DNA from: Prostheceraeus crozeri
Lineage: Eukaryota > Platyhelminthes > Polycladida > Euryleptidae
Direction: 5' to 3'
Length of the DNA: 64,000 nt
Assembly (NCBI GenBank): GCA_907163375.1
Contig: CAJQUW010000906.1
Location: 334,144-398,143 of the forward strand
The translations under genes and the position numbers were made by a program. Shown here one piece after another: positions 1 through 64,000 of the stretch. The notes under the pieces were generated by a model that worked only from the letters and a program-made list of their open reading frames with translations, was not told where the DNA came from and ran no database searches. How positions within the stretch are numbered: position 1 is the stretch's first letter; each line of letters starts with the position of its first letter.

Positions 1-58
1 TAGAAGTCCTTAGTTAACATAAATCTTGATTCTCACATACTTTTACCTTGAAAAGTTT

Positions 59-105
59 AAAGTGTGTAAAGTCACCCCAACATATGGGGTGACTTTACAC
101 ACTTT
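59..105. repeat. Perfect 21-bp-arm hairpin
   Basis: Two perfectly complementary 21-nt arms (59-79 and 85-105) flank a 5-nt loop. The arm core is GTGTAAAGTCACCCC. A related half-site, TGTGTAAAGTCACCC, recurs at 252-266 in the orientation of the left arm. The hairpin could be the joined ends of a small foldback transposon or a dyad protein-binding site. No gene lies close enough to choose between these. Confidence 0.7.
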
Positions 106-106
106 T

Positions 107-3100
107 AAATTAAAAAAAATATGTATTCCGAATTTTGAATTTTATCATTATTATCATCTATTCAATGTTTATACCTGTAAGTTCAATTTATCAAAATTTG
201 AGTAAAATTCTTAAAAATTTCTAGAAAATACAATTGAAAGACTGAAAAAACTGTGTAAAGTCACCCTGTTCTACGGTATCCGGATCGCTCTTTGACCTAT
301 TTGGTTTGGGTCGCCCGGATAATCGAAGATGCACTGCATATGAAGTAGTGTACTCTCTATTTTATGACATATTTCATAACTACAGATTGGTGAAGTAACA
401 TGTAAAAACCGAGCGTCAATTAAGCGTAACAGCACTTTTTTAGGGGTTTACTTGAATAATGATAACTTACCGTTGTGCGTATGTTGAATTGAAATTGAAA
501 GAACAGGGGATTAGGAGAGATTGAGCTAGACTTCGAGAACCGTGCCACCTCGGAATCAACTGAAAGAAATCAGTACATTTATGTTTGATTCAGTGCATGT
601 ACTTTAATAATGATAACCTACCGTCGTGACTATGTTGACTTGAAATCGAATGGTAAAATTCAGCCGAAATAAGACGAGATATGGAGCCGAATAGAATCAG
701 AGAATGGGTACCACTTTGAATAACCGAATTGAACCGACGTGTGGTTAAGACGAGAGATTCGTAGGAGAACTTCGTAGGAGAATTTGAACATACCGAGCTC
801 AACTTGAACATACTCCCATCAACTGCTTTACAATCCTGAAATCATTTACGTCAACGCTTCGGAGCAGTAGATATACAGATTTATCAACATGTCAATAAAC
901 TAGTAGAAAATACTCTTTTTATCTATCTTTTATCAATTTTACAATATGTAGTCGATCTTATATTTCGTCATACAATTTAACGCTATCAAATCTTACAGAA
1001 AATTACGCTTAACTTTCAGTTCCGTTCAATATTGGAGCAAGATCAATAGACAGCATTTATTAAACAGTTCGAAATCCAGCTACCGGTATATCCATCATCA
1101 GAGAATACCTCATACCCAACTTGATGAATACACGTCATGAGCAAATATGAGGAGATATCTGCCTCAGACCGTAGTATATAATCCGATGTGTGGATATGAC
1201 CAGTGTACCCTTCAGACTGTCCGTCAGAGACGAAACGCGTCGGGTCACTTTTTTTATTTTATTCAATAAAAAGTAGTAACTATCACGGAGTGAATCTTTT
1301 GTCTCAACGCAACTATTGTGTTTCATCACGGAACTCTCAGAGAGTCGAATGACTTCCAACTTTATCTGAGGCTTGGCCTGAGCCTCACTTGAAGCTCTCA
1401 GGGTCGTTCAGACTAGAGACAAACTTCTTCGTGGAGTTCATCTCGCAGACCTCGCTCAGATCGTTCAGGCAAGCTTGTCTCAGGACCTGTTCACACTATC
1501 TCTCGGCAAACGTGCCGAGTCGCCCCAAACAAAATGACGGCTGACGGAGTTGGTGGGTCTCAGCAAGTAATTTGTCACAACTTCTGTTTGATTGACGTTT
1601 AAAACCGACGACGACGACTCCAATTCTGCGGTTTAATTGGATAGTGGCTGAAGTCTCAGATCTCGGCTCTCATGTCTGAACCTACCTTAATGACGATGTC
1701 ATCAATTCTGAAGTTTATTTTAATATTTATTAGCATTTCATTGAGTGCTACAGCTCCATCATCATTGTGTCTTTTCTGTGAACTGACAACTATTCAGAAA
1801 TTATTCCGTCCGACTGAAACCGGCACTTTATATAGGTCTATTACAACAGATGGAATAATAAATCTAATAAAAGGGAGCAATAGAAAAATATTTCAACTTA
1901 CTTCATCATCAAAACTTTTCAAATGCACTGGAAGATCAGCGATCCTTATCTTGTTCATTTTATGATTCATTCTTCTCTCCATTAGCTCAAGCCTCTTGAA
2001 CATGTCGGTATGATTCACCTGCATTGCTTCATGTAAGTCGTCTGAAAGTAAGTACGACAAATATTAATTAATAGCATTTAGTGAAGGTCGATATAATCTT
2101 ACTGATTTTTTTCATGATAGTTGTTTGGTTCTGGTCCTCAAACCTCTGGTCAGATGAGTTCTGCAATTGCGTCTGAGAAGCTGAAAAGCATCATTCACCA
2201 TCAAGGTTGAATTTAGTAATTCACAATGGAATACTATTCACACTTAATTGATATAATCAGGGATGCAAAGACTACGATTGTTAAAAGTGTTCCTTATATT
2301 AGAGGAAATAGGGTAGGTTTAGCTGAGATAGGTGAAATTCACAGCTAATAACTCCTTAAAATGGTTGTTTAAAAATATCTAGTTCAATGATAATAATTCA
2401 AACCATGATATGTAACGTAAAGAAATAGTGAAACTCTACTCCGAACTCAACTCTATGAAAATGATAACAAGATAAAAAATAAAATATGCCTGTATGGCCA
2501 TGGAAACAGTCGAGTCAAAAGTGAGACAATTGAACGTTAATGACACACTTCAACATTTCCTTCCCCAATTTTAAAAAAAATGTTGCAACCCAAAATCATT
2601 CATAACATAGTAAGTCCTCATTTATTGGCACTCTGGCCATTTCTCCTTTAACAAGTTCGGTGAAGGATATCATTCAGTTGACTTGGTACGTTTTAAATAA
2701 TCTTCACTACATATTACTTATCTGTTGGATTTGTTAAATAACAGTAAAGCATGAGAAAAATGTATCTTTATATGTTACCCATCACGAGTATGAGTATTTA
2801 TTAAAAATGATGCATATTCAATACTATGGATCGTAGGACCTGTAGAAGAACCGCAACTATGGTAAGTTTGTTCAGTGCTAAGCAATGAAACTGTAAAATT
2901 TCGATAAGTTGTCGGAGCCATATTCGTGAGAGATAAAGAAATTTCTATCGAAACAATAGGATGTATCGTTGGTTGGTTTATATAATTATACTACACAGGC
3001 ATTTATGTACAAATGTCAATGTGGAAGGTTTAACGACATTACTGTTAAATTCATTTTCTGTCTTAAACGGGATGACAAGAAAAGTAACACCAGTCATACC

Positions 3101-6100
3101 AAAACTCTCTATTTCTGTTGTTATTCTAGACGAATGCCTAGACCCAAGGAAATTTCTATCCTATTTACGAAAATCAGGCCTAGTCCCTCGTCGGTAGTAT
3201 TCCTTCATCTGCATGGAATTGTATAAAAATTACCATACAACCAAATAATTTATAAAAACCATGTAAACCGTAATGGTAAAAGTCTGTACTACATACAGGA
3301 AGAAACCCTATCTCTTTGTTATTGAGAAAAGAAAATAGCGGAGTGTGATCAGGATAACTGGTCATGAGTGATAGGCATGTAAGATCTCCCGTGAGATCTG
3401 TATACCATTCCTAAGCTGCACTTCACTTACCATTATAAATCTACGCCTGTAATAATTGGGACTAGTTACTACTATTTAGCCAACGAGAAAAAAACCGAAA
3501 ATCCGTTTTTTCCGGAAAAGTAAGTAAAGCCCTGTAGAGCGTATTTGGAAATACCAGAGTAAAATATATTGACCAACTCTCTGAAGTGGCTTCAGGAGAC
3601 TAAAATTTGCAAATGATAGTGTAGACTTTTTTTGGTCATTTTTTGCAAATTTTGCTTGTATTACTCACAAAGATGACTGACCTCAAAATTCTTTTACACG
3701 ATTGAATTCTCTGATAAATTGCCTTACAATACATACCAGTTGAATTGAAATCGGATAAATACTTAAGTGGCGAGGTCGTGATTTTCTTCCCACAAACTTC
3801 GTTCATGATTTTTTTTCGACAGATTACCTTTAAGCTATAACGTCGTAATACTATCCACGTATGTCGAATTTAACTATGCAGTTGCAAAATCGGATATTTT
3901 TACCTGTAAGCATACTTGATGTTGTAAAAACAAAATTAGACCCGAATTACCCAAGCCCATTCGACACTTCTGCAAGTTTTACTGTTTTCATGCCCAAACT
4001 TAAAACACTCAAAATGAATTTTCTAATATTAACTTATAAATTTCTTAAGTAGGCCTACATACACAGAACGTACATTTGAGGGTAAAAGGAATTTGCAACA
4101 TTTAATTGAAAATTTATTAAGGTCATAAGAAAAAAGTAGCCGTATTCGACCCAACCCCCCCCCCCTAAAACAGTAAAATAACCCCATTGCAGATTGTATT
4201 ATCGATTTGCTTCGGAAAGTTTGTTTTTCTTTAAGGCGTTTGCACTCGAAAAAAATCATTGCAAGTACATTTTTCTATCAGAACAGGCCATTCCAAAACT
4301 TGTTGGTACACCTTACCAGACAGACGGCTAGATTTAAATGTCTTGAAATGTTTAAGATACGTACACTTGCCTGGAAGCATTACAAAAAATACTCGATCTT
4401 GATTTTAATTGGAAACTTGACATACACCGGGATCATTCGATCAGAATAATCACAATTTCTAACTTTTTATTTATCACAGCTTCAAGAAAAAATGAAATTT
4501 AGAAATAAAAACCGTTTTATAATTTTGGCCATGCAATGTAGTTTCTCGCAGATGTTGCAGTTCTTTCGAATTCTCAGTAGATATGGAGAAACATATAAGT
4601 ATTACGAAATATTAGTGACACCGGAGTTTCCCGGAGCTACCAGTTTTACTGAAAATCCGTGCGAAACATTCATGACTAAAAAAAAGCAATGTACAGGGGA
4701 GTGTCTATCGACACGTATAAAATCGTATCGGTAGCGTAATTTGATTATGTATGCCCTAGACTAAATTTTACTCTTGTCCGAGTTAAGTTTTATTGCTGTA
4801 TACACGATGGTTCGTTTAATGAAGATTCTAGTAACCTCTAAACATTTTTTGAATGATATACCTCTAAACATTTTCTGAATGATATTTCAGCTAAAACTTA
4901 TAGATTGAGTTCTTCTTAAACCAAACGTAGTTACTTACTTTTTTCAGCTTCAACTTTTCTGCTTTTGACAGCGGCAAAAACCTTGAATTGAAATTTATGA
5001 TGGAGTATTTCTCATCATTAATTGATTTTCCATAAAGGAAACTGAAATAAATATTGGAATGATCTGTGGGGATGAGGCATCTAGATTCTGCAGGTGTTCT
5101 TTTTCGTCGCGATGTCGCCAGCATCATGGGGGAAACGACTTGAGTTGAGTTGCTCTCCACCATAAATTTTCTTCTCCTCTTTTGATCCGAACATTGCTGC
5201 AGTTGAAAAAAAATAGCACCGCTGCGTAGGAAGTCAATATCCTCAAAATGTTTAAGAGATTCTTTTATATTCCACCATTCACAAATCTCCCATAAACACC
5301 AGAGACAGTCAGCTTAATTTCAGTGACGTGTAACGGATATGACGAAGGCAACGAAATTTTCCGTTGATTTAGTTTTAAACAAGAATGGGCGAATCTTTCA
5401 TTAAAACAAATAAAAATTTTTAATTTTCAGTTTTTTTTGTTTATGAATAAACCCATAGAGTATATTTATATAGGTACTCTATGGTTTAACTTATTGAGTA
5501 AGACTCATAGAAATTATATAGACTTACCATAAAATTAAGCACCGAAGTGTTAAAATAAATAAAAAGTGATGTTATTATATCACTGTGGGCATATAGTAAA
5601 AAACTTTAGCACATGTACTCTGTCATGTTTGATGTTTGATTGCTGTTATCAACTTTCGTCCATTTTAAGATGTGTTAGAAATACAAGCAGGGATAACGGA
5701 ATAATAAATTTCCCGGAATTGGGCACTGGTGGACACTACTATGCCCTGACGCCTTGATGGTGACCTGCAGAGCATGTCGAGAAACCAAATAATCATAAAA
5801 TAATACAATTCCAAACGCGGATATTAAGTAAGTATTAAGTTCATGATTTATTTCCATGGAAGAAGGGGCCTAACAATAAATATTTTGTTTCATTGTTGAT
5901 GGGTGCTGAAGTATGAGTGATTATTATTTTTTGTTTTAGTTCTCAACCTCTAACAAATATTTCAAGTTCCTGGATACCGAAATCAGCTGTTCACATGCTC
6001 ACACAGCATCAACGCATGTTCGTGATAAAGTGATGTCCCTGTCTATTGCGTAGTTGCGTAGTTCATCATACAATCAAATGAAAAAATATAGAAGTTAATT

Positions 6101-6690
6101 GGTTAAAGGCTTAATAGAAATTCCTGAAAACGCGCACGCACTTAGCAGATGACAATAAGAGGTTCAAATGCTCGCTACCGAATTCAGAGATTATTCTCAG
6201 TGACTGAAACCATATATGCGGCGTCAAAATTATCCAACTTGTGAAAATTTTAGATCAATAGTACATTGACGAGAAGTGTTTGTAATTCGCAAAACTTCCG
6301 CATTTGAAAGAATCAAATCTGCGACTATTGGAATGGAATGGTCAACATACGACGGATTTCCCTTTTCACGTTATACAAATTTATCTTGCTTTTCGCCCAT
6401 ATAATACATTCTACTGCTGTGCTAACTTTTCCAGCTGTTTTTCCCTTCTTAGTCAAATAAATTCTTATAAAAAATTTTCTATTTTAATGGGTGAAATTAC
6501 AATTGAAATTTTTCTCTGTAAACAAATATTTCTTTTTGGATGGATTGCAGTACGGTGAAGAAATCATACACGTGGTAACAAAAAGTCTTTTCGTCAATAT
6601 CCGATCTTAACGTTTGAGAATAGGCTGTTTCTCTTTGATGACTTTCATTGCATCTTATATCATTCTCTCCAAAGACAATGGATATCTATC
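107..6690. other. Long stretch without a recognisable gene
   Basis: Neither strand shows an ORF with recognisable domains. The longest, a 97-codon ORF at 1672-1965 with a hydrophobic N-terminal segment, has no family resemblance and no neighbouring exon signals I trust. Other contents are a 15-bp C-rich run near 4149-4166 and a two-copy 26-bp direct repeat at 4834-4885. The rest reads as AT-rich intergenic or intronic DNA. Confidence 0.5.
4834..4885 (+). repeat. Two-copy 26-bp tandem repeat
   Basis: The unit ACCTCTAAACATTTT(T/C)TGAATGATAT occurs twice back to back (starts at 4834 and 4860) with a single base difference. Confidence 0.85.
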
Positions 6691-6699
6691 ATATGCATT

Positions 6700-7140
6700 C
6701 TTTTAACAACGGATCACTGATCATCGATCTTTTTACCGTCCATCAAATATAAATTCAAAAACGCTGACAAAGTTTTGACATAGAGATGTAAAATTGTGTT
6801 AGCACTTTTTCTTATTTGCTTAGGGCCTATAAGTCATTAATGAATTTTCACGAGAGATTATGCCTTTTTATAATATCTATTTTCAGTGATTTATCCATGA
6901 GTCACTGATCATTGATGTTTTAACCATTAAAGATACCTATTTGAAAATAACTAACTCATAGTTGTAAGAGTGTTTCAGCACTGAATTTTGATTACGCCTA
7001 ATAAAACTTTCACGAGAAATCATGCCCTTTTTCAAAATATCTTTGTCACTGGAATTATCTTTGGTCACTGGAATTATCCAAGACTCATTGATAATGGATG
7101 ATTTAACCATGGCAAATGTGATTGAAAAATTAATTCGAAT
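6700..7140 (+). repeat. Diverged tandem repeats, unit about 165-190 bp
   Basis: Recurring landmarks include CACTGATCATCGAT/CACTGATCATTGAT near 6715 and 6902, with a weaker version near 7075. TTTCACGAGAGATTATGCC/TTTCACGAGAAATCATGCC occur near 6846 and 7009, each followed by an AT-rich AATATCT block. This indicates about three decayed copies. No coding potential is visible. Confidence 0.55.
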
Positions 7141-7320
7141 AAAAACATACAAACTGTATTCAAAAAAGTTTATTCATACTTCTTAACCATGTTTCAAGAA
7201 TTATTTATCAATATATGTCACTGAATATTATTTTTCTTGCGAGTTTCTTAATTTTTTTTATATAATAATTATCCAGATTTCATGGATCATGTATAATTAT
7301 CCATGGACCGGCAACTAGGG

Positions 7321-8613
7321 TAGACGTGTTTACTTGCTTCTGCTCGTGAATATCAATGTCGATCGTGATTTGTGGATCTGACTGTGACAGTCAGTCATTA
7401 GTTCTACTGTTACAAGTAAACAGTTAACATCTTGTAAATATTATTCATTTTTTCTTCAACAGGTCGTCTACGCTAACCCAAAGGATTTTCAGAAACCGTC
7501 AACGATGTGTCTTAGTGTTGGTCAGTGCAATGAATCAAATTTCAAAGCTGTTCAATGAGCAGAAGATTGTGGATTAATCAGCTGGAAAATGAAGTGCACT
7601 TCTCTTCTGTTTCACTTCAGTGTCCTGAAGTCTTCAATATAGTGGAAATTAGTGTAACTCGTTGTGCAGAACGAGTTTCAGCATGATATGGCAATTTTGG
7701 TGAATTGTGATATTCCTGTGTATGATAGTGGTATGTAGACTGGGACAGTGTCACGACTTTGTTGACATACTATGTTTTGGTAAAGTTGGACAAATTGTAT
7801 CTTTCATGTGAAAATCAGTCTGTTTTTGAAACTTGTCAGTGTTGTGAATTCCTATATGAATAAAATGTGAAGTTAATGACTTGCTCTTATAATGTACTAA
7901 GTGTATGGAAGGTAGTAGGCGAATGGGCAAGGCAAGGGAAGCGCAAATCCAATAACAGTTAAATTTGTGTTTGAATATGCAATCGGCTAGTGTTAGGGTA
8001 AGGTTTGGCGAACGGGCTAGTTTCCAGGAATGAGGGCTTCGAATCTGGATTGTAGGTGAATAGAGGATCAATGCGAGTATAAGTTTGCCTAGGTTTCGGT
8101 GTTGGGTCGTGTCTTAAGAAAGAGTTGAAGTTTCGCAAAGATGACTTGTATATTTCATGCGCATAGGCCTGCATGTCATAGTGGTGGTAGTTGGCATGTG
8201 TCAGGTAAGTTTGCATAGGTGATAGAGCATGCTCATATTACCCACAAGCATTGCTAGGAATGTTTGACAACAGATTAGGACAGTAGAAATATGCTACGAA
8301 GGAGGCATGGTTATGGCTATAGGCCGTTTGCAGTTGAACATAAATTTTAGTAATGAGTTGTATTGTAAGTGATGGATAAGCGCTAGGACTTCATGGAGGG
8401 AAGACACTGAAGAGGTCTAAATATGTCCTTAAAAACTGTGACAGTCACGGAACTAAGTTATGCAAATTACATGTACATGCAATTGTTATGCAGGCCTATA
8501 CCCACATAGCTACATGTGCCAATTGCAGCATGTAAGAGGGGGCGCGTGAATTCAGCAGGAATGGATTGAGGAAGGAATTCTAGTTGGCATATGCACGAAA
8601 AGATCCCGAGAGG
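7321..8613 (+). repeat. Long inverted repeat, left arm (1293 bp)
   Basis: This arm is the reverse complement of 10036-11328. Every block I compared by eye matches exactly, and hypothetical ORFs of 106 and 85 codons are identical in both arms, so I do not treat those ORFs as genes. The outer end reads TAGACGTGTTTACTTG and the inner end AAAAGATCCCGAGAGG. No convincing target-site duplication flanks the pair. It may be the long terminal inverted repeats of an unidentified DNA transposon, a recent inverted duplication, or an assembly palindrome. Confidence 0.85.
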
Positions 8614-10035
8614 AAAAAAGTTGGCTGTCAAGTTATATCAATTGTTGTAGAAATGTAAGCCACGAATTTCAATTGGATAGAGTTTCGACCTACACCTTTT
8701 CCATCCCCGGAATTCAACTGTGAAATTCAACAACTGCAATCTCAGATCAAAAATAGAAATATGAACTATTCAATTCAAATAATGCAAAATCTCAGAATAT
8801 CTTTCTTTTTTTTCAGTTCAACATCTCAAATCAATTGACGCAGTTTTGAATAAAACAAATTCAAGTTTCTTTGGAATGATGGGTTACGTCCAACTGATTC
8901 ACTATGATATCTTAATGAACATTCGTTCATTTAATAAGGCCAAGGTTTATGGCTCAATTAATTATATTCTTTCTGGCTCCGCCTGAGTTGTGAAAGAATG
9001 CTTATAATTATTGCATTTTTAAGTATAATAATCATTATTTGACATAATTTCAAAATAAAACTGTTAATACATTAGTTAAATATATTATTTTTATGCATTT
9101 GATATGCGAGACATGTAAATGTATTTAAACTTAGCTTGTTGGGGGTGTGCACACAGCGTGTTTATTTTTTAAAGAATTCGTATTGTTCAACACCTAAATG
9201 AGTTCAAGTCACCTGCAAGCGCTCACATTTCGATATATTGCTCATTTGGAACAAGCGGTGGACTGTACCACGTGTTATGTCTGATGAATGCTAATTCCTC
9301 AAAGTATATCTTCTAGGTATATCTTCATATCTAAATATTTCTTCAAAATATATCTTCTCCGCATGACACCATCATACACTAGGTGACATGCCACGCGTAA
9401 TTACGGAACACCCCAAACATCCGTGGTTAAGGGCATTCCATTCTTCTACCCGCGTACATACGCGCTGCACTAAGAGTCAGAAATCACTTGATCTGATGCT
9501 GTTAAAACATGGGAAATGTTTATGAATACGCGCGGGCGAGCGTTTATAGTTTGCGCGTCGTCCACGGTTGTCTGCGCTGCCGCTTGAACCACGGATGAAC
9601 CGCTAAGCATGTTCTGTCTTCCCTGAGCATGAAATTGAGGTCCTATCACATTGTTTAGCCTCTGATACATGCAGACACATGAGACGCAAAGTCTATGTAA
9701 CAGGACTGCCAACTATACTAACTTATATTGCAGCAATATCCCGCATAGCCACGGATGTTTGGGGTCATAATTACGCGTGGTTCACACGTGAATTACGCGT
9801 GATTGAGTGTGGCATGTCACCTATTGTACTAGGCTCCAACGGTTTATTCAATGTGTTTAGGCTGGACACTATTTGAGATTTTTAGATGTTGATCAATAAA
9901 TTCCAAGACACCTGGCGTAAAATTGACTTGACTATGTTCGCATGGCGTCTGAGTTATCATCAACTTGCGGGTAATGAATTGGAACACAACGGAATGTTCA
10001 GCAATTCACGGAATGTCCAACTGCATTTCAATTTG
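8614..10035. other. Spacer between the long inverted-repeat arms
   Basis: This 1422-bp spacer is AT-rich at 8800-9130 and holds the MITE-like element at 9382-9821. Small ORFs here (for example 80 codons at 9470-9712 on the minus strand and 98 codons at 9886-10182 on the plus strand) show no recognisable domain. No transposase fragment is visible. Confidence 0.6.
9382..9821. mobile_element. MITE-like element inside the inverted-repeat spacer
   Basis: The ends GGTGACATGCCAC and GTGGCATGTCACC are exact inverted repeats, and TA dinucleotides flank both sides (9380-9381, 9822-9823). Further inside, the pairing continues in blocks: ACGCGTAATTA and CCCCAAACATCCGTGG recur inverted on the right side. 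At 440 bp with no coding capacity it fits a TA-inserting (Tc1/mariner-type) non-autonomous element. The family assignment is an inference from the TA flanks only. Confidence 0.5.
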
Positions 10036-11328
10036 CCTCTCGGGATCTTTTCGTGCATATGCCAACTAGAATTCCTTCCTCAATCCATTCCTGCTGAATT
10101 CACGCGCCCCCTCTTACATGCTGCAATTGGCACATGTAGCTATGTGGGTATAGGCCTGCATAACAATTGCATGTACATGTAATTTGCATAACTTAGTTCC
10201 GTGACTGTCACAGTTTTTAAGGACATATTTAGACCTCTTCAGTGTCTTCCCTCCATGAAGTCCTAGCGCTTATCCATCACTTACAATACAACTCATTACT
10301 AAAATTTATGTTCAACTGCAAACGGCCTATAGCCATAACCATGCCTCCTTCGTAGCATATTTCTACTGTCCTAATCTGTTGTCAAACATTCCTAGCAATG
10401 CTTGTGGGTAATATGAGCATGCTCTATCACCTATGCAAACTTACCTGACACATGCCAACTACCACCACTATGACATGCAGGCCTATGCGCATGAAATATA
10501 CAAGTCATCTTTGCGAAACTTCAACTCTTTCTTAAGACACGACCCAACACCGAAACCTAGGCAAACTTATACTCGCATTGATCCTCTATTCACCTACAAT
10601 CCAGATTCGAAGCCCTCATTCCTGGAAACTAGCCCGTTCGCCAAACCTTACCCTAACACTAGCCGATTGCATATTCAAACACAAATTTAACTGTTATTGG
10701 ATTTGCGCTTCCCTTGCCTTGCCCATTCGCCTACTACCTTCCATACACTTAGTACATTATAAGAGCAAGTCATTAACTTCACATTTTATTCATATAGGAA
10801 TTCACAACACTGACAAGTTTCAAAAACAGACTGATTTTCACATGAAAGATACAATTTGTCCAACTTTACCAAAACATAGTATGTCAACAAAGTCGTGACA
10901 CTGTCCCAGTCTACATACCACTATCATACACAGGAATATCACAATTCACCAAAATTGCCATATCATGCTGAAACTCGTTCTGCACAACGAGTTACACTAA
11001 TTTCCACTATATTGAAGACTTCAGGACACTGAAGTGAAACAGAAGAGAAGTGCACTTCATTTTCCAGCTGATTAATCCACAATCTTCTGCTCATTGAACA
11101 GCTTTGAAATTTGATTCATTGCACTGACCAACACTAAGACACATCGTTGACGGTTTCTGAAAATCCTTTGGGTTAGCGTAGACGACCTGTTGAAGAAAAA
11201 ATGAATAATATTTACAAGATGTTAACTGTTTACTTGTAACAGTAGAACTAATGACTGACTGTCACAGTCAGATCCACAAATCACGATCGACATTGATATT
11301 CACGAGCAGAAGCAAGTAAACACGTCTA
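10036..11328 (-). repeat. Long inverted repeat, right arm (1293 bp)
   Basis: This is the mirror copy of 7321-8613, with the same length and no difference seen by eye. Such identity means a recent origin, gene conversion between the arms, or an assembly fold-back. No domain is recognisable in the arm. Confidence 0.85.
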
Positions 11329-14300
11329 GCTAGATCACGTATTTTCTGCGAAATGAAATTGGGTCATTGTTGACTGTGTCTTACATAGAAAATGAAAATG
11401 ATCACGTTCCTGATCCATTGACGCATTCATGGGTTGTAAATAGTTTTGTCTCAGATTCCTGCTCCTTACCAGGCCACTGTGGCGCGGTTATTCCGACGCA
11501 AAAAATTCGCAAGAATTTATGCGTGCGAATAACGATTTCCTTCGTTTCTCACCATCGGCATGCTGATATTTGATTTTATTTTTTTACAAGAATTTATACA
11601 TTCTCATACGATGATGAAAATCATCCCAGCAGCCATTTATAATGCACATACAGATACTTAAACAAATCAATCAAACTACCCTGGATGAATTAAAGAGCAA
11701 GGTTTCGATGTCTCCTTAGTCAATGAATACATGCAATCATGGAAACACGAAATAAATAAATATTATAATCAATTTATCATTCAATCCAATTAATCTTTTA
11801 TATCTCAGAGATGAAGCAAAAACTGTTGCGCACGAATCTCCAACAGCGTCAATCGTCATCAGGCAGTGATCGAACTAGATAATAAAAGGAATAGCCTTCT
11901 AGACGTTTTACCTTTCGTTTTCAGCACGATGTAAATATATGGCCCATTGTACATGCGTTGGCATTCTGAGTTCATTGTGGAGTTGCACTTTAACCATACA
12001 CTTTAACGAGGAAGTTATGAACCACGAAGGATATATTGCAGACCAAAATACATTTGACTTGGAGTGGAACAGGATGAAGACAGCTTGGTGCTGAAAAAGA
12101 GTGTGGTCGCAGCAAAGGCTGGGCAGGCATAAGAGAGACCTGATGGTGGAATTCGGAAGTGGAAAGCGCTGACAAAGAAAAGAAGTTGCGCTTCAAGCAA
12201 TGGCAGCAAAGCAAGTGTGAGGCAACTAAAGTTCTCTATAAAAATGTAAAAAGATAAAGTATCACTATCAAATGAGACCGATGAACTGCAATAAAAATTA
12301 TTATTGATGAAGTTGAAGATAGTTGATGCAAAAAACGTCAAATTGACATAGGGCATATGCATCAAGCATTCAAATATTACATTTGCATATCAAACATGCT
12401 CACTTATGTCCAATCTTTAATAGCGCATGTAAGTTTATAGCAACGATCACAATTGGCATAAAGCATCTGCACTTACATGTAATTATGCCATGCTTCTCTG
12501 GAATTTATTTTGTAATATACAAGTATTAAGGTCATTATCATTGTATATCATGTCATTTGCCTGAAATTGAAGGCGTTTTACAATTAACTACTCAGCTACT
12601 AATGCTGTCATTCATTATTTTTGTGGCTGTAACAATTTGCAATGCCTATCACGAGCAACGCAGTTCGTTCAGGGGAAATGAAATTAATTTGAACATGTCC
12701 CGCACAAGCTATATTACAGATCAGGCCACATCGAGCCAAAATCCTCTGACAGTGCCCCATCGAAAAAATGGGACTACATACATTTAAATTATATAAGCGA
12801 AAAATGGACCTAAACATACAAAAGAATTACAATTTTGAACATGCATATAGTCAGTCTTTTGATATCAAAATTGCCATACTTTTGCGAGAGGATTTTTTCA
12901 AATGATTGTCGTCAATTGCTAGCAGGCTAGACGACCAATGATGTGACTTTGTATCGAAGTTGGCCTTTAGGATCATACTTTTAAAAAAAATTCCTGAAAA
13001 ACATGCAAACATATTAATGACTCAGTCAGATTTTTATATGTATAGCATCTGAATGAAATCAGATTGCTCTACTCGTACTGAAGTAATTAAACTCGAAGTG
13101 ATAAGTTGCACATAAAATTCAACTTTCCAAAATTTGCGGAAGTGCTTTCGAATTGTTCCTCACCTTCATTATTCGCCTCTATACCGTACCGCGCAACCGC
13201 GAAAAAATTTTAAATACTGATAGCACGAATCGTCAAACTCGATCACATGCACATAGAATTCCTGTGATACAGCAAATAAGAGCTTCATCTGTAATATTTC
13301 AATTTTAAACTACTAAATATTGGAAAATCATTCCCTTATGGTTACTCATGGTTACTTATTTTCTGTAAAATTATCAGTGAATTTACATCATAGCCTCATG
13401 GCGCCTCTTTCAGAGCTGTGTCGGCTAGTGATAATCCAAGCGACAGCAACAAGCGACTTGCACTGAATCCTTACTTGTCTTTTGCCATTGAACAATGACT
13501 AATTGCATTTCCAGTCGCCCAGTGATAGACTTAGTATAGGCTAACGGATTATTCACTTCGACCACAATTGAGCTACAAGCTTGCTAAGAACCCGAGTCAT
13601 TGAGTGGGTCACCGAATGGTGCCTTTGAACCAGTTTCATCACTGATATACACACCATCATGCTATAACTTTTTACTTTTTCACCGATATTCCTAGACATT
13701 CCAAATGTGAAGAATGATTTTAGAAGTTTTTAATATAATCGTAGCTCCATCGCTGAAATTCATCCCCGGAGATATTATTTCAAAAGAGAGCCGAAGCCTT
13801 TTGTATTGACGAACTAGGCTTCGAGGATTGCTGCAATCATCATGCCTGATTGTTCGAATCTCTGTCTTAGTAGCCATGTATCTCAGGGTTGTTTCGAGGC
13901 ACAAATCGAATTTCTCTGGTCGACCCGGCTTGCGAAGTTGTCGTGGAGATGTTCTTAGAATCTAATGATCTAGTTGTCATGGTGGTAGAAATCGATCACA
14001 GTATATGATGCATGCAAAAAGAGTCTGACATGTGGATTGGATTTCCTAAAATTTGATGGAATCATGACAATTTGAACACTCTGGTATTCATGAATTAGAT
14101 AAGTGCAAGCGATAGTTGCATTGGCATCCACTGCCAGCTCATCTATATGTAGTTCTATATCATTCATGTGCAATCAAAAGTCCGAGATCAATGTGTCTGG
14201 CTGAAGATTAGGCGGGCTGAGCTTTCAGTGGTCCCCTGTTCACGCGTGCCTGTAGGATGCAAAGCAGGACCAAGGTGAAGCAAGACAAACAAACAAATCA

Positions 14301-15284
14301 AGACACACACTTATTTCATTGAGGGATTTGGAGTCAGAAATTTCTGAGCAACTAGACACGACAACAAAAATGGAAGATTGCTGCACCAGATAGCCGGTGT
14401 AATAGATGCGAGACCAAATATTTGCCGACTCAACCTATGCAGTAGCCAATAGCCATTCCACCAACATCTGCTTATTCATTACTCATTATTCATCTGCTGC
14501 ATATGCACAGTGCCCTGTACATAGCACTCCCTTCTATTCTTTAGTTATCTATATAGGGTTGTTCCTAACTAAGCCAAGCAATCATAAGCTCCGTTCATCA
14601 GTCTGCAAGCCGATTCCACTGATCTAACCTCCTGCAATAAGACTAAACATTCATTGCAATGAAATAAAAGCTACTTACTTTCCCTGCTGCCTTGAAACAT
14701 GCCGTGTGCGTAGATATAAGCTGATAGCTTCGTTAATAGCGGCAGACCACAAAATTCCACGTCCAGCTGGTGCGTTTAGAAATGCGTGCAGCGTTTAAAC
14801 AAAATCTAACATAAATTTAGAAGGAATTTGTGACAGAAACATTCTTGCACAAAATACATCAATCTGTAGTTTCCGACATTGTGTCAGCATTTTCTGTAAA
14901 AGCGTTGATATTTCTAGATAGAGTGAACAATTTTCTATCCAATGATATCAAGTTTGTTGTATGTTTTTGCAGGATAAAAATAACATAATGATCACGTGAA
15001 TGAAATATGTCCAATTTTGAATTATTGCTATTTAAATACAACTACTACAATTTCCTGTAAAACCATTGACATTTCTGGTGGTTTCAGAAAATTTGCAGTC
15101 TTTTGATACCTCATACACGCTGCAACTCGCCGTGGTTAAAATAACATCATAAACCGGTGTTTTTGACATTCTCGAACAATCCACATACCACTCCCCAGAC
15201 AATTCTGCGGCATCTTTGATAAAACCAAGCATATTTCTGTAATGTATGGCTCCTATGTACCATAACATTTTCTTGGTTTTCATT
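11329..15284. other. Stretch without a recognisable gene
   Basis: Only short ORFs without domain resemblance occur, such as 116 codons at 12015-12365 (minus) and 94 codons at 15032-15316 (minus). No RNA gene or clear element ends were seen. Confidence 0.45.
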
Positions 15285-15315
15285 GTAATCTTGTAGTTAA
15301 AATAACATAAGAACA

Positions 15316-15371
15316 TGGGGCCTAAATGACCATTTCTTGTGGGGCCTAAATGTACTGGGGCCTAATTGACT
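15316..15371 (+). repeat. Three-copy GGGGCCTAAATG motif cluster
   Basis: TGGGGCCTAAATG occurs twice and TGGGGCCTAATTG once within about 55 bp (from 15316, 15340 and 15356), separated by unequal spacers. This is a small degenerate minisatellite with no coding role visible. Confidence 0.6.
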
Positions 15372-15774
15372 GGAAACCCTCTGTGGTCTTCTGCTCCATT
15401 CCCTGCTGCAAATTTATCGAATTCTCTGGTACATATTCAAAGGTACGCAATTCATCACTTCATTATGTGCAAGATTCTAAATGCAATATTTGCAGATCCG
15501 TCATAAGAAAAATGTGCACTTTCGGAGAGTCAGCAACTCATTGCATGCTGAGGTATCTGAAACTTCAGCAGTTCTCACAATGATCAATCGAAGTGAAATG
15601 TTTTCGTCTCTCATATGCTGCATCTAGCTTTTGGTGCAAAAACGCATGTACTGTAGTTTTATAGTCTATACTTAATTTTCTACTGATGATGATCGAAATA
15701 GACAACAATAGATTAAAACTATAAAATAATAAAGACAGTTTCATCTTATCACTATAAAAATATTTGGTAAAAAT

Positions 15775-16843
15775 TAGTGATGAAAATTTTCCGGAAAATT
15801 TTGAATCAAAATTTTCCATGGAAAATTATGGAAAAAATTGGAAAATTTTGGAAATATTGGAAAATTATGGAAAATTTTGGAAAATTTTGATTTTTGTGAT
15901 ACGCCCTATAATTGGGACGCTTCCGCAGCCGACGCAGGTATACATACCAATAGAATGGGTCTAAAACTCTTGATTTCATCATTATTTCGATTAAAGCGAT
16001 CGCAGCACTGCGAGTTCCGTCCGCGGATTTTTGAACATTCCTTTGCCACCAGTGGCTTGTGCTAATTTGTAAGCATTTTTGATTATCACACTGACACCGT
16101 TTGTTATAACGTGAATCTTGCTTCAGAATAGAGGTATAATTTCATGCAATGTGAAAGATCTGGAGCAAAAATAATTTTGGAGTTTGCTTGTTAGCTTGAA
16201 AGTTAAGCTTTATTGTGCGGCCTTGATCATAGTGATACAAATTATCCATATGTTGATGAATATGTGAAGAATAAGCACACAGTCCACGCAGCATTATACA
16301 TGAGCGACCATATTGGAAGACTGTAAACTCGTGAGATATTTGGAAACTAAAGATATCTGTGATGAGTAGAAGAATAACTATGACAGTTTCTAAGTTCTGA
16401 CATATTGTCCGATCTTCGTTGAGGACAAAATGCATGCACATCTTCCATTTCTACCTCATGGTTCAGATCTAGTTCCAAATCGATTTCAGATCTACCCAAA
16501 TGAATTTCAGACATTTCCAGATGAATTGGAGATTCTCCAGTTGAATCTAAGATCCTTTCAAAGTTGGGTTTCTGATAGATCTGAAATTCAACTAGAGAAA
16601 TCTGAAATCCATTTAATGTCTGATATTCAGCTGGAAAGATCTGAAATAGACATAGAGGGTGCAGTTGGTTCCAAAAGTTGGCATGCAGGGATGATAGAGA
16701 AGTTTTCGGTCTTTGAATATTACATAGTCTTTTCAAACGACTGCAACAAGCCTACAAAACAATGGCAAAAAAGTCAATCACCAGAAAAAAAATTTCAAAA
16801 TTTTCTGGAAAATTTTCCGGAAAATTTTCCATTTGCATCACTA
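15775..16843. mobile_element. Non-autonomous hAT element, copy 1
   Basis: The ends start TAGTGATG and close CATCACTA, followed inward by runs of GGAAAATTTTCC. The 8-bp direct repeat GTAAAAAT flanks the element at 15767-15774 and 16844-16851. An 8-bp duplication with a YAGNGNTG-type terminus is the hAT signature. The 1069-bp interior has no transposase. It contains a segment rich in self-complementary AGATCTGAAAT words (about 16470-16650) that is shared with copy 2. ORFs across it (153 and 129 codons on opposite strands) are products of this repetitive composition. Confidence 0.9.
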
Positions 16844-16851
16844 GTAAAAAT

Positions 16852-17442
16852 TGAGAATTCCATTCAAAAAATGATTTATTATATATCATGACTTTTTTAA
16901 AATTTAGAATGGTCGAACTGGCTCAAAACACTGCGAACGACGCAAAATATTGAAATGAACCGTCAGAAATCTATTTAATCTAATTCCTGCATTAGATTCA
17001 AATTACAAAAACCAATAATAATAATAGTATTAAGCAATTTATTCTTTATTTTATTATTATTATAAATCTCTATTCAATAAACGATAGTAGTCTACATAAC
17101 ACATACAATCATAAATGAAGAAATACTACGGTAAAGAAAATCAGTAGATATCTTAAGACTCAATAAACAAGGCAAATACAAATTGATACCTTTAGACATG
17201 GACTCCTAATCATTATGTGACGGACACTTGTATGTTTTGAGTATCCAAAAATGTGACTCGTGCGAAATGTTCTTTCGAGCATACATATTAAAATCAGGAG
17301 AATTGACGAAAATAGTTAGTTGATTCTAGTTGAAAAGTGGTTGCCAAAAATGACAAAAAGTTTTTAATCTGAACTTGTGATGTTATTAGTGTTCTTTGAT
17401 CTTGAATCAAAGAGGACACAATATTTCACGCACAACCTGTGT
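16852..17442. other. Gap between two hAT copies
   Basis: AT-rich DNA with a short TAATAATAATA tract near 17020-17060. No gene or element ends were recognised. Confidence 0.5.
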
Positions 17443-17450
17443 GCATCGAG

Positions 17451-18685
17451 TAGTGATGAAAATTTTCCGGAAAATTTTGAATCAAAATTTTCCATGGAAA
17501 ATTTTGGAAAATATTGGAAAATTTTGGAAAAAATCGGAAAATTTTGGAAAATTTTGAAAATTCTGATTTTTTGTGATAGGCCATGCTTTGACCGCTTCCA
17601 CAGCCGAGGCAGCTACACACCAATAGAATGGGTCTATAAAACTGGTGAGTTTGATCATTATTTTGAATAAAACAATTTTGAAAAATGAAGAAATTTGAAT
17701 TTTTGTGATATAATGTTTACGTTTTCTATCACAGCTGAGGCATAGACACATCAATAGAATTATTCTAAAAATCTTGATTTCATCATATCATTTTGATTAA
17801 AATAATCGTAGCAATACGAATCCCGCCCGCGGATTTTCGAGCATTCCTTTGCCAGCAATTGCTTGTGGCAATTTGTTGACATTTTTAATATTATAACACA
17901 GACATCTTTTGGGACAACGTGAATTTTTTCCTTTACATAGGGGTATAATTTCAAGCATTGTGAAAGATCTGGAGCAAAAATAATGCACTTTATTTGGGAG
18001 TTTGTTTATGGCTTGAAAGTTAAGCTTTATTATGCAGCCTTGATTGCATTGGCAATGATACAAATTCTCCATGTGTTGATGAACATGTGAAGCACAAGCA
18101 CACAGTCCAATACACCATTATACATGAGCGACCATATATTGGAAGATATATAAAGACTGTATAACTCGTGAGACATTTGGAAACTAAAGATATCTTTGAT
18201 GATTAGAAGAATATCTATATGATAGCTTCTAACTTCTGGCGTATTGTCCGATATCTTCGTGGAGGACAAACTACACATTCCATTTCCAGCTGGTTCAGAT
18301 GGTTCAGATAGTTCCCAATCGATTTCAGATCTACTTAAATGAATTTCAGACTTTTCCAGATGAATTGGAGATTCTCCAGTTGAATCTAAGATCCTTTCAA
18401 AGTTAAGTTTCTGACAGATATCTGAAATTCAATTAGAGAAATCTGAAATCCATTCAATGTCTGATATTCAGTTGGACAGATCTGAAATAGACATGGAGGG
18501 TGCAGTTGGTTCCAAAAGTTGACATGCAGGGATGATAGAGAAGTTTTCGGTCTTTGAATATTGCATAGTCTTTTCAAACGACTGCAACAAGTCTCCAAAA
18601 CAATGGCAAAAACGTCAATCACCGAAAAAATAAATTTCAAAATTTTCCAGAAAATTTTCCGGAAAATTTTCCATTTGCATCACTA
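17451..18685. mobile_element. Non-autonomous hAT element, copy 2
   Basis: The termini (TAGTGATG...CATCACTA) and interior match copy 1. The 8-bp duplication GCATCGAG (17443-17450, 18686-18693) is different, so this is an independent insertion rather than a tandem duplication. The copy is 166 bp longer, mostly through an extra segment around 17640-17770. No transposase is encoded, so it would depend on a hAT transposase elsewhere. Confidence 0.92.
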
Positions 18686-18693
18686 GCATCGAG

Positions 18694-19148
18694 TGAATGA
18701 GAAAGAGCTTTCTTTCTGTATTCTAGCAATGCAACAGCTTAATTATACATAAATGACTAACAGAAATTCTTGTTAAATTCCCCTGCCTATACAACATGCA
18801 AAATTATTCGAACAATGGGAATGAGGTTTTACAAATGATATATGAAATAAGCTGCGAAAAGTCGAATAGTCGAATATACTGTGGTAAAATTCATTCAGAC
18901 AATTAAACTGCAAAGACGACGCTGCTTCACGATCAACAGATTTTATGAATGATAAAGGCATTGCTTATGTGTCCAGTCCACTGTGATTTCTGACATGATA
19001 AAAGTCTACATGATGCTGTATGAATAATGCAGAATTGATACATGAAGTTGTATTTAATCGTTATAAAGTTTTCTTCTATTCTTTTGAAACCACTATTTTA
19101 TGTTAATAGTGCGATAGGGATTTGTAGACATTATAGATTTATAGGTGG
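18694..19148. other. Gap without recognisable features
   Basis: AT-rich DNA between the hAT copy and the Penelope-like fragment; no gene or repeat boundary seen. Confidence 0.45.
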
Positions 19149-19821
19149 GTGCCGTGGCAGAGAAAGATAAACCTGCTACGTACAGAGTGTCTGCGAGTAC
19201 ATCGCAATTGTTCCACCATGAGCAAGATCAAAGATGGACTATATTTTATGAAAAAAAGATTTCTTGCAAACGGGTACCCTTTAGATATTGTTGAACGATA
19301 CATGAAACCTAAACCAATGAATGAAAGCAAAAGAAGACATAGAAAAGAAGCAAGCAGAAAACAAATATATTTAAGGCTACCGTTCATTAATGATAAGAAA
19401 AGAGTTTAAAAGTTTCCAGCATCATTTGTTTGATTTGAAGCCAGTATTTGTGACCCAGCCTAATTTGAAAAGAAGTGTTTCATCTAAAGAAAAATTATTT
19501 TGTACTAGCAATTGTTTGTGTAAGAATAATAATTTTTGTTACATGAAAAATGTTGTTTATCAGTTGACATGTAATTTGTGTGAAAGTTTTTATATCGGTG
19601 AGACTTTTCGTTCTTTTCGTCAACGTATGCATGAGCACCTTACAACTGATTCGAGTTTATTTCATAAACATTTTGTTAAAACTCATGGTATGTTACCTGA
19701 CCCTTCATTTGTGACCCCTTATATTTTAAAGCGAGGATTTTGCTAATACGATTGAGCGGAAGATATCTGAGAAGGATTTCATTTCTAAGTATCGCCCAGA
19801 TATCAATGTTTATTTAGTATG
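19149..19821 (+). pseudogene. Penelope-like retroelement 3' fragment with GIY-YIG endonuclease
   Basis: The first part (19149-19409) resembles the segment that follows the reverse transcriptase in Penelope-like elements, including FLANGYP. A one-base shift near 19390 leads into an ORF with a Cys-rich stretch (CTSNCLCKNNNFC) and the GIY-YIG nuclease core VVYQLTC...FYIGET...RMHEH, which in these elements nicks target DNA. Another one-base shift near 19743 is followed by a conserved-looking tail ending at 19821. The reverse transcriptase itself is missing, so this is a 5'-truncated dead copy. The family call rests on the order RT tail, Cys motif, GIY-YIG. Confidence 0.75.
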
Positions 19822-20930
19822 AGAAGTAGGACCTCTGAGTTATTTGTGTTTGAATTTTGTGCTATGTTAGTTGTTTGTAAGATAATTTGCCCACTGTCAG
19901 TGTGATTTCATACCCTTGAGAAAGAGACATTCGAAAATTTGGGAGTATTATATAATTTATTGACCTAAGACGTCTATTTTTTCATTACATCTACCTCAAA
20001 TTTAAATATTGTGACAATTGTATGGCTAAAATCTGGCTCAAGAAATAAAACATATATATCTGATTTCAAAAGAACGATCTCAAAATTAATACACTTAAAA
20101 GTATTTGGAATGCATGGGCCTGCGCTATTATACATGTATCTATCCTCGAATATTTACCGAACGCACAGCTCAAGTGAGAAAGTATATTCTTGATACAGAG
20201 AATTTGCCGTTACTAGCCGAAAAATAAATTTTACTTATTATGCTCATGTCAATTTTAAAAAAACATTTGCTTTGTAACATAATGAACAAGAGATTAGCCC
20301 CTGATGCACACCTGACATTTTGGCTGACAGTCCAGGTGTATATATCTAGGAGTCCATGCCTTTAGAATAGAATATTAGACCTTCTTCTCTTCCAAGCCCT
20401 ATCTCAGGACAAAGTTGAGACTCGTACCATATAATGTAGGTTTAATTGTATTGGATTTTGTTGAAATAAGATTTATCAGGAAATTGCGAAGTTGGTAATG
20501 CTAACCCAATAAATGTGCTTAAAATGTTTCTTATTTGATAGAATCAATTTTAGCTTCCTGAAGCCGAACTATTTTTTTAATACATCGTACTCTTATTTTC
20601 ATTTTTTGTCTTCCAGAATCCCTACACCGTCGATAAGTCGATGAGAACGTCGAGAAAGCAGAGGTGAAAAATCCCATTTACTTTACGCGAATGACCTGAA
20701 CTGTGGAAGAAAGAACAGGAGGCGCCTGTGGGCTGTATGAAGCATACTATAATAAATATTGAAGTGAAGTACAGTTGCTCTCGTTGTTCCGCTCTTGTTT
20801 CATGGGTGATAAGAAAGTGAGGAAGAGGTGGAAGGAGAAGTAAGAGGCTCCAGTGATATCAAACTTATGATATTCTTTTTGCTATAATACAGAAAGGGCA
20901 TGACGAATTAACCAGCAGTATATAAAACAA
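19822..20930. other. Gap without recognisable gene
   Basis: No domain-bearing ORF. GT/AG-like signals are present but connect nothing recognisable. Confidence 0.45.
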
Positions 20931-20939
20931 AATTTTGAT

Positions 20940-21085
20940 CGGTGTCGGGTGAGCGTTGGCGTGTATTGGGCGCGTATTGGGTGAGTGTTGGCAACTCATG
21001 TTGGGCCGATACAAATGCGCTGGGCCACTTTGCTTATCAGGCCAACATCAGATGGATGACATTGGGCCGACATTGGGCTTACATT
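20940..21085 (+). repeat. Degenerate TTGGGC/GGCCAAC minisatellite-like tract
   Basis: The words TTGGGC, GTTGGC, TTGGGCCGA and GGCCAACA recur in both orientations over about 145 bp. The short ORFs across it are repetitive noise. The unit is too diverged to define a period by eye. Confidence 0.4.
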
Positions 21086-21092
21086 TCTTTTC

Positions 21093-21600
21093 TCATGCCT
21101 TTATTTTTCGTCGTAGGTTCCTGACAGAACGGCGAAGATGTTCAAGTCGACGAATTCTCGTTTTCTCTTTCGCCACACGCTTCGAAGTAGAACAGATATA
21201 TAGTCCATGGTCATGAAGAACTGCTGCCCGGAGTCTTTTGAGTGTCATTCTTCGAATACGCACTCCTAGGCGATGTTTCACTATCGTTCGTCGTTTTACT
21301 TCTTTTGTAGTGATGAGATGTTTCGGAAATTTGAACAAATATGGAACCGAGTTTTTCTTTAGTCGACGTCTGCAAAGATTTTCAGTGAAGTCGGTAGGAA
21401 GAAAAATCATTACTACAAATCCTAGAATATTCTGTAGGTTTAAAGTTTTCTCTTCGCATAGCGGATTGCCATTTCTTCAGAAAAATACCATCTTTCAAAG
21501 GAAATTTGATAAAAGTTGCATCTTGATGTCCGTCGGTAGTTGATGTTCGACGTCGGACTTGTCGGTTTGTACAATTATATGCGGAACAGCTGACAACCAT
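21093..21600 (-). pseudogene. THAP zinc-finger protein remnant, frameshifted
   Basis: From the ATG at 21600 the protein begins MVVSCSAYNC and shows the THAP pattern: C-x4-C, FIKFP, the invariant Trp in KKWQSAMRR, a conserved Pro (NFKP), and ICSNDF where the family has C-x2-H followed by F. The expected His is Asp here, so a zinc ligand is lost. The frame stops at 21382. A one-base shift in the T-rich stretch near 21400 continues into RRRLKKNSVPYLFKFP, the usual post-THAP segment, then a basic, possibly coiled-coil tail ending at 21093. THAP domains bind DNA in host regulators and P-element transposases, and I cannot tell which source this is. An intron instead of a frameshift is possible but not supported by good splice sites. 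Confidence 0.7.
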
Positions 21601-23122
21601 ATTTGGCGCTTAGTGCAGTTGATGTGATGAATGTGAATTATGATAACCGAACTATCGACTGGGAACCTTAAACTACATTGTTTAGGGCTACTGTATTATC
21701 TTGCTCGTGCCGGTAACGCTGAGTCATTCATTCTTGCCCTCTTATTCGCCGCACTGATCATTTGCGCGCATGAACGCATTATAGTCCGGGAGCTAGCGGG
21801 AACTTGTGCAGGGAATGAGGTGTAACTGCAAATTTTAACATAGAAATTTCAGGAAAATTGTTGATATACTTTAACGAAAAGTGTCTGTTTGTACACTTTA
21901 CTTCATCCTCTGTCACTGAATGATAACTCATTTGAAAGATCATGATCTGTAGATGATTTCTATAATAACCAGTTCAACAAAATACCAATTTGTGTAACTT
22001 TCATGAGCAAAAATTCGAAAAAATGGAGTCAACACCTTAAATGTCACAATTTTACCACTGGAAATACATAGGATTGTGTTATCCTCTCTATTTCTGAAAA
22101 AGCAAGTGATCTGATCCGGCAGACGCAAAGTTTTGCAGTAGGTTAGAGGTGTACTATGCTATGCGAAAGTTTTATGTACTACCTCGTTCCCTGCTAGCTC
22201 CCGGACTATTATCGTTGTCTCAATGCAGACAAGTGAGCGATCTAGACTCTATTGTTATATATCTATGGTTCACGTCACTATCAGACATTTTGTCATGGCT
22301 GCTCCCAACACCACAGCTGGTGAGTGAAATCATGATTTTTTATAGTTCTTATGTTACGGGCTTTAGAAATATCCGTCTCAGGTAAAATTGGATGACCAGA
22401 ATTTTTGTATGACTAATTGATGACCATACTTCACTCTTTGAAAATCGATAACAGTTGCACATTGGAGACATAGAGAGACATGCCCATCTTTATATTGTTG
22501 TTAGAGGACAACATCATGCATCAATGATGCAAAAAATATGAGTGGCAATTGTCATTAGAGAGGATTTTTTGCCATAGAAATGAACAGAAAATGAATGAAT
22601 TGAGACTCCGACTTACATTAGTGATTTGCTTATACTTATTTCAAATGATTTCGAAGACTATGATGCATGCTCTTATAAGTCTACATGTACATGCATTGAC
22701 ATGTTCCTCATGCACATGGGGATGTGATTAGATCGTAGGATTTGTACAATGCAGATTAGCTTTGAACACATGTTGCTTTCACTAACAAGCTATTCATGAA
22801 AAAGTAGATCTTAGAAATATCACATGCATTTACTAGAATACTCATATATTATTATACATGTAGGCCTATTACATGAAGTAGCCATATATCAGCGGAATTA
22901 ACCACAATAATGGCTGGTTAGCCTACATCATTGCATGCTTCTACTGACTGCTTCGGTCGTGTCAGCTCTTATTATACCTAGGTCCTATGCATGCCTATAA
23001 GGCTGCTAGGTGCATCGATTAGTCTACTGATTTTCCTTTTTCGCTTTAGACTGCGAAAACGAATGCCGCTATCGTCTCCGACCGGTGCGCTTCACAGTTG
23101 CGGACTTCAAGACAAGGCTGTG
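21601..23122. other. Gap without recognisable gene
   Basis: Short ORFs only. ACATGTA and AGGCCTA words are common around 22660-22960. No end of the downstream piggyBac copy could be found here. Confidence 0.45.
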
Positions 23123-24852
23123 ATGGAGAGACGACACATTGTAGTTGTTGACGAGGACGACGAAGAATTGCTACTGAATTCCAACACTGTCAATATTTTG
23201 TCTGCCAGTGGTGATGATGCTCCTGAAGAATCTGTGACTCTCGATGATGGTGAATCTGATCCCATGCCTTCTGAGGAATTTGTAGGTCTTTCAACGAGTG
23301 ATTTTCGATGGAGGCGCAAAAAACCATTCATTGAGAATACTGAGTTCAAAGGTGCTGAATTCAAAACACCAGACCGCCTATTGTCAGCTTTTGATTATTT
23401 TAGTCGCTTCATTGATCAAGACCTCATAGATCATGCAACTTTTCACAGTAACATGTATTCTATCCAACAAACTGGACAGAGTAGAAACATAACATCTCAT
23501 GAGATAGCAACTTACCTAGGTATCTTACTTCGAATGGGTCTTGTGCGTCTTCCTCAGTACAGAATGTATTGGGGACGAGAATGTAGGATTCCTATTATTG
23601 CTGATAATATGACTGTTAATAGGTTTGACCAATTGAAAAGGTTTATTCATTTTATGAATAACGAGGAACTCTTGAAACCTGGAGATGCAGGCTACGACCG
23701 TCTGCAAAAGGTTCGACCACTATTGGCTTCTTTTTCAGAAAAGTGCAGAGGTATTGAACAGGAAGAAAACCAAAGCATCGTCGAACAAATCATTTCGACG
23801 AAGGCAAGATCTTCTCTGCGACAATACCTCCCGAAGAAATTACTCACAAATGGGGTTACAAAGTATGAGCACGATGTGGGGTTGCCAGCATACTATATGA
23901 CTTCGAAGTATATTGTGGCAAAAACGGACGACAAGATGGAAGAGTGGAGTCCGTTATTTTTAGATTTTCTGAAAACCTACCACGATCTAGATGAACCACA
24001 AGATTTTTTTCGATAATTTCTTCAGTACCGTATCAGTTATCCAGAAACTTCATGCTGAGGGAGTATTGTGCCTAGGTACTGTCAGGAATAACCGCTTGAT
24101 AGGAGCCGATCGTGTTTTGAAATCCCGTCAGCAGTTGGAATCGGAAGGTCGAGGGTCTTTCGATTATTCTACTGATGCAAATTCTGGAGTCTGTGTGGTA
24201 AGATGGATGGACAATGGCTTGGTACAATTGCTATCTTCATTCATTGGTCCTGACGAGGATGATAGAAAGGTTTGTCGTTGATCAGCGAAAGAGAAGAAGA
24301 AAATTGAAATAAAAGTTCCAAAAATGGTAACACAATAAAATCTGCATATGGGCGGTGTAGATCTGTGTGATATGCTTATGTCCCTATATCGCATATCACT
24401 GCGATCATCAAAGTGGTACATGCCAATATTTCATTATGGGTTGAACGCTGCTGTTGTGAACTCATGGCTTCTCTATCGGAGAGATTACGCATTACTTGGT
24501 GAACCTGAAGGAAAGCAGTTGTCATTATTGCAATTTCAAAGTGAAATTTCAGAGGCATTGATCCTTTCGAACAAAGTGACAACACCGAAAAGAATTGGAC
24601 GTGGGCGACCTCCGCTCTCAAGCTCACCGTTCAATCAATTGTCTCCTTCGCCAAAGCGACAAAGAAACTTCTGTGTTAGAAGTGTCGATGTTCGATTTGA
24701 TGGCACATCCCATTGGCCCGTGTTTGTTGAGAAGCAACAAAGATGTGCGAATTGCCCCAAGGGTTACACATATGAAGTGTTCTAAGTGCAATCGTCATCT
24801 CTGTTTACAAAAATGTAGAAATTGTTTTACTGACTATCACACATCCGAATAG
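23123..24852 (+). pseudogene. Decayed piggyBac (PGBD-type) transposase
   Basis: From a likely start at 23123 there is an acidic N-terminus, the piggyBac core and a C-terminal Cys-rich zinc domain (CANC...CSKC...C..CF..YH) ending at 24852. PiggyBac transposases use three aspartates. The first position reads IVEQIIS, where the family has an Asp before EQ, so it is lost. The second is kept in FFDNFFST (about 24010) and the third in MGGVDLCD (24348). Breaks are a frameshift near 23843, an in-frame TGA soon after in the shifted frame, another frameshift near 24000, and a TAA just before the MGGVD block where a Tyr codon is expected. The copy cannot encode an active enzyme. A plausible right end is ...GTAGGAAAGGG followed by TTAA at 25358-25361; no left end was found. 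Confidence 0.88.
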
Positions 24853-25361
24853 GATTCCATACTGTATCTCAGCCTCTTGGTGTCTTGGATCTATGGGCCT
24901 AGACCTTTCTACATATAAATGACAATTCTCACCTTTTTAAGCTTGGATTTGTGTGCCGCGTATGTCAATATCTACATGTACATGTACTTGATAAATTGCT
25001 ATTCCAAATGTTTGCAAGAATAATTGTCTTGAGAATGTGAGTTTGCTTTTTAAGTAAGATTGCTTGTATGAAAATGCTAATAAACTATTAAAAAACCTTC
25101 TAAAGCTTTCACTTTTCTTTATCGAACCAGAACAGGCGTCGAATTGGTGTGTCTGTATATGATGCAAACGAGTGTTGAATTTTTCATGTTGCCACCGGTG
25201 CTGCATGCTGTCGTTGTAGAACAACACTAAAAAAATCAGTAAATTCGAAATAGTTATTCAAATATTTGCCATTTTATCATCGAACTACCCAAGTATGATT
25301 GAATAAAACCCTAAAAAAATTTTTATGGTCATTTTTTTAATTTCATGTAGGAAAGGGTTAA

Positions 25362-26751
25362 GCCATGCGCATCCTTATTGGAAAACGGCCAATAAAGATT
25401 CATCGTTTCAAACGGTATTGAGCCGCCTGTTCCCGTCGTTTTGGGAAGTCGTCCCGACATCTCTTTCTCTGCTTCCTATGACTCTCTTCCCCTCCATTGG
25501 TGTCCAAGTGGTGAGTTTCGCTGTCCATCTTCCATCATCCCGCCTACACGCATCCTTTACGTGGCCCGCCATTTCCATTCTAGTTGACGAGCGTCCTGAA
25601 CCACGTGCGTCATGTCCGTTTTTCTCCTGATAACTTCATTTTTGATTCGATCTTTTCTGGTAATGCTGAGAATTCGCCGCTCCATCGCACGCGTCACGAC
25701 TAGTTTTTCCTCCAATTTCCTCCCCGAGACTAACCGACTTACTTGAACTTATAAATGTTTATAAGCGCTTATAAGTTTATGATTAATTTACAAACAGTTT
25801 AATGTACTTATAAAATTTACTAAACATTATAAATCATAAAACTGCTTATAAATTTTACAAATAATTTGTAAATGTATGATAACTTTTATCCTCTAGTTAA
25901 TAGATATAGGCAACTGTCACATAATTTACTTTCTGTTTCATAAGTGTTAGATTGTAAAAACATGTCACTTCGACTTCAGTTTCTTTCCAATACTTTTACA
26001 ATAATATGATAAATTATCACAATTATATTAAAAAAACTGTCAAATCTGTGTAGTTGTTACCAAGACCGCGAGGTGTTGCTCTAATAAGTCTCACGTGAAT
26101 ATCATTGTCAATTTCCTCAGTATATTTTCGATGTATATAATCAGCATATTTTCGGTATGTTGGACACTTCTTACACATACTTCTAAATGGAGATATAGCC
26201 GCATCATATTTTGACATCACTTGAAAATCGACATTACACTAAAAAATCTCTGATATGAGTATTCATGTGTATGAATGTCGGGATTATTTTCTTCGGTCTA
26301 ATGAATCATTCCACTCTCCACTATGCATGATAGTTTGTGATCAAATAGAATTAATTTGTTTTATCCATGGAAAATTAAATTACTTTCAATTTTAGTATCG
26401 TTTCATAAAGCATGTGTATCTTCGCTACTTCCCAAGCAATTGTATTCTGAAAAGTCAGGGTGAATCAGCATTAAACCATGCAAATTCAGTAAAATCATTT
26501 CATTACAATATTTTCCGTCTAAATCAGTGTTAAACTGAACAAGATTCAGTAAGATTTAACTTGATTTATTTTACTTTGTCATTCTGCAAGATAACTATTT
26601 AGATTTCGGTTTGATTTTGCCTGAAATTTATGTGTGCTACGAATCAGGAAGAATAAGATCATGTTTTGAAAAAAAAGATTCAGCCGTATTTTAAAAGTAA
26701 GTTGTAATACGATTTTCCCTGAAATATCAGGAATTAGAATGATTTTTACAA
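25362..26751. other. Gap; AT-rich inverted TTATAAG words
   Basis: Between 25740 and 25880 the words TTATAAAT, TTATAAG and their complements recur many times, as they do at 30880-31040. No ORF with recognisable domains. Confidence 0.4.
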
Positions 26752-26755
26752 TTAA

Positions 26756-27935
26756 CTCTTTGAACCCTACATGTAAAACCGAGTTAACTCGGTGTTGCTC
26801 AACAACCTCTCAGCCCTAATACCGAGTTAACTCGGTATTGGATATTTTTTCCTCGCTGCGACTATTAATCAAGCTGTTGGCAATCAAATCACGTCAGCAA
26901 CAACATTGGCTTATTGTTAACAGTCTGTCTGCTGACTTGATGAGTCATTGGATTTGGGAACGGTGCCAAGCATAGATTCTTTATGTCAGGCAGAATAACT
27001 GCGTGCGCTCATTTTTATCGTGGTGTGTGAAATGACAACACGACGTGCGACGATATCTCCCGCCGAGGTGCTCGAAAGGCTTCTATCCATCGGTTCAGAC
27101 ATTGAACCGGAATCTGAAGAGGAAGATGATGCCTCATTGATTGATGATGTTGAAGAAGAAGACTTCGAAACGTCCGACGACGGCTGGACACGCGACCTAC
27201 GAGGATTTCCAAGTCGTTGTCAATTTACGGGAGACAGTGGCGTTGTCAATATACCAGATGACTGTGTGACTCCATATAAATTCTTCTGTCTCTTTTGGAC
27301 TCCTGAGATGATGAAGATACTGAAGCGTCACACGAACATGTATGCTACTCAGATGGGTCTTCAGAATCCGGAATCTTCTCCGAATTCTATATTCAGGAAA
27401 TGGAAGCCTGTCTCTTTGAATGACATTCGAGGTTTTCTTTCATTGCTAATACACATGAATGTAGTCGTAAAAAGCCGCATAATCGATTAGTGGTCCACGA
27501 AGGCTATGTCATGTCTGCTCGCTCATCATGAGGAACAGGTCTGTCGTTGCTGAAGGACGATAACGACGTGAAACAAGGTATGAATGCGCTCCATGTCAGA
27601 AAGCACTTTGTGTTTCTCCTTGCTTTGGTCTCTGGCACACAGTTGAAAGCTTTGATTAGATTTACCGATCATGTGTATCGACATATTTGAGCGATTTGCT
27701 TTTTTGAAAACTTTTTTTAGTCTATAAGCACATAGTTTTGCCAATCATTTTTTGCACTTTTATACAAGAAATACCAATATAACTATAATCACTTGAAAGG
27801 GGATACGCTAAACCTATTATATCTCAATTTACAATACAATCAGATAAATACTTAATAATTAGGAGCATCTCAAAATAGGCTAAAATCTCTAGGTTCAGGG
27901 TAACTGCTCGCTAAATGAGCGTAGGGTTCAAAGAA
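26756..27935 (+). mobile_element. Short piggyBac element with intact ends
   Basis: Terminal inverted repeats CTCTTTGAACCCTAC (26756-26770) and GTAGGGTTCAAAGAA (27921-27935) are each bordered by TTAA (26752-26755, 27936-27939), the obligatory piggyBac target site. Near the left end lie two copies of the palindrome ACCGAGTTAACTCGGT (26778-26793 and 26821-26836), the second inside a 22-nt perfect palindrome (26818-26839). The 1180-bp element keeps only the N-terminal part of a transposase, so it is an internal deletion derivative that would need a transposase supplied from elsewhere. Confidence 0.93.
27038..27490 (+). pseudogene. N-terminal part of piggyBac transposase
   Basis: The ORF (open from 27020) has a long acidic region rich in Glu and Asp, then the start of the piggyBac core: FCLFWTPEMMKILKRHTNMYATQ and a block ending RGFLSLLIHMN. 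It stops at 27488-27490, before any catalytic aspartate. It is the residue of the autonomous parent of the surrounding 1180-bp element and is unrelated in detail to the copy at 23.1-24.9 kb. Confidence 0.8.
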
Positions 27936-28499
27936 TTAAGAATCAGTCTTATTTTCGACGTATTCTTTTCAAATAACTACTAGGTATCTTAAAGATTTAG
28001 GAAAATCATATCATCAGTTTTAAATTACTGCCGACACGTTTAAATCATTTCATCAAAAGAGTCATCGGGGTTTAGAATAATTGAAAAATCAGCTGTATGT
28101 GAGACTGAGTTAATTGTCAATTGATAATAATAAACAAATTTAATTTTTAGCTCTACAACTTCTAATTTGTTTGTGGTAGAAAGTCATACAAGATTAATTA
28201 CCTTGTCACAACATATTTAATATTGATTGCCATTGGTTAGCTTACAACTCGATAGTCTCTACTCCCAGGTACAATGACGGCATCAATATGTAGATTTTTA
28301 AATATCCTTTTAACTTTATGTCTGAAATTATATTTTCTAAGTTATTTAAAGTTAATTTTGTAATAAAATGCTTTTCATATTATCAGCGTCGAATAAAATA
28401 TTCTAAACTAAATGATTTGCAAAAGATTTTATTGCACGCTATTTTTTGGCCAATCAGTGAATGAAACGTATGATCGTACTGGAGAGGAATTTGGTGCGA

Positions 28500-29095
28500 G
28501 TTATAATTCTGCCTTACCTTTGATCATGCCGTACCTCTAAAATTTGTCATTCCATGTTCTCAATTGTTGAATTCATTTTTGTCTGTATTAGATATTTGTA
28601 GTCACTCAAAGTTTACAAAAAGTACTATATTGCAACAGAATGCTTTTTGTAAAAATGTGTTCTTTAAAAACATGATAGTCATCCAATATTCAAATTTATC
28701 TTGTCATACCCTAAGACAATGAAAATATCAAGATAGTAAACTCAAATGAAAATTGGAATCGCGCAATATCTATGATCGGTATTTTAACTTTCTATGGTAA
28801 CTCCTAATCTTCAATGTTTAAAAAATTGTCCGACATTCAGTATAATAGTGTTTCAAAAAGTTAATCATGCAGAGATAGGGAAGCTTACAGTTTTAAAATG
28901 TCTTTGGTCATGCCATTTTTAATATATATTGAATAACTTTGGTCATATCGTACCTCTAAAATTTTTTATTTAATATTTACAATTATTGAATTTATTTTTG
29001 TCTGTATTAGATATTTGTAGTCACTCAAAGTTTAAAAAAATGCTAAATTGTAACAGAAAGATTTTTCAAAAATGTATTCTTTAAAAACGTGATAT
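28500..29095 (+). repeat. Two diverged direct repeats about 410 bp apart
   Basis: A block including CGTACCTCTAAAATTTxT and TTTTTGTCTGTATTAGATAT followed by TTGTAGTCACTCAAAGTTTA and ATTGxAACAGAA occurs near 28535-28680 and again near 28950-29095 with scattered differences. Neither copy is coding. Confidence 0.75.
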
Positions 29096-29294
29096 TATTT
29101 GAAAATGTCATCTGTTTCATCAAAATAGCTAAGTATGTAAAGTGAATTTAATTGACAAATGCGTTGATAAAAAAATCATTGTCACACCATTCTAATCTCA
29201 CAAAAAAAATTCTAAAGTCACACCATTGTTAATCTTACCAGCTTGCCGCGATTCAGTCTGCAGTCTCTGACAAGTAAAAGTTTTACTAACAGTA

Positions 29295-29585
29295 ATGTAC
29301 AGACAAAGAATAAAATCTGTTAGAAAAAATAATTTTTACGAATGCCGTACAATTCACAGCCTCTCAGAAGATCAGGAAACAGACGATTCAATGAGTGAAG
29401 ATGAAACTTATACAGCAAAATATGAAGTCAGTGATAGAAAAGATGATTCAGTTGAAGTTAAATTCGAGAATGACAATGAACCAAGAAGATCTACACCAAC
29501 GAAAGACATGGTTAATTTGGATATTATAGATTTATCTATCAGCTCAATTGAAGAGCTGTTTATGAAATCACCATCAATAAGTTAG
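29295..29585 (+). CDS. Acidic hypothetical ORF, possible exon
   Basis: A 96-codon ORF with an acidic Ser/Glu/Asp-rich middle and the hydrophobic-patterned stretch LDIIDLSISSIEELF. A second short ORF (29836-30027) follows a good 3' splice signal (TTTTTTCAG at about 29869) and encodes a charged, helix-prone segment with KEMKKRRKEY. The two could be neighbouring exons, but I found no donor that joins them in a consistent frame. No family is recognised. Confidence 0.25.
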   Translation: MYRQRIKSVRKNNFYECRTIHSLSEDQETDDSMSEDETYTAKYEVSDRKDDSVEVKFENDNEPRRSTPTKDMVNLDIIDLSISSIEELFMKSPSIS

Positions 29586-30027
29586 ATTATTGCTTATTAT
29601 AAAGATTTTTTACATGTAGATGTATGTAAATTGTTATGAGACACGTACTACTTAGAATTTTGGGGAGATGTATGATTACTTCCACACCCCTTTCGGTACC
29701 CGCATTTCGGTGTGATAAGAAAATCAATCAGTATGGTGTACAAAGTAAGCATGTACGTATAGACTCAAATATATTATAATACGTGTGACATATTTTAATA
29801 TCTTTGTATAGACTATATCATTAGTGTAGCACATAATGATACTTAACCTAATATGTCTATTTTTTCAGAGATTAGTCGACGCAATTGTAAACTTAACAAA
29901 TGTATGTGAGAAGTTTCGACATTCCGTGGATCAGAATACCAAAGAAATGAAAAAGAGACGAAAAGAATACGTATCGACTCCAGCCCCTACGGAACCGCTA
30001 CGCCCTTTATTTTCAATATCTTGCTGA

Positions 30028-31074
30028 CGTGGGTGTCCATATGCAGTTTTTGTTTGAAATTGATCTCGAGGATTTCTGTTGTTCTTCTGATGTTAGGAAG
30101 TTGTAACGGCCCCGTGTTGGTTCTGGGTCTTTGAAAGATTTGTGATTTTGTTTAGTTGATGTTGAGGTTCTTATTTAATGCCCACTCCTTTACGTGCTGT
30201 AATTCGACTATTTCGAAATTCTCCTGCGATGCAATCAGATGTGTCAGCTGCACATTTAATAATGACGCTGCCTTTTAATCTGCTTATCCTTCTTGGATGT
30301 TCATCACTAGCTTACCCCACGATTCATCTATACCTATACCTCTATCTGTCCTTCACCTGTATCATCGCATCGTTATTAATAGATAGTTTCTTTTTTCTCA
30401 GAATTTTCATTCAATCTGTGTAATTGTCATATATTATTTGTATATTACCCAGCGTCTGTTGCGAACGTGAGGATTCTCACTCGTTTATGTTCTTTTTTTT
30501 ACGAATGGGTATTCAGATAAAACCACAAAATCGGAATCCTCGAATTTGCCATTGTTTTGACCGATAACGATTCACTGTTTTTCATTAGCCAAATCATATC
30601 ACAATTGTCATATGCTAAAGTTTCGTGTCTTTTACAGAATTTCAGAAAGTCTAGTTGACCATCATTTGTTAGATAGAAAGTGAGCTTAATCCATGTGTTC
30701 ACGCTCTTTTCTACGAATGGGTTAAAATCTAGATGAAACTAGAAAAGCCGATAAAGCAGCAATACGTAATACATCATCAGAACATGCTTGGTAAATGGCA
30801 TCATCGGAAATGCTCTGTATAGTGTCAGATGAATTTTATCAACGATTTTAGGAATATTCAAATTAGTAGTTACTTAAGTAAAAATTTACAAAAAGATTAT
30901 AAGAAATTTATCTATAATACACGATTTTATAAGACATTTACTAGGTCTTGATAAGTTTATAAACATTTTATTAAATATTTAATAAAAAGTTTATAAATTA
31001 TTGGCAAGTATTTACCAAATATTTAATAAAACTGATAAGTTGAGACGACACGGGTCGTAAGGGACCATGTTTGC
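30028..31074. other. Gap without recognisable gene
   Basis: Low-information ORFs only. The last part (30880-31040) is a TTATAA-rich, self-complementary AT tract like that at 25740-25880. Confidence 0.4.
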
Positions 31075-31415
31075 GATCTATAGGTTAGTACAGGGAGAAT
31101 GCACATTTCAAAAAGCCTTTTCTTCGCAGTCATTCGAATATCTTTGGCGACAAGGTAATTTCGGAGCTTCCAAAAGGCTTTCCATGCGTTCTGGACACTC
31201 TTAGCAACTTCTTTCTCCTGCCTCTCATGGAATGAGATTGTACAAGATAGATCAAATCGTCAACGTATTGTACATCCTTTCCATCGATGTACTCTGGTTG
31301 TTCTGATCCGTTGCTTTGGTCTTGTACACGTTCATCTTCAGTCCAGCTTCCTTTCCCTGGTCATTCAGCTCGATTATTGTCCTTTGAATTTCCTCTGACT
31401 CTTCATTCAGTAGGC
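31075..31415 (-). pseudogene. LINE reverse transcriptase fragment
   Basis: Read on the minus strand, the sequence encodes in alternating frames DQGKEAGLKMNVYKTKA, then YVDDLIYL, then WKAFWKLRNYLVAKDI and LFEMCILPVLTY. These blocks are the part after the RT active site in endonuclease-bearing LINEs (the region with the thumb and the conserved LPVLTYG). Several frameshifts and both ends are missing. It is distinct from the LINE family at 43-51 kb, which lacks these blocks. Confidence 0.65.
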
Positions 31416-32189
31416 ATTGGCTATTACAACCACTTAGAGGTAAGAATTAGAACACACCGGCTATTATTGACACAGGTACTATCACAATGATTTACGTTCT
31501 CGAGTTGTTGATTTGTCAATCAGAATACATGCAATTCCTATCCAAAGAGCTAACTGCACGTAATACACTTTTTCAAATGAAATTCTATTCAGAAATAATC
31601 AAATTATCTGTATGTTTTCTCGAGAACAAATCACGGCCGTTGCTGTCTTAAGTGAAGCACAGATGTTCAGAAAGATCCTCTCCGAAGAAACATCTTCTCA
31701 ATTATAACTTGCCTAATACTAATGTCTTCAAAAGTACGGAAACATTTGATTTAAGCTGATACCAGATAGTCAAAAAACTTAACTACTGTTTTAAAGAAGT
31801 TCCTCCAAAAAAGTTTACTGCACATAGTTATTTAGTTGTATGTGCATTGAATGATTTGCGCATAAGAAAACAACAACTCGGCATGGAAATCAATTTTGAT
31901 AGCACTTGTGGTAACAATAGCCATTTTCATCTAATTAATCTACAGTACATACAAGCTTTTAAATAAGTTGAATTCTAGCCAATGAGTTAGTTTCTCTGAT
32001 CCTGGTCATTGATGACTCAATTCTTCAAAAGGTTTTTTGGCTTTAGAATAAATTGCTGGTTAAATGCATGTACTAATACAAGATTTAACCTAGAGTGAAC
32101 AGGTCCATACAACCGTTTAGGAAAAATGATATTATATTGCCTAAATTTGCGTTTGCTGAAGATAGTCGGAGCAAGCATCAATTCTAATA
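31416..32189. other. Gap before the mariner element
   Basis: No recognisable gene or element ends. Confidence 0.45.
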
Positions 32190-32538
32190 TACAGGGTGGC
32201 GCACGTAAACCGCCGGATTTTAAACTTTTATTACTCCTCAAATATTCATCCAATCGTCATGAAATTTCGACTCAAACTAGTTTGGAGTATAGGATTTATG
32301 ATGATTATGCCTGTTGTACTGAGAATTGTTAGAAAATTCTGATTCTATTGACCGAATGACATGTACTCATTTTGTTGACATCGAAAATCTAGATCAAGTT
32401 AATTAACTTAACATGAATCGTATTCTGCACAACGAATTGTGCGCCGTCTTGAAGTGAATATTGTTCACTTACTTCCATGTCATGTAAAATTCCATTCGAC
32501 AATTAAATCACTATCTGAAAAGAATCGAACATAGAAGA

Positions 32539-33479
32539 ATGGATGATTATTCGGTTGCAGAACGAGCAAAATGCGCGGCTTGGTACGAATGGCTCAAGAG
32601 TCCAGTGGAGGTACGAAGGGTTTATCATTCAGGTCAAGAACGCGAGAGCACCGGATGCCCGTTCTATAAAGCGGTGGCACACAAACCTGTTGACCAGTGG
32701 TAGTGTGGTGACTGTCAAGCGGGACCGGTCATCTTCTGAACGAACGGAGCAGAATGTGGAACGAGTTGTGCAGCACTTCGAGGAGGACCCAAACACATCT
32801 ACCCGTCGTGCATCTAATGCTCTTCAAGTGAGTCGCCGCACTATCCAGCGCATCCTCCATGACTATGGATGGCATCGGTACAAGGTCCAGGTGGTGCAGC
32901 GATTACACGAAGAAGATCTGGAAAACCGAATGGAGTTCGCAGAACAGGAGCTACAGCGCATCCAAGCCAACCCGAGCCAGTTAGTGGAACTAACCTGGTC
33001 CGATGAAGCTCACTTCCATCTGGATGGTGGTGTGAATCGCCACAATTGTCGTTATTGGGCCAACCAGAACCCTTACTGGATCAAGCAAGAATCTATGCAC
33101 TCGCCACGCACCACCGTCTAGGCGGTAATCAGCCAATCAGGTATCTACGGACCGTTCTTCTTTGACACCTCCGTCAACAAGGATCGGTATCTCAAGATGC
33201 TACAGGAGGAATTTTGGCCAGCGGTGCAGTTGGACAGAAGAGGCAGGAGCATCATATTCATGCAGGATGGTGCACCTCCACACTGGGGACTTCCTGTGCG
33301 TGAGTGGTTGAACAAGAAGATGCCTAGCAGATGGATGGGACGTGGATCTCCTAACATGCCCTGGCCACCGCGTTCACCTGACCTGACGCCTTGCGATTTC
33401 TTCTTGTGGGGTTTTGTCAAGTCCAAGGTTTACCATACACGGCCAACATCCATGCCAGACCTGAAGGACCGCACCATAC
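32539..33479 (+). pseudogene. Mariner-type transposase, 5' part
   Basis: The likely ATG is at 32539. A one-base shift near 32633 moves into the frame that runs to 33121. There is a helix-turn-helix N-terminus (TRRASNALQVSRRTIQRIL) and then the catalytic domain: WSDEAHFHLDG (first Asp), FMQDGAPPHW (second Asp) and PPRSPDLTPCDFFLWG (third Asp). Counting to the Asp of TPCD gives 42 residues between the second and third Asp, closer to DD41D-type families than to DD34D mariners. A TAG at 33119-33121 replaces what is probably a Trp codon. The gene is then cut by the Gypsy insertion at 33479/33480 and resumes at 38138. Confidence 0.9.
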
Positions 33480-33703
33480 TGTTATAACTTGTAGCTACGG
33501 ATCCGCTAAGAGAGAGAAAGAGAGAACCTCACTCGGTGCGTGTCGAAGCGCAGTGTGTTTTTTATTGAAGCGTGCATGAGTTATATCACCTCAACAATAA
33601 CAACATAACATAGACTACTTCTATGGTCAGAGAGTAGCTGTAAATGAACGTAAAGGTAATGAATGTATACAGAAGACTAATTCAGTCACATTAAGACACA
33701 ACA
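33480..33703 (-). repeat. Gypsy 3' LTR
   Basis: A 224-bp LTR with TG...CA ends, identical to the right LTR except for one A/G position (AAAGGTAATG here, AAAGGTAGTG there). As the downstream LTR of a minus-strand element it supplies the polyadenylation region. Confidence 0.96.
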
Positions 33704-33711
33704 TCTCCCTT

Positions 33712-36700
33712 TCACAGTTCATTGATCAAGCGCTTCGGTGGCTGAACGTTGTTTCGAAGTTTTGCTCGATAATTCTCTCTTGTTGGTTCTCTTGCAATTT
33801 GCGGTGTTGGTTGAACATCGTCTTGTGTTATTGGAGTCACTGATGCATAACGACGTCGAAGGTATCGACGATTCCTTCTCAGCACTCTTCCACTCTTCAT
33901 CCTCACTAAGTAGTCGCGATTTTTCATTTTCTCCACAACTATGCCAGCTCTGTTCCACTTTCTTATGTCTGGATCTTGAACTAAGATTTGTTCACCGTAA
34001 TTCAGTTTTCTCAGTGGGTGCGCTGACCGGTTGTATGTTCTTTCCACCTTCTCGTGAGCTTTGAGTACAATCTTCTCCATTTCATCTGCCTTCCTTTGCC
34101 ATTCCGGAAGAAAGTTGCGCCGATGAGCTGGCAGTGTATCGCGAATAGGCTGTCCATATACCATTACAGATGGTATGCGTTGGTCATATAGAGGAGTGTT
34201 CTTATACAATAGAAGGGCTTCTGTCAGCTTGTCCAAATCTATTCCTCCACCGGGCTTCGTTGATCCTTTCAGAATTTTCTTGACAGTTTTCACTGCTGCC
34301 TCAGCCTTGCCATTACTTTGAGGATAGGACGGCGAAGAGGTTGTATGGCTGATTCCCCAACGTTGTAGAAAGTTGACAAATGAGTGAGCTGTGAATTGTG
34401 GACCACCGTCAGACCATATCCTCTCCGGTACCGATGTTTGACAAAATAGGCTCCTGCATTGGTTGATAAGGTCACTAGCTGCAGCATGCTTGCCTAACCG
34501 GCCCACCACTGGCCATCCGGAGTAATTGTCAACGATTACAAGCCATTTTTCTCCATGATAGTCTGCTAGGTCCATGCTGACTTCCTGAAATGCTCGGGAT
34601 GGCATTTCGTGCTGTATAAGTGGTTCTCTTGGAAGGCTTGGCAAGTTTTCTTGACATGTATTACATGTTCTTGCGATATTTTCAATTTCTTTGTCGATAT
34701 TGGGCCACCAAATCACTTGGCGAGCTCTTTGTTTCATTTTCGTTGAACCCATGTGAGTATTCAAAAGTGTAGAGAGCATGTGATGACGGAGTGACCTTGG
34801 GATGACTGTTCTTCTTCCACAGACGACGAAGTTGTCATCCACTGCCAGGTGCTCTCTCATGCCCCAATATGGACGAATGTCAACGGGCACTTCTGATTTC
34901 GAATTAGGAAATCCTTTCAGGATCATGGATTTGAGCCTCTGATATTCTTCGTCATCATTCGCAGCTTGTTGCACTTCAAGCAATCTGGCATCTATCGACG
35001 TTGTTTCCATAGCATGAATCGATGCGAGTCGATGGGCATCTTCCACGATGGCATCATCATTTGTTAGTGTATCAGTGTCAGCAAGAGGAGCTCGGGACAA
35101 AGCATCGGCGTCGACATTCTGTTTCCCACTAATCCATTGCGCGGAGTAGTTATATCGATTCAAATCACATCGCATTCTCTGTAGACGTGGATTTTCTATC
35201 TGATCAGATGAATATGAGTTGAGAATAGGAATTAGTGGTTTGTGATCAGTTACAATGTCGATATGTTCAAGTCCTTCTAGAAACATGCGGCGTTTGCGAA
35301 AAACCCATGTGATTGCTAGCAGCTCAAGCTCAATCATTGCGTACCTGCTTTCGGTGTCGGTTAATGATCGTGAGCCTGCCTGTATGATCCTCCATGTATT
35401 GTCATTTTGCTTTTGTCGAAGAACAAAACCAAGTCCATTAAGACGAGACGCGTCGGCATGGAGACGAGTTTGCTTTTTGAAGTCGTAGTATGCAACGATT
35501 GTCGGAGCTGTCGACAATGTGTGGCATATGTGATCAAATGCAGTCTGGTGAGTTGAGTCCCACAAAAATGATGCATTCTTCTTCAATAATGGTTGTAGAG
35601 GCTTACACATTTCGGTCACTTTGTCGGTGAAGTTACCGATCTGGTTGATCGGGCCGAAGAACGATCTCACGTCTGTCTGGTTCCGAGGTGTCGGTAAATT
35701 GCTTATACATGTAGCAGTCAGCAGAGACGGGTCAATTGAATATCCGTCTGGTGTGATCTTGAGACCGGCGAATACAACTTCACGGGCAGCGAATGTGAAT
35801 TTGTTGGGATTCAGTGCAATTCGGCGCTGTTGACATCTCTGTAGGAACGCGTCGACGTCGCTGACATGTTGTTCGAAGGTTGGGCTGGCTATAAGACAAT
35901 CATCGACCACATGGTATGTTCTAGGAAGTCCATCTAGAAGCTCATCCATTCTGCGATTGAAATGCTCTGATATTGAGGATATACCGAACGGAGCATTGCG
36001 GAAGCGGTATCTGCCAAACGGAGTTATAAACTTGGTTAAATGGCGACTCGCTTCATCTAGTGGAATTTGGTGATAACCTTTCAAAGCGTCTACAACTGTA
36101 AAAAATTTGCACTGAGATAAGTCGATGCTTGAGATCAATTCGAATGCTGTCGGACTGACGTATCGTTCGCGCATGATGTATTTGTTGAGCATGCGAAAGT
36201 CAATGCATAGTCGAATGTCGGAGGAGTTTTTCTTCGGAGCGACAACAATCGGAGCACACCAGCTCGTAGGTTCAGTCACTTTTTCAATTACCAGCTGTTT
36301 CTCGAGGTCATCCAGTTCAGCTTTCAGCTGAGGTTGGATCGGCAATGCTATTCGTCGAGGAGCTGTCACGCTTACTGGCTGGGCATCTGATCTCAATTTT
36401 ATGTGAAACTTTGGTCCCTGCATTGTGCGTATAGATCTGTCGAACACAGTAGGGAAAACAGCTATCCATTCATCACTGCTTGAGGGCGTGCAGTCTGCGC
36501 TTGTGGTTGTCATACTTGGGAAGACGCTTGGCGGCTGGGTATGACGAGTATCACACTGAGTCACTGCAGTCAGATGTGTGACGTCTTGTTCTGGCGTGAA
36601 CTTTGTCGGCTCGGAGTGCGCTGCGGCACGTGACTGCGCAATGCCTGCAATGGCTGCCTCCGGTTGATCTGTGCGTGGCGGCGTGCACATATGAGGAGAA

Positions 36701-37377
36701 GGAAAATCACAATGAATGATACTAAGAGCTTTACATGTAGACCACTTCAAGATCATGGGTGTACCATGTCGCTCTTTGAGTACATGTATAGTCGTAGAAA
36801 CTGTATTGTTTTGCAGAGTTATGTCCGCTTGAAACATGCCGTTGCTGCTGAATGATGTTCCGTTGCCTGCATTCGTGTGAGTCGCAGTGGCGATGAGGTT
36901 TTTAGGAGATAGTCCGAGCTTGCGTAAAACATCCGGTCCAACTGCATCGATATTAGCACCCGTGTCCGGCATCGCACGGACAGGCACGCCATTGACCTTG
37001 ACCATGATCGTTGGCGGTGTCTCATCGACAGATGGGAGAGTTATGGCACTAATAATCGAAGAGATCACTGGCTTCTTACTGTTCTTGGGCTGTTGCTTAG
37101 TCGATGACATCCATGCATGAGCGAAATGTCCAATTTTGGAGCACGACATGCACTTCTTGTCTTTAGCTGGGCACTTGGTTCGATCAGTGCCATGCGAAGA
37201 ATATCCACACCACTTACACAACGGTGATTGAGGCTTGTTCGTCGTCGGACGAGGCTGATCACGCTTTTGTTGCGACTTGTATGTTGAGCGACGCTTAGAA
37301 AATGTTGCGTTCACAGCTGATGAATGGTGTAGACTGTTCATCACGTTTTGAGGATTCTTCTGCTTCACAGATGTCAC
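33712..37377 (-). CDS. pol: Gypsy Pol polyprotein (protease, RT, RNase H, integrase)
   Basis: 1221 uninterrupted codons; the first shown codon is GTG and true expression is probably by frameshift from gag. In order: two zinc-knuckle-like motifs (C54-x2-C57-x4-H62-x6-C69, and C76-x2-C79-x4-H84 with Trp at 89 in place of the last Cys); aspartic protease DTGA (Asp138); reverse transcriptase about 340-540 with the active site VVDD (490-493); RNase H from about 639 (HADAS, then TDHKPL and DADALSR); integrase with an HHCC-type zinc region (about 865-910) and D936, D990 and E1026, with 35 residues between the last two. Domain order PR-RT-RH-IN defines Ty3/Gypsy. All catalytic residues are present, so the copy may be competent except for the knuckle change. 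Confidence 0.95.
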   Translation of the reverse strand: MTSVKQKNPQNVMNSLHHSSAVNATFSKRRSTYKSQQKRDQPRPTTNKPQSPLCKWCGYSSHGTDRTKCPAKDKKCMSCSKIGHFAHAWMSSTKQQPKNSKKPVISSIISAITLPSVDETPPTIMVKVNGVPVRAMPDTGANIDAVGPDVLRKLGLSPKNLIATATHTNAGNGTSFSSNGMFQADITLQNNTVSTTIHVLKERHGTPMILKWSTCKALSIIHCDFPSPHMCTPPRTDQPEAAIAGIAQSRAAAHSEPTKFTPEQDVTHLTAVTQCDTRHTQPPSVFPSMTTTSADCTPSSSDEWIAVFPTVFDRSIRTMQGPKFHIKLRSDAQPVSVTAPRRIALPIQPQLKAELDDLEKQLVIEKVTEPTSWCAPIVVAPKKNSSDIRLCIDFRMLNKYIMRERYVSPTAFELISSIDLSQCKFFTVVDALKGYHQIPLDEASRHLTKFITPFGRYRFRNAPFGISSISEHFNRRMDELLDGLPRTYHVVDDCLIASPTFEQHVSDVDAFLQRCQQRRIALNPNKFTFAAREVVFAGLKITPDGYSIDPSLLTATCISNLPTPRNQTDVRSFFGPINQIGNFTDKVTEMCKPLQPLLKKNASFLWDSTHQTAFDHICHTLSTAPTIVAYYDFKKQTRLHADASRLNGLGFVLRQKQNDNTWRIIQAGSRSLTDTESRYAMIELELLAITWVFRKRRMFLEGLEHIDIVTDHKPLIPILNSYSSDQIENPRLQRMRCDLNRYNYSAQWISGKQNVDADALSRAPLADTDTLTNDDAIVEDAHRLASIHAMETTSIDARLLEVQQAANDDEEYQRLKSMILKGFPNSKSEVPVDIRPYWGMREHLAVDDNFVVCGRRTVIPRSLRHHMLSTLLNTHMGSTKMKQRARQVIWWPNIDKEIENIARTCNTCQENLPSLPREPLIQHEMPSRAFQEVSMDLADYHGEKWLVIVDNYSGWPVVGRLGKHAAASDLINQCRSLFCQTSVPERIWSDGGPQFTAHSFVNFLQRWGISHTTSSPSYPQSNGKAEAAVKTVKKILKGSTKPGGGIDLDKLTEALLLYKNTPLYDQRIPSVMVYGQPIRDTLPAHRRNFLPEWQRKADEMEKIVLKAHEKVERTYNRSAHPLRKLNYGEQILVQDPDIRKWNRAGIVVEKMKNRDYLVRMKSGRVLRRNRRYLRRRYASVTPITQDDVQPTPQIAREPTRENYRAKLRNNVQPPKRLINEL

Positions 37378-37909
37378 GGGCTTGTGGCAATGTCAGAGAA
37401 GATCCCACAGCAATAAGCTTTTGGACCACATCCGGATCCGCTGCTCCAAGCACAATTTGATTTCGGATCTGCATATCTTCGCATCTAGTGCAGCATTTAT
37501 CGAAGTTACACTTTCGAGCTAAGTCCATCAGATCGACAAGCCAGTCGTTAAAAGGTTCATTAGTCCTTTGACCTCGCTGAAAAAATTTTCTGATCCATAC
37601 CACTTCGTTGATGTTGCCTTTGATGTACCGCTCCAATGCGATAATAACTTTATCCACATCATCTTGATGAGGAGTGGGCAACGATAGGTTGCGAATGACC
37701 CGTAGCGTCGAATATGAGAAGCATTGACGAAGTGCATCGATTCGGACGACGGCACGCTGAGTGGCATCGGGTAGTTGCGAAATTCCTGATAGTCTTTCGA
37801 AGGCATACCATTTCAGTTTCCAGTCGTCGAATATATCACGATCACTGTCAATATCAAATGCTGGTCCGTCTTTGCGTAGTTGAAAGTTTGTACCTGCTGC
37901 TGACGCCAT
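37295..37909 (-). CDS. gag: Gypsy Gag capsid protein
   Basis: 204 codons starting MASAAGTN. The capsid-type helical region includes FDDWKLKWYAFERLSG and a segment resembling the retrotransposon Gag core (RGQRTNEPFNDWLVDLMDLARKCNF). It lacks the zinc knuckle, which lies at the start of the pol frame. The ATG straddles the LTR/primer-binding-site boundary, so the first codons are also the tRNA primer-binding site. Gag ends at 37295, overlapping pol by about 80 bp; the pol frame is +1 relative to gag. Gag forms the virus-like particle in which reverse transcription happens. Confidence 0.85.
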   Translation of the reverse strand: MASAAGTNFQLRKDGPAFDIDSDRDIFDDWKLKWYAFERLSGISQLPDATQRAVVRIDALRQCFSYSTLRVIRNLSLPTPHQDDVDKVIIALERYIKGNINEVVWIRKFFQRGQRTNEPFNDWLVDLMDLARKCNFDKCCTRCEDMQIRNQIVLGAADPDVVQKLIAVGSSLTLPQARDICEAEESSKRDEQSTPFISCERNIF

Positions 37910-38132
37910 GTTATAACTTGTAGCTACGGATCCGCTAAGAGAGAGAAAGAGAGAACCTCACTCGGTGCGTGTCGAAGCGCAGTGTGTTTTTTATTGAAGC
38001 GTGCATGAGTTATATCACCTCAACAATAACAACATAACATAGACTACTTCTATGGTCAGAGAGTAGCTGTAAATGAACGTAAAGGTAGTGAATGTATACA
38101 GAAGACTAATTCAGTCACATTAAGACACAACA
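37909..38132 (-). repeat. Gypsy 5' LTR
   Basis: The 224-bp upstream LTR carries the promoter of the element. Its last base is also the A of the gag ATG, so no untranslated leader exists between LTR and gag. It is flanked on its outer side by CATAC (38133-38137). Confidence 0.96.
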
Positions 38133-38137
38133 CATAC

Positions 38138-38247
38138 AAACATTTCAAGAAGTGACAACTGAGATGTGTCGAGAAACTGCTCTGGCCTACCAAAAGCGAC
38201 TCGAATCCGTCCTCGAGAATGGAGGAGGACACGTTGAAGTTCGATGA
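38138..38247 (+). pseudogene. Mariner-type transposase, 3' part beyond the Gypsy insertion
   Basis: Immediately after the right LTR and its CATAC duplication, the interrupted transposase frame continues (TFQEVTTEMCRETALAYQKR...) to a TGA at 38245-38247. The length and basic, helical nature fit the C-terminal tail of the upstream transposase. Confidence 0.8.
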
Positions 38248-38586
38248 CTACTAACACTTTTTTCTTATGTTTTTCATTTAGTAAATGTTTTCGATGACAT
38301 TTACCTTAATTCGTTTTGGTCATTATTGATAAAGACATGGGGGAAATAAAGGGAAAAGTTTATCATTAAATTTTACATGTCAAGATACATTGTTGGTATG
38401 TCAATTTTACTACATGTCATTCGGTCAATAGAATCAGAATTTTCTGACAATTCTCAGTACAACAGGTATAATCATCATAAATCCTATACTCCAAACTAGT
38501 TTGAGTCGAAATTTCATGACGATTGGATGAATATTTGAGGAGTAATAAAAGTTTAAAATCTGGCGGTTTACGTGCGCCACCCTGTA

Positions 38587-39131
38587 TATTTATTCATGTA
38601 AGCGTGTTTCACATATAAATAAAATTCAAAATGAAGTTCTTCAGGAATGGGCTCACAGATCATCAAGGTACATTTTTCATTCAAGTATACATTCCTCTAC
38701 CTATGTTTTTGCATTGATATATGAATGATATATAATGATTTTTGCATTTAACTGAATGTATCTATGTATCGAATTTGAATGATGTTGTTAGGTAGGCTAA
38801 GCTAGTCTGCACGAAATCAAAATTATTGGACATTGCGTAAGCTTTATATTTTTAATTGTGTCAGCAGACATTACTTATTAGTAAAACATTAATGTAATCA
38901 GAAATTAAATTGATGCTCATTTGTTGCGTTTTTATCTCTTTAGGCGGTCAGTTCATTTGTATCAGAGATGAAAAACTCCACTCCGGTGCTATAGGAGTTC
39001 GGATACAATCACTGACTTTGAAGCGTCTTCTGTCGGGTAGCGAAGCGTGGACTTTGTCCTGCCATGTGGCAATCCTTAATTGCATAGCTATCTATGTAAA
39101 CATCCGTAAGTGGTAGCCAACATTATGATAA
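38587..39131. other. Gap between mariner and hAT elements
   Basis: No recognisable gene; a 68-codon ORF at 38910-39116 has no domain. Confidence 0.45.
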
Positions 39132-39139
39132 ATCGTAAA

Positions 39140-40459
39140 CAGTGGCGTCGCGTGCTCCCAGACCATAGGCCCTCGCTCCAAAGTGGATTCCAATATTTCT
39201 GTAGCAGACAGCATGAACTGCATAAAATAATTAATTTGAGACTATCTTGATTTCAGTGAATTTTCAAACACTTGTACAAGTACATGAACATTCAAATCAT
39301 GCTGACATCCATGACTACAGAATGGAATGATGTGAGAAATGGACACCGATATTTAGCCTAAATGAAAGGTACACTGAAGTCCTTAGACTACTCAATGTTG
39401 ACTATTCTACATGTGAATTATGATTCACTGTGAGTCCTATGTGACAGCCTCTTTTTCTGAACAGCCTCATAAGCATGCAATCCTAAGCTGACTGTTGGTC
39501 AACGTGACTCTTGTCTTCCCAAGATTTTAAACGTCAAATGACAATGAAAATGTGATGTTGATTTCTCACATGACGCTTGATCGCCTTGGTGAGATTACTA
39601 TAGAGAAAATTCACTCTCGAGGAAGCTCTCGCCAACGCAAGACTCTGTTGTGTTCATCATAGCCTCTCAATCACTTACAGGTTTCAAATTTAGGGCTGCT
39701 AAAATGTTTTTGTGCTCCTCCTGTTATTCTATCCCTTGAGAGTGGTTTAGTTTTTATTACAATACCATAAACTTCGTGTACGGTGGCTAGACTTTTCTGC
39801 ATAATCCCTCGGACGACTGGCCGGTGTAGAAAATAACCACTGTTGAAATTGCCACCATAAACATAATATCACAAATATGCCTTCAATCATGGAATATCTC
39901 AGACTGAATCACACATCAAATTAGGGAACCTTCATTGCTATCTCCTTTCAGCGGCTTCTAACCTTCCGATCCAACATTCAGCCATTGGTGAACGCAAGCG
40001 CGACGATTCAACGCGTCATCATCTTCTGCAAAATTTGGCGAAGCCACCAATAGGGAAAATTTGCGCCTGTCTAACTGAATCTAAGAATTTATAAATAGAT
40101 CTTTTCTTGCATTGCTGCAATATATTTGCTTCTTCGTTTCTATCAAGAGAAGACGATCGAGCTAAGCGTACACGCTCCACATATCACACAAACACACAAA
40201 TCTCTGTGATTTGATGTGAACACATCCCCAGCGCATTTGTGTGATTGCTTGAAGATCCCTGCAGTTCACAGCTGAGCGCTGGCGCTCGGAACGTATTTGA
40301 GAGTAGTGACTTGAAACTGTAAAGTGTGTGTAAAGGTGTAAACGTAAAGATGCTCTCAAAAACAAAAAATAAAACTATTTGAACCTTTATTTTATGAACG
40401 TAAATAATTATTTTTGGGTATGCGGCGAAGGCCTCGCAGGCACGGAGAAGACGCCACTG
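39140..40459. mobile_element. Non-autonomous hAT element (CAGTGGCGTC ends)
   Basis: The left end is CAGTGGCGTCGCG and the right end, read inverted, is CAGTGGCGTCTTC. The flanking 8-mers are ATCGTAAA (39132-39139) and ATCGCAAA (40460-40467), an 8-bp target duplication with one later change. The 1320-bp interior has no transposase. The same terminal motif recurs at the element starting at 41118. Confidence 0.75.
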
Positions 40460-40467
40460 ATCGCAAA

Positions 40468-41109
40468 GATATGTTTTTCTATGGTATTTGCTTTCTTTGT
40501 TTAATTTAGATCAAATAGCAATTGGTAAGCAACGATTTTAGTGCACGTTAGTCTTTCTTAACTTTTAAAGGACCAATGGGAAATGAGTTTAGATGAATGA
40601 GCCAGGCGATGAGCCATTAGAATGAGCCATTAGAAATGAGCCAGGCGACAAGGGTTCCCCCACATATTGAAAGTGTTTAATCCTCATTTGCATGAAATCG
40701 GTCCCCGGGAACCCTACTGCTTTTAAATTGTCTGAATATATTTTTTGTATGGATGTGAAAATCTGCTTTTTTATGCATTCCTTCTTTGTCAATAAATGTG
40801 CAATAGGTCAATCTTAAGTTCATCTTAGTTATGTCACGTAACAGACAAAAAATATCAGTAGAAAGCCATCGGTGACCGGGCTCATTTCATGAACTAGACA
40901 ATTTTTTGTATGAAATTGCAATTTTTTCTCCTTTCGTTTAGAATCTTCTAAGATGATAAATTCTCTTACGACTAAAATAGCCTGTTACAATCATAGCAAT
41001 AGTCATTCGTTGCAACTAGCAGGAACAACAACAAAAAAGCGACCAAAAGACCGATAAAAATACGACGATTGCATCTTACGATCCAAAATGAAATATGAGC
41101 GCTATTCTG
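40468..41109. other. Gap without recognisable gene
   Basis: Contains a short local duplication of GATGAGCCATTAGAATGAGCC-like sequence near 40600-40640, nothing else recognised. Confidence 0.45.
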
Positions 41110-41117
41110 ATGTCAAC

Positions 41118-43030
41118 CAGTGGCGTAGCGTGCTTCAAACCGTTTCCGGGGCTAAAGTCAGTCTTGGCATCGGTATAACTTATAGCATGCAGCATGTATG
41201 CAAAGTACCCGGTGGGTTCTAATCTAGAAGTCACTTTGATGTTTTCAAATGATGTGAAATAATGAAGAAGTGAAGGTATGCATGTGCAAACAATTAGCTA
41301 CGCGTTTGTCAGACACGCCGTGATTAGCCAGTCAGAGTGTGTAAGTGTCACTCGTAAAGAATTCCGTCTTGCTCGGGTTGAATCAGAGAGATGGATTGCT
41401 TCTCCGTGTGTTGCATACAGTGGCCGCGACGAGCTGAAAGGCGTCGCCGAGCTCTTCTGGCGCGTGTGAACGACACATTGATAGATTGGCTGAGTTGTCG
41501 ATGACATCAGCAAGCCGTTGCTTACAGGGTTGGTAAAAAAAACATGTTTTTTTCATTTTAAACAAACAAACATGTTTTTTTCGTTTTAAACACTGTTTTT
41601 TATGTTTTTTTAGTTTTTTTCAAAATTTCTACGTTTTTTTGTAAATATTGCAAAGATATCAATGTATTTTAACATTAATTTATACAATTAAGTTATGAAT
41701 AATGTGTAAGGATAAGGGTAGGCCAATTGATACATAAGGGCCTACAAGACCCCTACATAGGCCTACATTTCTTAGATATTTCATGTAGCAGGTTTAGCAA
41801 AACAGTGTCCTACAGTTACGTCGCTAGATATCAAATTTACTGCATCATGTACAACTGCATTCAGGCTTAGGCCTACTGTCAGTTCTGTCGTAATAAGCTT
41901 ATGTACAGGCTTATTATAGGCTTAAGCTGTTTTTTCATGTTTAAAATCAAAACATGTTTTTCGTATGTTTAAAGCATTTCATTTCAAACACTTGTCAATC
42001 CTGCTTTAGACTATCGGTAAATGTTAATTAACTTAATTCTAATGTAGCCTACAATGTACCATGTAGGCCTACATCGTCATGTTGGTTACCTTATTTATGA
42101 CATTCCCGGATACTCCTGCCATATCTTATCTATATTGTAGGCCCTACATGTATTTCTCATAATACAGGGCTACATGAATAGCATATAACTACAAAATCTT
42201 CATGCAAATCAATTACCATTATACATGTTTATAAATGCCTTGGTTGGTATAAGCTTACAACAGTATTCGATAAAGCAACATCATAAGCTTAATTCATTAA
42301 TAAAGTAACCCATGCAAAGTTGAAACTGTAAATCAAAACTTTGAAATATTCCATGTATCATGTTCTTATCTCAACTTTTTACAAAAATAGACAGTAGAGC
42401 CTAGAGACAATAGAATCAGACAATAGAACGTCTACGTCACCTGCTGTCGGCTCGGCAGTTGTTACCATTGCCAATCCCATGGTTGACTATATCCATTGAC
42501 TCTATTTATATCTCGGTGCGTGACCCTCAAAGCACTGTATGAATAAATGAAATAATGCTGCACTGTTTCAATTAGATTGTTCTGAATTAAATAAAAAAGA
42601 TCTAATTAAAAAACCACTTAAATAGTCAATTTAACATACAAAGCGTAGAATAACAAAGTTTCAAAAATTCCTTAGAAACTTTAAAAAAGTACTATGTTTT
42701 TTTCATGTTTAAAACATGTTTTTTTCGTATGTCTAAAACACGTGTTTAAAACATGTTTAAAACAATTTGTTTTAAACACTTACCAACCTTGGTTGCTTAT
42801 CATGTGTGGCTCGTGTTAGATTTTGGCCAATCGGTGCAATCTCGGCGACACTCCGGCGACTGCCCCTGAGAGAGGTAATGAGATAAGACCACCGACAGTT
42901 ATACATGCATGCTTTGGAAAGATGAATGAAGACTTAAGATGCAGCGTTTGGTCACTGAAATGTTGGGGAATTTATTTAAAAGTACATACCGCGGACTGCC
43001 ACGAATGCCCCAATGGACGCCACGCCCCTG
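41118..43030. mobile_element. hAT element carrying a second hAT inside it
   Basis: The ends CAGTGGCGTAGCG and, inverted from the right, CAGGGGCGTGGCG are flanked by a perfect 8-bp duplication ATGTCAAC (41110-41117 and 43031-43038). Without the nested element and its duplication it is about 640 bp and codes for nothing. Its terminus is close to that of the element at 39140, so one transposase may have moved both. Confidence 0.85.
41525..42791. mobile_element. Nested non-autonomous hAT element (CAGGGTTGGTAA ends)
   Basis: The left end is CAGGGTTGGTAA and the inverted right end is CAAGGTTGGTAA. The perfect 8-bp duplication GTTGCTTA lies at 41517-41524 and 42792-42799. Both subterminal regions are rich in AAACATGTTTTTTTC and GTTTTAAAC words in opposite orientations, which could be transposase-binding repeats. 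No ORF of note. It inserted after its host element was already in place. Confidence 0.92.
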
Positions 43031-43117
43031 ATGTCAACAATACAATGATAAAATAGTACTATAGACATAGAAAGTCATCGTATTAGGACAAGAAGTGCTG
43101 TAAAACGTCTGTAAAAC

Positions 43118-44350
43118 TTCTAAATATGCTGACGACATTGTGATTGTTCTACCTGCCTTCCCTTCAATGGATATCGAACTCCAAATTCAAGACGAAATCA
43201 ATCATTTAAAAGGCTGGTGTAACTCACATGGACTAGTACTAAATTGTGAAAAACCCCAATGCATATAATAATAATAATATGTTTATATTCAAAATGAAAA
43301 TCTCAACTTTCACATAAGATGCATATACACAAAGAAATTGAAGAAATGATTCACAGTAAAGTATCAATTAAATAAGCAGCACATAACTGTCCTCAATGTC
43401 AAATACACAATACATCTTCAAGGGGAGTGCCACCCTTGATTTGATTGGAAGCAAGTGTGCAAAGATGAATAAACGATTTGGCACGACGGGCAGAATTTGA
43501 TGCAGGGATCTCAAAATGACCTGAATACTTTAGTTTTTGAAGCACCATGGAATGAAGTATGTGGTCTGGGTTTGACATGCCACAGAATAACTTTAGAGCA
43601 TGGTCACGTCGCCGAGACCAAAGAGGAGGGAAGTCATTACACGTGCAAAATGTGCCGCAGATTATGCTATGGGCAGCTTTCACAATCTTTTCCATCTGTA
43701 AAGCGTTCTTCTTACTAATCCCGAGGAATAGGGGGCTACAGTATTCCAACACACTCAAGATATAGCAGTAATACAACATTTTGAGTTCCGCTTTTGATAT
43801 GTTTATCGCTAAAAGTCTGAATTCTTTAGTGCCTCGTGATATTCATTTTGTGAATAGCATAAAGATTCTTGGAGTCATTTATGACTCAAATCTATCTTGG
43901 AATACTTTTGTATACAATTTATGAAAACGTGCCAACCATCGTCTTAATGTCATAAAGCGATTAAAACAATGCCTTTCTGTGTCCCAACTCATTATTTATA
44001 ATGCCACTGTCCTTTCAGCGCTGGAGTACAATGCTGCCCTCCTCGTTGGACTGAACCAGCTTAATGTTGAAAAATTGAAAAAGGTTCGGCGACGTTCTCA
44101 CAAAATTATTTGCGGACCAACGTGCAGTTGTGATAGTTTTACGCCCTTATCCCTTGAAGCATCTACCCTAACAGTTTTTAGAAAAATGTTAGAAACTGAA
44201 AATCTATTACATAAAATCATACCCCCAAACTTTCAAGATCCCGACACTCCCTCGCTCGCTGTCTCTGTCCCCTTTTCAAGAACCCAACAGCGCCAATTGT
44301 CTTTTATTCCCAGATGTTCTATTTTGCATAACCTAGCAGAAATATGGTAA
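43118..44350 (+). pseudogene. LINE (CR1/Jockey type) RT 3' half, interrupted by another LINE
   Basis: The RT active-site block KYADDIVIVL starts at about 43122 and the frame runs to about 43262. An opposite-strand LINE copy (43266-43779) then interrupts it, and the sequence resumes near 43785 with KILGVIYDSNLSW. One TGA (about 43922) separates this from the C-terminal ORF 43979-44350, which carries SHKIICGPTCSCDSF. There is no endonuclease and no 5' part. The region after the stop contains AATAAACGCATAACTACTGC (44452-44471), a likely 3' tail. Confidence 0.85.
43266..43779 (-). pseudogene. 5'-truncated LINE copy nested in the LINE above
   Basis: On the minus strand, 126 codons (43779-43399) encode only the C-terminal end of a LINE polymerase, with YCYILSVLEYCSPLFLG and AHSIICGTFCTCNDF. 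The 3' untranslated part runs to a microsatellite tail of ATT/ATA units at 43263-43280. Heavy 5' truncation and a simple-repeat tail are typical of target-primed reverse transcription. Confidence 0.85.
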
Positions 44351-44737
44351 CTAATGTATTTCCTACAGCTACTGTGCATGTCTTCTGTATACTGTACAAG
44401 CTCTGTATTTTTCATCTGTGTACCTGCAATGCATGATTTCCATTTCATATGAATAAACGCATAACTACTGCTACTACTGTACATGTACGTAGGGTCTATC
44501 GGTTGGCGTACATGAACCAGTAAGTCGAACATTCATATGTGCATGTATGAATTAGACGTGTATTGCTGAGTATACGCTTGTCTACGTAGACTGTTTATCG
44601 GAAAGTCAAATTGTGAAAAAGATTGTCATAACAATGATGAACATACTTCGGGAGAACTCTTTCATGCATTATTGAAGAATACAATTTTTTTATATAAACA
44701 TTTTATATAAACATTTTCACATTATATAAACATTTTT
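44351..44737. other. Gap between LINE copies
   Basis: The 3' tail of the preceding LINE and AT-rich DNA with two ATATAAACATTTT repeats near 44692-44735; no gene. Confidence 0.5.
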
Positions 44738-47326
44738 CTTTGTGACGTGCGTTCACTCCTCCCAAAACTTGATGACCTCTACCTAACTATTACTAATTTC
44801 CAACCAGGAGTTATTATGGTCACCGAAACATGGCTGAATGATAATGTCGATGATAATGTGCTCAGTTTTCCCCGATATCGGTTATTTCGCTGTGATCGGC
44901 AAGCTCGGAGGTGTTTGTTTGTGGGTAAATAATGAAATCAGGTCTTCGGTTCATCTGCCATCTAATAGATGTCCTTCATGCTGCGAAATACTGTTTGTTG
45001 TTCTAAAATGCAACTCCAACCATATCTTGAGCTGTGTTGCTTACATCCCACCTGATTTGAGTAAAGCAGACCATGACGAGATCAGTGATTTCTTCTTGGG
45101 TGAGATCGACATTGTTCTATCTGTGCATCCTGACTGGAACATTATTGTTGGAGGGGACTTCAATGATTTTTCTTGTACTGTCTTTGAAGAGGATTTGGCC
45201 CTATCAAACAAAGTCTTAGTTACTACCCGTAATGATTCAATTCTTGACCTCATTTGGATTGATGATGAACTCAGCAATATTTATGATAAGTCATCAATTG
45301 TCGGTGCTCCTATCAAAAACTCCGACCATAATACCATCTTTATGAACTCATCCTCTTCCGAATCAGATAGTGATCCTGTGTGTCGTGTACCCGTTTATGA
45401 TTTTCGTGAAAGTAACATTATTAATACGTTTTTGCAACACCTATCGACAATCGATTTTTCCTCAGTGGATCATTTTTCCACAATAAACGAAATGTGTAAC
45501 TTTTTCTACTATGCATTGTATTACTGCATTTCTTTCATTCCGGTTGAAATGGTAACTTTTACCAAGCGTGACAAACCGTGGATTACTCCAGTGTTGAAGC
45601 TTTTAATTGGTAAACGATGGGATGCATTTCGGAAGCGAGATTGGGTGATGTACCAGCATTATAAATCTAAAGTTCAATCGGAAATTATATCAGCAAAGTG
45701 CATTTGGGCCAATAAACATAGAAAAACAGCTAATGGTCTATGGAAATTCGTCAATGAGGTTCGCGGAAATCAAACGTCAACTGATATCTTTCATAGTCTT
45801 AGAAACGATTATATTTCTCTGGATGATCTTATTGAGGCCTTTGGTGAGGAATTCCGATCAAATTTTGCCTGTGGTGATGACGAGCGGCTAGTTTCTCTTC
45901 AAATGATACTTAGACTTGTCAAATTTCGTCTGAAGCCGTTCTCTGTGAATTGCTTCGCCTGAAGACTTACAAGTCTTGTGGACCGGACCAGATCCCTCTG
46001 CGTCTCATTTCGGCTGGAGCTCATTTATTGTGTGCGAGTGATATACCTCTGCGAGTGATATACAATGTGCAATCGTTAATTACAGACAAGAATCTACCCG
46101 GATTGTTTCAAGCAGGCATACACTCACCCAATTCCCAAGAAGAGTAAACCATCTATGAAGGACTTCCGTCCGATATCGATATCATCTGTTTTTGGTAAGG
46201 TCTTTGAGAGACTAGTGCTGCGTTGTATGAAGGATGATTTGATTAGGTGTTATGGTTTGAATCAACATGCATACAGACCACATGGTTCAACTACGAGTGC
46301 TCTAGTGGCAATTCAAGATCACATTTCTTCATCTTTAGATCATCGAAGTACTGCTGCTGTACGTGTATTGTGTTTGGACATATCGAAGGCATTTTTTTTA
46401 ACATTTGCAACACAACCGATTGCTGAATTTTTTAGAGAGTATGGGACTGGATCATGGCTTTTTGCAGTGGTTACTATCTTTTCTTACTGCTCGATCGTAT
46501 TGTGTAAAGAACAATGGGAGATGCGACTCAACAATCTGTGTTCCATCTGGTGTTCCTCAGGGATCCGTTTTAGGACCCTACTTATTCGCAGCTTTTATGG
46601 GGTCAGTGAACTTGAGTTGGCCTCTTAGACAGCGTGTCACATACGCTGACGATGTAACGATCATTGAAACTTGAATGTACGAGTCAGACTTTGTTATCCA
46701 TGTCAGATATTGAAGAGATTTTTGTGAGTACAGGTCTTCGCTTGAACAAACATAAGTGTAAAGAAATTATTATACCACGCTCTATATTATATTTTCCTCC
46801 ACCGATTTCTGCAGATTTTGTAAGAGTTAATATTCTTAGAATTCTTGGTTTTGCTCTCACTACAAATCTTAGCTGGGAGGCACAAATCAAGGACGTTTTA
46901 AAAAAGGCCTCGAGTCGTTTGTACATAATCCGTTGTTTACGTGATTCTTTGTGTAAAAACGATTTGATATCTGTTTATCACGCAATCATCACAGCCTTGT
47001 TTATATATGCTTCTCCTGTATATGGCCATTTGTCTCTAGTTTTATTTAGTAAATTAAATCACTTTCAGAAGAGGGCTCATCGTTTGATTTGCGGTCGTCA
47101 TTGCTCGTGTAACATGTTTGACGATATCTCAGATACATTTCTTCAATGTGGCTTAAAATTGTTGCTGAATTGTGAAAATCCGTGTCATCCGCTTAGCACG
47201 TTCGTACCTAATCGTTTGTTGTATACTAGACATTTTATGCTACCAGTATCACACACTGCAAGGCGTTCGAATTCATTTTTTCCATGGTTTTGTGCAAGGT
47301 CAAATGAGCTTATGTGTAAATACTAG
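44738..47326 (+). pseudogene. LINE ORF2 (endonuclease and reverse transcriptase), decayed
   Basis: 5'-truncated CR1/Jockey-type ORF2. Endonuclease motifs: TETWL, YIPP, GGDFND and SDHNTI, all of the APE type that nicks target DNA. RT motifs: SCGPDQIPL, FRPISI, a fingers region containing LDISKAF, GVPQGSVLGP and YADDVTII. The C-terminal part ends with AHRLICGRHCSCNMF and HTARRSNSFFP. Frame changes are needed near 44885, 45945, 46150, 46400 and 46660. It is a dead relative of the better-preserved copy downstream. Confidence 0.9.
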
Positions 47327-47880
47327 AATTTTCTTGTAAATATCACATATTATTTGTCCTTTATGTGATATGAATCCTGTCAGCGTTCGAGCATTACTTT
47401 TCTTTGTATTTATCGGTCTTCATTATTTCAAATATATACACTTTTTCTTTTTCTCTTCTCTTCTCTAAATCAATTTAATGACTAAATGAAAACGTCTTCG
47501 AAGGGTAATCATGTTCAATAACATCTCAAAGACTGGACATTTAAATGATGTTCTTACTTCTTTGATCACTGTGGTTGATTCAAGTGGTTGTGTCTCTAGC
47601 GTCTCCTGTCTTGGTGGTACTTCGTTGAGGTTTTCATCGTTGCTGTGACATTCTGATTGTGGAATTTAGTGTCATCGTGATCGTCGTCTTCTTCTGCGTC
47701 GTTCAGTGTTGTCCTTATTGTCATCGGTGCTTTCCTTCCTGAGCTAGCCAAGTTTTTGCGGTTTTGTAAAAAGAGTGTCACTGTGCGCATGCGCAGAAGT
47801 TCGTGATCTGGTCTCCACGGTCTCTCTTCTTGCTTCAATCCGTGAAATTTCTGAATATCTTCTTGTAATAATCACGCCGT
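47327..47880. other. Gap between LINE copies
   Basis: 3' remains of one LINE and probable 5' untranslated region of the next; a GCGCATGCGCA palindrome lies near 47785. No other gene. Confidence 0.45.
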
Positions 47881-47889
47881 TGGTCGTCT

Positions 47890-47960
47890 GCTGGTATAGC
47901 TCATTTGGCTAAGGTACTTGCTGCTATAGCTGCTTGGTGGGTTCGCAGCCGCCTCAGTAC
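47890..47960 (+). promoter_or_regulatory. tRNA-like segment with pol III A and B boxes
   Basis: TAGCTCATTTGGC (47897-47909) matches box A (TRGYNNARNNGG type) and GGTTCGCAGCC (47940-47950) is a near-perfect box B. Their spacing is that of a tRNA gene, and GGTGG/CCGCC around box B can form a T-stem. It sits about 50 bp upstream of LINE ORF1. It could be a tRNA-derived internal promoter of the LINE or a SINE head. The acceptor stem is not convincing enough for a working tRNA. Confidence 0.5.
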
Positions 47961-48001
47961 AATTTTGCGACTTTTCGAGTCTGGTTTTCCGTAATGAGAA
48001 T

Positions 48002-48700
48002 ATGACTTCTGGAAGAACTACACGTTCAGGCTCTTGTAACGACGTAACCATGGATGCTTTGAGGGCATTATTGAACGAAAATAAATCTGAATTGATGACT
48101 AAAATGAATGAAATCATCACGAGCGTTTCAGCTTTGACCCAAAAGGTCAGCTACTTAGAAGACGTCATCAGTACATTGAGAAATACTCAGGAAATTCAGC
48201 AACGCGAAATTGAGTCCTTGCAACAGACTCGTGACTCCCAGTCCGCCTTGTTTATTAACGATGTGGTCAACGAACTAGAGCAGCGCCAAAAAAGAACCAA
48301 CAATGTCGTCATCATTAATTTACCCGAGAAGACGTCAGGTACAATAGAAGATAAGAAAACACACGACTCTGCGCAGGTTATTAGACTGATAAATGCTCTT
48401 GATATTCAACAAGATTTTCAGCTCTCTTCGTGTAACCGTATCGGGAAACCTGGAAGGTCAGGCTCACGGTTGTTAAAGATAACTGTCAACACCGCCTCTG
48501 TCAAAAGAGCAATGCTTCGGCAGGCTAAAGCCCTAAAGAATTCCAGTTTTAATAACGTGTTCATAAAGCCAGACCTCACCCCAATTCAGCAAACGATGGA
48601 TCGAGAGCTTCGCAGAGAACTCAAAGAGCGTCGGGAAAAAGGGGAAGATGTCATGATCAAAAGAGGTCAAATTCAAAAAAGAGAGTCACATTTTCTATGA
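48002..48700 (+). CDS. LINE ORF1 nucleic-acid chaperone-like protein
   Basis: 232 intact codons. Residues about 20-110 are heptad-rich with many Leu, Gln and Glu (a coiled coil for trimerisation). About 115-190 fits an RRM-like fold beginning RTNNVVIINLPE, and the C-terminus is Arg/Lys/Glu-rich. This is the plan of ORF1 proteins of the L1-type RNA-binding class. There is no zinc knuckle. The stop TGA overlaps the ORF2 start in ATGA, pointing to coupled termination-reinitiation. Confidence 0.75.
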   Translation: MTSGRTTRSGSCNDVTMDALRALLNENKSELMTKMNEIITSVSALTQKVSYLEDVISTLRNTQEIQQREIESLQQTRDSQSALFINDVVNELEQRQKRTNNVVIINLPEKTSGTIEDKKTHDSAQVIRLINALDIQQDFQLSSCNRIGKPGRSGSRLLKITVNTASVKRAMLRQAKALKNSSFNNVFIKPDLTPIQQTMDRELRRELKERREKGEDVMIKRGQIQKRESHFL

Positions 48701-51320
48701 CGATTTTACCAAAGCCTCATAACACCTTAACTTCTATCATTTCTTCTAATGTCAATCGTGCATTCGCGAAAATGGACGATACTCGTGCTCTAATGACGTC
48801 CAAATCATCACAAATATTTGCGGCTACCGAGTCCTGGTTTACTAAGGCTCATTCAGACGAGCTAGTGTCAATCGAAAACTGCACCCTTTTCCGTGATGAC
48901 CGTTTAGATGGTCGAATTGGAGGAGGAGTAGCAGTCTGGACGGCGTACTATCTGCAACCGTTTCGCTTCTATACTCAAGGGAATCCTTTTGGCTCCAACA
49001 GTGTATGGTTGACTTTTCATAGAATGAAGCTCTGTCTAATTTGCATCTATATCCCCCCACTCAGCGTCATTCAGTTTTCAAACGGCATAATTGAATTTAT
49101 AACTCAAAATCTCGACAATTTTCTTTCCATGTATCCCGATTACAATATTATGATCACTGGAGATTTTAATCGTTTACACATTGGTTACTTAAATGACACT
49201 TTTGATCTTCAGAACGTGGTAACCGAGCCCACACGCAACGATGCAATTTTGGACCTCGTTTTGTTGTCAAAGGACTTAATAAGTGGCTATGATATCTCCG
49301 TGGGTCCCCCTGTCGCAACTTCTGACCACCGCACTATTCTCTGCACACCCAAAATTAAATCTGAGCCGACTACTGGCAAGGTTTGTACAGTTCATGATCT
49401 CCGTGAGTCTAATATCAATGCTTTTCTCCATAAATTGCATTGTACGAATTTCGCGCCGCTTTATGATATGAATATCGATCTCGACGATAAAGTATCCTTC
49501 CTATCAGAAATTACAATGACATGCTTTCTATGCACCATTCCATCATCTTCTGTAATTATAACTCCAAAAGATAAACCATACATCACGCCTTATCTCAAGT
49601 TGCTTATTAATAAGCGCTGGTCTTCTTATCGTCACGGTAATTACGCAGCATATAGCCAGTTGAACGCCAAGATAAAAAGCCTACTGAAAAAAGAAAAGTT
49701 GAGATGGGAAGCGCGTGCACAGAATGGGTCAAAAGATTTATGGAAGGTAGTAAATGAGATAAAAGGAACAAAATCCTCTAGATTTTCATCGATGGATTCC
49801 ATTTTGAATTCCTATTCTTCGATTGGAGAAGCCGTAGAGGATATCAACGCTTGTTTCTTAAACAATCAAGTTCAAAGATCTGATCCTGTGATTCCCGATG
49901 CACCTGTGGAGGATGATTGGAGACCAGTTATAGAGGTGGAGCACGTGTATAAACTACTATTATCTTTGAAAGCTCATTCTGCCCCGGGCCGAGATGATAT
50001 TCCGATCATTCTTTACCAGAAAGCGGCTCACATTTTAGCAGCCTCGTTGACCCACGTAATTAATGTTTCGATCATCACTCGTCGTTTCCCGGGTGCGTGG
50101 AAGGAAAGCGTCATCACACCTGTCCCCAAGACACTCCCAGTATCAAAAGATGAACTTCGCCCAATCTCCCTTTTGCCTACTTTTTCTAAAGTTTGTGAGA
50201 GAGCAATACTATAGTCTAGTGTGGCATCAAAACTTAGACGGGTTTTTGGTCCTTTTCAATTTGGGAATGTACCTGAATCATCCACATCTGCTGCCTTAAT
50301 ATGCATCCACGACAGAATTACATTAGCATTGGATGAGAAGTCGACTACAGGCGTTGCTTTGATAGCTTATGACTATACCAAGGCTTTTGACCAACTTGGG
50401 CATGATACAATTGTCTGTTCCTTATCAATAACAATTTTCCTATTGGGTTTGTAACATGGGTTGATGACTATCTTAAGAATCGTAGTCAAGCGGTCAGATT
50501 AAACAACCAAATAAGCAACAATCTCCCAGTTAAGTCTGGAATTCCACAGGGATCCGTGTTTGGACCTTATTTATTTAATCTAGCGATTATTTCTCTCCAT
50601 CCCGTCAACGACTCAACGACTATCGTGAAATACATTGACGACTGTACTTTCGTCGTTCCTATTTCAGACAACAATATCGCTAATTGTCTTCAAGAACATC
50701 AAAACATGACTGATTGGTCATTATCTGTTGGTCTGAACCTTAATGTGAGAAAGTGTAAATTGCCATGGATCCCTAAGTCACCGTATTCAAACACCCCCAA
50801 CATACCGAATATATCTAAAGTTACAGAAGTTAAAATTCTCGGCGTCTTTTTTACATCTGACATCAAGTGGAGTAAACAAATGGAGTATGTCAACAGTATT
50901 GCTTCTAAACGAATGTACGCTCTCAGAGTTTTGAGACCACTGCTCGGCCGATCCGATATGGTACGCATTTATAACGGATTGATACTATCAATTATTGAGT
51001 ATTGTTCGGGACTGATGGTTGGCATGCTGGCTAAGGAAGAAATCATTCTTACTGGAATTCAACGCAGGGCTCATAGACTCATCTGTGGTGATAATTGCCA
51101 GTGCAATTCATTCCAGGACCTACAAGTTCGTCGTAATTCATCAGCCATAAAACTTTTATTCACAATTTCTGATAACCCAGCGCATCCTCTTCATACCCTT
51201 TGTCCATCAAGATCATCCCGTTCGGGTAGGTTTCTTCAGCCTCCCTCTCATTCATCCAGACGGCGAAACTCGTTTTTTCCAAGGAGCATAATGCTGTCAA
51301 ACAATACGGCTACCGATTAA
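48697..51320 (+). pseudogene. LINE ORF2 (endonuclease-reverse transcriptase), stop and frameshift
   Basis: An open 505 codons (48697-50214) contain the APE endonuclease (AATESW, YIPP, TGDFNR, TSDHRTI) and the RT N-terminal motifs (SAPGRDDIP, LRPISLLP). A TAG at 50212-50214 interrupts motif RT2, and a frame change follows near 50440. The last part (to 51320) has GIPQGSVFGP, YIDDCTFV at the active site, and the C-terminal AHRLICGDNCQCNSF. With only two breaks the copy is fairly young. Confidence 0.92.
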
Positions 51321-51494
51321 TGTTTTTTTACATCTCTTTTTCGGAAATGCTTATTCGGTCAATTCACATTATAAATGCACTATGAATTTACTTATCTTTC
51401 CTTCAATGAAATTCTGTACCCAAACAGTGTCTAACTTACGTGTATGTCTTGATTTTCAATGATTTACGAAATATACAATTTACTTACTTACTTA

Positions 51495-53870
51495 GATATT
51501 CAGAATTTGTAAATAAAGATTGACATCGTTCTGTGGAACATTGACTGGACATTTGTGTAATTTAAGCAATTGTCATGTATATTGACGTCTGCAGAGCTCT
51601 GGAGAGGTAGGCAGGCAATAACTCTGCAGAGTTTGCGAAAATATCTCTACAGATATGTAAACTCTGCAGAGGAAAGTAAACCAACCTTATAGTAGGCTTA
51701 AGGTCGGTAGTTCGGCCGAACCATGACCGAGCGTCTCGAAAATCGAGATTCGGGCGAACCGAACGTTATGCACCCCTAACAAAAAATATTATAATTATGA
51801 ATTCTACTTGTAAATGAAAATAAAGTAATATAAAAGCAAAGTTGAAATACTCTGAAAATAAAGGATTATTCTTGCAGTATCAAAGATTCCAGCAGCTGTG
51901 CAATGGGGCACTTCACAATCCGCATCCCTTAACAAAAAGACTAAACTTAAAAGATGTCTCCCTATTTCTGAACATTCCACGTCAACTTTTTTCCATGTTG
52001 GTGATCCATTTCTCTCATGGATCGGTTTGGAGGTTAATTTGTGCACGCAAGACCAGTTGCAACTGACTTGGAAGCACGGTACTCAAAGTCGTGGGCGGAG
52101 AGGGTCTTCTCTCCAACAGGAGTAGCGGATATTTGAGGGATTCATGACTGAGCTGATGCCAGTGATGTGCAATCAAATTAGCAAGGGCCAACCTTAGGCG
52201 AAACAAAAATTAATTAACCAAATTAATTAAACAAAAATTAACATGAATTAATTCACAAATCAAACTATTCAGTAAGTAAAACCAATGTGAAAATAAGAAT
52301 AAAACACAAATGTAAATGTTGAAAATATTCAAATGGTAAGGTAATGAAGAAAAAAAAGTACTGTGTAAATATAAGTAGAGTGAGAAAAAAATTTGATGAC
52401 TTACTCGAGAACTCCTGCCTGTCTGCCACACTGTGTGTTGGGCAGTGTAGTAATTGCGGATATTGCTTATATGTATTGACAAAACTTAATCTGCAGGTCT
52501 GGTCGCCCAGATGCTTGCACATGTCAATTGCGTCATAATGAAATTTAATGCTTTGATTGAGGAGAAGATGAAGTAGAAGAAATGAAAAGAATTTGATACC
52601 TCAAAAGGACCCATGTGGCGTTCCCTACAGGTTAAAGGAAATAACAACTACAACAGATTACCTAATTGAAAAAATGTGCAATTGAGGTCATCAGCAGGAA
52701 CTTAGGTAAGGATTCGCGTTTCGGCCCATACTCCTGAACGCTCAAACTCACCCAAGCGGGGCCCTGCTATATGAAAGCAGCCTCGAAATCAATTAAATAA
52801 ATGAAAGCACGCACAATTATTAAGAAGCTGCTTACACTAGCGGACAAAATTACGGAAACATTGTAATTAGTTGCGCAATTCTCATATATTTTTGACAATA
52901 AATTGCAATTTATTACAATGAAATTATTGCAATTTCTTTGTTTTTTTTGCTATATTAATTGCAATTCTTGTATATTCCACGAACAATTTATTGCAATTAT
53001 TGTATATTTCTCCCACAATTTATTGCGACTTAAGCGTACTCTATAGAGATTGAATTCTCATCCTTACAACAAAATGCAATGTACACAAAAACATCCTCGC
53101 ATTTCTGTGTATGTTAGAGCAAACAATGTGAACTTTTATGACATGTAATTTGAAATTCTGTATACAGTTGATACAATATCATTACAGCATAGAGTATTTT
53201 TACGGCGACAAAACAGGAAAGTTTCGCACAGATCTAGGATATGTAGGTCACTCGTCGTGTAGCTTGCTCATTTTGTCTCAAGCTTCCGATCATTAAGTAA
53301 TCAACAGCACAGACTACTAAAGTCTGATGCCCTATTTATCATCATTTGCAAACGAAACGCTGCAAATAAATATTTCTCGGCTTCTTTAGCTGACATACAA
53401 AGACACTGCGAATAAGCGATCTTTTCATTTCCTAGATCTGTGTTTTAATTATATTCCGATATTACTGTGCAAGGCATTACCAATGTCATACAGTCACCCA
53501 GATTACTATCAAAACCTTTCAAAGTTACACAAGGCATCAGCAAAGATGATACAGGTATTTCACAAAATTCCTCCGTATGTTTTACAACAAAAATAAAGAC
53601 ATTTGTAACCAAAAGATCAATAAAAGATGTCGAGGTATACCATGTGATGCATAATTCGAGAAATCAAGCATACGTACAGTGCAACATTGTAGCACAGTTG
53701 CCCTGGCAACAATGCGACCATCAACATGTTTAATAAATTCTATGACATCAATTAATTGATTTTCACTATTTACTGTAGCTGTATAAATAGAAGTGTATCG
53801 ATCACTTTTGCTATATGATCTCGAACAAAATTTTAATTTACCAGTAGTAATAAAACGGCGAACACTCGAC
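51495..53870. other. Gap between LINE and the Polinton end
   Basis: No domain-bearing ORF. Notable items are a GGTAGTTCGGCCGAACC... segment near 51704, a possible transposon end CACTAGCGGACAAAATTACGG near 52837 without a visible partner, and AATTGCAATTTATTGCAAT-type repeats at 52880-53030. Confidence 0.45.
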
Positions 53871-53875
53871 CGGCG

Positions 53876-54030
53876 CTCCCCCCTCTGGAACGGCAGAGTG
53901 TCGTGGTCGGCCGCCGTGGTGCTTCGAGTCTGACCCCCCCCTCTGGAACGGCAGAGTGTCGTGGTCGGCCGCCGTGGTGCTTCGAGTCTGACCCCCCCTC
54001 TGGAACGACAGAGTGTCGTGGTGGACTTGG
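53876..54030 (+). repeat. 58-bp GC-rich tandem repeat
   Basis: Two nearly identical 58-bp units (from about 53877 and 53935) and a diverging third (from about 53993) share CTCTGGAACGGCAGAGTGTC. The GC content is far above that of its surroundings. It may be part of the terminal repeat of the Polinton. Confidence 0.85.
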
Positions 54031-54139
54031 GCGACCGCCAGGTTTTGTCTTGAGGCTATAGTGTGTGATGTTTTTCGTGCAATCTGCTGAATGTTGGGTT
54101 GAAAATGGGCTGTTTCGAGTGGAAGCAGTGCTCGGATGT

Positions 54140-54970
54140 GAAAACGGAGGCCAGATTCGGATTCAGCGTGAAATTCTGCATCGGTATGGTGAATTTGAAA
54201 GCAATCGGAGAGAAAAAATTTTCGCTGATGTCCCCCCCTCCGCCAAACTTCCAATTTTGCTTCTAGTGGATGGATTTTGTCGTGCAATAGCTCGTTTAAA
54301 AGGTAAGAGTGAGACAAATTCAGTGAAAGAAACGGCTTGTTCATATCTGTCTTCGTTTAGATGTGAGACGCCATTTAATGTTTTGGAGATTGGTGAAAAA
54401 AACGACAGAGTTAGAATTTGGGACGTTTTGGGCTGTAGCGTCAAAACGAAGCATCGGATTGGAAAACGGATTTCAGATTTGGAATCAGCGTCAAATTCTC
54501 TATCAGCATGGTGAGTTTCAAGTCAATCGGAGAGAAAAAATTTTCAACATTTTTCGAAAAAACGACAGAGTTAAAATTTGGGACGTTTTGGTCTGTAGCG
54601 CCCAAACGAAGCATCGGATGGGAAAACGGAGGCCAGATTCGGATTCAGCGTGAAATTCTGCATCTGTATGGTGAATTTCAAAGCAATCGGAGAGAAAAAG
54701 TTTCGCTGACGTGCCCCCCCTCCACCAAACTTCCAATATTGCTTCTAGTGGATGGATTTTGTCGTGCAATAGCTCGTTTGAAAGGTAAGAGTGAGACAAA
54801 TTCAGTGAAAGAAACGGCTTGTTCATATCTGTCTTCGTTTAGATGTGAGACGCCATTTAAGGTTTTGGAGGTTGGCGAAAAACGACAGAGTTAGAATTTT
54901 GGACGTTTTGGGCTGTAGCGTCAAAACGAAGCATCGGATTGGAAAACGGATTTCAGATTTGGAATCAGCT
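54140..54970 (+). repeat. About 480-bp tandem duplication at the Polinton left end
   Basis: 54140-54490 recurs at 54622-54970 with few changes (for example GATTTTGTCGTGCAATAGC and AACGGCTTGTTCATATCTGT in both). A shorter third piece (CGACAGAGTTAAAATTTGGG... at 54562) is related to 54403-54460. Several overlapping ORFs on both strands run through these copies, but they track the repeat, not a protein family. Subterminal repeats of this kind could bind replication or transposition proteins. Confidence 0.8.
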
Positions 54971-54982
54971 TGATGTTATTGT

Positions 54983-55030
54983 CCAATGAGGATCATCATC
55001 CAATGAGAATCAAGCATTTCTATATAAATA
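54983..55030 (+). promoter_or_regulatory. Polinton left promoter: two CCAAT boxes and a TATA box
   Basis: CCAAT occurs at 54983-54987 and 55000-55004, followed by TATATAAATA at 55021-55030, about 100 bp before the first start codon at 55129. This is a textbook RNA polymerase II promoter arrangement and would place transcription start near 55050-55060. Confidence 0.75.
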
Positions 55031-55128
55031 GCGAGCCTTCCACAGTGAGAATCATTCCATCGTTGAATCGCACGAGTGACGGACGCACATTTTCTCTCTC
55101 TAGTTCCCTATTCTATTATCCAACTAAA

Positions 55129-55903
55129 ATGGTAAGTCGCTACTTTCCTCCCTCTCCTCCCTTGAACGTAAACTTAATACAATCTTTTTCATTTTCAGGC
55201 ATCTACTCCATCTGTTGCACTAGTAGGACAAAATGGCGGTCAAACGTTACAAGGTTCGCTACGATCAGATCATCTACAACTAAGACCAGTGGAAGAAACA
55301 ACCAAGGTACATAATCCTACACCGCTACAGCGTAAATTTAAACAAGTCTTGCGTTATGACGATCATAGCGTAGTACTCCAAACGGGAATGCTCCCTTCCA
55401 CGGATGTCAAGATAATGCGCAATCAGTATGGGGACTACATACTGATCCCCGTGAGTCCGTACATTCGCCACCAACTTGATATTATTGAGGAGTACGTGAC
55501 ATTAAATATGGACATTCCTACTCCTCTTGCTCAAGAGTGGAAGGCGAGAGATGACAAGGAGACTCCCTATAGAAAGATTTGGGGTGGTAATCACATTTGC
55601 CTACCGGTATCACATTGGTGTAGTTATTATAAAAAGGATGGAGATCAATCAATACCCATCAGATGTGATGAGCTCGGAGAAGGTACTTGGGATATCATTT
55701 TCAAAGTGAATGGGCTATATTATGGTCGTCACAAGGATAATAAAATAGTCTCTCTCTCCATGCATATGGAATCCATCCTATATATTCCAAAACCACCCAA
55801 CGTAGACGACATTATTGACGAAATCCTTAACAGCAGTGGTACGAAGCGCAAGTCGGACAAGAATGCTACCTCCAAACGCAAGTCAAGGAAAGAGAATTGC
55901 TAA
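55129..55903 (+). CDS. Unknown Polinton protein, spliced 235-residue product
   Basis: Exon 1 contributes only the ATG (55129-55131). GTAAGT follows directly and a pyrimidine-rich ATTTTCAG closes a 67-bp intron (55132-55198). Exon 2 is open in phase from 55199 to 55903, and no in-frame ATG lies near its beginning, which supports the splice. The protein (about 235 residues) has a globular middle containing WGGNHICLPVSHWCSYY and GEGTWDIIFKVNGLYYG and a Lys/Arg-rich tail resembling a nuclear signal. I do not recognise the family. Being the first gene after the promoter, an early function such as DNA binding is a guess. Confidence 0.75.
55132..55198 (+). other. Intron directly after the first ATG
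   Basis: The donor GTAAGT begins at the base after the ATG and the acceptor is ATTTTCAG. It is 67 bp with a pyrimidine-rich 3' part. A second acceptor-like site at 56096-56097 (TTTCCGTTTTAG) opens another gene in the same phase, so one donor may serve two downstream genes. Confidence 0.75.
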
Positions 55904-56063
55904 TCCTTTCCTAACTCTACCCTATGACAATTCGCTTATGTGCATTGAGTGTCGTAGACGTGGTCTTATTAGATACATTTTACTTCTTCGTTGCCATCAT
56001 ATCATTTGTGTATTTTGTCGTGAAAAGCATCGATGTAATTCTTCATTTTGTAATATGTTATAG
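55863..56063 (+). CDS. Small RING-like zinc protein
   Basis: 66 codons from the ATG at 55863, overlapping the end of the previous gene in another frame. Zinc-ligand pattern: C27-x2-C30-x13-C44-x-H46-x2-C49-x2-C52, then C58 and C63. The first six ligands have exactly the spacing of the RING protein at 57144, but the last pair is abnormal (x4 instead of x2). It may be a degenerate RING or another cross-brace zinc module. It could also be reached by frameshift from the upstream frame, which would join it to that protein's C-terminus. Confidence 0.6.
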   Translation: MLPPNASQGKRIANPFLTLPYDNSLMCIECRRRGLIRYILLLRCHHIICVFCREKHRCNSSFCNML

Positions 56064-56097
56064 AACGTTTCCTTAGATGTGTAAATTTCCGTTTTAG

Positions 56098-56646
56098 GCT
56101 TCTATCATCATTTTTATGGATTGTGAGGGTGAACCTGTACAGGAGCTCAGTGCTATTGCTATGAACAATTGGACATATCAGATTGTTAGTGTCTATCATC
56201 AACATGCCAACTGCGATCCCAATGTTGATCAATGGGCGAGAAAACACATTCATGGACTTAATCTGAAATATTTGCAAGACTACGGCTTTTCTTGTGGGAC
56301 TGCTCTTCTTATTGACTTTAAACGATGGTTAGCTGCTTTCAATGTTATACGCATCTTTTGTAATAATCCTGATAAGGAGAGGAAAGTATTTCCCAATCTA
56401 ATCATTGATGATATTTTGCTCCCGCCTTGGGATAGTAGAGGGAATCAACATTATCATGAAGTCACGAAACGTTTTAAGGATTTGTGTGTTTCTATTTTGT
56501 CTGTTCGTTGTAGTAGTTACGTTCATAACCAATGCTTCTTTCCTCCTTACCTCAACACTGCCAAAGTCCTGTATGGTTATCATTGCTCGCTGTACGATAG
56601 TTACCAGCTGTATCTATTTTATCTCTTTCAAACCATTGATTTATAA
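56098..56646 (+). CDS. DnaQ-like (DEDDh) 3'-5' exonuclease
   Basis: From the internal ATG at 56116 the 176-residue protein starts MDCEGEP: D2-x-E4 is the Exo I motif. The NNPDKE stretch (83-88) is a candidate Exo II region, and HCSLYD (H156...D161) fits the H-x4-D of DEDDh exonucleases. The codons just upstream (56098-56115) encode ASIIIF, completing the hydrophobic first strand that must precede the DxE. They follow a splice-acceptor-like TTTTAG. The true start is therefore probably the ATG exon at 55129 spliced to 56098. A proofreading or end-trimming role in element replication is inferred. Confidence 0.65.
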   Translation, partial: ASIIIFMDCEGEPVQELSAIAMNNWTYQIVSVYHQHANCDPNVDQWARKHIHGLNLKYLQDYGFSCGTALLIDFKRWLAAFNVIRIFCNNPDKERKVFPNLIIDDILLPPWDSRGNQHYHEVTKRFKDLCVSILSVRCSSYVHNQCFFPPYLNTAKVLYGYHCSLYDSYQLYLFYLFQTIDL

Positions 56647-56730
56647 TGCATGCTTGTTACCGTTATTCAATAAATGTTACTATGAGAAGAGTTGTTTTCA
56701 TGCAATGGATGGGTTAGATAAAGGGCGATC

Positions 56731-57141
56731 ATGTCTTTCTCAAACGACTGCGGAATATTACATTTTCATAGGCAAAGTTTAAAAGGAGCTGTTCAAGATT
56801 ATGTGATAAATTTTCATAAAGATGAGACCGACATCGAAGCAGTGGTCGATGATGCTAGCACTCTATTTCTAGAGTTAATGAATACATTCTCTGATAGCAT
56901 TATCATGGCGCGATTAGTTGCGAAAATTAAGTTTAGTCATTTTGGAAAGGAAGAGGTGGAAAGTCGCTCTTTCCATTTTGCTTCTTATTCAATGAAAGTG
57001 GTAGATCACCCCGAAGAATTTTTTAAAAGACATATGATAAAAATTGCTGAACGTCTTAACGCATTTAACCATCATGGTAGCAGTCTAGTGATTGAAGCGA
57101 TTTCAGATATTCACATTCAACTTTCCATAAAGAAAAATTGA
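56731..57141 (+). CDS. Unknown protein resembling the N-terminal domain of Polinton polymerase-type polyproteins
   Basis: 136 codons. The C-terminal half (FHFASYSMKVVDHPEEFFK followed by an amphipathic helix and a GSSLVIEAISDIHIQL strand) resembles, by general pattern, the small domain that precedes the polymerase in many Polinton DNA polymerase ORFs. No polymerase motif follows. It stops at 57141, three bases before the next ATG. It may be a standalone version of that domain or a remnant of a broken polymerase gene. Confidence 0.4.
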   Translation: MSFSNDCGILHFHRQSLKGAVQDYVINFHKDETDIEAVVDDASTLFLELMNTFSDSIIMARLVAKIKFSHFGKEEVESRSFHFASYSMKVVDHPEEFFKRHMIKIAERLNAFNHHGSSLVIEAISDIHIQLSIKKN

Positions 57142-57143
57142 AA

Positions 57144-57467
57144 ATGCAGTGGTACTTGATTGTGGCACAACTGGTTTTCGAGCTATGTCTGCTCACTCTC
57201 GAAGTATATTCCTTCTGTACATGTGTCTATTATTTAGAAAAGGCTAGCAAATTCATATCTTCAAAAAGACTTGCTATAGACATCAGTAACGATGAAACTA
57301 TGTGTTGTGATGTATGTAAGCGAAAGGATGGAAATGAAAAGCGCATCTTCAAGAGATGTAAGCATGCTTTTTGTCAACGCTGTTTCATACGTAATTGCAT
57401 TCAACTTTGCAAATGTAGCCACTGTGATATTGCTCATTTCGAGTGTCACTTATGTCGCAATAGTTAG
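57144..57467 (+). CDS. Membrane-anchored RING-finger protein
   Basis: 107 codons. Residues about 4-31 form one long hydrophobic segment (a signal anchor), followed by a short linker and a canonical C3HC4 RING: C55-x2-C58-x13-C72-x-H74-x2-C77-x2-C80-x10-C91-x2-C94. RING domains recruit ubiquitin-conjugating enzymes, so this could be a membrane ubiquitin ligase acting on host proteins. The function is inferred from the domain only. The ATG comes two bases after the stop of the gene before it. Confidence 0.75.
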   Translation: MQWYLIVAQLVFELCLLTLEVYSFCTCVYYLEKASKFISSKRLAIDISNDETMCCDVCKRKDGNEKRIFKRCKHAFCQRCFIRNCIQLCKCSHCDIAHFECHLCRNS

Positions 57468-57518
57468 TGCCTATGCAAATGTGGTAAAGATAGGTTTTAG
57501 CAAAGACTAACACGGAAA

Positions 57519-57884
57519 ATGGCGAAACGTAAAATGACGAAACGTAAAAGTCAAAAGTCTTCAAAGTTTTCTTCAGTCATTCAAGCTCTCCGACGAATGA
57601 AAGCAAATCAGCGATACAATGCTATACGACATGCTAGTGATAAATTCATTTGTGAAATTATTTCTCATGTCAGAAAGTTGAGGACGAAGAAATTAGCACC
57701 AAAACAACGAAAGTTACTTAAGCGATATGCTACGAAATTGCGTTTCATCTCCAATCCTAAAGTCACCCTTCAAAGAAAGAGGAAAACTCTAACACAAAAG
57801 GGTGGTTTCCTTTCAGCAATACTTCCAATGTTAGCTCCTGTCGTGGGTAACCTATTGGGTAATATCTTTGGCTCTAACCGTTAA
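57519..57884 (+). CDS. Small basic Polinton protein with hydrophobic C-terminus
   Basis: 121 codons. About 90 residues are Lys/Arg-rich and helical. The last part, KGGFLSAILPMLAPVVGNLL, is a Gly-Gly followed by an amphipathic or membrane-active segment. Proteins of this plan recur in Polintons beside the ATPase gene. A virion-internal, DNA-binding or membrane-lytic role like adenovirus core and pVI proteins is plausible, and the Gly-Gly could be a protease site. It ends 31 bp before the ATPase ATG. Confidence 0.65.
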   Translation: MAKRKMTKRKSQKSSKFSSVIQALRRMKANQRYNAIRHASDKFICEIISHVRKLRTKKLAPKQRKLLKRYATKLRFISNPKVTLQRKRKTLTQKGGFLSAILPMLAPVVGNLLGNIFGSNR

Positions 57885-57915
57885 TTATGCAAATGTTGAA
57901 TCTCAAAGTATTAAA

Positions 57916-58533
57916 ATGGATTTCAGACTTCAATGTGATAAAGTTCTGACTGTATCAGGTCCATCTCATGCAGGTAAAACTGTTTTCACGCTGAATTTAT
58001 TGGATAAAAGAAGGGAGTTGTTTACGGAACCTATCAATCGAGTGATTTGGTGTTATGGTATTTATCAACCGTCCCTGTTTCAGGAATTGCAAAGTCGCAA
58101 CTTTATTCGACATGAAGGAATTATTGCAGTGGATAAACTTCAGTCCAATGATGTTGTTGTATTGGATGATTTATTAAAAGAAAGTAAGAATTCCAAAGAT
58201 GTTACAGATATGTTCACTCGCGCAGCACATCATAAAAGGTGCTTTATCATCTATATCACGCAAAATTTGTTTCCTGATGGAAAAGAAGCTCGTACACGAA
58301 ACCTGAATACACACTATTATGCTATTTTCAAGAATCCGCGAGATAAAAGTCAATTTGAAATTTTAGCGCGACAAGTTGCACCCAGAGGATCAAAAGCCTT
58401 AATTGAAATTTTTCAAGCAGCTACTGAAAAACCATACGGTTACTTATTCATTGACTTTACGCAAGAGTGTCCGGAAGAATTTAGATTTCGAAGTGATATT
58501 TTGAAAACTCCCATGATTATCTACAAACTATGA
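57916..58533 (+). CDS. FtsK/HerA-type genome-packaging ATPase (A32-like)
   Basis: I chose the ATG at 57916 (MDFRLQCDKV) because the frame upstream overlaps the previous gene without an ATG. 205 residues: Walker A GPSHAGKT (15-22), Walker B DVVVLDDLL (79-87), and a polar sensor-like YITQNLF (114-119). This is the compact packaging ATPase of Polintons and related double-jelly-roll viruses, which pumps DNA into capsids. The stop overlaps the next start (ATGA at 58530). All motifs are intact. Confidence 0.9.
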   Translation: MDFRLQCDKVLTVSGPSHAGKTVFTLNLLDKRRELFTEPINRVIWCYGIYQPSLFQELQSRNFIRHEGIIAVDKLQSNDVVVLDDLLKESKNSKDVTDMFTRAAHHKRCFIIYITQNLFPDGKEARTRNLNTHYYAIFKNPRDKSQFEILARQVAPRGSKALIEIFQAATEKPYGYLFIDFTQECPEEFRFRSDILKTPMIIYKL

Positions 58534-59222
58534 GTTCTTATTCTCGCATGATTGTTATTCCTCAGGATGAATATGTACAATTGACTGCCATGCAGCAAGT
58601 AAAGCAACCTCTTGCAAATCAAATGTATAGGAAAGAAATAGATTATCAGCAAAATGTTCACATCAAAGATCCACATCGTGCTGTATTATTACAATCGGAA
58701 ACTGTTGAGCAATTGAAAAACTTGAAGAATAAGATGCGTGACTCTGTATCGACTGCTACACCTTTAGCATCTCGCGCACATGCCATATCTCTTTTCAACA
58801 GTATTGAACCCCATCTCAATGTAAATGATAGAGGAGAAATCATTACAGATGAAAATAAAGTGATTGATGCTTCACGTTATGAAGACTTGATTCAGTATGC
58901 GACACGTAGAAAGCGCCGTCAGGACTATGTTCCACCTGGTTGGTCATACTTTCTTAAACTATTGAAAAAGCATAATGTGCCAAAATTTGCTTTGAATAAT
59001 GAGACATTGAAAGAACTTGATTCAACAGTGGCTACTGCTCCAATGCTTCAGGCGATGAAAATGCCAACAAATTGGTTTAAGACGTCACCTGCTACATCCC
59101 CTCCCACACTCACTAAGCAAACAAGAGGAAGAACTCGACGTAGATCTACATCACCACTAAAACTAGTAAAAGGAAAACGTAAAACAGCTCCTCCCAGGAA
59201 ATATATGTTCTCAGACTATTAA
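58530..59222 (+). CDS. Conserved Polinton protein downstream of the ATPase
   Basis: 230 codons. The start overlaps the ATPase stop, so the two are probably co-translated. It has a short start typical of its family (MIVIPQDEYVQL), a helical middle, the block RKRRQDYVPPGWSYFLKLL, and a Pro/Thr/Arg/Lys-rich disordered tail. Similar proteins sit between ATPase and integrase or capsid genes in F54H12.2-type Mavericks. No catalytic motif is seen. A virion or DNA-binding role is inferred from the position and basic tail. Confidence 0.6.
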   Translation: MSSYSRMIVIPQDEYVQLTAMQQVKQPLANQMYRKEIDYQQNVHIKDPHRAVLLQSETVEQLKNLKNKMRDSVSTATPLASRAHAISLFNSIEPHLNVNDRGEIITDENKVIDASRYEDLIQYATRRKRRQDYVPPGWSYFLKLLKKHNVPKFALNNETLKELDSTVATAPMLQAMKMPTNWFKTSPATSPPTLTKQTRGRTRRRSTSPLKLVKGKRKTAPPRKYMFSDY

Positions 59223-59223
59223 T

Positions 59224-59439
59224 ATGAAGCAGATGTGTTGCTTGCCATGTAATGAGCCGCCAGAGGTGAATGTCGTTGTCACTTGCACTTGCTGCGCCAG
59301 CTCTCATAATGAAACCCCTAAGCAATGTGAACACGATCGCAAAACCGCTAAAGCTAAATGCTGCAGTTGTTGTAAAAGTAGAAAGGCAAGAAAACAAAAA
59401 GATGAGAAGGAGGAAAAAGAGTCAGTCGTCATCGACTGA
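59224..59439 (+). CDS. Cysteine-rich small protein
   Basis: 71 codons beginning one base after the stop of the gene before it. It has 11 Cys in clusters (MCCLPC, CTCCASS, CCSCCKS) plus His, then a Lys/Glu tail. It probably binds zinc, but the pattern fits no family I know. It overlaps the integrase start (59402) in another frame. Confidence 0.5.
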   Translation: MKQMCCLPCNEPPEVNVVVTCTCCASSHNETPKQCEHDRKTAKAKCCSCCKSRKARKQKDEKEEKESVVID

Positions 59440-60487
59440 ACGTTTGAAGTCAATCTATTATGATGTAAAACATCCGGCAGGATTTGCATCTATCAAGAAA
59501 TTATCAAAAGCGAGTGGTCTTCCACAATCACAAGTGAAACGATGGTTAAAGGGTCAGGCTACCTATACACTCCACAAACAAGCGAAAAAGAAGTACCGCA
59601 CCCGCCATTATATTGTTCATGACATCGATGAACAGTGGCAAGCAGATTTGTGCGATGTCGCCTCCATTTCAAAACATAACTCGGCAATAATTTTATTTTA
59701 ACCGTCATTGATATTTTCTCGAGTTATGCGTGGGCTCAACCTTTAAAAACTAAAGAAGGGAAAGGAGTAGCAAAAGCATTCCAAACAATTTTTCGAGAAG
59801 GTCGCATTCCAAAAAGAATTCAGAGTGATCAAGGAAAAGAGTTCGAAAATCAGCATGTTAGAAGATTATTTGAGAGGCATGACATTGAGTTGTTTAGTGT
59901 AAAGAGTGCTTATAAAGCTGCACTCGTTGAACGTTTTAATCGCACATTAAAAAATCGCTTGTGGCAACATTTTACTGCCAACTTGACACAAAATTGGACA
60001 AAGGTTCTACAAGATACACTCCATGCCTACAATCATTCTATCCATCGTTCTATTGGACTCAGACCAGTAGATGTAAATGCTGACAATGTAGATAAAGTGC
60101 GCGAATCATTCCAACGTAAACGCACTCATGTGAAAAGTGATGTGAAAATTGGTGATAAAGTTCGTATCTCAAAAGTGAAGAGTGTCTTTGCTAAAGGGTA
60201 CCTTCCGAATTGGACAGAGGAGGTATTTACAGTATCAAGGATTAATCAAAAAGACTCCGACCACCTACAAGTTGAAAGATTACGATAATGAAGAAATTGA
60301 GGGTAGCTTTTACCGCGATGAGATTGAGGTAGTCACTGAAAGTGAAACATATTTGGTAGAGAAAATCATTCGATGTAAAAAACGGCAAGGTGAAGAATGG
60401 TGTCTTGTTAAATGGACTGGTTATCCTTCAAGTATGAACTCTTGGATGCGTCGTGCCGACATCTTTCATCTAAGTGATCGACAGTGA
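59402..60487 (+). pseudogene. Polinton integrase (DDE core plus chromodomain), two frameshifts
   Basis: I chose the ATG at 59402 because upstream codons overlap the Cys-rich gene. In order: a basic N-terminus; YYDVKHPAGFASIKKLSKASG and a helix-turn-helix-like part; catalytic core QWQADLCDV (first Asp), IQSDQGKEF (second Asp) and ALVERFNRT (Glu); an SH3-like basic segment; and a chromodomain near 60350-60470 (ETYLVEKII...EEWCLVKWTGYP). One-base shifts occur near 59683 and in the A-run near 60253. All three catalytic acidic residues survive. Integrase inserts the element by cutting its ends, and the chromodomain may target histone marks. The breaks suggest a dead copy unless they are sequencing errors. 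Confidence 0.9.
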
Positions 60488-60528
60488 TTCATGCAAAGTT
60501 GTAACTAACAATGTTTAGGGTTTGAGCT

Positions 60529-60984
60529 ATGAATCCAACTGCCTCATTTTATTCACGACCCTCCTATGTAAGTGGTGGAGGACAAATTTGCATCGGCGCT
60601 CGCCGCCAACGTGGAGGTAGCATACTTGGTGCACTGAAATCTGTTGTAGCACCTCTCATATCCAATGTCGGTAGATCTTTAAAACGAAATGTTTTAAGTA
60701 ATGCCGTTGGCTTTGCTGGTGATGTTGCTAGTGATCTTTCCAGAGGAAGAAGTTTTAAGAGCAGTTTGTTGAATCGTGGGAAGGAACGCGGTTTAAAAAC
60801 ATTGAAGCAGACCTTTCCTAGTGTTACTCAAGGAAAGAAATCACCTAAACGAATGAATAAAGGAAGGAGGAAATATCGCGGAGCTAGTAAGGTGCGATCT
60901 TCAGTCAAAAGGCATTCACGCAAACGTCGCAGAGGCTCTAATCATTCATCAGGCGCTAAACGACGACGCTGCTATAACTTCTAA
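60529..60984 (+). CDS. pVI/pX-like basic virion protein
   Basis: 151 codons. After a short N-terminus there is a Gly-Gly (RRQRGGSIL) followed by an amphipathic helix (LGALKSVVAPLISNVG), then increasingly Lys/Arg/Ser-rich sequence ending RRRGSNHSSGAKRRRCYNF. Adenovirus pVI and core proteins share this plan: a protease-cleavable lead, a membrane-active helix and a DNA-binding tail. The position just before capsid and protease fits. It ends 2 bp before the capsid ATG. Confidence 0.65.
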   Translation: MNPTASFYSRPSYVSGGGQICIGARRQRGGSILGALKSVVAPLISNVGRSLKRNVLSNAVGFAGDVASDLSRGRSFKSSLLNRGKERGLKTLKQTFPSVTQGKKSPKRMNKGRRKYRGASKVRSSVKRHSRKRRRGSNHSSGAKRRRCYNF

Positions 60985-60986
60985 TC

Positions 60987-62270
60987 ATGGAGTGTAAAAC
61001 TTCCGGTTTTTGTTTGTTTGATCAACAAGTCATACAGACAGATATTCTTAGTTCAAGTATTGTAGATTATCATCCTCGAACAGCTGAGAATGCTGGCCCC
61101 ATTGAATTTGTTATTCCTGGTGGTAGTGATGACTACATAGATTTGAGTTATGCGATGCTTGATTTGAGGTTTAGAATTCAGCAAGCAGATGGAACTGCTA
61201 TTGACGATGCACATAAAGTTGGGCTGAACAATTTACCATTGACTACATTACTTCGTGATGTTTCTCTAACGATTGGAGAGCAGCAGGTGGAAGGTGGTCA
61301 AAGCGATTATCCCTATAAATCATATTTCAATCATGTATCACAGTTTCATCCAGCAGCACAAAAAAGTCATTTGGAAGCCATGGGGTGGTATAGAGATGAA
61401 GCAGGAAAATTTGATGTTGAAACAAACAGTGGCTTTGTAAAGCGATCTGCTATGATTAAAGATAGTAGAGTATGTCAGCTATATGGTCCGCTGAATTTAG
61501 ACTTCTTTAGACAGTCAAAGTTTTTACTCTGTAATACCAGCATGCGACTCAAGCTGACATTGAATAAGCCTGAATTTGCGCTGAATGCATTTGCTAAAGT
61601 TGACAATTTTAGAATTCATGTGGAAGATATTTCACTTTACATTCGTCGAGTAGTACGGAATCCAAGTGTCATTAGAGGACATGCTGAAGGTCTTAACCGC
61701 CAAAATGCAATTTACCCCGTTCAGCATACAAAGCTTCTCACCTTTACAATTCCGAAAGATCAAAAGAGTTTCATGAAAGATGGCCTCTTTCCATCGGAAG
61801 CACCGAAGCTCCTCATGGTGGCAATGGTTGAAAATGATGCATTTAATGGTAATATAAAGAAGAATCCTTTCAATTTTAAACACAATCAGTTAAGTGAAAT
61901 TGCTTTACGTGTAAATGCTGTGGGTCATCCTGGTCCACCCTACAAACCAGATTTTGCTTCGGATCAATTTATGCGCAGTTATGTTGATTTTATGGATGTC
62001 TTTGGCTTTTACAATACGGATGACACCAACGGACTTACTATGAAAGAGTTTAAGAGTGGATATACTATTTATGCATTTGCATTTGATTTGACTGCTGACA
62101 GCGATATTAGTGCACCCTATCGTCAAGCGAACGTGCCTCATAATATTCGTTTGGATTTGACGTTCAAAAGAACACTACCTGAGACGATTAATGTATTAAT
62201 TTATGCAGTCTTCGATTCAAATATTGAAATTACAAAGTATCGTGACGTGATTCTTCAGTATAATCGTTAA
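60987..62270 (+). CDS. Polinton capsid protein (F54H12.2-like, probably major capsid)
   Basis: 427 intact codons. The N-terminal block PIEFVIPGGSDDYIDLSYAM and the YPYKSYFNHVSQFHPAAQ region are hallmarks of the protein usually annotated F54H12.2-like, found in animal Mavericks beside ATPase and protease genes. The beta-rich composition fits a jelly-roll fold, and the length is enough for a compact double jelly-roll. Whether it is the major (hexon-like) or minor (penton-like) capsid cannot be settled without structure prediction. No other candidate for the major capsid is visible. The stop TAA shares its last A with the protease ATG. Confidence 0.8.
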   Translation: MECKTSGFCLFDQQVIQTDILSSSIVDYHPRTAENAGPIEFVIPGGSDDYIDLSYAMLDLRFRIQQADGTAIDDAHKVGLNNLPLTTLLRDVSLTIGEQQVEGGQSDYPYKSYFNHVSQFHPAAQKSHLEAMGWYRDEAGKFDVETNSGFVKRSAMIKDSRVCQLYGPLNLDFFRQSKFLLCNTSMRLKLTLNKPEFALNAFAKVDNFRIHVEDISLYIRRVVRNPSVIRGHAEGLNRQNAIYPVQHTKLLTFTIPKDQKSFMKDGLFPSEAPKLLMVAMVENDAFNGNIKKNPFNFKHNQLSEIALRVNAVGHPGPPYKPDFASDQFMRSYVDFMDVFGFYNTDDTNGLTMKEFKSGYTIYAFAFDLTADSDISAPYRQANVPHNIRLDLTFKRTLPETINVLIYAVFDSNIEITKYRDVILQYNR

Positions 62271-62731
62271 TGAGTTGGTTGACTGCTGACGATATTAAAA
62301 CTAAAGTGCAGCGTAATGCAGACGAAGCGACGTTGAAAGCTTTCGATAATGTCTATTCACTCGATACCTTACCACCCGCAGTAAATCACTATCCCATCTT
62401 TATTGTGCTAAACACTCATTCGCAGAATTTAGGCGGTGAGCATTGGAAAGCGATCTTTATTGGAGAAGACCGACGTGGTGAACTATTTGACTCTCTTGCT
62501 CAACCTCCAAATATACCAACACAGCAGTGGTTGAGAAAACATGCGCGTCAATATCAGCGAAATGAACGCATACTACAACATCCACTTTCATCAACGTGTG
62601 GTGCTTTTGTACTGTACTTCATCTTAAAACGTTTACATGTATCTCGATTTGTATCTGTTATTCAAAACTTTTCATGTAATCCATCCTCTAATGAAAAAAT
62701 GATTTGTAAGTTCTATCATGATTTGAAATAA
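62270..62731 (+). CDS. Adenain-like cysteine protease
   Basis: 153 codons. Catalytic residues are in the adenain order: H58 in GEHWKAIF, D74 in ELFDSL, Q103 (oxyanion hole) in LQHPLSSTCG and nucleophile C110 in STCGAFVLYF. The length is somewhat below the roughly 200 residues of adenovirus protease. It is expected to mature capsid and core proteins. It starts on the last base of the capsid stop. Its own stop lies within AAATAAAA (62727-62734), a polyadenylation signal for the rightward block. Confidence 0.92.
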   Translation: MSWLTADDIKTKVQRNADEATLKAFDNVYSLDTLPPAVNHYPIFIVLNTHSQNLGGEHWKAIFIGEDRRGELFDSLAQPPNIPTQQWLRKHARQYQRNERILQHPLSSTCGAFVLYFILKRLHVSRFVSVIQNFSCNPSSNEKMICKFYHDLK

Positions 62732-62768
62732 AAACATCATGTTGGAAAAATTGTTTTTTATTTTATTA
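62727..62768. terminator. Convergent polyadenylation signals
   Basis: AATAAA at 62728-62733 on the plus strand, and on the minus strand AATAAAATAAAA across 62756-62767, sit between the two converging gene blocks, whose stop codons are only about 26 bp apart. Each block would end just past the other's last codons. Confidence 0.65.
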
Positions 62769-63303
62769 TCCGCTGGATACGTACATACTCGATGAGATAG
62801 TCTAGGATCACATTTGCTTGTACATGAGATTTTAGTCCAGTAATGATCATTTTACTATTATGAAAGATTGCCACATGTACAGGTAACCAACAACTAATGA
62901 GAGCTGCAGGAAAAAGTTCGGGTTCATAACACAAATTGTAACTGCTGGTACGAATCTTCAAAAACGATACATCTTCACTCAATTGAGTAGAGATCACCAT
63001 ATTGTCCACAGTCAGATTCGACATCACACACGTCTCCCTCTTCCATATCCGACGTAGTAGTCTTTGTAGCTCTAAGCGCATTGACTGCGCCGATGAATGA
63101 GAAAGGGCGCCGAGAATCTGTACAGTCCCATTTGGGAAGAGTTGAAGATTCCGTGAATTGTTCATCTTCACCACTAACATTTGAGGACGGCCCGGGTAAT
63201 ACTTGCTGTTTGGAAGGTGTTGGTGTAATGTTGTGAGATCGATTTTGGTGTAGAGTCTGAAGCGACGGAGAATGTTGACGATGGTGTAGCGATGGCGCTT
63301 CAT
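62758..63303 (-). CDS. TATA-binding-protein-like protein
   Basis: I chose the ATG at 63303 (A at -3) because it gives 181 residues, the size of the TBP core; the frame is open further upstream to 63447. Two repeats are visible. Repeat 1 (about 7-87) has the beta-strand and turn pattern TKIDL...NSKYYPGRPQMLVVKM (32-47) and FPNGTVQILGALS (56-68). Repeat 2 (about 96-175) has SSYNLCYEPELFPAALI (120-136) and NSKMIITGLKS (149-159). These align over their length with the N- and C-repeats of eukaryotic TBP, including SSYEPELFPGLI-type and SGKVVLTGAK-type blocks. TBP binds TATA boxes and nucleates preinitiation complexes. A role in transcribing the element's own TATA promoters is inferred. Confidence 0.75.
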   Translation of the reverse strand: MKRHRYTIVNILRRFRLYTKIDLTTLHQHLPNSKYYPGRPQMLVVKMNNSRNLQLFPNGTVQILGALSHSSAQSMRLELQRLLRRIWKRETCVMSNLTVDNMVISTQLSEDVSFLKIRTSSYNLCYEPELFPAALISCWLPVHVAIFHNSKMIITGLKSHVQANVILDYLIEYVRIQRIIK

Positions 63304-63625
63304 GATGAAAAAATGAGTAAATTGAGCGATGTACCTTCCTTTTATACTTCTCCCAACTACCTTGATGAAATGTGAAGTTAGTATGGAGTTGGGAATGATA
63401 GAGTTGAATTCGCCGTTTGTTGACGCGCAACCAGATGCGATTTCCAATACGTGAATGTCTTTTCATATAGAAGTATTTCAAATCCTTCATAATATGATGT
63501 AGAGATTGAAAATGACGATAAGATAAAGCAAACTCTCTTCTCACATTTCCAGTTGAATCTTTGAAATAGACGTTTCGATCATGATCCGTTTCAATACGTT
63601 GTAGGGAATCTAATTTCCAACTCAA
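62975..63625 (-). CDS. PC4-like protein A, start disrupted, 3' end overlapping TBP-like gene
   Basis: The first 108 residues (63625-63302) hold two copies of a strand-turn-strand-helix unit: NVYFKDSTGNVRREFALSYRHFQSLHHIMKDL and IWLRV...IQLYHS...FTFHQGSWEKYKRKV (split here for length). The pattern, alternating strands then L/I-S/T-L...W/F..L in a helix, resembles the ssDNA-binding domain of the transcription coactivator PC4/p15. No ATG is in frame: an in-frame stop lies upstream of the TTG at 63623-63625, while ATGACTACCACGCAC (63641-63627) is one base out of phase. The frame stays open another 108 codons antisense-shifted through the TBP-like gene, with low-complexity Ser/His/Gln sequence that is probably not coding. 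Confidence 0.45.
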   Translation of the reverse strand: MSWKLDSLQRIETDHDRNVYFKDSTGNVRREFALSYRHFQSLHHIMKDLKYFYMKRHSRIGNRIWLRVNKRRIQLYHSQLHTNFTFHQGSWEKYKRKVHRSIYSFFHHEAPSLHHRQHSPSLQTLHQNRSHNITPTPSKQQVLPGPSSNVSGEDEQFTESSTLPKWDCTDSRRPFSFIGAVNALRATKTTTSDMEEGDVCDVESDCGQYGDLYSIE

Positions 63626-63647
63626 GGTGCGTGGTAGTCATGTCTGA

Positions 63648-64000
63648 TTAAGATTTGCATAGTAGGGCGATGAACTCACGACGAATAAATGTCATGATGG
63701 AGCGATGTATGTATCTTCTATACTTCTCCCAATTGTATTTGCGAAATGAGAAACAGTTTGCGGAATGAGAATGGCAGATTTGAATTTCATTTCTGTAATG
63801 TTGAAGCCAAACTTGATCACCCAAGGAGATGATTCTTAATGTTTCAAAATATTCCAAATCCCTCATGATATCATTGAGGTTGACAAATTGTCGCCATGTT
63901 AATGTAATACCTCTTGATGTATGACCATGAGAATTTTTGAAATGTACGTTTCCATCACGATCAACTCTGATATATTGTAGAGAGACCAAAATCCAAGTCT
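63648..64000 (-). CDS. PC4-like protein B, 5' end outside window
   Basis: About 117 codons, open to the window edge. It is clearly paralogous to protein A from its first visible residues (TWILVSLQYIRVDRDGN against SWKLDSLQRIETDHDRN) to the end (YIHRSI against KVHRSI), and has the same two-unit layout. It ends at 63648, 23 bp before the other paralogue's TTG. Tandem duplication and shared spacing mean a duplicated gene. The PC4 relationship rests on secondary-structure pattern and weak sequence similarity. Confidence 0.5.
   Translation of the reverse strand, partial: TWILVSLQYIRVDRDGNVHFKNSHGHTSRGITLTWRQFVNLNDIMRDLEYFETLRIISLGDQVWLQHYRNEIQICHSHSANCFSFRKYNWEKYRRYIHRSIMTFIRREFIALLCKS

What the first reader, a model, noticed from the sequence alone, without database searches (positions are those of the whole stretch)
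62758..63303. TBP-like gene inside a Polinton
The 181-residue protein shows both halves of the TBP saddle, including the YEPELFPA and MIITG blocks in the second half and the FPNGTVQILG block in the first. Large DNA viruses are known to carry TBP-like genes, but I am not aware of TBP as a described Polinton gene. It points to a virus-like transposon that brings its own promoter-recognition factor.
Basis: partly seen in the sequence, partly recalled or inferred. Interest (0 to 1): 0.92.

Follow-up and report, generated by a model that had tools for sequence, protein, structure and literature searches.

The report
TATA-binding-protein gene of a Polinton family
A virus-like jumping element with at least 150 copies of this gene in one genome carries its own version of TBP, the protein that marks where genes start, with one DNA-gripping half mostly kept and the other rewritten, so it may use its own promoter-recognition factor.

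The parts
62758..63303 (-). TBP-fold protein gene, 181 aa, ATG at 63303
63340..63346 (-). TATA box TATAAAA(GG), starting 43 bases upstream of the TBP ATG
   Evidence: TATAAAAG found in the 60 bases upstream in 36 of 37 (protease-sampled) and 30 of 30 (capsid-sampled) copies whose match reaches TBP base 1; I-K at near-fixed spacing in the upstream reading of 8 of 10 relatives listed
62270..62731 (+). adenain-like cysteine protease, convergent neighbour of TBP
   Evidence: PF02902 E 0.0012, 19.2 bits against a cut-off of 20.7; two of its 59 relatives carry PF00770 and two PF02902 in precomputed domains
60987..62270 (+). presumed major capsid protein, 427 aa
   Evidence: 270 relatives, 120 listed; 10 contig lengths shared with the protease list against 0.66 expected; no PDB profile match; named by size and position, fold not tested
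59270..60487 (+). integrase-like region with chromodomain, spread over three open frames in this copy (described only)
   Evidence: rve_3 E 0.0014, below cut-off; Chromo E 8.5e-8, above cut-off
57868..58533 (+). packaging-ATPase-like frame (TTG start listed; in-frame ATG at 57916)
   Evidence: AAA_14 E 0.021, phrog_6891 ATPase E 0.006: weak; ATG position
63648..63989 (-). 113-aa frame upstream of TBP, paralog of the next part
   Evidence: no family match
63293..63625 (-). second copy of the same small gene; its frame overlaps the TBP start and contains the TATA box
   Evidence: 42% identical to the 63648-63989 frame
55129..55903 (+). left-end gene: ATG, putative intron 55132-55198, then open frame; TATATAAAT at 55021

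Best explanation
The gene is a true TBP homolog and a regular gene of a Polinton/adintovirus-like family. Most likely the protein binds an A/T-rich core-promoter element of the element's own genes mainly through its C-terminal lobe, presents the conserved E-P-E-L-F-P stirrup to host TFIIB, and so starts RNA polymerase II transcription of element genes, possibly the capsid set, without waiting for host TFIID. Shown: homology, predicted fold, recurrence, adjacency to the protease, residue pattern. Inferred: DNA binding, TFIIB recruitment, target genes and timing. The rewritten N-terminal lobe (F99 to P, V122 to Q, T124 to L/M) predicts a changed downstream half-site or an asymmetric bend, hence specificity for element promoters. 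Its own gene has a canonical TATA box, so it may be made early by host TBP and then act on other element promoters or on itself.
For: Pfam/PDB/fold. Recurrence in the genome. Relatives; 52 family rows lie on one side of a branch against 6 cellular TBPs. Residues in 27 of 27: N159, V161, F190, P191, F207, T215, E188 kept; E186 in 26 of 27. TATA upstream of the TBP gene. Window copy against 21 other copies pN/pS 0.40. A known virus-encoded TBP mimic that drives viral transcription: KSHV ORF24 (passages of PMC12529657; abstract of PMC7498053).
Against: One of four intercalating Phe is Pro in 27 of 27; of 8 N-lobe contact positions checked only N69 and F116 are kept, and in the C-lobe L205 and V213 are also changed, so canonical DNA bending is not assured; in KSHV ORF24 all four Phe were required. 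No capsid-promoter motif was established; TATAWAW lies within 180 bases upstream of 3 of 16 element genes against a background of 8.2% (about 1.3 expected), so no promoter class is shown. Selection within the genome, shared against private changes: p 0.045 in 31 copies but p 0.14 in 58 and 0.72 in the capsid-sampled 27. No expression data.
Confidence: 0.55

Rival explanations
1. Decoy or repressor: the protein keeps the TFIIB-facing stirrup and most of one DNA lobe but lost a full grip, so it sequesters TFIIB or blocks host TBP sites and dampens host or competing-virus transcription.
For: E188 in 27 of 27, E186 in 26 of 27 and 6 of 8 C-lobe contact positions kept, while 6 of 8 N-lobe positions are changed.
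Against: Two N-lobe replacements are themselves invariant (Pro at 99, Gln at 122 in 27 of 27), which suggests a new specific contact rather than decay; N69 (24 of 24 with letters) and F116 (27 of 27) are kept.
Confidence: 0.2
2. The protein works in replication or integration (for example origin or end recognition and bending) rather than transcription.
For: The gene lies in a mobile element with polymerase-like and integrase-like genes; the TBP fold is in essence a DNA-bending fold (general knowledge).
Against: The best-kept block includes the TFIIB stirrup, a transcription-specific surface.
Confidence: 0.1
3. Captured host gene carried as a passenger without function.
For: The selection test between copies is inconclusive.
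Against: Relatives down to 34% identity are found and the 27 aligned keep 21 invariant columns; 54 of 69 distinct sampled copies are intact; the family is separated by a long branch from the six cellular TBPs used (no viral TBPs and no host TBP in that tree).
Confidence: 0.05
4. Not an element gene but a host or giant-virus gene that happens to lie next to one copy.
For: The window copy alone could not exclude it; the contig ends at window base 64000.
Against: 68 of 69 distinct copies sampled by protease or capsid DNA have it; the far side of another copy holds further element-like frames including a PolB-like region.
Confidence: 0.01

Closest known systems
Cellular TBP (eukaryotic and archaeal), PF00352
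   Different: 19-26% identity in the structural alignments; N-lobe F99 to P, V122 to Q, T124 to L/M in 27 of 27, L114 to Q in 25 of 27, V71 to M/H/L where letters are present; C-lobe L205 to A/T/S and V213 to I/M/L; long branch.
TBPs of giant DNA viruses and mirusviruses
   Same: Virus-encoded TBP; BFVD fold matches include proteins named TBP or TFIID of Heterosigma akashiwo virus 01, Terrestrivirus and ChoanoV1 and a B263R homolog of abalone asfa-like virus, E 4.0e-10 to 1.5e-6; TBP in 59% of mirusvirus genomes in one study (passage of PMC10132985).
   Different: 7-21% identity in the 41 rows at E 0.001 or better. Megavirus chilensis has its own RNA polymerase subunits and TFIIB (passage of PMC11464507); no such family matched among the element frames scanned.
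Beta/gamma-herpesvirus late TBP mimic (KSHV ORF24)
   Same: Viral TBP mimic working with host Pol II (abstract of PMC7498053).
   Different: ORF24 keeps both N-lobe Phe (4 of 8 N-lobe, 2 of 8 C-lobe residues of that paper's set), needs all four Phe and lacks the TFIIB-contact glutamates (passages of PMC12529657); the Polinton protein shows the opposite bias.
Polintons/Mavericks and adintoviruses
   Same: Integrase-like frame with chromodomain, cysteine protease, ATPase-like frame, presumed capsid, PolB-like region (gene sets in passages of PMC4028283, and PMC11071296).
   Different: The words TATA and TBP have 0 hits in the main texts of PMC4028283, PMC11071296, PMC11071308 and PMC4642659.

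Membership tests
TBP family (PF00352) | significant profile match over both repeats | tested here: met
   E 1.3e-20, two stretches
TBP family (PF00352) | two-fold saddle fold | tested here: met
TBP family (PF00352) | four intercalating phenylalanines | tested here: not met
   F116, F190, F207 kept in 27 of 27; F99 is Pro in 27 of 27. Lowers 'canonical TBP', not 'TBP-fold homolog'
TBP family (PF00352) | TFIIB-contact stirrup glutamates | tested here: met
   E186 26 of 27, E188 27 of 27
TBP family (PF00352) | binds and bends TATA DNA, recruits TFIIB | not testable with these tools
   needs bench work
Polinton/Maverick | RVE integrase | tested here: inconclusive
   rve_3 E 0.0014, 18.8 bits against 26.5
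Polinton/Maverick | adenain-like cysteine protease | tested here: inconclusive
   C48 19.2 bits against 20.7, C5 13.9 against 21.3; 4 of 59 relatives carry PF00770 or PF02902
Polinton/Maverick | FtsK-like packaging ATPase | tested here: inconclusive
   AAA_14 E 0.021; phrog_6891 E 0.006
Polinton/Maverick | protein-primed PolB | tested here: inconclusive
   two overlapping frames in another copy with Endonuclease_7 E 2.9e-5 and, by eye, GDTDS and YDxNNLYG-like motifs (recalled); no DNA polymerase profile hit and no polymerase in the PDB search
Polinton/Maverick | double-jelly-roll capsid | tested here: inconclusive
Polinton/Maverick | terminal inverted repeats and target-site duplication | tested here: inconclusive
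   contig ends at window base 64000; comparison of the left side with another copy's far side gave one 86-base leader match and short chance-like matches
Adintovirus | rve integrase with distinctive C-terminal chromodomain | tested here: inconclusive
   Chromo E 8.5e-8 above cut-off at 60182-60487, directly downstream of the rve-like frame but in another frame in this copy; rve_3 itself below cut-off
Herpesvirus late TBP mimic | all four Phe, no TFIIB glutamates, extra N- and C-terminal domains | tested here: not met
   181 aa, TBP core only; opposite residue bias

The most novel reading that the evidence does not exclude
A mid-size virus-like transposon family encodes a TBP that has been re-specified on one lobe, giving eukaryotic Polintons a private core-promoter code read with host TFIIB and Pol II: perhaps the smallest DNA elements with their own promoter-recognition factor of the TBP type.
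Probability: 0.4. Interest if true: 0.85.

Novelty: new variant of a known kind. Interest (0 to 1): 0.74.

Why it matters
How Polintons, which are both transposons and relatives of viruses, get their capsid genes transcribed is, to my knowledge, little studied. A self-encoded TBP with a mostly canonical and a rewritten lobe makes this directly testable and adds a further type of viral TBP next to the giant-virus/mirusvirus and herpesvirus ones, with a residue bias opposite to the herpesvirus mimic. At least 150 near-identical gene copies in one genome give natural variants for study.

Tried and rejected
PC4-like neighbours: by eye the two small paralogous frames (63648-63989, 63293-63625) looked like coactivator PC4. 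Rejected: no Pfam match to PC4 (the only rows are Nudix_hydro, below cut-off), no PC4 in the PDB rows, and the PC4 score (0.4 bits for the better frame) is below the best of 500 shuffles (4.5 bits). The Adiponectin rows (E 0.0024 and 0.00021) have no stretch passing alone.

TATA as a mark of 'early' genes: 3 of 16 genes within 180 bases against 8.2% background, not significant.

Purifying selection within the genome from shared against private changes: suggestive in 31 copies (p 0.045), not upheld in 58 (p 0.14) or in the capsid-sampled 27 (p 0.72). The 7 other loci were chosen by protein score and are biased.

Public viral and genome collections: the search for related loci gave no relatives of TBP or capsid (viral contigs; genome contigs, capsid only). 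Linkage outside the genome rests on contig lengths only: TBP-protease 4 shared against 0.52 expected, TBP-capsid 1 shared against 0.48 expected (not evidence), with 120 of 270 capsid relatives listed. Most TBP and protease contigs do not pair. The nearest public capsid/protease pair (12,876-base contig, 98-99% identical) has no TBP row of that length, so the gene is off that contig or missing there. One TBP-protease pair (1771 bases) joins an 81% TBP with a 41% protease and may be chance. One of 69 distinct sampled copies (L034) showed no TBP in its fetched stretch.

Not finished: host TBP and other TBP lineages in the genome (genome search did not complete), capsid structure (ticket p2524367c2249 still running), structure of the small paralogs (never accepted), the plain PDB Foldseek table. 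Literature searches listed no paper whose listing shows a TBP in a Polinton, Maverick or adintovirus; of the papers listed there I did not open PMC11640650, PMC12085832, PMC5469831 and PMC3072357. Only open-licence PMC papers are held, and the adintovirus founding paper is not held.

Full report

Recurrence. The own genome (G000, 2.05 Gb) was searched with the protein: 150 scored matches (the cap) out of 11,863 first-look candidates; the window copy is 100% and the others 96-97% identical, and no listed row has an internal stop (these are the best-scoring rows, so biased). To sample without regard to TBP I used the protease DNA (801 first-look candidates, 40 scored, all 40 examined) and a capsid-region DNA (774 candidates, 40 scored, 30 of them fetched). 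TBP lies beside them in 39 of 40 and 30 of 30 copies. Intact frames: 29 of 40 and 26 of 30; the rest are 3 and 2 stop or start changes, 5 and 2 indels, 2 and 0 partial, 1 and 0 absent. The window copy is in both samples, so 68 of 69 distinct places have TBP and 54 of 69 are intact. Some 800 copies is a first-look figure, not a count.

Relatives elsewhere. 55 proteins at 34-81% identity were found, each with PF00352. In a quick tree 52 family rows (4 short ones dropped) lie on one side of a branch against 6 cellular TBPs (support 100; 2.01 changes per column printed on each side of the root). No viral TBPs were in that tree. Protein tables carry no genome context, so I compared the lengths of the longest contigs: the TBP and protease lists (55 and 59 rows) share 4 lengths against 0.52 expected (20,000 jitter trials, 4 or more in 0.17%); protease and capsid share 10 against 0.66; TBP and capsid share 1 against 0.48. 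This supports the pairing in other elements, but only for a few, and the nearest public contig shows no TBP row.

Residues. With yeast TBP numbering (sequence recalled, 179 of 180 identical to 1ngm_A; the roles of the residues are recalled and in part confirmed by passages), I compared 27 aligned members (P0001 and 26 of 55 relatives) at 8 DNA-contact positions per lobe. C-terminal lobe: N159, V161, F190, P191, F207 and T215 are kept in 27 of 27; L205 is A, T or S and V213 is I, M or L. TFIIB-facing E188 is kept in 27 of 27, E186 in 26 of 27, L189 in 24 of 27. N-terminal lobe: N69 (24 of 24 with letters) and F116 (27 of 27) are kept; F99 is Pro and V122 is Gln in 27 of 27, T124 is Leu or Met in 27 of 27, L114 is Gln in 25 of 27, V71 is M, H or L, and A100 is mostly E, Q or T. 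The invariant replacements suggest a new specificity rather than decay. The herpesvirus mimic ORF24 shows the reverse bias: both N-lobe Phe kept, TFIIB glutamates lost, all four Phe required (passages of PMC12529657).

Promoter. A TATAAAAGG box starts 43 bases upstream of the TBP ATG. TATAAAAG is present upstream in 36 of 37 and 30 of 30 copies whose match reaches TBP base 1 (the window copy is in both). It also lies inside the overlapping frame of the upstream small gene, so part of its conservation could be coding. In relatives whose database entry starts further upstream, the reading contains I-K (ATH AAR) 13-14 codons before the start Met in 8 of 10 listed rows (distance counted by hand; P0031 and P0043 lack it; P0033, just below the length limit of that call, has it by eye). 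This would fit a conserved TATA box but is indirect. Across 16 element genes TATAWAW boxes are not enriched.

Selection. The window copy against 21 others gives pN/pS 0.40, and pairs among those 21 give 0.34. Shared against private changes separate at p 0.045 in 31 copies but not in 58 (p 0.14) or in the capsid-sampled 27 (p 0.72). So constraint is seen across the family, while the test between copies is inconclusive.

Surroundings. Plus-strand genes to the left: left-end gene with an apparent intron right after its ATG, small frames, ATPase-like frame, integrase-like region with chromodomain in three frames, basic protein, presumed capsid, protease. To the right of TBP are two small paralogous genes (42% identical). 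In another copy follow two larger frames (509 aa, and 276-298 aa as listed), which I take from memory to be penton-like, and a PolB-like region with an endonuclease VII domain. The window ends at the end of contig C733. Many single matches are below curated cut-offs and no terminal repeats were found, so the Polinton/adintovirus filing rests on the set and not on one gene.

Mechanism. Shown: a TBP-fold protein (predicted fold), a regular gene of a multi-copy element, with relatives elsewhere, and with TFIIB-facing and most C-lobe DNA positions kept. Inferred: it recognises element promoters with a changed downstream half-site and recruits host TFIIB and Pol II, perhaps for the capsid set. Decoy/repressor and replication roles are the main rivals.

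Literature. Searches (listings) gave no paper seen to describe TBP in Polintons. Of the papers listed, those I opened for passages place TBP elsewhere or do not join the two terms: PMC10675990 (mirusvirus-like algal elements), PMC10132985 (mirusviruses), PMC11464507 and PMC4602308 (giant and algal viruses), PMC7786948 (Polintons and TBP in unrelated places), PMC12220804 (only an author name). Four listed papers were not opened (named under Tried and rejected). Word finds for TATA and TBP in four Polinton/adintovirus papers gave none. Subscription papers are not held, so an earlier description cannot be excluded.

Noticed in passing
window 63293-63625 and 63648-63989 (minus): Tandem pair of small paralogous genes (42% identical) with no known family found, next to TBP; the first overlaps the TBP start in another frame.
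   Followed up: partly
window 55021-55210 and L039 2278-2523: The left-end gene and the PolB leader in another copy share an ATG followed at once by GTAAG and an acceptor CAG|GCATC (86-base match, 74%): a repeated leader-intron module, perhaps near both ends.
   Followed up: partly
window 60987-62270 against P0057 and L003: The window's presumed capsid has a two-residue (AF) insertion absent from its 98% identical relative P0057 and from the copy in L003.
   Followed up: no
L034 (G000:C4805): The one protease-sampled copy without a TBP match in the fetched stretch.
   Followed up: no
public proteins P0058, P0234: Relatives of the presumed capsid and the protease are filed under a 'Pseudomonadota bacterium' metagenome assembly (AAGK05), probably eukaryotic contamination.
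   Followed up: no
window 53878-55020: Tandem and interspersed repeats (58-base and about 160-base units) just left of the element.
   Followed up: no
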